A stretch of DNA of 33,221 bases, taken from positions 1-33,221 of the forward strand of contig JAJYLC010000020.1 of the NCBI GenBank assembly GCA_021787935.1. The letters are read 5' to 3'. The notes under the pieces are model-generated. The model saw only the letters and a program-made list of their open reading frames with translations, made no database searches and was not told the DNA's origin. The DNA is from Chloroflexota bacterium (GTDB lineage Bacteria > Chloroflexota > Dehalococcoidia > SZUA-161). Each line of letters begins with the position of its first letter. The stretch's first letter is position 1. A program made the position numbers and the translations under genes. Positions 1 through 33,221 of this stretch are shown here, in pieces.

Positions 1-46
1 TGACTTTACTGATAAACTGAATAAGAGGGGTTGCGTCGCGGGAATC

Positions 47-120
47 GTTTTGGGGAAATCGTTCCTCAACAAAGGGACGTTTTTTAACTGGGCAGTCCCC
101 AAGCGTTCAGATGAAGCTGA
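47..120 (-). repeat. Dispersed repeat, copy A (about 74 bp)
   Basis: Read on the minus strand, this block matches 16381-16455 on the plus strand over about 74 bases with roughly a dozen differences and one gap. Shared words include CTGAACGC, GGGGACTG, TAAAAAAC and ATTTCCCCAAAAC. It lies outside any credible gene. The two copies lie in opposite orientations more than 16 kb apart, as expected for a dispersed noncoding repeat family. Whether the unit is longer cannot be decided, because the flanks diverge. Confidence 0.75.
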
Positions 121-239
121 ACGTAGCGTGCGTAGTCCGGCGAGCCGGGGCCTCGAAAATTTTGAAATTCCAAAATCCTGATTTACGGCCGTGCTATACC
201 CTTCGACATCAGCTTGATAAGAAATGCCCCGGTGAATGC

Positions 240-269
240 GTGCCAATATCCCTCATATGCTGTTATAAT
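240..269 (+). promoter_or_regulatory. Putative sigma70-type promoter for the MBL-fold gene
   Basis: A perfect -10 TATAAT at 264-269 is preceded by TGT, giving an extended -10. A weak -35 GTGCCA lies 18 bases upstream at 240-245. The predicted start near 276 gives a leader of about 30 bases carrying GGAGGG at 295-300. Confidence 0.5.
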
Positions 270-305
270 CTCCTTAGCGGCTGACTTCGCTGATGGAGGG
301 TTCAA

Positions 306-1049
306 TTGAAGCTGGTAGATAATTTCTATGCTTACCTTTGGCCGGGCGTCACTATGCAGGAGATGATGAGATACGGCAATAACGCTAACTCTTATGCTGT
401 GGCAAATGCTCTGCCGGGAAACAAGCATGTCCTGGTCGACCCGGGGCAGGTGGTCAACGAGACGGGGCAGAAGTGTCTGGACAGGTTGATCTCAGAGATG
501 AAGAAAGACGGACTGAAGATCGAAGACGTGGGGTTAATAATCAATACCCATGCGCACCCGGACCATTACGGGGCTTCCGAGGAGATCAGAAAATTGAGTG
601 GAGCGAAGGTTGCTATCGGCAAAGAGGAGAACGAATTTCTCAAGCTGGCCAGCGGGGAAATGGCTCAAGCAATAAAGTCAATGGGCTTCGAAATGCCCGA
701 GATTCACCCTGATTTATATCTCTCGGAGGGTGAGCTGCGTTTAGGCAAAGACCTGGTCGCTCAAATAATACTTATCCCCGGCCATTCCGACGGCCACATA
801 GGTATCTATTGGCCTAAAGAGAAGGTCTTCATGGGAGGAGACCTGGTATTCGATGGCAGCACGGGGCGGGTGGACATCCCCGGCGGCAGCGCTGAGGAGC
901 TTAAAGCCAGCATCGAACGAATTGCCAAGCTGGACATTGAGTATTTGCTGACCGGCCATCAGTATGGCAGCCCGGGGATCATAAAAGGCAAGGAACAGAT
1001 AAAACGCAACTTTGAAATTATCAGGAAGAGCATTTTCCCCTATTTGTGA
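306..1049 (+). CDS. MBL-fold metallo-hydrolase
   Basis: This is a 247-residue metallo-beta-lactamase-fold hydrolase. The zinc site is visible as HAHPDH at residues 82-87, H160 in IPGHSDGH, D179 in MGGDLVFDG and H218 in LTGHQYG, so both metal positions can be built. Family members of this layout include glyoxalase II-like thioesterases and general hydrolases; the substrate cannot be told from sequence. The start is TTG at 306, five bases after a strong GGAGGG, and no in-frame ATG upstream competes. There is no signal peptide, so it is probably cytoplasmic. It is a single-gene unit with its own promoter, and a perfect 16-bp hairpin lies about 70 bases after the stop. Confidence 0.9.
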   Translation: MKLVDNFYAYLWPGVTMQEMMRYGNNANSYAVANALPGNKHVLVDPGQVVNETGQKCLDRLISEMKKDGLKIEDVGLIINTHAHPDHYGASEEIRKLSGAKVAIGKEENEFLKLASGEMAQAIKSMGFEMPEIHPDLYLSEGELRLGKDLVAQIILIPGHSDGHIGIYWPKEKVFMGGDLVFDGSTGRVDIPGGSAEELKASIERIAKLDIEYLLTGHQYGSPGIIKGKEQIKRNFEIIRKSIFPYL

Positions 1050-1117
1050 GTTTTAGGAGACAAAGAGGCCAGACATGAGCAGCTTGAGATATATCAGCAG
1101 TTAGACACAACCTATCC

Positions 1118-1161
1118 AGAGCGCTTTGAGGAGACAACACCTCCACTCCTCAAAGCGCTCT
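1118..1161. terminator. Perfect 16-bp hairpin, possible terminator without U-tract
   Basis: The arm AGAGCGCTTTGAGGAG at 1118-1133 is exactly complementary to 1146-1161 across a 12-base loop. No T-run follows on either strand, so it is not a canonical intrinsic terminator. It lies between the convergent MBL-fold and DUF5679-like genes and may act as a transcript end or processing site, or it may be a repeat. Confidence 0.5.
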
Positions 1162-1220
1162 GACGCTTGAATCGGAAACGCTCTAGAAAATTTTACCTCA
1201 GCAGGATATGAGGCCTGCTC

Positions 1221-1361
1221 TTAGCCTTTCCCGATTCGGAATACCTTGGTGCCACACTTGGGGCAAACACCCTGTGTTGCAGGCTTGCCGTTCTTCATTT
1301 TGATCGACTTCGGGTTCTTGATCTCCACCTTGGTGCGGCACTTCATACAGTATGCTTGCAT
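1221..1361 (-). CDS. Small zinc-ribbon protein, DUF5679-like (46 aa)
   Basis: A 46-residue protein with two CxxC knuckles, C5/C8 (YCMKC) and C33/C36 (VCPKCGTK), and a basic KSIKMKNGKPATQG stretch between them. This layout matches DUF5679-type zinc-ribbon proteins, which are widespread small proteins of unknown role; some resemble domains joined to topoisomerases or ribosomal factors. The ATG at 1361 has GGAAAGGAG just upstream on the minus strand. A longer frame from 1403 would begin inside the promoter spacer and is rejected. It is divergent from rnhB and transcribed from its own promoter at 1394-1422. Binding of nucleic acid is only an inference. Confidence 0.8.
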   Translation of the reverse strand: MQAYCMKCRTKVEIKNPKSIKMKNGKPATQGVCPKCGTKVFRIGKG

Positions 1362-1393
1362 GTGACGCTCCTTTCCCTTTGCTTTTGCGAACG

Positions 1394-1422
1394 AGACTAG
1401 CACACATTTGCCTACGTGTCAA
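1394..1422 (-). promoter_or_regulatory. Promoter of the DUF5679-like gene
   Basis: On the minus strand, TTGACA (plus 1417-1422) is followed after 17 bases by TAGTCT (plus 1394-1399), preceded by TGC as in an extended -10. The predicted start near 1388 leaves a leader of about 25 bases with a strong ribosome site. This placement decides the start codon at 1361. Confidence 0.7.
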
Positions 1423-1452
1423 TAGGTTTGGAGATGATTTCGGAAAAATACT

Positions 1453-1482
1453 TTGACAAAAAGCCAAATTGAGTGCTAGTAT
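1453..1482 (+). promoter_or_regulatory. Promoter of rnhB
   Basis: TTGACA at 1453-1458 is followed after 18 bases by TAGTAT at 1477-1482, with TGC directly before the -10 (extended -10). Transcription should start near 1489, downstream of the GTG at 1473, so translation must start later, at ATG 1509. Confidence 0.75.
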
Positions 1483-1508
1483 GTTCCAAATTGAGCGAAA
1501 GCATAAAC

Positions 1509-2135
1509 ATGGTGAACCAAGTACCTACGTTTGCCGAAGAGGAAAAGCTGTTAGAGCAGGGCTACAAGATTATAGCTGGCATTGACGAGGTCGGCCGCGG
1601 CCCGCTTGCCGGCCCGGTTGTGGCTGCAGCAGTTATTCTACCTATTGAGGGACGGTCTCCTTGGCTGAGCAAGGTTCGGGACAGCAAGCAGCTTACCCCG
1701 TCTCAGCGTGAGTCTATTTTCGACCGCATGATGGAGAACAGGATAGCTTTCGGGGTGGGGATGGTTTCCCCTGAGGTAATTGACCAACGTGGCATAGCAC
1801 CAGCAACCAGGCTGGCGATGCGTCAGGCCATCGAGCGTCTCTCAACACGTCCTGATTATCTTCTTATCGACTATATGCGCCTGCCTGGTGTCCGCATTCC
1901 CCAAAAAGGCGTGGTTGATGGTGATAGCATATGTGTCTCTATCGCTGCGGCGTCTATCGTTGCCAAGGTCACCCGTGACCGCCATATGGTGGAGATGGAC
2001 AGCCAATTCCCCGGCTATGGCCTGGCTCAGCATAAAGGGTACGGCACCGCCGAGCACCTGGAGGCTTTGCAGCGTCTGGGACCATCCCCCATCCATCGCA
2101 AGAGCTTCACGCCAGTAAGAGACCGCCTGCTTTAA
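1509..2135 (+). CDS. rnhB: Ribonuclease HII
   Basis: RNase HII cleaves the RNA strand of RNA/DNA hybrids and nicks at single ribonucleotides in DNA. The 208-residue product has the signature GIDEVGRGPLAG with D26 and E27, then D121 (LLIDY) and D139 (VDGDS), completing the four-carboxylate site. SIAAASIVAKVTRD and HKGYGT are also typical of the family. Length is normal. I chose the ATG at 1509 because the frame's upstream GTG at 1473 lies inside the promoter. The ribosome site before 1509 is weak (GAGCGAAAG). The gene is convergent with the radical SAM gene, with only about 30 bases between the two stops. Confidence 0.95.
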   Translation: MVNQVPTFAEEEKLLEQGYKIIAGIDEVGRGPLAGPVVAAAVILPIEGRSPWLSKVRDSKQLTPSQRESIFDRMMENRIAFGVGMVSPEVIDQRGIAPATRLAMRQAIERLSTRPDYLLIDYMRLPGVRIPQKGVVDGDSICVSIAAASIVAKVTRDRHMVEMDSQFPGYGLAQHKGYGTAEHLEALQRLGPSPIHRKSFTPVRDRLL

Positions 2136-2164
2136 CTTTCATAAACAAATAGAAGGCGGTATCT

Positions 2165-3001
2165 TTAGAAGCAGACGATGTTGCAGTCTCGGCAGACTTC
2201 GCACTCCGCTCCCCTGCCCTCTTTGTGCATGGCGGCATAACGCTGGCGCTCATCGGATTGCCACACCTCGGCGACAGTTTCATGGTTTAAGTCGCCGAAA
2301 ATCTTTCTGCCCAGCGGGTCCATACAGCAAAGGTTGACTTTGCCGTCCCAGAGCACAGTCATGTGGCTGGTGGCATGTATGCAGTAGGTGAAGCGGGTCT
2401 GGTCTTTTTGATAAGTGAGCCCGCCGAAATTCAGGTGCTGGAAGACGTAAGGCGTACGGCAGGATGCATTAGAAGTTGCCTTGCCCCACCTGCGATTGAA
2501 GGCTTTCTCTTCTTCCTTGGTGATGGAGGTATGCTGTACCAGCGATACGCTGTGGGAAATGTGAAGCGAATCAATGTAATCTATCATCCCGGCGACATGT
2601 TCGTAGTCATCCAGGCCTGTCAGTCTCTTCCTGGTCTCCACCGAGGCCCCGTTTGCCGAGATGTTGAGATGGAAATCAGGCACTTTCGCCAGCCTTCTGA
2701 TTATCTCCTCGGTCAGCTTACTGCCGTTGGTATAAAGATGAATCTCGGTTTTGGGCAGAGCAGCGCGTGCCTCCTCTATACGCTCAACCATCTGCGGGTC
2801 AAGGAAAGGCTCTCCTGTGAGCATGGGAATAAAGGTTTTAGGCGGCGGGTTGAGCTTAGCGGCATCCTTCAAAATTTTGGTGTAAAGCTGTTCCGACATG
2901 GTGCCATGATTTTTAATCTGCTCATAGGCGCAGAATATGCAGCGAGCGTTGCAGTAGTTCGTTGTCTCAACCTGAAGCACTTCTAGTGTTTGCTTACTCA
3001 A
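2165..3001 (-). CDS. Radical SAM/SPASM protein
   Basis: A 278-residue radical SAM enzyme. The CxxxCxxC cluster motif is C17-C21-C24, followed by a GEP motif (LTGEP) near residues 62-66. The C-terminal part has C207, C225-C226 and the CxxCxxC run C267, C270, C273 plus C277, the layout of a SPASM domain binding auxiliary iron-sulfur clusters. Related proteins modify peptides, sugars or cofactors; the substrate is not apparent here. The start is TTG at 3001, eight bases after AAAGGA, which lies inside the end of the methyltransferase gene. The four-base gap implies translational coupling. It is the last gene of the minus-strand run, so it probably acts with the methyltransferase, toroid protein and epimerase. 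Confidence 0.85.
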   Translation of the reverse strand: MSKQTLEVLQVETTNYCNARCIFCAYEQIKNHGTMSEQLYTKILKDAAKLNPPPKTFIPMLTGEPFLDPQMVERIEEARAALPKTEIHLYTNGSKLTEEIIRRLAKVPDFHLNISANGASVETRKRLTGLDDYEHVAGMIDYIDSLHISHSVSLVQHTSITKEEEKAFNRRWGKATSNASCRTPYVFQHLNFGGLTYQKDQTRFTYCIHATSHMTVLWDGKVNLCCMDPLGRKIFGDLNHETVAEVWQSDERQRYAAMHKEGRGAECEVCRDCNIVCF

Positions 3002-3005
3002 CTTG

Positions 3006-3638
3006 TTAATCCTTTTTCCTGGTTAGAATAACGATATGCTTCTGTTTAATCTCGTGGACTTCGCTTATCTCATTTTTATGTTTGTCCACTAAACCGTCTA
3101 TAGTCTCCGTAACCTCCGGCAGGTCGAAATTGTAGTCGTGAAAACCGACGCTGCCTCCCGGGACAAGGTTACGCCAGATGAGATTGAAGTCATTTATCAC
3201 ATAGTCAGGCTGGTGATTGCCATCGATGAAGCCGAAGGCAAACTTCTGCCCTTTATAGAAGCTGACTTTTTTGGAATCCATGTCGATGGTCACAATGTTG
3301 TCGAATGTATGGATAGCTTGCTGGTAGACCTCCAACTGGGAGCGACCCTGGAGAAACGCCTCGTAGATATCGCACATTTTCACCCCATTTTTGTCTGGCG
3401 TCTTATCGCAGTGAGGGTCGAAAATGTCGATGGCATACACCTTTTTCCCGCATTTCTGCCCGAATCTTGCCAGCTTGGCGGTGCCGCCGCCCATAAAGGC
3501 GCCGATTTCGACGATGTCCCCTTCGAGTTTGTTCAAGCCTCGCTTCTTCATAAAGTCAATCAGAACCTCGTAGCCCACGAAGTCATTACCTTCAACTTCT
3601 GCCGTGAGTTTTTGGGAAACTTTTTTAGAACCAGGCAT
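3006..3638 (-). CDS. Class I SAM-dependent methyltransferase
   Basis: A 210-residue Rossmann-fold methyltransferase. Motif I reads VEIGAFMGGGTAKLA (about 43-57), with an acidic residue at D71 (YAIDIFD) that would contact SAM. D139 (FIDGNH), D150 and H167-D168 (FHDYN) resemble the metal-binding pattern of the Methyltransf_24 / TylF-MycE group, which O-methylate sugars or phenols with a divalent metal. The ATG at 3638 has AAGGAAG four bases upstream. It lies 10 bases downstream of the toroid gene and four upstream of the radical SAM gene. The acceptor is unknown; sugar or lipid O-methylation is an inference from the neighbouring epimerase. Confidence 0.82.
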   Translation of the reverse strand: MPGSKKVSQKLTAEVEGNDFVGYEVLIDFMKKRGLNKLEGDIVEIGAFMGGGTAKLARFGQKCGKKVYAIDIFDPHCDKTPDKNGVKMCDIYEAFLQGRSQLEVYQQAIHTFDNIVTIDMDSKKVSFYKGQKFAFGFIDGNHQPDYVINDFNLIWRNLVPGGSVGFHDYNFDLPEVTETIDGLVDKHKNEISEVHEIKQKHIVILTRKKD

Positions 3639-3648
3639 TGAACTTCCT

Positions 3649-4680
3649 TCAGACTTTAGACAGTGCTGCGACAGCCAATATCAATGCTGCCGATGTCCAG
3701 GTTGCTCTCTCATCGTCAGGCGGGCAGGCTACCCTTTCGGGGAACTTTATCCCACGGCAGAAGCCGGGCTTATCGTCTCGAAGCTTCAGAGTCCAATCGA
3801 GCAGCATACTTGCCCTCTCATGCTCGCCAATAAGCGCCAGCGCTATAATCAGCTCGGAGGTCTCGGCTACCGCGGTGGTATCCTCGTCGACGGCTACCCT
3901 GCATCCCCAGTTTTCGATAATAAAATCGCTCCACTCTCTATCTATGCGTTCTTTTGCCGCTTTGCCGTTGAGCGCCCCCGTGAGCACAGGGTAGAACCAG
4001 TTCATGGCGTAGCGCCGCTTGTTCTCACCCATTTTGTCGAATAACTCGGGATGCTCTCTTATCGCCTTCAGCAGTTTGCTACTTGCCTCTTTCCAACCAT
4101 TTTTCGCCTTTCCCAGCGTTTTTGCAATGTTTACGCCATTGTTAATGCTGTGCCAGATGCAGCTTGAAGAAGTCAGTATAGCTCCTGGCCATGATGCCCC
4201 CGCCGGGCTTACTGCCCAGAAGACTTCGCCGGTGGGCTGCTGCAGGCTCAAGGCGAAATCTATCGCCTTTTCCACCATAGGCCATGTCTTTCGCAGAAAG
4301 CCTGCATCTCTGGTCGCCAGGTAGTGAAACCACAAGCCGGTCGCTATGTATGCGGCGAAGTTGGCATCCCTGGTCCGGTCGTCCTGCTTCACCTGAGGGT
4401 AGCTGGAGTACCAGCTCCCGTCTGGATTCTGCGTTTCGTATGACCAATTGTAGGCCTTCACGGCCTCATCGAATCTGTCAGCGATGTCCAGAGCGATAGC
4501 ACATTCCACATGGTCCCACGGGTCTGTGATAGCACCCCGATACCACGGTATAGCTCCTGAGGGAAGCTGCTGGCTGATAATGAAGTCGGCCTGGTGCTGG
4601 ACCAGCTTCTGAAGGTCAACGCGTGTCAATTTGGGTCGAAGCTCCCTTGCTTCGGATAGGGTATCAAACAGCGAAAGCAT
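3649..4680 (-). CDS. Alpha-toroid (prenyltransferase/terpene cyclase-like) protein
   Basis: A 343-residue, mainly helical protein with repeated helix-turn units containing QxxxGxxxW-like words, such as QLPSGAIPW (residues about 39-47), QNPDGSWYSSY and QQPTGEVFW. This is the pattern of alpha/alpha-toroid proteins annotated as prenyltransferase or squalene-oxidase repeat proteins. The DxDD catalytic motif of squalene cyclases was not found, so cyclase activity is doubtful; a sugar-hydrolase-like or binding role is equally possible. I used ATG 4680; a TTG at 4689 in the same frame is an alternative, and neither has a clear ribosome site. It sits between the epimerase and the methyltransferase with gaps of about 20 and 10 bases. 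Confidence 0.75.
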   Translation of the reverse strand: MLSLFDTLSEARELRPKLTRVDLQKLVQHQADFIISQQLPSGAIPWYRGAITDPWDHVECAIALDIADRFDEAVKAYNWSYETQNPDGSWYSSYPQVKQDDRTRDANFAAYIATGLWFHYLATRDAGFLRKTWPMVEKAIDFALSLQQPTGEVFWAVSPAGASWPGAILTSSSCIWHSINNGVNIAKTLGKAKNGWKEASSKLLKAIREHPELFDKMGENKRRYAMNWFYPVLTGALNGKAAKERIDREWSDFIIENWGCRVAVDEDTTAVAETSELIIALALIGEHERASMLLDWTLKLRDDKPGFCRGIKFPERVACPPDDERATWTSAALILAVAALSKV

Positions 4681-4700
4681 TGTCAACAAAAGGCTGATAG

Positions 4701-5657
4701 CTACATAAACGCGACGACTACTTTCCCGAATACCGGCGAGACGAAGTAGCGCATGAAGGGCAGAAACAGGCTAGAGTACCGCCTGTTCAAGCCCTTAGCA
4801 TAGTCTCCGAGATAATCAGCAAACGTCTTCTCCTGGTAGTTCAGAAGCTCCTGTGACTTGGTAGTGTCGTACCAGTCCAGGTAATAGGGTTCCTCGGTGA
4901 ATTTCTCGGCTGCAGGCAGAGGCAGCCCCATAACGCCCATGATATTTCCCACCATATCGCGGTACAGCATCCTTTGCTCGGGCCCGCCGCTAATGACCAG
5001 TGTGTTTCCCTTTATAGACTCGAAGCTCTTGACAGCGTTGAGTACCGCTGTGGCCAGGTCATCGGGGTGGCAGAACTCTACGCGGTTATTCAGCGGGACG
5101 GTGAACATGCGCTTGAGGTCGCTCACTTCAAAGTCAAAGTACATGACCGAGGTCAGGCGCAGGATTAGATAATCAATTCCCGATTCCTTGATCAGATTTT
5201 CAGCTTTGAGCTTGGTTTGTCCATAGTTATCTTTGGGATGAGGGACGCACTTATCCACGCAAAGGGGCTCTTTAACTCCGGGGGTGGGACCGAATACAGC
5301 TACCGAAGAAGTGAATACGAACGGGATGTGCCGGTCCTTCTCTTTTATCAGGTCAATTAGCGTTTTAGTTCCTCCGACATTGACTTTGGCGCATAGCTCG
5401 GGCTTCTCGTCCGCTAGAGGAGGGAGAATGCCAGCCATATGTACTACTGCGTCTACCTTTTCCAGCGCCTTCCTCACTAAGTCTGGCTTTGTGATGTCTC
5501 CCCAAACGATCTCAGCTTTACCCCCAAGTCTCTCGACGCTCTCCCGGTTGCGAGGGGTGTCCAGATCGAACACTCGAACCTGAAATCCGTCATTTAAGAA
5601 GTTTTTGCATACGTTTATTCCCAAACGCCCTGCTCCGCCTGTTACCAGCACACGCAC
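4701..5657 (-). CDS. NAD-dependent epimerase/dehydratase family protein
   Basis: An extended short-chain dehydrogenase/reductase of 318 residues. The nucleotide-binding motif is VTGGAGRLGINV (GxxGxxG, residues 5-16), DLD follows strand 2, and the catalytic set is visible as FTSSVAVFG with the YGQTK (YxxxK) pair near residue 145. Relatives interconvert nucleotide sugars or act on steroid- or terpenoid-like alcohols. The C-terminal 30 residues are hydrophobic, which is unusual and suggests membrane contact. The start is GTG at 5657 with AGGGAGG six bases upstream; an overlapping ATG at 5663 is out of frame. It is the first of four tightly spaced genes and lies 51 bases after the hydrolase gene. 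Confidence 0.87.
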   Translation of the reverse strand: MRVLVTGGAGRLGINVCKNFLNDGFQVRVFDLDTPRNRESVERLGGKAEIVWGDITKPDLVRKALEKVDAVVHMAGILPPLADEKPELCAKVNVGGTKTLIDLIKEKDRHIPFVFTSSVAVFGPTPGVKEPLCVDKCVPHPKDNYGQTKLKAENLIKESGIDYLILRLTSVMYFDFEVSDLKRMFTVPLNNRVEFCHPDDLATAVLNAVKSFESIKGNTLVISGGPEQRMLYRDMVGNIMGVMGLPLPAAEKFTEEPYYLDWYDTTKSQELLNYQEKTFADYLGDYAKGLNRRYSSLFLPFMRYFVSPVFGKVVVAFM

Positions 5658-5708
5658 TCCATACCTCCCTGTTCTCGTTTTGAGTTTCTTTTCAATTTTA
5701 TTTCGTTT

Positions 5709-7289
5709 TTACGATCCATCTGTACTGAGTCCAAGCTGAGGCTTGTTCGCCAGAGTCCTCTCACGCACCGGGGAGCCTGCATCCAAGGGTTCGGTTACTA
5801 TTGTTGATTGTCCTCTGTGAATCTGGGCTGTCACATATCTGCCCCGGGCATAATAAATTCGAACTTCGCCCTCTTCGTCCGGGCGTAAACGCACTGTGAA
5901 AATGTGCGCACCGGTCTCGGTTTTAGCGCCCTGAGAAAAGACCCTGAAGCCCCAGTACCTGCGCCCTGTCTTGGGCACGACGACGTAGGGATAGACTATC
6001 CTCCAGCGAGTTTTTTCCTTTAGCGCGAAGGTGAGAAAGAAGTGGACATTGTAGTCTTTTGGTTCTTCTGTAGGTCTCAAATGGCTGATACTAGCTATAC
6101 CGCCGCGCAGAAAGCTGCTGATAAGCTGGAACACCTCGTCGCCCTTGTCTTTGATCTGATTAATGTTCAAATGCGACCTGTTCACAGCGACAAAGTAAAG
6201 GTTCTGGAAAACCGTGCCATCGGAATTGAACTTGGCCAGGCTGGTCGAGCTCATCTCTACCATACCATCCGTCTGGCCACGAGCGTGACCACCGATGGCA
6301 GCGAACTCCGGTACATCAGAATCAGCCCTTGTATTCAAATCCCAGAGAAACCTGCTGTCCGGTCTCAATTCTGCTCCCGCTCTGGGGATGAGTTTGTCGG
6401 GCCATCTGAGACTGAATGGCTCAAATCGCAATGTCCCCAAGTGTGGTGTGGCCAGAGTGAGCAGCTTGGCGACCCTTGATTTACCTCCCGTGGCAACATA
6501 CTGGCGGGCTACTATCCCTCCCATGGAATAAGCTACGATAGAGCACAGGCTATTGCCGGTGAGTTCGCCGATCTTATTTATCGCCTTACCAAGTCTCAAG
6601 GCATATTTTGATGCCGAGCCCAAGGTGCCCCTGGCACTGTCTGAGTACTCAAACTGCCATACATTGTACTGGTCATCTTTTGTCTGCAGCAGGTCATCAA
6701 GTTTGGTAAATTGCTCCTCGCATCTGGTTGGCCTGGTAAAGCCCGGGAACTTGAACCCGTGCACCAGGACAACATTCTCCCTGCTGAACACCGGTCCTTT
6801 ATGCCAGAGTCTCCAGGAGTAATCATCGGGCCCGTAGTTGAGCATCCGATAGTCAACCTCGATGTTTTGATTGCTGGACGGACATGGGACATCTTGTTTG
6901 TTCCCTTCTACAGTGTCCCAGATGCCCCATTTTCCGTTGATTGGGTTGAAGCACTCTCCTTTCGAAGGTAGAGAAACCTTGAGGGCATAATATCTTCCTG
7001 CAGGGACAGACAGCGCATACTCACCTTTTTCATTTGTGTGAGCTACCGTCATGATTTTATTCCCCAGCCATGCAGTCACAATTGCCCCCGGTATGCCGAC
7101 ATCTGTTCTGGCATCATACACTCCAGTGCCATTTTCATCCTTGTAGATAGTCCCTGAGATCTGCGCTGTTGATTTGATTGCAGGGGTAGATTGGTATAGT
7201 TCGTCAGCGCTCTCTTGACGGGTTGCTGTCCGACCGATATTAGCGAAAAGATGTTGCCATTTCATTGTAACTTTCTGCGGTTTCTCCAT
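5709..7289 (-). CDS. Alpha/beta-hydrolase (lipase-like) with N-terminal SdrD/CnaB-like domain
   Basis: A 526-residue protein. Residues about 43-107 (ISGTIYKDENGTGVYD to AGRYYALKV) form a beta-sandwich of the SdrD B / CnaB / carboxypeptidase-regulatory type, a fold common in exported proteins. A lipase-like alpha/beta-hydrolase domain follows, with VVLVHGFKFPG (oxyanion loop) and the nucleophile elbow AYSMGG, serine near 255, and LATPHLGT as in PGAP1 or class 2 lipases. The rest is an unassigned beta-rich tail. I see no signal peptide, which is odd for such an architecture. I chose ATG 7289 with GAGG nine bases upstream; an in-frame TTG at 7304 would overlap the MarR stop but lacks a ribosome site. 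It directly follows the MarR gene, so MarR control is likely. Confidence 0.82.
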   Translation of the reverse strand: MEKPQKVTMKWQHLFANIGRTATRQESADELYQSTPAIKSTAQISGTIYKDENGTGVYDARTDVGIPGAIVTAWLGNKIMTVAHTNEKGEYALSVPAGRYYALKVSLPSKGECFNPINGKWGIWDTVEGNKQDVPCPSSNQNIEVDYRMLNYGPDDYSWRLWHKGPVFSRENVVLVHGFKFPGFTRPTRCEEQFTKLDDLLQTKDDQYNVWQFEYSDSARGTLGSASKYALRLGKAINKIGELTGNSLCSIVAYSMGGIVARQYVATGGKSRVAKLLTLATPHLGTLRFEPFSLRWPDKLIPRAGAELRPDSRFLWDLNTRADSDVPEFAAIGGHARGQTDGMVEMSSTSLAKFNSDGTVFQNLYFVAVNRSHLNINQIKDKGDEVFQLISSFLRGGIASISHLRPTEEPKDYNVHFFLTFALKEKTRWRIVYPYVVVPKTGRRYWGFRVFSQGAKTETGAHIFTVRLRPDEEGEVRIYYARGRYVTAQIHRGQSTIVTEPLDAGSPVRERTLANKPQLGLSTDGS

Positions 7290-7300
7290 GATGCTTAACC

Positions 7301-7768
7301 TCAACTGTCTTGTGAATCCCGTCTTGCTGCCTCGCCTGCCTTCAGCAGTGCCTCAAGTGCCTCAATGATCAATTGTAGTTGTGCAGGAGGCGCCGCCTGC
7401 AGCAGTTCTTTAGTGCGGTCGCGGGCCAACTGCCACAGCGCATCTATCATCTTCTGACCCTTTTCCGATAGACGGCAGAGGACTACCCGTCTGTCCTCAA
7501 CCTGGCTTTCTCTCAGCACAATGTCGCGTTCTACCAGTCTGTCTACCACTCCAGTCGCTGTAGCCAGGCTCACCCCGAGTGCGGAGGCGATATCGCTCAT
7601 CCGTGTCGGCCCGTTCAGGAAAAGGAGCAGGACAACCTTAAGCTGCGGCATAGTCAGGTCCAACTGAAGCCACTCTGTGGGCAATATCGGAATGAGTTCG
7701 CGAAATGCCTTTTCTCCGAGTTCGAGGATGTTTTCAATGAGTTCTTCCTGTTTTGGCCCCTGCTTCAT
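7301..7768 (-). CDS. MarR-family transcriptional regulator
   Basis: A 155-residue winged-helix regulator. LDLTMPQLKVVLLLF, then MSDIASALGVSLATATGVVDRLVERDIV (the helix-turn-helix and recognition helix) and RESQVEDRRVVLCRLSEKGQKM (the beta-wing with DRR and the following helix) are the classic MarR pattern. Such proteins are usually dimeric repressors that release DNA on binding a small phenolic or lipophilic ligand. I start it at 7768, where AGGAGG lies six bases upstream; the frame extends to an ATG at 7807 that lacks a ribosome site. It is first in its run, directly behind a promoter overlaid by palindromes, which suggests autoregulation together with the downstream hydrolase and probably the sugar- or lipid-modifying genes. 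Confidence 0.92.
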   Translation of the reverse strand: MKQGPKQEELIENILELGEKAFRELIPILPTEWLQLDLTMPQLKVVLLLFLNGPTRMSDIASALGVSLATATGVVDRLVERDIVLRESQVEDRRVVLCRLSEKGQKMIDALWQLARDRTKELLQAAPPAQLQLIIEALEALLKAGEAARRDSQDS

Positions 7769-7844
7769 CTGAAGCCTCCTGTCCGGCTTCTGTTTAAGCG
7801 TGTACATACAAATTTCCGTATCTTTAGTAAGGTCAGCGCATTAT

Positions 7845-7878
7845 ATTAGTATAACACTAATCATTTATATTATACTAA
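7845..7878. promoter_or_regulatory. Candidate MarR operators (overlapping palindromes)
   Basis: Two nested symmetries are visible. A 17-bp element at 7845-7861 has perfect six-base arms, ATTAGT and ACTAAT. A wider inverted repeat has nine-base arms TTAGTATAA (7846-7854) and TTATACTAA (7870-7878). They cover the -10 element and start point of the minus-strand promoter, where a repressor would block transcription. Size and position fit MarR sites; binding is inferred. Confidence 0.65.
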
Positions 7879-7897
7879 GTAAATTCCCTCGTGTCAA
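7869..7897 (-). promoter_or_regulatory. Perfect-consensus sigma70-type promoter of the MarR operon
   Basis: On the minus strand TTGACA (plus 7892-7897) and TATAAT (plus 7869-7874) are separated by exactly 17 bases. Both hexamers match the consensus fully, which is rare. The predicted start is near 7862, giving a leader of about 95 bases to the marR start. An unrepressed promoter of this quality would be very strong, in keeping with tight repression through the overlapping palindromes. Confidence 0.8.
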
Positions 7898-7989
7898 TAA
7901 TATACTACGAAGGTATCCCAGATTGGGAGGAAAAGTTAATGCCGGAGTAGAGCGATAAGAGACTATCTGCTCCGGTTGGGTCGATTTCC

Positions 7990-8019
7990 TTGACAATTCA
8001 GGGTGGAGGAGCTTATTAT
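7990..8019 (+). promoter_or_regulatory. Promoter of rnc-ftsY
   Basis: TTGACA at 7990-7995 is followed after 18 bases by TATTAT at 8014-8019. Transcription would start near 8026, leaving a leader of only about 17 bases before the rnc GTG. Confidence 0.6.
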
Positions 8020-8042
8020 AGCCTCAAATTAGTGTCAGGTTT

Positions 8043-8741
8043 GTGATTTTGTCAGCTCTCGATGCACTTCAAGCTGCCCTCGGCGTGAACTTTAAAGATG
8101 AGTCTCTCCTGCAGCAAGCTCTTGTCCATCGCTCTTATCTGAATGAAAATACCGCCTTACATTTGATCTCCAACGAGAGACTTGAGTTCTTGGGGGATGC
8201 GGTGCTGGGCTTTGTTGTAGCGAATGAGCTTTATTCACGCTTTCCGGATTTCTCGGAAGGGGAATTGACCAAGCTTAGGGCAGCATTGGTGCGGGGAGAA
8301 ACCTTAAGCCGTATCGCAGCATCGCTGCAGCTTGGGGAGTATCTTTTTCTGGGGCATGGCGAGGAAGAGAGCGGAGGTCGCTCTCGGGCCAGGAATCTAA
8401 GCTGCACCTTGGAAGCGGTTATCGGAGCTGTCTTCCTTGACGGAGGACTCGATGCAGCGGAAGGTTTCATCCTGAAACTGCTGAATGGCGAGTTGGAAGG
8501 AGTAGTTGAGGACAAGTTTGCCGCAGATTACAAATCCCGGCTACAGCAGCTCATTCAATCGGAGCGTAAGATAACACCTGTTTATCGGACGGTAGACGAG
8601 TTGGGCCCTGACCATGCCAAAACCTTCACTGTGGAGGTGCTGGCAGGAGATATTATACTCGGCCGGGGCAGTGGCAGGAGCAAGCGGGCGGCAGAAGTGG
8701 ATGCAGCACGACATGCATTGCAGGGCTTGACGGGAGGCTGA
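8043..8741 (+). CDS. rnc: Ribonuclease III
   Basis: RNase III cuts double-stranded RNA in rRNA and mRNA processing. The 232-residue product has the signature NERLEFLGDAVLG at residues 44-56, with E48 and D52 of the catalytic site, and a second acidic helix (LEAVIGAVFLDGG) with the other metal ligands. A C-terminal double-stranded RNA-binding domain runs from about DYKSRLQQLIQ to RAAEVDAARHALQ. Length is normal. The start is a GTG with only a weak CAGG nearby; the next candidate, TTG at 8049, is no better. It is followed four bases later by ftsY, an arrangement common in bacteria that links ribosome and RNA maturation with protein targeting. Confidence 0.95.
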   Translation: MILSALDALQAALGVNFKDESLLQQALVHRSYLNENTALHLISNERLEFLGDAVLGFVVANELYSRFPDFSEGELTKLRAALVRGETLSRIAASLQLGEYLFLGHGEEESGGRSRARNLSCTLEAVIGAVFLDGGLDAAEGFILKLLNGELEGVVEDKFAADYKSRLQQLIQSERKITPVYRTVDELGPDHAKTFTVEVLAGDIILGRGSGRSKRAAEVDAARHALQGLTGG

Positions 8742-8745
8742 GAGA

Positions 8746-9666
8746 ATGTTTGGCCTTTTTAAGAAGACTGAAAAAGGGGTAAAACGCAGCCGGGAGGCCT
8801 GGTGGGGCAAGGTTGCGCATCTTTTCGACCGACCCACATTTGGCGACGAGCTTTGGGATGAGCTCGAGGAGCTTCTTATCTCTGCCGATGTTGGCGTGAA
8901 CACAACCGGCAAGCTAATTGAGCGGCTTAAGCAGAGGGTGGAAAGAGAAAAGATCAAGGAGGCTTCCCTGGCAAGGACTGCTCTGAAAGAGGAAATAGTT
9001 TCCATGCTGATGGTGAGAGATGGAAAGCCTTTGCCATCCACGGACGGAAAAATAGGCGTGGTTCTCGTGGTGGGGGTCAACGGGGTGGGCAAGACCACCA
9101 GCATCGCCAAGCTTGCCTATAGCTACAAAGAGCAAAAGAAACGGGTGCTTTTGGTGGCTGGCGACACCTTTAGGGCAGCAGCTATAGACCAGCTTAAGGT
9201 GTGGGGCGAACGAATAAAGGTTCCCGTGATCGCTCATCAGCCTGGCGGCGACCCCGCCGCAGTGGTCTTCGATGCCCTGGAGTCAGCGAAGAAAAATGCC
9301 GATATGGTTATAGTTGATACCGCAGGCCGTCTCCATACGAAGTTCAACCTCATGGAGGAGCTAAAGAAAATCAGGCGGGTAGTCGATAAAGCCAGTATCG
9401 AACCCCAGGTACTGCTGGTGCTGGATGCTACCACGGGGCAGAACGGGTTGACCCAGGCCAGATACTTTACCGAAGCTGTAAAGGTCAGCGGCATTCTGCT
9501 GGCGAAGCTGGATAGCACGGCAAAGGGGGGGATTGTCCTCGCCATCTGTGATGAGCTCAAGATACCCATCCTTTACATAGGCACCGGCCAGGAGCTGGAA
9601 GATTTCGCTCCCTTCGATCCTGAAGAGTTCGTAGAGGCTCTATTTTCCCGCGAGGACCAGGCTTGA
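8746..9666 (+). CDS. ftsY: Signal recognition particle receptor FtsY
   Basis: FtsY is the membrane-associated GTPase that receives ribosome-SRP complexes for co-translational insertion of membrane proteins. The 306-residue protein has the four-helix N domain (residues about 15-90) and the NG GTPase domain: G1 VNGVGKTT at 111-118, DTFRAAA, DTAGR (G3), TKLDSTAKGG-like G4 (AKLDSTAKGG), and GTGQELEDFAPFD at the C-terminal end. The long acidic A domain of E. coli FtsY is absent, as in many Gram-positive and Chloroflexota proteins. ATG 8746 has GGGAGGCTGAGA upstream. It overlaps the next gene by three bases (TTGA), so the following GT-C-like gene is translationally coupled. Confidence 0.96.
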   Translation: MFGLFKKTEKGVKRSREAWWGKVAHLFDRPTFGDELWDELEELLISADVGVNTTGKLIERLKQRVEREKIKEASLARTALKEEIVSMLMVRDGKPLPSTDGKIGVVLVVGVNGVGKTTSIAKLAYSYKEQKKRVLLVAGDTFRAAAIDQLKVWGERIKVPVIAHQPGGDPAAVVFDALESAKKNADMVIVDTAGRLHTKFNLMEELKKIRRVVDKASIEPQVLLVLDATTGQNGLTQARYFTEAVKVSGILLAKLDSTAKGGIVLAICDELKIPILYIGTGQELEDFAPFDPEEFVEALFSREDQA

Positions 9667-10856
9667 GCCAAACTGCAGTCATACTCCGGCAAAAAGCACT
9701 TCCCAATAAATGGTTTCAGGCAGCCTGCATAGCCGCTCTGGTCTTCGTCATCTACCTTGTCACCAGCCAGGATTCGACCCCTTATAACCAGTTTGTCCGG
9801 CTGGTCGATGCCTTTTTTCACGGGCGCCTTTACCTGATAAATGCGCCTTCCTGGTTGGAGTTGGCCAGATATGGTGACAGGGGATATGTCATCAATCCGC
9901 CTGCCCCCACCCTGTTCCTGATACCCTGGGTCGCCATCTGGGGACTGAGCACGAATCAGGTCATTGTTTCCATGCTGGTAGGCTCCGTAGCTGTGGGTTT
10001 CTTCTGGATAGCCGTCACGCAACTGGGCTGGAGTCTCCGGTTTAAGATAGCTATGACTGTGCTGGTAGCCTTTGGCACGAACTTCTGGTGGGTCACCACC
10101 ACAGGCAGTGTCTGGATGCTGGCCCATGTATCGGCGGTATTCTTCCTCATGGCTGCGCTGATCGAGACCACAAGCAAGAACCGCCCCTGGCTGGTAGCTT
10201 TGCTCGTGGGACTGGCCGGTTTATCCAGGTTGCCCGTCTTTCTTACCTTCCCTTTCTTTGCTTATATGTCGGTCCGGAGAGAGGATGGCCGGCGGGTTAT
10301 CATTCGCCGCCTGGCGATTTTTGCAGGCGTCTTAGCAGTGATGGGTGGGCTGTATCTGCTCTATACCTACGGTGAATATCATGCTTTCAGCCTTGGCTAC
10401 GAGCGCGGCCAGTTTGTTAACGAACCCTCGTTCTCCAACGGTCTTTTCAGCATAAGATACATACCCCGGCAGCTTAATGCAATTCTCTTCCAGGGGCCAG
10501 TATTTAGCGACAGCTACCCGTTCTTCAAGCCCTCTTGGGTGGGGATGGGGCTGTTTTTCACCACCCCGGCTTTGCTCTATATGTTCAACTCCACTCTGAA
10601 GGACAAGCTGGCACTTGCTGCTCTCGGCGGCATTGTCCTGACTGTAATCCCCAGTCTGACCTACGGAGTGACAGGTTTCCTCCAGTTCGGGTATCGCTTC
10701 AGCCTGGATATCCTGCCGTTTATGGTTATACTGGTGGCATCCGGCATGCGCTATCGATTGAATTGGCTCAAGATAGCAATCATTGTCTTGAGCGTGGGAA
10801 TCAATCTCTGGGGCACACTGGCTTTCAATAAGCTGAATTGGGTAGCTGGCCCATAA
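9663..10856 (+). CDS. Polytopic membrane protein, GT-C glycosyltransferase-like
   Basis: A 397-residue membrane protein with about ten hydrophobic helices. After the first helix comes a long extracytoplasmic loop (QDSTPYNQFVRLVDAFFHGRLYL) and then VINPPAPTLFLIPWVAIWG, like the PP-containing motif after the first loop in GT-C lipid-linked sugar transferases. The expected acidic pair in loop 1 is not clear, so enzyme activity is inferred from overall shape only. The start is TTG at 9663, inside the ftsY stop (TTGA overlap), which implies coupling. The two following genes are also large multi-pass proteins of this superfamily, so the three probably serve cell-surface glycan assembly. Confidence 0.72.
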   Translation: MSQTAVILRQKALPNKWFQAACIAALVFVIYLVTSQDSTPYNQFVRLVDAFFHGRLYLINAPSWLELARYGDRGYVINPPAPTLFLIPWVAIWGLSTNQVIVSMLVGSVAVGFFWIAVTQLGWSLRFKIAMTVLVAFGTNFWWVTTTGSVWMLAHVSAVFFLMAALIETTSKNRPWLVALLVGLAGLSRLPVFLTFPFFAYMSVRREDGRRVIIRRLAIFAGVLAVMGGLYLLYTYGEYHAFSLGYERGQFVNEPSFSNGLFSIRYIPRQLNAILFQGPVFSDSYPFFKPSWVGMGLFFTTPALLYMFNSTLKDKLALAALGGIVLTVIPSLTYGVTGFLQFGYRFSLDILPFMVILVASGMRYRLNWLKIAIIVLSVGINLWGTLAFNKLNWVAGP

Positions 10857-10934
10857 TGCCGTTTTAGCCAAGTCTTGTTTTACAGATTCGCAGCCTTTGA
10901 CTGAGGCATATCCGCTGTACAAGGACTTTGCCAG

Positions 10935-13100
10935 ATGATACAGGTAGCATATGCTATTATCTGGTGGCTTATCCTGTTGGTCATCGGCCTGATAACATTC
11001 CCTCTCGTATCCAGGGTATGTGGCAGGCTGCCGGACAAAGGCTACTCCATCTCCAAAATTTTGGGTCTGCTGGTTCTAACATACTTCTCCTGGCTATTTG
11101 CCAGCCTGCACCTGCTCAAATTCGGGTATCTCAACATCTCTATCGCGCTGGTTTTACTGCTGGCGCTCTCCTTCTATCTGGGCAGAAAGCGTCTGAATCT
11201 CAGAAACCTGCCTTTGAAGTCTATGCTTATCAGCGAGGCGATTTTCACTATCGCCTTCGCGCTGTTTTTGGTCTATTTGAGGTATAAGCCGGATATCTTC
11301 TACGCCTACACGGAAGATTTCATGGACTTTGCCTTTCTCCAGTCGATTCTGCGCGGCGGCTATCTCCCTCCTGCCGACCCCTGGCTTGCCGGCGCAAGCC
11401 TGCCCTATTACTATGGCGGCCAGTTAGTCACTGCCATACTTACCATGATATCGAAGGTGCCGTCCTCCATATCTTATAACCTGGCAGTGGCCATGTTTTT
11501 TGGCCTTATCGCAACTGCCTCCTATGGGATCGGGTACAATGTCACAAAGAGAAGATTTTATGGTTTTGTCGCTCTCCTTTTCGTTTGTATAGCGGGGTTT
11601 ATCTCGGGTGTATTTCAGCTCTCTGCCTTCGTCTTTCACCACAACCTGCTGGGCTACAGCGCCACAGGAGCGCATAGCTTCCTGGACTGGCTCTTGAACT
11701 TCAGTGTAAGCGCCGGAGTCATACCTTATACCGGGAACCTGTACCCTTATGCCGCTTTCTTGCAGGGGGAACTACATGCACATACTGTGAGTATTGCCTT
11801 TCAGCTAATGTACATCACGCTTGTTTTCGCTCTGCTTAAAAAGGACAATAGCGACGTCAAAACTGCTAGGTCGGATTCGCTACTGAGTGTGTTCATATTA
11901 GGGATTAGCCTGGGCTTCTTATCTCTGGTCAACACATGGGATTTCCCCATCTATGCCACATTTACCATACTTGCTTTCATACTGCTAAAACTGAATCTGA
12001 GTAAGAAGAGTATTTTAGGTGTCATAGCATTAAGCCTGATACTCTACCTGCCTTACTTTGTCACAAGGAACTGGGGCGGGGCACACGGACTCGGCATAGT
12101 ACATGACAGAACAGAGCTGGCAGATTTTATTGAGCTTTTCGCCCTGTTTTTATTTGTGACCTTCTCATTCTTTTACGTTTTGTTCAAGGGCCGATCGCTC
12201 AAGTGGAAAACACTCATTCTAGTGGCGGTCTTCGTCATAATCGTGGCCTCGGTCTCCTTCTTATTGAATTTTCAGCTTCTATTAATCCTTATCCCTCTGA
12301 TTTTGATACCCTTATACTGCATATATAAAGCACGTGAGAAAAAAGAGACCGAGTTTGTTCTACTTCTTGTGCTCATGGGCTCGCTAATTGCGTTATTCTG
12401 TGAAATCTTCTATATAGCCGACGCACTGTCTCATCCTTTTGAAAGATTCAACACTGTTATGAAATTCTATCTGCCGGTGTGGGTTTTCCTGGGTTTGGCA
12501 TCCGCGTACGGAGTATTCTGGATCATGAAGAATACCAGAGGGAAGCTTAAGGGCATTTGGTTCGCTATTTTGCTGGTCATTGTTTTGGCCTGCCTAATTC
12601 AACCTGTGGGGCAGACCATAGGGTGGGCCAGCGGCACACGCGATTATCTGGATATCGGCAGGGGGACATTAGATGGCGTAGCTTATGTGAAGACTATTGC
12701 GCCAGGTGATTACGAGGCTATCCAGTGGATTAACGGGCATATAAAAGGACAGCCTGTGATATTGGAGGCGCCCGGACAGGCGTATCAATTTTCATCATAT
12801 GTCTCAACGATGACCGGCCTTCCTACCGTTATCGGCTGGGTAACTCATGAGGTGATGTGGCGGGGTTCCTGGGATAAAGTAGCGGGGCGAGATACAGATG
12901 TAGATTATATTTATAAATCTCCGGATAGTGCTGAGGCTCTTGATTTGCTGAGGAAGTATAATGTCGAATATGTATATATCGGCAAAGCGGAAAAAGAGAG
13001 ATATGCGGCGGAAAGCTTGCTGCAGTTCGCCAGCGATTCGGAAAGATATAAGCTGATTTATGAAAAGGATGGTGTCGCCGTTTATCAGGTAGTGCAATGA
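10935..13100 (+). CDS. DUF2298 (Chlor_Arch_YYY) membrane protein
   Basis: A 721-residue protein with many membrane helices. The hallmark LPYYYGGQ lies near residue 157, within a segment (FMDFAFLQSILRGGYLPPADPWLAGAS) matching the DUF2298 / Chlor_Arch_YYY family known from Chloroflexota and Archaea. The family is thought to be GT-C-like and to act on surface glycans, but no reaction is established. The C-terminal extracytoplasmic part (after about residue 550) contains YEAIQWINGHIKGQPVILEAPGQAY and LLRKYNVEYVYIGKAEKERY, a small alpha/beta domain seen at the end of such proteins. ATG 10935 has AAGGA eight bases upstream. The gap from the previous gene is 78 bases, so shared transcription is plausible. 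Confidence 0.88.
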   Translation: MIQVAYAIIWWLILLVIGLITFPLVSRVCGRLPDKGYSISKILGLLVLTYFSWLFASLHLLKFGYLNISIALVLLLALSFYLGRKRLNLRNLPLKSMLISEAIFTIAFALFLVYLRYKPDIFYAYTEDFMDFAFLQSILRGGYLPPADPWLAGASLPYYYGGQLVTAILTMISKVPSSISYNLAVAMFFGLIATASYGIGYNVTKRRFYGFVALLFVCIAGFISGVFQLSAFVFHHNLLGYSATGAHSFLDWLLNFSVSAGVIPYTGNLYPYAAFLQGELHAHTVSIAFQLMYITLVFALLKKDNSDVKTARSDSLLSVFILGISLGFLSLVNTWDFPIYATFTILAFILLKLNLSKKSILGVIALSLILYLPYFVTRNWGGAHGLGIVHDRTELADFIELFALFLFVTFSFFYVLFKGRSLKWKTLILVAVFVIIVASVSFLLNFQLLLILIPLILIPLYCIYKAREKKETEFVLLLVLMGSLIALFCEIFYIADALSHPFERFNTVMKFYLPVWVFLGLASAYGVFWIMKNTRGKLKGIWFAILLVIVLACLIQPVGQTIGWASGTRDYLDIGRGTLDGVAYVKTIAPGDYEAIQWINGHIKGQPVILEAPGQAYQFSSYVSTMTGLPTVIGWVTHEVMWRGSWDKVAGRDTDVDYIYKSPDSAEALDLLRKYNVEYVYIGKAEKERYAAESLLQFASDSERYKLIYEKDGVAVYQVVQ

Positions 13101-13170
13101 GGTCGTTTGGCAATAAGTCTACCATATATCCGGATACCTTCACCGTAATTTTGAAGCTGGGTTTTCTGGG

Positions 13171-13189
13171 TTCCGTGTCAAGCACGGAA
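13171..13189. repeat. Small palindrome between the DUF2298 and double GT-C genes
   Basis: TTCCGTG and CACGGAA enclose a five-base loop. The surrounding text (GGGTTCCGTGTCAAGC and a later CGTGCAATGACGG) resembles fragments of the dispersed repeats at 19095-19690. There is no U-tract, so a terminator role is weak. Confidence 0.45.
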
Positions 13190-13326
13190 TGGTAATTGTG
13201 TTTCTAAACGCCCTCGTGCAATGACGGTTGCTTCATTTATGGTATTTGTGAGACAATGGAGCGACATTGTTATTCAGCAATGGCAGGGAGTCGATAAAAA
13301 CTCATAGGGGATTCTGGTAAATAGGG

Positions 13327-16299
13327 ATGCAAATTAATTTCTTAGAAAGACTGCAAAAATTCGTCTCCAAGCCCGGCGGCCAGGCTTTTTTGGTTGTACT
13401 CACCCTTGCAGTATCCTTGCTCATCCGGATACTCCTGTTTCACTATCATGGCTACTACATAGACGAAAACTCTTTCAAGTCATGGTATAACACCGCCGCC
13501 GACAAAGGGCTATATGGCTTCTACGGTTCCACCTGGTCTGATTACCCTCCGTTTAATATCTACATCTTCTGGATATTCGGCAAGCTGGCTCATGCCCTAG
13601 GGCCAGGCAGTTTATATTTTCTAATTAAACTTCCCCAAAACCTGTTCGACCTCGCCACAGCCTATCTTATCTTCCGCTTCGTTCGACAAAGGTACTCTTA
13701 TCTCTTCGCCCTGGGCGCTATGGCTGTGTATGCCCTCAATCCTGCAACCATCTTCAACCTTGCTGTGTGGGGCCAGTTCGATTCGGTCTACACCTTCTTC
13801 ATGGTTGCCTCGCTTTATTCAGTATTGCGCTCCAAATACGAGCTTTCCAGCGGCCTGTTTGCCCTGGCCATACTCACTAAGCCTCAGAGCGTCGTTCTTC
13901 TGCCGGTCTTGGCTTACCTCATGCTGAGAAACGGAGGCTGGAAGCGAGCTGCATCCAGCACTGTTGTATTCTTCGTTTTGATTTTCCTGGTTATCTTGCC
14001 GTTCCACTGGAGCAACCCCATAACATTTCTCGTTGACCGCTACAGCGGCTACAATCTGTACCCATATAACAGCCTCAATGCCTATAATTTCTGGGCGCTG
14101 CTGGGATTCTGGAAGACAGACACCGTGCCGCACCTGGGCCTGAGCTACCAGCAATGGGGCATTATCGCCTTTGTCATCTTCGCTGCCTTTGTCATCTGGC
14201 AGTTCCTTCGTAAGCCCGGCGGAAGGGCGCCGGTTTACGCCACCTTTCTTCTGGCCTTCGGGTTTTATATGCTGATGACCCGAATGCACGAGCGATATCT
14301 CTTCCCCGTCTTCGCGCTTCTAGCCCTCAACTTTTCCCCGCGTCATTCCCCCTGGCTTTATCTGGGGCTCACGGCTACGTTTTTTGCCAACCTTGTTTAC
14401 GTAATGTCAGTGCTCAATAAAAACTCTTTCATCCCCGACGGGCACTGGTCTATTTACGTTTTGGTTCCCATCAATGCTATACTGTTCTTCTACGCTATAT
14501 GGAGTTTCTGGAAGATGCAACATACTCAACAGCCGGAAGGAGGAGCGCCCGAAATTCCTCCAGGGCCGCTGGAAAGCGTGCCGCCTGAAGAAGAATCGAA
14601 GGAAGTTACTCCCCACTCGACGAAGCCCGAAGCAGCCTGGGAGGAGCCTTCATCTCCTGTTCCTAAAGTACCCATTCCCTGGAAGCATGCCCTCATCCTG
14701 GTGCTTCTCATCGCCATCTTCCTCGGCCTGTCTCTCTGGAATCTGGGAGACAGAAAGATTCCCAGTTCGAATTGGGTTCCTCAAAAGAACCCTGAGGAAG
14801 TCTATCTCGACCTCGGCACAACGACCCTTGTGGAAAAGGTATATCTGCTGGTTCAGGATGCCAATCCCGTCAACGTTGATCTCTACTGGGGATCGCCGGG
14901 GAACTGGACTTATAAGGGCAACCTGAGTGAATCGGGCGTCTGGGTGAAGTGGGACTCACTGTATCTGAATCAGGAGACCAGGTACGTCCGCCTGGTTTTT
15001 AAGGATACGTCCGGAGCAATCGGGGAAGTAGCCCTGTTCACCGACGGCCACAAATTAAATATAAAGGGTATAGTAGGAGACCAGGACAACACAGTATCGG
15101 CTCTCATTGATGAGCAGCAACTGGTCGGCAATCCTGCCAGCCACACATCGGGCACCTATTGGGATGAAATATACTACGTCAGGACTGCCGAACAGACCCT
15201 CAAGCTCGAAAGTCCTTCCCAGTGGGATCATCCTCCGACAAGCAAGCTTATTATGGCTGCCAGCATAGCCGTTTTCGGTCACGACCCGTTCGGCTGGCGA
15301 ATAAGTGGAGTCATCTTCGCCGCCCTCGGGATACTGCTGATCTACTTCTTCGCCAAGCGCGTATTTAAGTCTTCCTGGGCGGGACTTATCGCTGCCTTCC
15401 TGCTCACTTTTGAGTTTATGCATTTCGTGGAGGCGCGGATTGCTGTGCCCGAGACGTATGTCTTTTTCTTTATTATCGCCATGTTCTATTTCTTCTACCG
15501 CTACTGGGAAGACCCTGCCCGTGGCGGCAAGTACCTTTTCCTGAGCCTTGTGTTCTTCGGGCTGGGGTTCTCTACTAAGTGGACTGTTATGTATGGGTTT
15601 GCGGGCATGGTGCTGCTGCTGATTGTGCTCAAGTGGCGCAAGCCGGTAATTCGTAAAGGCGAAGTTCTCTGGTTCATTGGCGGTGTGGCAGCCGCGGTAG
15701 CTATCTATATGCTGTCTTACACAACGTACTTTCTGGCGGGCCACGGCGCCCATGACTGGTGGCACCTGCAATTCGCTATGTACGACTTCCATGCCCATTT
15801 GAAAGCAACTCATCCGGCCAGTTCCCCCTTCTGGAGTTGGCCCTTGATGCTGCGTCCGGTATGGATGTATCTGGGCAACTTCGACGGCAGCACAGGCTAT
15901 ATCTCCACTCTGGGTAATCCCGCGCTGTGGTGGGCAGGAATACCCGCGATACTCGGCACATTCTGGCTCGCGATAAGGTACAGAAACAAGCTCGCTATTT
16001 TCATTTCTATACCCTTCCTGGTTCAGTGGCTCGCCTTTCTCAGCGTTCACCGCGTGATATTCATCTATCACTTTTTCCCCAACGTGCTGTTTGTGATCCT
16101 TGCGGTCATTCTCTGGATTCAGTGGCTATGGAAGAAGTATACTTGGGGCAAATGGGTGGTAGTGGCTTACCTTGTGCTCAATGTCGTTCTCTTTGGCCTG
16201 TTCTTCCCCGTGCTATCAGGTCATCCCATGAGCCAGGGGTACTGGGATTCGATGAGGTGGATGGTGAACTGGGTCACGGCGGGTGTTGGGCCTCACTGA
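13327..16299 (+). CDS. Double GT-C membrane protein: mannosyltransferase-like half, discoidin-like insert, PMT-like half
   Basis: A 990-residue protein that reads as two GT-C enzymes in one chain. Half 1 (residues 1 to about 395) has IDEN at D46-E47 in the first loop, SDYPPFNIYI and about ten helices. A proline- and glutamate-rich linker follows (about 400-450). A helix starts at 454 and leads to a beta-rich segment (about 480-579, SSNWVPQ to LNIKG) like a discoidin/F5-8 carbohydrate-binding domain. Half 2 then has the PMT-type acidic pair D613-E614 in YWDEIYYVR, HPPTSKLIMA, and FVEARIAVPE, the pattern of dolichyl-phosphate-mannose protein mannosyltransferases. ATG 13327 has a weak ribosome site. 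Transfer of lipid-linked sugars to exported proteins or glycans is the likely role; donor and acceptor are unknown. Confidence 0.82.
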   Translation: MQINFLERLQKFVSKPGGQAFLVVLTLAVSLLIRILLFHYHGYYIDENSFKSWYNTAADKGLYGFYGSTWSDYPPFNIYIFWIFGKLAHALGPGSLYFLIKLPQNLFDLATAYLIFRFVRQRYSYLFALGAMAVYALNPATIFNLAVWGQFDSVYTFFMVASLYSVLRSKYELSSGLFALAILTKPQSVVLLPVLAYLMLRNGGWKRAASSTVVFFVLIFLVILPFHWSNPITFLVDRYSGYNLYPYNSLNAYNFWALLGFWKTDTVPHLGLSYQQWGIIAFVIFAAFVIWQFLRKPGGRAPVYATFLLAFGFYMLMTRMHERYLFPVFALLALNFSPRHSPWLYLGLTATFFANLVYVMSVLNKNSFIPDGHWSIYVLVPINAILFFYAIWSFWKMQHTQQPEGGAPEIPPGPLESVPPEEESKEVTPHSTKPEAAWEEPSSPVPKVPIPWKHALILVLLIAIFLGLSLWNLGDRKIPSSNWVPQKNPEEVYLDLGTTTLVEKVYLLVQDANPVNVDLYWGSPGNWTYKGNLSESGVWVKWDSLYLNQETRYVRLVFKDTSGAIGEVALFTDGHKLNIKGIVGDQDNTVSALIDEQQLVGNPASHTSGTYWDEIYYVRTAEQTLKLESPSQWDHPPTSKLIMAASIAVFGHDPFGWRISGVIFAALGILLIYFFAKRVFKSSWAGLIAAFLLTFEFMHFVEARIAVPETYVFFFIIAMFYFFYRYWEDPARGGKYLFLSLVFFGLGFSTKWTVMYGFAGMVLLLIVLKWRKPVIRKGEVLWFIGGVAAAVAIYMLSYTTYFLAGHGAHDWWHLQFAMYDFHAHLKATHPASSPFWSWPLMLRPVWMYLGNFDGSTGYISTLGNPALWWAGIPAILGTFWLAIRYRNKLAIFISIPFLVQWLAFLSVHRVIFIYHFFPNVLFVILAVILWIQWLWKKYTWGKWVVVAYLVLNVVLFGLFFPVLSGHPMSQGYWDSMRWMVNWVTAGVGPH

Positions 16300-16312
16300 A
16301 CATAGCACGGCC
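16299..16312 (+). repeat. Direct repeat, left copy
   Basis: AACATAGCACGGCC overlaps the last base of the 990-residue gene's stop and recurs at 16742-16755 with one change (AACATAGCACGACC). The pair brackets about 430 bases that include dispersed repeat copy B. Confidence 0.45.
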
Positions 16313-16380
16313 CGAGATTTGAGGGTTGCGAATTATTCAATTTTGAGGTCGCCTGACGCCCGGGATTTCGAGGGCCGTGA

Positions 16381-16455
16381 TCAGCTTCGGCTGAACGCAG
16401 TGGGGACTGTCCGGGTAAAAAACATCCCTATGTCGAGGAGCAATTTCCCCAAAAC
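16381..16455 (+). repeat. Dispersed repeat, copy B (about 75 bp)
   Basis: This matches the reverse complement of 47-120, sharing CTGAACGC, GGGGACTG, TAAAAAAC and ATTTCCCCAAAAC at the same spacing. It starts with a small hairpin (TCAGC-TTCG-GCTGA) that is imperfect in copy A. Confidence 0.75.
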
Positions 16456-16741
16456 TAAATCCCACAAACGAAACCCCACATATTCAGTTTTCCAAGGAAT
16501 ACCAAGAGCCTGGTGCAACCAGCAATCGGCTTAAAGCCATCAGCCCACAATCGTGAGGCTCTGTAGATGCTGGCTGCGGCTCTTGAATTGGGTCGGGATG
16601 CTGTGTACATTCAGTCCCGATGATATGGGGTTATTGTAGAACATAAGTTCTGATATTGTCAAGAGGAAGATGTCGCGGGGAGCAGCCCCCTTGCGCCTTA
16701 AAAGGGGGATTATAGGGTAGCAGCAAGTTGCGGGCATAATC

Positions 16742-16755
16742 AACATAGCACGACC
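16742..16755 (+). repeat. Direct repeat, right copy
   Basis: AACATAGCACGACC matches 16299-16312 at 13 of 14 positions. It marks the right edge of the repeat-bearing intergenic block and the beginning of the AT-rich accessory genes. Confidence 0.45.
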
Positions 16756-16849
16756 ATTTGAACTAATGGGTTCGATTTTTAAATGGGCTGGGGTGGATGC
16801 CGTATATATTGGACGTTTAAACGCGGACGGAATTTGGGATAGTTTTGAT

Positions 16850-17323
16850 CTACAATTCTTCTAGCCGTTTATTGATTAGCGATTGAATTTTTCGTACTTT
16901 TGCAGAGGTATTGGCAAGCCACGGTTCGATGCTTTTATTATTGGTTGGGACTTTTATCCAATCTAACAACGCTTCGCCAATAGCCAAGTGAATATCTTTT
17001 TCTTCCTCGCCTACTTCATTTAACGTTTTAAGGAAATCGCCAGTTTTCATATATGCAATAAGCTCTTTTCGAAGGTCCTGGGACTTTTCAGCTCCTTCCA
17101 CAGTTTCCCAAGTAGCCAAAGTAATCTTCTTAGCGGCAAACAATGCTAAATCATTTTTTAACTTAAGCAGTGGTTCGCCTCTAATTTCCCTTCTCCTTAT
17201 TCTCTGTTCACGTTGCCGTTCTCGATTCATCTGAATAACCGGAACTACTAAACCTACGGTTATCGATGAAGCCGCAATAAAGAAATTTGACCCAAGAACA
17301 ATTGCTACAGTTGTAACGTCCAT
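16850..17323 (-). CDS. Unrecognised membrane-anchored helical protein (157 aa)
   Basis: I do not recognise this gene. The 157-residue product begins with one hydrophobic segment (residues about 4-30, VAIVLGSNFFIAASSITVGLVVPVI), then a very basic, arginine-rich stretch (RERQREQRIRRREIRGE), then a charged helical domain to the C terminus. This fits a single-pass protein with a cytoplasmic helical domain. ATG 17323 has GAGGG eight bases upstream. Base composition is visibly richer in A and T than in the glycosyltransferase genes to the left. It shares an interleaved bidirectional promoter with the 155-residue gene, suggesting that the two are linked in function. Confidence 0.65.
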   Translation of the reverse strand: MDVTTVAIVLGSNFFIAASSITVGLVVPVIQMNRERQREQRIRRREIRGEPLLKLKNDLALFAAKKITLATWETVEGAEKSQDLRKELIAYMKTGDFLKTLNEVGEEEKDIHLAIGEALLDWIKVPTNNKSIEPWLANTSAKVRKIQSLINKRLEEL

Positions 17324-17364
17324 TTGTTAACCCTCACATCTGCTATTTCCAATTAATGATACTC

Positions 17365-17393
17365 TTGCACTAGTATACATTTCGCGGTAGAAT
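17365..17393 (+). promoter_or_regulatory. Plus-strand half of a bidirectional promoter
   Basis: TTGCAC at 17365-17370 and TAGAAT at 17388-17393 are 17 bases apart. The predicted start near 17400 gives a leader of about 38 bases for the 155-residue gene. Confidence 0.6.
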
Positions 17394-17400
17394 GTCGCAA
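17372..17400 (-). promoter_or_regulatory. Minus-strand half of a bidirectional promoter
   Basis: On the minus strand TTGCGA (plus 17395-17400) and TATACT (plus 17372-17377) are 17 bases apart. The element overlaps the plus-strand promoter almost completely, so the same DNA can fire in either direction but not both at once. Confidence 0.6.
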
Positions 17401-17437
17401 ATGTTGAACATTATAATTACGTGTAGTAGGTTTCAAA

Positions 17438-17905
17438 ATGTCATCATTTAAGGAACAATACGAAAGGGTCAAGCGTTACTTAAAACGAATCCAATACGGT
17501 GAGCAAAAAGACACCACAGATTACATGGATGACCTGTATTCATTCTTCATAAACTGTCATCATTTAAAGGATTGGGTGAAGAAAGATAAATCCACTAGAC
17601 TCACTAATGATGAGGTTGACGACTTCGTTAAATCAAAGCTAAGTCTGCGAATATGTGCAGCTTTAGCCACTGCGAGTAAACACGCGACACTGGGTAAAAT
17701 ACGCCAAAAGAAGAATAAAATACCGCAACCGCGAGAGAATGCGCAGGTAACAAGCAGAAGCGTCAACGTTGATCTTGACAAGAGTAGAGTCTTTCATGAG
17801 AACACAATCACTTTAAAAGACGGCTCTAAACATATAGCCGAAAAAATTGCACAACAAGCTTTCGATGATTGGACGCGATTTCTTACAATTAAAAAGTTAA
17901 TTTGA
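17438..17905 (+). CDS. Unrecognised small helical protein (155 aa)
   Basis: A 155-residue, mainly helical protein without signal or membrane segments. The words YMDDLYSFFINCHHLKDWVKKD (split here by a C and two H), LRICAALATASKH and a closing AFDDWTRFL look like those of a widespread family of short uncharacterised proteins. A KH pair after a helix recalls HEPN-type helical bundles, but the RxxxxH nuclease motif is not convincing and I do not claim it. The ATG at 17438 has only AGG upstream. It is divergent from the 157-residue membrane protein and upstream of the zinc-ribbon gene, in an AT-rich island. A role in stress or defence is conceivable only by context. Confidence 0.65.
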   Translation: MSSFKEQYERVKRYLKRIQYGEQKDTTDYMDDLYSFFINCHHLKDWVKKDKSTRLTNDEVDDFVKSKLSLRICAALATASKHATLGKIRQKKNKIPQPRENAQVTSRSVNVDLDKSRVFHENTITLKDGSKHIAEKIAQQAFDDWTRFLTIKKLI

Positions 17906-17986
17906 AATCGATAGAATCTGATTTTTAACAAATTATCGGAAATAGTTTCTAGATTATATGTATTCTAGAGTAGTCGGAGGTTTACC

Positions 17987-18805
17987 GTGTTCGTAGTATG
18001 TCCCAAATGTGGCACTAAAAATAATATCCCGGACTCGCTAGATGCCACCAAAAGATATAGGTGCGGTAAGTGTAAGACGGTGTTCACTAATATTCCTGAT
18101 CTCGATAACGAAGGAAAGCCGAATAATGTGTCTAACTCTGAGCTGCCAATAGGTCTTGCTACATTCCTAATTATGGGACCTTTGCCGAAGTTGATGGAGA
18201 AAGATACCCTCGGCAAAATGTATATTACGTTTGGTCGCGTAATCACATTGTCATGCTGGCTTTTCGAAATGGGCGCGGTATTGGGACGATTTTGGATAAA
18301 GAAGATACCAATCGCTGTAAAAATGTTTGAGGTAGAAAGCAAACAGGGAACTTTTACGCAGTATTGGAGCGAACAAGCAAGAAATAGGCTACAGCTTTAT
18401 CGAAAACAGCCCAAGACTTTTCCCGTTTTTATCCTTGAAACTTATATGGAGTGGTTCACACAAAAGAAATTCGAGGACATGGAATTTAAGGAACTAATTA
18501 AGCTTATGAATGGGGAACTCTACCATGACGAAGCACAACGTATGTTACGACTAGCGGAGACCTTCGTAATTGAGGGAATTATGTTCGGAAGTATTTACCC
18601 AGAACTAACATATGCAATGTTGGTGAATCAATATGAAAAAATCGATATGGCTTCTTGGGAAGAGGCTCGAAGATATGGTGTGACATTGTCCGAGAAACCA
18701 CCTCTGCAAAGCGTAGCAGAGAAAGAAAAGGAAGCTTTAGCTTTAGCCCGTGACTACGTATCTCAATATCATCCCCAACTATTAAGTGATTTGGGTTTAA
18801 CATAA
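17987..18805 (+). CDS. MJ0042-type zinc-ribbon protein of unknown function (272 aa)
   Basis: The 272-residue product begins with a zinc ribbon, C5-C8 and C26-C29 (VCPKCGTKN and YRCGKCKTVF), of the MJ0042/zinc_ribbon_5 type that often heads bacterial membrane or regulatory proteins. A moderately hydrophobic stretch follows (LPIGLATFLIMGPLPKL, then MYITFGRVITLSCWLFEMGAVLG), then a charged helical region that I cannot assign. The start is GTG at 17987 with GGAGG six bases upstream. It lies 81 bases after the 155-residue gene on the same strand, so the two may be cotranscribed. AT content is like that of its two neighbours and unlike the flanking core genes. Confidence 0.72.
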   Translation: MFVVCPKCGTKNNIPDSLDATKRYRCGKCKTVFTNIPDLDNEGKPNNVSNSELPIGLATFLIMGPLPKLMEKDTLGKMYITFGRVITLSCWLFEMGAVLGRFWIKKIPIAVKMFEVESKQGTFTQYWSEQARNRLQLYRKQPKTFPVFILETYMEWFTQKKFEDMEFKELIKLMNGELYHDEAQRMLRLAETFVIEGIMFGSIYPELTYAMLVNQYEKIDMASWEEARRYGVTLSEKPPLQSVAEKEKEALALARDYVSQYHPQLLSDLGLT

Positions 18806-19094
18806 TATACTCGATGCTCCGGGCGAGCACAGAACCTTGAAAAGGTCAGTGTTTATGGATATACTTGAGCTAAGGCTGGTGCCTCACCCTTTGGTTTGAA
18901 GCTGGCTGAGATGCTGGCACTCTCCATAGTGGAATAGGAGGTGCCCATCGCTGCTCTTAATTCTGTCAATCCGCAGTCCGGCTGCGTAACTAATGACGGC
19001 CGGGCTCCTCTTTTCCTGCACACGGGTTTTAACCAGGTTTCGTATTATTACCATGACCATAGAATTATTGCATTTATGCTTGCTATGGTATGTT

Positions 19095-19114
19095 CCTGGA
19101 GCGGGTGCTCCAGG
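19095..19114. repeat. GGAGC hairpin repeat, copy 1
   Basis: CCTGGAGC and GCTCCAGG enclose GGGT. A related element at 19391-19410 (CCCGGAGCGGATGCTCCAGG) is followed by the same ACCC-AAAAATATT tail, so the unit extends to about 19130 and 19425 respectively. Confidence 0.6.
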
Positions 19115-19151
19115 CTACCCGAAAAATATTTTCATGCTTTATGACTGTGAA

Positions 19152-19200
19152 GGGCACGAGAGATTGCCACGGCCTCCTGGGGGATGGCCTCGCAAGGACG
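19152..19200 (+). repeat. 49-base repeat, copy 1
   Basis: The unit begins GGGCACGAGAGATTGCCACG and ends with GATGGCCTCGCAAGGACG. It recurs at 19449-19497 with three differences, at the same distance behind the GGAGC hairpin unit, so hairpin and 49-mer form one larger duplicated block. Confidence 0.75.
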
Positions 19201-19266
19201 GGAAGGGATAAATCCCCTTACCCCCTTTACGAAAGGGGGGATAATAGGCACGTGGGCGTCGGGCGC

Positions 19267-19311
19267 GAGATTCTTCGTCCCGATAAATCGGGACTCAGAA
19301 TGACATATTGA
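19267..19311 (+). repeat. 45-base repeat, copy 1
   Basis: The unit starts GAGATTCTTCGTCCCGATAA and ends CAGAATGACATATTGA. It is identical to 19566-19610 and contains the palindrome TCCCGAT-AA-ATCGGGA. Confidence 0.8.
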
Positions 19312-19390
19312 ATTTCGCATTGTGGTGGGCATTGTGAATACTCATGATGGATTGCTTAGGGATAGGTTGGAGCACCTGCTCCGACACCAT

Positions 19391-19410
19391 CCCGGAGCGG
19401 ATGCTCCAGG
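19391..19410. repeat. GGAGC hairpin repeat, copy 2
   Basis: CCCGGAGCGGATGCTCCAGG is a near-copy of 19095-19114. A third related word, GGAGCACCTGCTCC, lies about 20 bases upstream. Confidence 0.55.
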
Positions 19411-19448
19411 CGACCCAAAAAATATTGCATACTTTATAAATGTAAAGA

Positions 19449-19497
19449 GGGCACGAGAGATTGCCACGGCCTCCTGGCGGATGGCCTCGCAAAGACA
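19449..19497 (+). repeat. 49-base repeat, copy 2
   Basis: It matches 19152-19200 at 46 of 49 positions, with the differences in the second half. Confidence 0.75.
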
Positions 19498-19565
19498 TGA
19501 GGGGGCCTGGATTCCTGCTTTCGCAGGAATGGCATATATACGTTGATGGTAGAATAAAAGGGCAC

Positions 19566-19610
19566 GAGATTCTTCGTCCCGATAAATCGGGACTCAGAAT
19601 GACATATTGA
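19566..19610 (+). repeat. 45-base repeat, copy 2
   Basis: It is identical to 19267-19311 over 45 bases, which points to recent duplication or active maintenance of the family. Confidence 0.8.
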
Positions 19611-19660
19611 TTGCACTCAGCAACACGAAGGATGAAAATACCAGTGTATGGCTAAGTGCC

Positions 19661-19690
19661 GAGATTCTTCGCTAAGGCTCAGAATGACAT
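19661..19690 (+). repeat. 45-base repeat, shortened copy 3
   Basis: GAGATTCTTCG and CTCAGAATGACAT are kept, but the central TCCCGATAAATCGGGA palindrome is replaced by CTAAGG. It ends about 30 bases before the formate dehydrogenase start. Confidence 0.65.
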
Positions 19691-19723
19691 GCTACCCAGA
19701 ATGACTCTGTAGTGGGGTGCAAA

Positions 19724-22700
19724 GTGAAAGAGATCGTTCTTATCATCGACTCGCGTGAGGTCAGGGTTGACGAGGGGACAACCATACTCAAGGCAGCCGA
19801 GAAGGCTGGCATCTACATACCGGCGCTCTGTAACTACCCGGGACTGAAACCTCTGGCTGAGGTACAGCCCGACAGGGCCTGCCGCCTCTGTGTCGTCGAG
19901 GTGAAAGGCGTGGTCGAGCCCCAACTGGCCTGTATCACGCCTGTAGCGGAACGGATGGTGGTCTATACCAATAAGCTGCGGCTGCAAAAGCTGCGCTATC
20001 ACAGCCTGAGGCTCATGCTTTCGAGATATCCCTATACTTTCGTCAAAGGAGGAGATGTCACTCCTTACGAAACCAGCTTCAAGGGCAGCAACGGAGAGCT
20101 GCAGAGAGCCATAGACCATATCGGGCTTGACGAGCTTCCAACTTATATACCCAAGAAGCTGCCCATCCGGGAAGACAGCCCGTTCTGGATTCGCGATAAT
20201 AACTACTGCATCCTCTGTGAACGCTGCGTACGGGTCTGCGACGAAATACGAGGGGCCAGGGCCATCGAGTTTGCTTACCCCTGCCATAAGGCCTGCCCTG
20301 CCGGCATAGATATCCCTCGCTACCTGCGCCTCATCGCCAGAGGCAGGCCGTCGGCTTCCCTGGCGGTGATCCGGGAGAGAGTGCCCTTCCCCGGCTCACT
20401 GGGGCGTGTCTGCGTGCATCCCTGCGAGCAGGCCTGCCAGCGGGGCAAAGAGGTGGACAAGCCGCTCTGCATCAGGATGATGAAGCGCTATGCTGCCGAT
20501 AACAGCGACGATTCCTGGAAGAAGCGAGCCAGGAAGCTGCCGTCCACAGGGAAGAAGGTGGCAGTTGTGGGTGCAGGACCTGCGGGGCTGACCGCTGCCT
20601 ACTATCTGGCCAAGCAGGGCCATGAGGTGACCGTTTTCGAGGCTCTAAACGAGCCGGGCGGCATGATGAGGGTGGGGATACCGGAGTACCGCCTGCCGCG
20701 AAACATACTGGGAGGCGAGATCGAGGATATCAAAAGCTTCGGCGTGGAGATTAAACTGAACACTAAGGTAGATTCGCTGGACTCGCTTTTCGAGCAGGGC
20801 TGCAACGCCGTCTTCCTCGGCCTTGGCTCACATCAGGGGATGAGCCTGGGTGTGGAAGGGGATAACCTGCCCGGGGTTATCGAGTCTGCGGAGTTCCTGC
20901 GCCGTGTCAATCTGGGGGAGAAGATAAACGTGGGCAAAGAGGTGGGCGTGGTCGGTGGAGGCAATGTCGCTATAGATGCAGCCCGCATTTCTTTGCGCCT
21001 GGGCGCCAAGAATGTAAAGATAATCTACCGCCGTACCCGAGCTGAGATGCCGGCCAATCCCGAGGAGGTGGACGCAGCACTGGAGGAAAGCATAGAGATT
21101 ACCTATCTGGCTGCCCCTTCCAAGGTCACGCGCGAGGGACACAAACTGAAGCTGGAGTGTATACGCATGGAGTTGGGCGAGCCCGATGCCAGCGGCAGGC
21201 GCCGTCCTGTCCCCATAAAGGGCAGCGAGTTTGTTACCGAGCTTGATACCATCATAGCTGCTATCGGGCAGCGCACCGACATCCCCACTGGCTTCAAGGT
21301 CGAGGCGGGGAAGGGGAACGTGGTTAAGACGGATGCCAACCTGCAGACCAGCCGCCAGGGCGTGTTTGCCGGTGGCGACTGCGTCAGCGGCCCATCCACT
21401 GTCATCGAGGCCATAGCGGCAGGCAGGAAGGCCGCCGAAGCCATAGACCGCTATCTGGGGGGCAAGGGCGATATCTCGGAATCGCTCGTAGCTGCTGAAG
21501 AAGCTATTCATTTCACGGAGCATGACCCCCCGCCGGAGAAGCTGGCTGTCTTCTCGCATCTTCATGCCAAAGACAGGATACACAACTTCGATGAGGTGGA
21601 ACTTGAAGTTCCGAAGGATGTAGCTGTAGCAGAGGCGCAGAGATGCCTACAGTGTAACGTCATCGCTCCTCCCAATAGACTCAACCTTAAAGAGGCTAAC
21701 TGCCAGTTCTGCGGCGCCTGCGTGGATGCCTGTCCTGTGGTAGCACTGGTCGAGCGCAGCGCCATCGGTGTGGGTGCACCTGACCGCGTGGTGGCCACCA
21801 TCTGCCCCTACTGCGGCGTGGGCTGCCAGCTCAAGCTGGAGATAAAGAACGAGAAAATCATGCGCGTTGTCCCGGACCGCAAGGGGGCCGCCAACAAGGG
21901 GCAGGCCTGCGTCAAAGGCAAGTTCGGCCTCGATTTCGTGAACTCACCCGAACGCCTTAAAGGACCTCTCATCAAGCAGAAGAACGGCGAGTTTGTAGAG
22001 GTCACCTGGGGAGAGGCATACGACCTGATAACTGTCAGGCTCTCCGGATACAAGGGTAACCAGTTCGCCGCCATATCCTCGGCCAAGTGCACCAACGAGG
22101 ACAACTATGTCTTCCAGAAATTCACGCGGGCGGTGATGGGCACCAACAACATAGACCACTGCGCCCGTCTCTGACACGCGCCCACTGTGGCCGGTCTGGC
22201 CACAAGCTTCGGCAGCGGCGCTATGACCAACTCCATTGAGGAGATTGCGGATGCCAAGTGCATCCTCGCTATAGGCACCAATACCACCGAAGACCATCCG
22301 GTGATTGCCCTGGAGATAAAGAAGGCCGTGGACAAGGGGGCCAAGCTCATCGTGGCCGACCCCCGCGAGATACCGCTGTGCCGCATGGCCCATATCTGGC
22401 TGCGGCACCGCCCCGGAACTGACGTAGCTCTGCTTATGGGTATCTGCCGGCTGATATTCGACGAGGGCTTACTGGACAAGGCGTTCGTGGAGCAGCGCTG
22501 CGAGAACTTCGAGGAGTTCAAGAATGCTCTCAAGGGTTTCAACATAGAGCTTGTATCCGAGATCACCGGCGTCCCCGCTGCCACTATCGCTGAGGCAGCC
22601 AGGGTATATGCCACCAATGGCCCTGCCTCCATACTCTACGCCATGGGTATCACGCAGCACTCCCACGGCACGGACAACGTGCTGGCTGTAGCCAACCTCG

Positions 22701-23824
22701 CCATGCTCACGGGCAACGTGGGCAAGTGGGCTTCGGGCGTGAACCCCCTGCGCGGCCAGAACAATGTGCAGGGCGCCTGCGATATGGGTGCTCTGCCTAA
22801 CGTGTTTACCGGCTATCAGCAGGTAGCGGGGCCCAGCGCCAGGTCGAAGTTCGAGGCTGCCTGGGGCTGTACCTTACCCTCCGAGCCGGGGCTGACGCTC
22901 AGCGAGATGTTTCATGCTATGGATGAAGGGAAAATAAAGGCGGCTTACATTATAGGTGAGAACCCAGTGCTGAGCGACCCCGATGCCAGGCATATCAAGG
23001 AGGCGTTGAGCAAGCTGGAGTTCCTGGTAGTGCAGGACATATTCCTCACTGAGACGGCGCAGTTGGCCCATGTGGTGCTGCCCGGTGCCAGCTTCGCCGA
23101 GAAGAACGGCACCTTCACCAACACCGAGCGCCGCGTACAGCGGGTGCGCAGGGCTATCCCTCCTCTGGGCAGCGCCAAGTCGGACTGGCAGATAATTTGC
23201 GAGGTAGCGCGGCGCATGAGGGGCAGGGGTTTCGAGTTCGCCAGCGCTGCCGATGTCATGAAGGAGATCGCCGATGTCACGCCTTCCTACGGCGGCATCA
23301 CCTACGCCAGGCTGGAGAACGGCAGCCTGCAGTGGCCCTGTCCTACGGAGGACCATCCTGGCCTGCAGTTCCTCCATGAGGGCATGTTCAGCCGCGGTAA
23401 GGGCAAGTTCGCCGCACTGGAGTACAAGCCGCCCAAGGAGCGGCCCGACGATACCTATCCCCTGGTGTTGACCACGGGGCGCAGTCTGTTCCACTACCAC
23501 ACCGGTACCATGACCCGCAAATCGAAGGGGCTCAACGAGCTGAAAGGTGAGGAGGAGGTGGAGATAAATCCTCAGGACGCTAAAGCCCTGGGCATCTCCG
23601 ATGGCGATAAGGTGCGGGTCATCTCGCGCAGAGGCAAGGTGATAGCCAGGGCGAAGGTAACCAAGAATTTGATGAAGGGCGTGGTGTTCATGACCTTCCA
23701 CTTTGCCGAGAGCGCTACCAACCTGCTCACCAATCCAGCGCTGGACCCTGTATCCAAAATACCCGAGTTAAAGTTCTGCGCGGTGCGGGTGGAGAAGGTC
23801 GTCGAGAAAGTGCCTGCCTCGTAA
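19724..23824 (+). CDS. fdhA: Selenocysteine formate dehydrogenase alpha subunit fused to a GltD/NfnB-like FAD module
   Basis: One 1366-residue frame, with the in-frame TGA at 22172-22174 read as Sec817 (CARL-U-HAPTVAGL). Domains in order: [2Fe-2S] ferredoxin (C36, C53, C56, C70); first ferredoxin-like cluster motif (C162, C165, C168, C172); a GltD/NfnB-like module (about 185-645) with two cysteine-rich motifs (C187, C191, C230, C234, C238), FAD site VVGAGPAG (281-288), NAD(P)H site GGGNVAIDAAR (about 411) followed by YRR, and AGGDC (about 549); second cluster motif CQFCGACVDACP (about 660); then the molybdopterin domain with CPYCGVGC (about 694) and Sec817. Expected reaction: formate to CO2 with NAD(P), using Mo or W bis-pterin. 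The NuoG-type His-Cys cluster is lost (H93 without its cysteines). GTG 19724 follows GGGGTG; GTG 19712 is an alternative. No separate NuoE/F-like subunits are adjacent. Confidence 0.9.
22172..22174 (+). other. Selenocysteine codon (UGA recoding site)
   Basis: The in-frame TGA sits exactly where formate dehydrogenases carry Sec or Cys, between CARL and HAPTVAGL (compare CRVUHGPSV in E. coli FdhF). The frame continues for 550 codons with typical molybdoenzyme sequence and no other stop. Confidence 0.93.
22186..22204 (+). promoter_or_regulatory. Bacterial SECIS element
   Basis: TGTGGCC and GGCCACA form a perfect 7-bp stem around the loop GGTCT, starting 11 bases after the TGA. The E. coli fdhF SECIS has the same loop sequence (GGUCU) at a similar distance and binds SelB. 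A GCGCC/GGCGC pair (22178-22182 and 22217-22221) could add a lower stem. The bulged U of the E. coli element is not obvious. Confidence 0.85.
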
Positions 23825-23842
23825 GAACGCCGCTAGTTCAAC

Positions 23843-23878
23843 AAAGTAGGGGCACGGCATGCCGTGCCCCTACTTTTT
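23843..23878. terminator. Strong bidirectional intrinsic terminator
   Basis: A perfect 34-bp palindrome (23843-23876) with core GGGGCACGGCATGCCGTG is flanked by A-runs and T-runs on its two sides, with T5 at 23874-23878. It lies 19 bases after the formate dehydrogenase stop and about 95 bases beyond the stop of the convergent 471-residue gene, so it can serve both. Its core resembles the palindrome at 25476-25497. Confidence 0.88.
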
Positions 23879-23971
23879 AATATCTGCTTTTCATGTCCCT
23901 TTTGCAATTAGATGGTTCTGAATGACAGCTTTTTGGCAAGGATTCTTCCATTTCTTTGATGTCCACCGATA

Positions 23972-25387
23972 TTAACGATGTGCTCCCCCTTGCTTCTTTG
24001 AGAGCTTCCAAAGAAAGTAGAAATTATCACTGCGAATCTCGTCAGGCGTTGTAATCGAGCGACTTAGTAACTGTAATGCATCCCTCGCAGCCTTAAGCCC
24101 ACCGAGGCCAGCTACAATTGCTTGCGTTTCGATAGGCAATAGTCCGCTATACATTCCAAGAATCGCAACAGTAGAAGTAATTGCTATATCCCGTTTGAAA
24201 GCTCTCATGGCTGATGACTTTATCGAATTCACCTTGGCATTTAATTCGCATAGTTTCGGATAAATAATATCCTCATATATTTGTTGCCCTTCACGACTCG
24301 AGATAGGCTTTCGCTGAGCCAAATACTCACTTATTATATGGCTAATAGTGTTTCTATAAACTAGAAAGGCGTCGTGTTCCTTTCTTCTTACCTCTAGGAG
24401 GTAATTTAAGGGTACACTATCTAGCAAAGGGAGGTTGTATATAATGCGGTTTCTGAGTACCTCATTGTAAGCCTTGAAATCGTCGTCATATGTGAGAGAA
24501 TCCAGCAACTGTACATCAACGTCTCGATCAGTAAGGTATTTGGCACTCACGAATCTGGAACAGAAGTGTTGGAAAAGAATGTCATCAGCTACCTCTTTCA
24601 GCCCTCTTTCGATGATACCAGTTCTTTTTAGTTCTTTCTTCGATAATTTTATATCTCGCGCACTAATTCGGCCATGTGCAGAATTTGCCTTCTTAAGTAG
24701 CCATGGATCTGACCGGACGTCGTATATTTGCCCATGCGCAAAAAGGTCCTCTGGGCCTTTCAAATCAATGCAACACTCACCTGGAATCTGAAACCACAGA
24801 GCTATTCGAGCGGAAGTAGAGTCTAGGTAGTTATCAGAGAGAGCCTGTGTCTTATTTTTTAATTCTGTCTGAGTTTCTGTCAACACAGGTAAGTATTTAC
24901 GCATACATGAAGGACAGAAATGAAACGCAGGATGTTTAACAAAACAGACGATGCTATTCTCAAGTAGTGGTTTTAATGCTAGTAAAACCTTGAGGTCATC
25001 AGCAAAGGGCTCCCGTAGGTTATCATCAATCCATTTGATTGACATGTGCGGTGGCAGCGGCCTATTTGGGTAAATGTCGAAGTAGTTTTGGATATATATT
25101 CGGTCACTATATAGAGCCGCAAATCGAGTCAGTCTGTCAATTCTTTGAAGTCTGCAATTTAATCCCACACAAGAGTTGCCGAATCGCTGCGCGCTAAGGT
25201 TCGAATTTGCAACATAGTTGAAGTTAGCAATATTGCTGTTGGCTTTGGGTTGTGGTTCTATTGCATCAAGCAACTTTTCGTTAAAATCAATAATTTCATT
25301 CGGGCTCCATTCGTACATAACTTTGCGTTCGATTTTCTCGTTATTGGTTAGACCTTCCTTTTTGAGCAGGTCGAAGACTTTTTTCAT
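23972..25387 (-). CDS. Unrecognised 471-aa protein, AT-rich, possible accessory gene
   Basis: I do not recognise this gene. The 471-residue product is charged and largely helical. Visible features are a cysteine pair C73/C78 (NSCVGLNC), a putative zinc-knuckle segment with H152, H156, C158 and C161 (KHPAFHFCPSCMRKYL), and near the C terminus (about 405-440) two hydrophobic stretches, ITSTVAILGMYSGLL and TQAIVAGLGGL, that could be membrane helices. ATG 25387 has AGAGG 11 bases upstream, a rather long spacing. The gene is clearly richer in A and T than its neighbours and is bracketed by related GGGGCAC/GTGCCCC palindromes, suggesting later acquisition. A defence or stress role is possible, but no motif supports it. 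Confidence 0.7.
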   Translation of the reverse strand: MKKVFDLLKKEGLTNNEKIERKVMYEWSPNEIIDFNEKLLDAIEPQPKANSNIANFNYVANSNLSAQRFGNSCVGLNCRLQRIDRLTRFAALYSDRIYIQNYFDIYPNRPLPPHMSIKWIDDNLREPFADDLKVLLALKPLLENSIVCFVKHPAFHFCPSCMRKYLPVLTETQTELKNKTQALSDNYLDSTSARIALWFQIPGECCIDLKGPEDLFAHGQIYDVRSDPWLLKKANSAHGRISARDIKLSKKELKRTGIIERGLKEVADDILFQHFCSRFVSAKYLTDRDVDVQLLDSLTYDDDFKAYNEVLRNRIIYNLPLLDSVPLNYLLEVRRKEHDAFLVYRNTISHIISEYLAQRKPISSREGQQIYEDIIYPKLCELNAKVNSIKSSAMRAFKRDIAITSTVAILGMYSGLLPIETQAIVAGLGGLKAARDALQLLSRSITTPDEIRSDNFYFLWKLSKKQGGAHR

Positions 25388-25475
25388 TTGAGTTGAACCT
25401 CTGTGTGACCAAAGTAGTTAGATTTACAACTCTTCACATTAAAGCTATCTTAGCGAGATTCCTTGTGGAATTCAA

Positions 25476-25497
25476 GGGGCACAGCGCGCTGTGCCCC
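25476..25497. repeat. Perfect 22-bp palindrome related to the terminator at 23843
   Basis: Arms of 11 bases, GGGGCACAGCG and CGCTGTGCCCC, followed by TAC. It shares GGGGCAC and GTGCCCCTAC with 23843-23876. There is no T-run, so a repeat function is likelier than termination. It lies upstream of the 471-residue gene. Confidence 0.7.
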
Positions 25498-25551
25498 TAC
25501 GTTAATTTAGCGGGTATTCTTCAATAAAATGGCCCCATTTATTTTAGCTGT

Positions 25552-25572
25552 GTAACAGGTTAAACTTGTTAC
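25552..25572. promoter_or_regulatory. 21-bp near-palindrome, candidate operator
   Basis: GTAACA at 25552-25557 and TGTTAC at 25567-25572 are perfect outer arms, and the inner part (GGTTAAACT) is symmetric except for one pair and the centre base. It ends four bases before the hydrolase ATG and covers the place of the ribosome site. It could be a repressor site or an RNA hairpin that hides the start. Confidence 0.55.
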
Positions 25573-25576
25573 CGTC

Positions 25577-26356
25577 ATGCTTAACCTGAGAAAGTACGGC
25601 AGCGAGCCTTACCGTGTGGCTGTGATTCACGGCGGGCCGGGCGCGCCCGGGGAAATGGCGCCGGTGGCCCGAGAGCTGTCTTCTCTTATGGGTATCCTGG
25701 AGCCACTTCAAACAGCGGCAACGCTCGAAGGGCAGGTCAACGAGCTGAAGGCCGTTTTGGAAAAGGACGCAGCCATTCCTGTCACATTGGTCGGTTTCTC
25801 CTGGGGCGCACTGCTCAGCTTTATTTTTACCTCTCACAACCCTTCATTTGTGAAGAAACTCATACTCGTCGGCAGTGCTCCCTACGAGGGAAAATATGCA
25901 GTGAACATTACCCAGACGCGGTTGAGCCGGCTCAGTGAAACGGAAAGAGAACAAGCCCTTTCCCTGATGCAAACCTTGAACGACCCCGCAGTTGCAGTTA
26001 AGAACACGCCTCTGGCGCGGCTGGGAAGGCTGCTATCTAAAGCCGACACTTATGACCCTTTGCCTTATGATGACGAGGTACTGGAGTGCCGGTACGATGT
26101 CTTCCAGAGTGTCTGGAAACAGGCTGAACAACTCAGAAGCAGCGGCAAGCTTCTTGCATTGGGGAAGAAAATCGAGTGCCCCGTATTCGCTATCCACGGC
26201 GACTACGACCCCCATCCCCCCGAAGGGGTCAAGGAGCCACTTTCCCGCGTTCTGAAAGATTTTAGGTTCATCTTACTAGAGAAATGCGGCCACAGCCCCT
26301 GGTTGGAGCGGCACGCCAGAGAAAGGTTTTATAATATCCTCAAAGAGGAGGTCTAA
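25577..26356 (+). CDS. Alpha/beta-fold hydrolase
   Basis: A 259-residue serine hydrolase of the alpha/beta fold. The oxyanion strand is IHGGPGAPGEM (residues 17-27), the nucleophile elbow GFSWG places S75, the acid is D209 or D211 in IHGDYDPHPP, and the histidine is H239 in KCGHSPWLE. HGGPG is typical of proline iminopeptidases and related esterases; the ester or peptide substrate is unknown. It lacks a good ribosome site; an AGG lies 14 bases upstream inside the palindrome. Its stop overlaps the next start by one base (TAATG), so it is coupled to the acetoacetate-decarboxylase-like gene and probably works in the same catabolic step. Confidence 0.88.
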   Translation: MLNLRKYGSEPYRVAVIHGGPGAPGEMAPVARELSSLMGILEPLQTAATLEGQVNELKAVLEKDAAIPVTLVGFSWGALLSFIFTSHNPSFVKKLILVGSAPYEGKYAVNITQTRLSRLSETEREQALSLMQTLNDPAVAVKNTPLARLGRLLSKADTYDPLPYDDEVLECRYDVFQSVWKQAEQLRSSGKLLALGKKIECPVFAIHGDYDPHPPEGVKEPLSRVLKDFRFILLEKCGHSPWLERHARERFYNILKEEV

Positions 26357-27165
26357 TGACATCGAAGCAGTTTCCACTGAAGGGATATACACTTCCTTTG
26401 ACACCACGGGGCCAATCGTCAATAGTTGAGCCGCCGCCCTGGTATTACGGCGGTGAGGTGATGCAGCTAATCTTTCGTACCGATGCGAAGCGGGCTAAGA
26501 AGTTGATTCCGCCGCCTCTGGAAATGGGCCCGGAGCCAGGAAAGGGCATTGTGTGGTTTGTGGAATGGGTTTCGGTGAGCGAATCGAATCCCGACCTGGC
26601 CTTTATCAACCCGGAGCGGGCTGTTTACCAGGAGTGTCTGGTAATGATTCAGTGCAGTTTCCGAGGGGAGCCGGGCTACATAGTGCCTTATATCTGGGTG
26701 GACAACGATTTCACCCTGATGCGCGGCTTTGTGCAGGGATTCCCCAAAAAGCTGGCACGCATCTATCTCACGAAGCTCAGCGAACTGAATCCCAAAATCG
26801 GTGGCAGGCGTGTCGGGGCCAAGATGAAAGGTATTTGCGAGGCTCACGGCGAAAGAATAGTGGAAGGCTCTCTGGTTTTAACCCGTCAGGCTGCCGCCTC
26901 GGAGCTGCCGGCGGTGCGATTTTATCTGATGCGTCATTTTCCTGATATTGAGGACCCTGCCAGACCTGCGGTACATGAGCTGGCAATCAGCCAGGTCTCA
27001 GACGTAAGGGTAGCTGACGTCTGGGCAGGTGATGCGGACCTCAAATTCTTCGAGTCAGCCGTGGAAGAGGTGGCCGCCCTTGCGCCGATGGAGATAGTGG
27101 GGGGATTTTTTCATAATATGGGTTTCACTATCGCAGGGGGCAAGGTCATCTACAAGTACCGGTAA
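26356..27165 (+). CDS. Acetoacetate decarboxylase family protein
   Basis: A 269-residue member of the acetoacetate decarboxylase family. The diagnostic GFPKKLARI at residues 128-136 contains the lysine pair K131-K132; in clostridial decarboxylase the equivalent first lysine forms the Schiff base with the substrate. The N-terminal IPPPLEM and the mid-protein YQECLVMI are also family-like. Many members are not true acetoacetate decarboxylases but act on other keto acids or as aldolases or dehydratases, so the substrate is open. ATG 26356 overlaps the hydrolase stop, with GAGGAGG close upstream. No acetone-pathway CoA transferase lies beside it. Confidence 0.87.
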   Translation: MTSKQFPLKGYTLPLTPRGQSSIVEPPPWYYGGEVMQLIFRTDAKRAKKLIPPPLEMGPEPGKGIVWFVEWVSVSESNPDLAFINPERAVYQECLVMIQCSFRGEPGYIVPYIWVDNDFTLMRGFVQGFPKKLARIYLTKLSELNPKIGGRRVGAKMKGICEAHGERIVEGSLVLTRQAAASELPAVRFYLMRHFPDIEDPARPAVHELAISQVSDVRVADVWAGDADLKFFESAVEEVAALAPMEIVGGFFHNMGFTIAGGKVIYKYR

Positions 27166-27282
27166 CCGCCCAGGAAGCCTCGGATGCTAAGATTTTTCTT
27201 GGGTTGTCGTTATCTCGCTCCTAAAGCATATTATCAGTGAGCAGGCGGTTATTCACAAGCACGATTTACTGTCCAAAATGTG

Positions 27283-27311
27283 TTGACTTGCCAGTCCATT
27301 TCAATTACATT
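27283..27311 (+). promoter_or_regulatory. Weak candidate promoter for the MprF-like gene
   Basis: TTGACT at 27283-27288 and TACATT at 27306-27311 are 17 bases apart. The -10 matches four of six consensus bases. It lies about 50 bases before the coding start. Confidence 0.35.
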
Positions 27312-27365
27312 CTTTGGCGTTAATTATAGTGACCGACTTGCCTGAGGAGAAACAGCGAGGGATTG

Positions 27366-29048
27366 ATGGATAGTCTGCCGACGCCTCCGCCGGGCCTTGC
27401 GGTAACCTGGCGGCGCCTGTTGTGGGAAGCTATTAAGAGGGAGTGGCCTGTATGGTTCACCAGCCTGGTTATTCTCGCTAATGGGCTATTGCCCATATTC
27501 CAGACGTTGTTGACACGTTTCCGCGAGCATCCTGTTCTCTTCAATACAGTCCTGCCTTTCGGGGCATTCCATGTTGGCCGTTCGCTAACGGTAGCAATAG
27601 GGTTTGTTCTCGTCTACCTCTCTTTTCACCTCCTTCAGCGTCGCAGGGTGGCCTGGTGGCTGGCCATTGTGAGTCTATCTCTGGCCCTGATCACGCACCT
27701 CGTTTTTCAGCACTGGTACGAAGCTTTGGCTCCGGCAGTTGCACTGGCACTTCTGGTCATCTTCCGCAAACGGTTCTCAGTGCGCACGGAGCGACAAAGC
27801 ATAACACGAGGCCTGGCGCTTTCGATTTTTGTCGTGGTATTTGCGATAGTGTACGGGGTTGTGGGTTTCAGCTTCCTTGACTACCGTGATTTTGGCTTCG
27901 ATTTCAGTTTTGGAGAGGCGTTGTACAGGACGCTACGTCAGCTATTTTTCGTGCAAAACACCGATTTGGTAACACACAGCCGGTATGCCCGCTGGTTTCT
28001 CGACTCACTCAATGTCATGGGGGGGTTGGCTCTCGCTTTCGTGGCCTATAGCATATTCCGTCCTGTGGTGTACAGGCTCCAGGTGTTACCTAGGGAGGCG
28101 GCAGAGGCACGGGCTATACTGGCAAAGTATGGGCGGTCCTCCTACGATTATTTCAAGGTCTGGCCCGACAAGTCCTATTTCTTCTCAGACACCCGCAAAT
28201 CGTTTGTCTCATACAAAACGGTTCTGAGCGTGGTTTTTAGCCTGGGGGATCCGGTTGGTCCTGAGGATGAGCTTGAAAAAACTACGAGTTCATTTTTGCG
28301 CTATTGCTCTGACAACGGCTGGCTGGTGGCATTTCTTATACCGGATATGCTCCCTATATACGAGCGCCTTGGCCTGTCTGAGTTGAAAATCGGCAAAGAG
28401 GCGATAGTTGATCTGGACCATTTCAGCTCGGATACTATAAATACTAAATATTTTCGAAAGATCAAACGCAGATTCGAGACCAGAGGTTACAAGTTAGTTA
28501 GATACAAGCCTCCGCATTCAGCTACGCTGCTTGACGAGGTGGAGGAGGTTTCAAAACGGTGGCTCTCCGAACCCGGGCGGCGTGAGTTCGGTTTTATCCA
28601 GGGAAGCTTTTCGCGAGGCTATGTAGCAACAACTCCGCTGGTTGTTCTCCGGGACTCGACAGGGCGTCCTCTGGCTTTTGTGAATGAAATACCATCGTAC
28701 AGGCCTGGGGAAGGTAATTTTGACATGATGCGGCATGTAGCTGAGGTGCCGCCCGGTACCATGGACTATATTTTCACAGAATTAATGCTGGCTTTGAAAC
28801 AAGAGGGGTACCGTTCGTTCGATTTGGGACTGGCACCTTTTGCCGGGGTGGGAGAAAGGCCAGAAGCTCCAATGGGAGAACGAGCTGTTCATTTACTCTT
28901 TAACACTCTCTTCTGGTTCGTATCTTACAAAGGGATGAGGAACTACAAAGTCAAATTCGAGCCGAATTGGGAGGATCGCTTCATTGTCTATCAGGGCGGC
29001 CCTATCGGGCTGGTCAGAATAGCCTTAGCTATTGGCCGTGTGTTATAG
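27366..29048 (+). CDS. MprF-like membrane protein with DUF2156 aminoacyl-lipid synthase domain
   Basis: A 560-residue protein. The N-terminal part (about 20-240) has about six membrane helices, fewer than the flippase of staphylococcal MprF. The C-terminal part (about 250-555) is the LPG-synthase / DUF2156 domain: YDYFKVWPDKSYFFS, a GNAT-like core with GDPVGPEDE, FIQGSFSRGY, and closing SFDLGLAPFAGVG and RNYKVKFEPNWEDRF. In MprF this domain transfers lysine or alanine from tRNA to phosphatidylglycerol, lowering surface charge and giving resistance to cationic peptides. The amino acid used cannot be told. I prefer ATG 27366 to the adjacent TTG 27363; GAGGG lies upstream. Confidence 0.87.
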   Translation: MDSLPTPPPGLAVTWRRLLWEAIKREWPVWFTSLVILANGLLPIFQTLLTRFREHPVLFNTVLPFGAFHVGRSLTVAIGFVLVYLSFHLLQRRRVAWWLAIVSLSLALITHLVFQHWYEALAPAVALALLVIFRKRFSVRTERQSITRGLALSIFVVVFAIVYGVVGFSFLDYRDFGFDFSFGEALYRTLRQLFFVQNTDLVTHSRYARWFLDSLNVMGGLALAFVAYSIFRPVVYRLQVLPREAAEARAILAKYGRSSYDYFKVWPDKSYFFSDTRKSFVSYKTVLSVVFSLGDPVGPEDELEKTTSSFLRYCSDNGWLVAFLIPDMLPIYERLGLSELKIGKEAIVDLDHFSSDTINTKYFRKIKRRFETRGYKLVRYKPPHSATLLDEVEEVSKRWLSEPGRREFGFIQGSFSRGYVATTPLVVLRDSTGRPLAFVNEIPSYRPGEGNFDMMRHVAEVPPGTMDYIFTELMLALKQEGYRSFDLGLAPFAGVGERPEAPMGERAVHLLFNTLFWFVSYKGMRNYKVKFEPNWEDRFIVYQGGPIGLVRIALAIGRVL

Positions 29049-29109
29049 AGGTGCTTATTAGAGAGGAAAATGACGAAATATATATCGCGGGAATCGGCAG
29101 CCTCTACGG

Positions 29110-30216
29110 TCACTTAAGCAACTCATCCAACTTCACTGGATTGTTGCTCCTCATGGTAGCGTCTTCTCTGGTAACCATGTTTCTTTTTACCAGGTTAGCA
29201 AGCGCCTGATCCATAGATTGCTTCCCCTCTGAAGCCCCGTGTTCGAGGTTATTGGGTATTTCGTAAATCATGCCATCACGGATGAGTCTTCTTATACCCG
29301 GTGAGGCAAGCATTATTTCGAAGGCGGCTATTCTGCCTCCTCCGATGCGGGGCAGCAGGACCTGTGATAATACTGCCTCTATTACCTGTGAGAACTGTAA
29401 TCGAATCTGCTGTTGTTGTCCCGCAGGGAAAATATCGATAACACGGTCAACGGCCTGGGAGGTGTCTATTGTATGCATTGTGCCGAGCACAAGATGACCT
29501 GTTTCGGCCGCTGTCATGGCTGTGCTAATTGTGGCCAAATCGCGCATCTCTCCGACTACAATTACATCCGGATCGTGGCGAAGGGCATGCACCAATGCAG
29601 TATAGAATAGTTTGGTATCATCCCCCAGTTCCCGCTGCAGGATGACACATTTATTATTGTGGAACAAGAATTCAATGGGGTCCTCGATAGTGATAACATT
29701 TCGGCTCTCTGTTTCATTGAGATAGTTGATCATGGCCGCTAGCGTGGTTGACTTGCCGCTTCCAGCTGAGCCTGTTATCAGTATAAGTCCTCTCGGCTTG
29801 CGAATAAGCTCTTTGCAGACTTGCGGTAAGCCTAGTTCATCGATAGATGGGGCCTTGATAGGCACAAGCCGGAAGGCGAGACTCATCGTACCTCTTTGTT
29901 GAAGGGCGCTCACTCGGAATCTGGCGAGCCCGGGAATGCTGTAGGAAAAATCTAGCTCCAGTTCTCTTTGAAAAGTAGCCCTTTGCTCTGCAGTGGTAAT
30001 CTGTTCAAATAAGGATTTAACGTCCTCTGGCGTAATCGGTGCTAAATCCTGCTGGGCTATAAGCTTGCCTTCAATTCGGAGTATCGGCGGGCTTGGTACA
30101 GTTATATGCAGATCGGAGGCGCCTTTGTACACCGTCAGCGAAAGGAGTTCATCTATGTGGGTACTAAAGCACTGGGAAGTTTTGATATTGTCCACCGAAT
30201 TAACTTGCTGATCCAT
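29110..30216 (-). CDS. pilT: PilT-type twitching motility ATPase
   Basis: PilT is the hexameric ATPase that retracts type IV pili. The 368-residue product has the N-terminal PAS-like domain (ASDLHITVPSPP, about 33-44), Walker A TGSAGSGKST (148-157), the Asp box ITIEDPIEF, the Walker B-like DPDVIVVGEMRD and the His box AAETGHLVLGTMHT. Length and motif order match PilT/PilU. A TTG at 30264 would add 16 residues without a ribosome site; ATG 30216 gives a more usual N terminus, although its own ribosome site is poor. No other pilus gene is nearby. It is divergent from the zinc-ribbon gene across a structured 0.4-kb region. Confidence 0.92.
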   Translation of the reverse strand: MDQQVNSVDNIKTSQCFSTHIDELLSLTVYKGASDLHITVPSPPILRIEGKLIAQQDLAPITPEDVKSLFEQITTAEQRATFQRELELDFSYSIPGLARFRVSALQQRGTMSLAFRLVPIKAPSIDELGLPQVCKELIRKPRGLILITGSAGSGKSTTLAAMINYLNETESRNVITIEDPIEFLFHNNKCVILQRELGDDTKLFYTALVHALRHDPDVIVVGEMRDLATISTAMTAAETGHLVLGTMHTIDTSQAVDRVIDIFPAGQQQQIRLQFSQVIEAVLSQVLLPRIGGGRIAAFEIMLASPGIRRLIRDGMIYEIPNNLEHGASEGKQSMDQALANLVKRNMVTREDATMRSNNPVKLDELLK

Positions 30217-30327
30217 TATACTGACCGTCACAGAGTTCAGATACGCTTGTTCGCTTCCGAACAACTTACATATACCATAGTGTAAATTGCCTGCTCAATT
30301 AATCCCCTATTAGTACTGTCATCGTGT

Positions 30328-30369
30328 AGGATATCGTACTCCTACTACTATGATAGTACTTGATATCCT
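30328..30369. repeat. Inverted repeat with 13-bp arms and a two-base bulge
   Basis: AGGATATCGTACT (30328-30340) pairs with AGTAC (30355-30359) plus GATATCCT (30362-30369), leaving TT unpaired. The loop is 14 bases. Confidence 0.6.
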
Positions 30370-30426
30370 GATGCAGAATGTTAAGATGTTTTGCCTTCTG
30401 TGAAGCAGGAGGCACTAAGTTCTGCC

Positions 30427-30463
30427 CATGTACAGCTCACGATTAAGTGGTTTGCTGTACATG
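30427..30463. repeat. Inverted repeat with perfect 10-bp arms
   Basis: CATGTACAGC (30427-30436) and GCTGTACATG (30454-30463) enclose a 17-base loop. The spacing would suit a dimeric DNA-binding protein or an RNA hairpin. Confidence 0.6.
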
Positions 30464-30635
30464 TCGCTCTGACTGATGCATCGTGGGGTTACGAAGTACT
30501 TCACAAAAGAGTACATTAATCATATTGCTGTTACTTCTTCTCTTTCCCATAATATTTAAAGACGCCATAAAACAAGAATGAGGCCAAACCTACAGTTTAC
30601 CCATAACTGTTCTCAGCAACAGGGCAGGGCGATTG

Positions 30636-31919
30636 ATGGAAACGAAAGCTAACAGGCAGCGCAAGATGCCGCCGCGAAAAGAGAGAGTAGAGGCTCCCTT
30701 AAACCTTCCTGACAGCTCGGCGAACCCTGTGCAAGCCCCCGCCGTCGAGTTCAGCAAGGAGTATACGCAGGAGGCAAAACCCGCAATGGTCAATGAATCG
30801 GTCCCGAATCCCCAGTTGGGCTTGGTTGTTTGTCCGGAGTGCGGTCAAAAGGCCCTCTTTTGGAATCGGCATGAAGGCATCTACAAGTGCGTGAATCCGG
30901 AGTGTAAAAGAACATTTACATTAGAGGAGTACCAGAACACGGAAGCCGGGATGCTGCCGGACAGGCCACAGGTTGACCAGGGTTTGACAAATGTCTCAGC
31001 AGTGGAGGTGATAGATAAGCTAGAGCCTGCTACTGCTGAAGAGGCCCCATCGACTGAGTCAACAGTGTTGGCTATAGGCGAGGCGCAACCTGCCGCAACC
31101 GGGCAGATACAGGCGAATGAGTCGCCAGTTGCGGCGATAGACGAGATAGAGCCTGTTGCTATTCAACAGACGACATCTCAGGTCTCGACTACTGAGGTGA
31201 AGGATGAAGAACAAGCCGCGGCAGTTGAGGGTATGCCATCCAACGTTTCAAGAGCAGAGGCGAAGGATGAAATAGTGCATAATAAGGTTGAAGAGATTTC
31301 ACCCGCTGTGCTAACTACTCAGGCTGGAGGTGCGGTCAAGGCTGAGACGAAATCAGCAAAGAACATAAGCCGCAATCTGGCCTTTCTGCTGGTCAGCGTT
31401 CTCGCTATAGGGATAGTAATAATGGGAATATTTTTGTTTCTGAAGTCAGGCAACGTTAGCGAATTATCGTCAAAGCTGGATAAGTCCGAACAAGCTCTTG
31501 CACAATCGCAGGCACAATTGGCCGCGTCTCAGCAAGATGTGGAGGGACTGAGGGCGCAACTGACTCAAGCGCAGCTTGAAGTAGAAGCATTGCAGGCAGA
31601 GATAAACGGACTGAAGCCGCTGACTCCGAATGGACCATTTGTGTTTAGCGGTGAATTGTCGCCATATGAAGTGATATCCTTCCCGATAGATTTAGGAGCA
31701 TCTGAGAGGGTGGAAGGCACGATAACAGGAGGACTCAGTGGCCTTATAGTCTACATTCAAGACTCTCAAGGCAATATAGTTGAGAACTTAGGCCAATTTT
31801 TTCACTCCAGTTTCACTTTTACAGCTCAAACGTCCGATAAATACTCTTTGGTCATCAAGGAACCAAGCGGACTCGCCAATAAGTATGTTTTCGACTACAC
31901 TGTTTACCGAATACAATGA
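30636..31919 (+). CDS. Zinc-ribbon / single-TM / coiled-coil protein with C-terminal beta-sandwich
   Basis: A 427-residue protein of unusual layout. A zinc ribbon near residues 63-90 (VCPECGQKA and CVNPECKRTF) is followed by a long acidic, alanine-rich, low-complexity region with repeated EAxxEIxPA-like words, one membrane helix (about 247-268, NLAFLLVSVLAIGIVIMGIF), a coiled coil (about 275-325, rich in QAQL and EVEALQAEI), and a terminal beta-rich domain (about 330-427) with FVFSGELSPYEVI and VEGTITGG, like GOLD/emp24-type sandwiches. The ribbon would be cytoplasmic and the sandwich outside. The role is unknown; a transmembrane sensor or scaffold is an inference. ATG 30636 is preferred to TTG 30633. 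Confidence 0.75.
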   Translation: METKANRQRKMPPRKERVEAPLNLPDSSANPVQAPAVEFSKEYTQEAKPAMVNESVPNPQLGLVVCPECGQKALFWNRHEGIYKCVNPECKRTFTLEEYQNTEAGMLPDRPQVDQGLTNVSAVEVIDKLEPATAEEAPSTESTVLAIGEAQPAATGQIQANESPVAAIDEIEPVAIQQTTSQVSTTEVKDEEQAAAVEGMPSNVSRAEAKDEIVHNKVEEISPAVLTTQAGGAVKAETKSAKNISRNLAFLLVSVLAIGIVIMGIFLFLKSGNVSELSSKLDKSEQALAQSQAQLAASQQDVEGLRAQLTQAQLEVEALQAEINGLKPLTPNGPFVFSGELSPYEVISFPIDLGASERVEGTITGGLSGLIVYIQDSQGNIVENLGQFFHSSFTFTAQTSDKYSLVIKEPSGLANKYVFDYTVYRIQ

Positions 31920-31962
31920 CCCATTCGGTCTTGGAAGTAGTTTGAGGGAGATTATTCAGTTC

Positions 31963-32772
31963 TTATATAGGGATAGTCTTGGAACCCCTGACCCCTCTGA
32001 CCTTGTTCCATTCGGCGGTGCCCAGATACCTTATCCTGCGCGCCGATTCTCCCAGGTAAGACGTGCGCAAGAGTTGTATGGCTTTGCTTCCATATCTTTG
32101 GCGCACCCTCTTACCTAAGTCGAGGTCCTCGCGGAAGCCCTTTGTGGGGTCTAGAGCCTCATCGTAGCCGCCTAATTCATTGAAGGCGCTTTTCCAGATA
32201 GCTATACCCCTGCCTGTGGTATATGCTCGGGGCTTGAACCAACTGCGCAGCATAAGCGATGCTGCGGCGAAGAAGATGCCCTCCGCTACAGGGTCGGCGC
32301 CGTGCGCCAGGACGTATCCTGCGTCCAGGGCAGCCACCACATCCTGAATATAGGTGGGGGTAAACAAGCAGTCCGCATCCACAAACACGAGTATCTCGCC
32401 TTGAGCTTGCATTGCCCCCATGTTACGGGCATGGGGTAGATTCAGCTTGGGGACAAAAACGTATCTTGCTTTGTAAGCCTGGCATATCTGGAGGGTCTTA
32501 TCGCTTGAGGGGGGAGGGCTGCTATCGGCTACAATGATTTCTATGGGCTGATATGTCTGGTTACGAATGGTCTCCAGGAGTTTAGGGAGGTATTCCTCCT
32601 CCATAAGCGTCGGAATAACCACTGAAACCAGGCGTCCCATAACCTGGTAGGCAGGAGGCCCGGCGGAAGCCTGGCCTATCCTGTACACAACCACTCGCGT
32701 CGTTATGTAGGCACCTAAAAATGCCCCAACGACCCCTGAGCCAAGTACCCCGCCCACAATTTCCCCAGCCAT
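31963..32772 (-). CDS. Family 2 glycosyltransferase with N-terminal membrane anchor
   Basis: A 269-residue GT2 enzyme. An N-terminal glycine-rich hydrophobic segment (about 2-25, VGGVLGSGVVGAFLGAYI) is followed by the GT-A nucleotide-binding core: VSVVIPTLMEEEYL (about 49-62), IIVADSS, ARNMGAMQAQGEILVFVDADC with the metal-binding DAD, and GRGIAIWKSAFNELGGYDE plus EDLDLGKR, the acceptor loop and ED motif. It transfers a sugar from a nucleotide sugar to an unknown surface acceptor. I start at ATG 32772; an extended frame to GTG 32862 contains a promoter-like -10 and -35, so the longer form is unlikely. Confidence 0.85.
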   Translation of the reverse strand: MAGEIVGGVLGSGVVGAFLGAYITTRVVVYRIGQASAGPPAYQVMGRLVSVVIPTLMEEEYLPKLLETIRNQTYQPIEIIVADSSPPPSSDKTLQICQAYKARYVFVPKLNLPHARNMGAMQAQGEILVFVDADCLFTPTYIQDVVAALDAGYVLAHGADPVAEGIFFAAASLMLRSWFKPRAYTTGRGIAIWKSAFNELGGYDEALDPTKGFREDLDLGKRVRQRYGSKAIQLLRTSYLGESARRIRYLGTAEWNKVRGVRGSKTIPI

Positions 32773-32781
32773 AGCAACTAC

Positions 32782-32810
32782 ATTATATTTGTTAACCAAA
32801 AATATAGCAA
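32782..32810 (-). promoter_or_regulatory. Promoter placing the GT2 transcript start at its start codon
   Basis: On the minus strand TTGCTA (plus 32805-32810) and TATAAT (plus 32782-32787) are 17 bases apart. The -10 ends nine bases before the ATG at 32772, so the transcript would be leaderless or nearly so. Confidence 0.6.
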
Positions 32811-32891
32811 CATGTAAATAAGGGAGGTTGTTTATTAATTTCTTTTCAACCCCTATTGTCACCAGATCTTGGTATCCCAGATATCTACCTC

Positions 32892-32920
32892 TTGACTTTA
32901 GTTACCTGTGGGAGCATTAT
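32892..32920 (+). promoter_or_regulatory. Weak candidate promoter for the enoyl-CoA hydratase gene
   Basis: TTGACT at 32892-32897 and CATTAT at 32915-32920 are 17 bases apart. The leader would be about 85 bases. Confidence 0.35.
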
Positions 32921-33012
32921 TCTGTCTACAACACTCTATTAGGTGAAGCGGCTTTTCGAGTGCACTAAGATTTCGTGCAGGTACAATCCGATACAACGAG
33001 TGGAGGGATTAA

Positions 33013-33221
33013 ATGACTGAATCGGTTCAACTTATCAAAGACGGACATATAACCAAACTGCTGCTCAATCGCCCTGAAGTGTACAATTCCATTGATCTTG
33101 ACCTGATTCAGCGTCTTCAGGAACACCTTCTTTATCTTGCCATGGACAATACTTCGCGCGCTGTAGTTATTTCAGGGAATGGCAAAGCGTTCTGTGCCGG
33201 AGGTGATTTGAAGTGGATGCT
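33013..33221 (+). CDS. Enoyl-CoA hydratase/isomerase family protein (5' part, cut by window end)
   Basis: The first 69 codons of a crotonase-fold enzyme. LLLNRPEVYNSIDLDLIQRLQ is the usual N-terminal strand-helix, and AVVISGNGKAFCAGGDLKWM holds the first oxyanion-hole element (AGGD). Members hydrate or isomerise acyl-CoA in fatty or aromatic acid breakdown; the visible part does not tell which. The ATG at 33013 follows GGAGGG closely. The catalytic glutamates lie beyond the window. Confidence 0.9.
   Translation, partial: MTESVQLIKDGHITKLLLNRPEVYNSIDLDLIQRLQEHLLYLAMDNTSRAVVISGNGKAFCAGGDLKWM

Follow-up and report, generated by a model that had tools for sequence, protein, structure and literature searches.

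A predicted MmpH, MeT1-like and radical SAM gene unit, probably part of an MMP-type pathway, in Dehalococcoidia

Six open reading frames of the minus strand lie at 2165-7807 of the window, by which we mean the whole 33,221-nucleotide stretch of DNA that was analyzed (contig JAJYLC010000020.1 of a Chloroflexota bacterium), and are separated by successive gaps of 11, 51, 11, 10 and 4 bp, which bears out the same-strand run with gaps of at most about 50 bases described in an earlier note on this DNA. Pfam assigns their products, starting from the promoter, to MarR, alpha/beta hydrolase (DUF676/Lipase), NAD-epimerase, GH-toroid (weakly), Methyltransf_24 and Radical_SAM plus SPASM. The MarR, hydrolase, epimerase and methyltransferase identities given in that note were upheld, while the toroid protein gave only weak GH-toroid Pfam matches and the radical SAM gene does not encode a full SPASM protein. 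The features of the locus are collected in Table 1. The hydrolase has a possible alternative start at TTG 7304 and an SdrD_B-like N-terminal domain; the likely ATG of marR is preceded by AGGAGG at 7780-7775, six bases upstream.

Table 1. Genes and regulatory features of the run, in window coordinates
Feature	Position	Strand	Basis
Radical SAM/twitch-domain protein, BtrN-like, 278 aa	2165..3001	-	Pfam Radical_SAM, SPASM; BtrN profile match
MeT1-like sugar O-methyltransferase, 210 aa	3006..3638	-	MeT1 6G7D profile match; MeT1 best fold match
MmpH-like alpha-(1->4)-endomannosidase (predicted; "toroid" protein), 346 aa	3649..4689	-	7QSJ match, active-site residues
Extended SDR, NAD-dependent epimerase/dehydratase family, 318 aa, facultative	4701..5657	-	Rossmann GGAGRLG, YGQTK catalytic motif
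Alpha/beta hydrolase, 526 aa from ATG 7289, facultative	5709..7289	-	Pfam
MarR-family regulator, 155 aa from ATG 7768 (longest ORF to 7807)	7301..7768	-	Pfam MarR
Putative MarR operator, 17-bp palindrome ATTAGTGTTATACTAAT	7845..7861		Compensated dyad in G001
Wider 9-bp inverted repeat, TTAGTATAA (7878-7870) / TTATACTAA (7854-7846)	7846..7878		Sequence
Promoter TTGACA-N17-TATAAT, exact consensus	7869..7897	-	Sequence match

The perfect-consensus promoter claimed for the run was found as described. Exact copies of the motif number 13 in the genome against 1 for the reversed control, so we take it to be a real promoter signal, and in a sister genome (G001) both hexamers are identical and the spacer has diverged. 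Two palindromes had been said to overlay this promoter; this holds for the left arm of the wider repeat, which alone covers the -10 hexamer (the repeat has one mismatch in G001), but not for the 17-bp palindrome, which lies just downstream of the -10, at about +1 to +17 (7861-7845). When the 80-bp region of the window alone was shuffled, 6.8% of the shuffled sequences had an equal dyad, and the palindrome was therefore rejected as significant on its own. In G001 both sides of pair 6/12 have changed, T-A being replaced by C-G, which makes the dyad perfect (ATTAGCATTATGCTAAT); in a further genome, G005, the palindrome is not kept. A winged-helix MarR domain is present in the first gene product (PF01047, E 2.3e-14), and the sole support for a putative control of the operon by MarR is the compensated palindrome of the sister genome. 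The arrangement resembles that of MarR-family local autoregulators in having marR first in the run and a palindrome at the promoter; it differs from them in that the operator is retained in the sister genome but no further, and in that most family members are without marR, a gene that turned up in the window, G001 and G005 only.

The methylmannose-polysaccharide (MMP) endomannosidase MmpH has a homologue in the toroid protein, which matches PDB 7QSJ at E 9.6e-75 with an identity of about 35-40%. The published active-site residues, including the catalytic D47/D50 and E262 as well as the subsite residues, are identical at 11 of 11 positions, and throughout the window's family all of them are those of Mycobacterium hassiacum. 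A terpene/squalene-cyclase identity, to which weak, sub-cut-off matches to SQHop, GH95 and oligosaccharide-amylase families had pointed, is superseded by the 7QSJ match. For the methyltransferase, the sole PDB match of the sequence profile at E<=0.01 was MeT1 (6G7D, E 3.6e-7), which was also the top fold match at about 18% identity. The TM-scores were about 0.6 and did not separate MeT1 from the sugar O-methyltransferases SpnH and MycF, which are nearly as close in fold but, unlike MeT1, were missed by the sequence profile at E 0.01. The methyltransferase is predicted to be MeT1-like, a homologue of the MMP 1-O-methyltransferase with weak sequence similarity to it.

The nearest solved relative of the radical SAM protein is BtrN of butirosin biosynthesis (PDB 4M7T), the best match of both its profile (E 1.1e-23) and its fold, the latter at 17% identity and only supportive because the structure model is of low confidence. 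Invariant in 12 sequences are C17, C21 and C24, which form the CX3CX2C core, and C207, C225, C270 and C273, which align with the four auxiliary-cluster cysteines of BtrN. The extra C-terminal cysteines are not conserved (C181, C267 and C277 all vary), the protein stops at the motif and it has ligands for one auxiliary cluster, so a full two-cluster SPASM maturase was rejected. These cysteines and profiles place the predicted radical SAM enzyme in the twitch type, nearest to the sugar-alcohol dehydrogenase BtrN. It differs from BtrN in its low overall identity, in its context of a glycan pathway in place of an aminocyclitol antibiotic and in that its radical SAM activity is a prediction.

Comparison with related genomes, which the earlier note had proposed as a check, showed that mmpH, the methyltransferase gene and the radical SAM gene are kept together in 8/9 genomes of the window's family, with mmpH of G002 represented by no more than a fragment at the end of a contig. 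The outcome that the note had named as refuting, a neighborhood without conservation in related genomes, was therefore not observed. Conservation does not extend to all six genes of the run in the family genomes compared. A core of four genes had been expected, and it shrinks to three: the epimerase was rejected as a core gene because in G001 it is absent between mmpH and the hydrolase, where a gap of 69 bp is found. The conserved unit is mmpH-meT1-radical SAM, and the epimerase, hydrolase and marR are facultative. Within the family, orthologues of the radical SAM gene were found only beside mmpH and the methyltransferase gene. A second radical SAM clade, 28% identical, stands beside mmpH in 5/5 genomes where it was found; in four loci it is convergent to the cluster and is therefore not part of the same operon. 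Co-occurrence of radical SAM and mmpH genes (12/16 matches, Fisher p 6e-10) was calculated with phylogeny ignored, and the test therefore carries little weight.

The MMP biosynthesis cluster of mycobacteria comprises meT1, mmpH, pmeT3 and manT (PMC9883506). Homologues of all four enzymes are encoded in the present genome, in two places: mmpH-meT1, followed by the radical SAM gene, on the contig of the window (C60), and on another contig a manT (C154:5261-6484, 56% to the ManT of locus L034, by homology only) next to a methyltransferase gene of the pMeT3 type (MT240; C154:6491-7204). The L034 ManT itself matches 7QSG at E 5.3e-96. The split is shared by the window's family, whereas in many other Dehalococcoidia the complete set is contiguous, in the order manT-MT240-mmpH-MT, that is manT-pmeT3-mmpH-meT1, which is the order inferred from the locus tags of M. 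hassiacum. For the actinobacteria we used one record, the chromosome-sized sequence of Nonomuraea, which was unannotated there and in which the manT and MT240 frames were located by tblastn; homologues of all four genes occur together and the pMeT3-type homologue adjoins manT. The pMeT3 comparison was made through Nonomuraea only, and in mycobacteria pMeT3 is a putative enzyme. Beyond the shared enzymes, the kept MmpH active site and the gene order of related Dehalococcoidia, our system differs from the mycobacterial cluster in its phylum, in its two loci in the window's family, in further ManT-like copies and in the addition of MarR, SDR, hydrolase and radical SAM genes. Because the lack of contiguity concerns gene arrangement and not chemistry, we class the operon with the pathway, as a variant of it, rather than with the mycobacterial cluster itself.

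From these homologies the run is probably the recycling and capping half of a pathway for an MMP-type polymer (an alpha-1,4-linked O-methylmannan), which narrows a product that had been left as unknown, with homologues of the mannosyltransferase and the second methyltransferase elsewhere in the genome. We infer the identity of the substrate, the radical oxidation, the part of the SDR and the control by MarR. In the proposed scheme MmpH would cleave the mature O-methylmannan, and the short pieces would serve as primers, of which the MeT1-like enzyme would cap those having a free reducing end; ManT with the pMeT3-like enzyme of the other locus would lengthen and methylate the primers. The BtrN-like enzyme would take a hydrogen from a sugar carbon and use its auxiliary 4Fe-4S cluster as acceptor of the second electron. 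The residue left behind would be oxidised to the keto form, and a reductase, for which the adjacent SDR is a candidate, may reduce it, possibly inverting the center. By binding just past the -10, MarR would repress the operon in the absence of its ligand. Oxidation of the glycan by the twitch enzyme is a tentative proposal; slightly more doubtful is the existence, in some Dehalococcoidia, of an MMP in an oxidised (keto or epimerised) form, produced by the twitch radical SAM dehydrogenase acting on residues of the polymer.

The same enzymes may, by the same logic, make and recycle another O-methylated glycan, with a different methyl position, sugar or linkage, a reading that we consider unlikely although it is the strongest of the alternatives. 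The large divergence from the mycobacterial enzymes, the additional fold matches of the methyltransferase, the variation of several MmpH subsite residues among Chloroflexota homologues and some families that have two ManT-like genes with no MT240 or MT neighbour all speak for it; the full retention of the MmpH residues in the window's family and the strong conservation of ManT speak against it. Somewhat less probable still is that the radical SAM gene encodes a maturase of a peptide (RiPP) or metalloenzyme and lies beside mmpH by chance. Its NCBIfam matches are to maturases, e.g. a tungsten-oxidoreductase maturase, all of them far below cut-off, whereas the pattern of invariant cysteines suits a BtrN-like twitch protein with one auxiliary cluster, and two divergent radical SAM clades share the mmpH neighborhood.

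MarR as the first gene and an esterase-like hydrolase in the run would also suit a catabolic operon, in which a mannan-derived or other ligand, sensed by MarR, would switch on the breakdown of a scavenged glycan, the methyltransferase and radical SAM enzyme being incidental or detoxifying. Inspection by eye, however, revealed neither a signal peptide on the MmpH-like protein nor a sugar transporter among the genes of the run, mmpH lies inside the biosynthetic set in close relatives and most members have no MarR, which makes this reading quite improbable. We give the least credence to the original proposal, in which all six genes together build an inducible pathway whose product is a glycolipid or small metabolite: the lipase-like hydrolase and the single shared promoter agree with it, but neither the hydrolase nor the epimerase shares the conservation of the rest, and the homologies to MmpH and MeT1 indicate a polysaccharide. 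A regulated carbohydrate pathway is what stands of that proposal, its product being replaced by the MMP-type reading.

Documented occurrences of MMP are in mycobacteria, with a related form known from Streptomyces (PMC9883506). Among the papers covered by our search, none pairs methylmannose with Chloroflexi. We know of no glycan from these uncultured organisms and, to our knowledge, the tailoring of an O-methylated polysaccharide by a radical SAM enzyme has not been described. The role of MMP, in the modulation of lipid synthesis or in growth in the cold, is unsettled. Our results suggest that a phylum far removed from these bacteria also has an MMP-type polymer, with a chemical variation of its own, and the recurring twitch-enzyme neighbor offers a new step that can be tested. 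The complete Dehalococcoidia clusters, apparently of the same gene order, would put MMP in a second phylum, and its presence in organisms without mycobacterial envelopes would separate the function of the polymer from mycolic-acid biology.

Six minus-strand genes at 2165-7807, flanked by rnhB on one side and by divergent rnc-ftsY on the other, are separated by gaps of 11, 51, 11, 10 and 4 bp when the likely ATG starts of marR (preceded by AGGAGG) and of the hydrolase are used. The earlier note's single-strand run with short gaps was borne out, as was its perfect-consensus promoter, an exact TTGACA-N17-TATAAT upstream of marR. This pattern occurs 13 times in the whole genome (2.68 Mb, 169 contigs, the window being contig C60) and its reversed control once; the sister genome G001 keeps both hexamers unaltered around a diverged spacer. 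The palindrome said to overlay the promoter is present, but it starts only past the -10. Shuffling the 80-bp region gave an equally good dyad in 6.8% of cases, so the palindrome by itself proves nothing; the G001 version, ATTAGCATTATGCTAAT, has one pair altered on both sides, from mismatch to match, and this compensated change favours a real dyad. In G005, also of the window's family, a -35 and a -10-like hexamer are retained and the palindrome is lost. Control of the operon by MarR is plausible but unproven. A second hexamer pair, facing the marR promoter, is likely a divergent promoter for rnc.

Features in the window and on other contigs
Feature	Position	Remark
radical SAM	2165-3001	minus strand
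methyltransferase	3006-3638	minus strand
mmpH (toroid)	3649-4689	minus strand
epimerase (SDR)	4701-5657	minus strand
hydrolase	5709-7289	minus strand
marR	7301-7768	minus strand
palindrome ATTAGTGTTATACTAAT	7861-7845	immediately past -10; putative MarR operator
TTGACA-18-TATTAT	8019-7990	+ strand; 11/12
glycosylation neighbourhood (predicted)	9663-16299	downstream of ftsY
ManT + 240-aa methyltransferase, adjacent	G000:C154:5261-7204	56% to L034; 49%
ManT-like	G000:C38:27156-28382	52% to L034 ManT
ManT-like	G000:C44:36166-37185	47%
ORFs between mmpH and epimerase-hydrolase	L061 6001-12494 (G004:C34)	eight, opposite strand

The toroid protein matches MmpH of Mycobacterium hassiacum (7QSJ) over residues 32-345 (E 9.6e-75). 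The latter, an alpha-(1->4)-endomannosidase, cleaves 3-O-methylmannose polysaccharide (MMP) into products that prime new chains (PMC9883506), and the catalytic and adjacent-subsite residues named in that paper are identical in the window protein (11/11). The 29 aligned homologues share W49, Y219, E262 and E265 without exception and D47 and W315 with few exceptions; F102, T163, M215 and D50 are variable. The class sample (393 genomes) yielded the gene in 42, and a phylum-wide sample (400 genomes) in 12, some from outside the class. Of the named genomes in the collection a Dehalococcoidia MAG stands nearest, its mmpH being 86% identical. In the MmpH tree the seven full-length sequences of the window's family cluster inside Chloroflexota with 100/100 support, separate from the two actinobacterial sequences. 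In family f15 (L068, L087, L090-L093, L095-L098) two tandem ManT-like genes precede mmpH with no adjoining meT1-like gene, and position D50 is T in all five sequences aligned.

For the METHYLTRANSFERASE, the sole solved protein found by a 25-sequence profile at E<=0.01 was MeT1 (E 3.6e-7), the 1-O-methyltransferase of the MMP pathway (PMC9883506). MeT1 was also the top fold match of a confident structure model (pLDDT 86), with SpnH and MycF close behind and nearly level. The enzyme is predicted to be a MeT1-type sugar O-methyltransferase, and may or may not share the position specificity of MeT1.

Many other mmpH-bearing genomes have the order glycosyltransferase, 240-aa methyltransferase, mmpH, meT1-like, and the glycosyltransferase of locus L034 matches ManT (7QSG; E 5.3e-96). 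In M. hassiacum the numbering of the locus tags (ManT 04402, pMeT3 04403, MmpH 04404, MeT1 04405; PMC9883506) implies the same order as in these Dehalococcoidia relatives, whereas the window's family has the set divided over two loci. ManT and the 240-aa methyltransferase adjoin each other on C154 of the window's genome; in the single-contig relative G008 some 29 kb separate this pair from mmpH. Several family genomes likewise carry two to three ManT-like copies. In the actinobacterium Nonomuraea, counterparts of all four genes fit within 5 kb (ManT 44%, 240-aa methyltransferase 41.5%, MmpH 36%; the MeT1-type match weak and on the opposite strand); the 11.85 Mb Nonomuraea record (L155, NZ_LT559118.1), chromosome-sized but catalogued as a plasmid, leaves the cluster unannotated. 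Downstream of ftsY in the window, a 397-aa protein (weak glycosyltransferase match), a 721-aa Chlor_Arch_YYY/DUF2298 membrane protein (E 4e-169) and a PMT-like mannosyltransferase of 990 aa form a predicted membrane glycosylation neighbourhood close to the operon.

Conservation of the neighbourhood held up: clear radical SAM orthologues are confined to the window's family, in 8 of its 9 genomes and always adjoining the methyltransferase gene, the next-best matches being 25-31% identical. The epimerase, which the earlier note counted in its four-gene core, does not belong to the conserved unit. This SDR adjoins mmpH in the window and G005, is a partial reading frame beyond the hydrolase in G008, is displaced in G004 and G006, and is absent between its usual neighbours in G001, whose closest counterpart, 57% identical, sits at another place. 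The hydrolase has a comparably scattered distribution, and marR was seen in three genomes (the window's, G001 and G005). None of these three genes defines the pathway, though each may serve it. The eight ORFs intervening at L061 imply that the run was broken, or assembled piecewise, in the family.

A second radical SAM clade, 26-30% identical to the first, stands beside mmpH and the methyltransferase gene at L026, L030, L033, L034 and L066, its lone clear orthologue in the class sample (68%) being the L066 genome itself; that two divergent clades both neighbour mmpH speaks for a function in the pathway. C17, C21, C24, C207, C225, C270 and C273, the seven cysteines expected for one radical SAM cluster plus one four-Cys auxiliary cluster, are invariant, as is C226. 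The remaining C-terminal cysteines vary, as fits a twitch protein and not a two-cluster SPASM. BtrN, a twitch dehydrogenase, came first in the profile search (E 1.1e-23, both domains covered) and again as top fold match of a low-confidence structure model. BtrN converts a cyclitol alcohol to a ketone, its auxiliary cluster probably acting as electron acceptor (PMC9012708); by analogy, the window enzyme would oxidise a mannosyl or methylmannosyl residue by radical chemistry.

The earlier note was essentially right in observation and right only in part in interpretation. No paper joining methylmannose with Chloroflexi was found within the literature searched. The product that the note left unknown can be narrowed, by homology to MmpH, MeT1 and ManT, to a putative MMP-type O-methylmannan, which a radical step may tailor, by analogy with BtrN.
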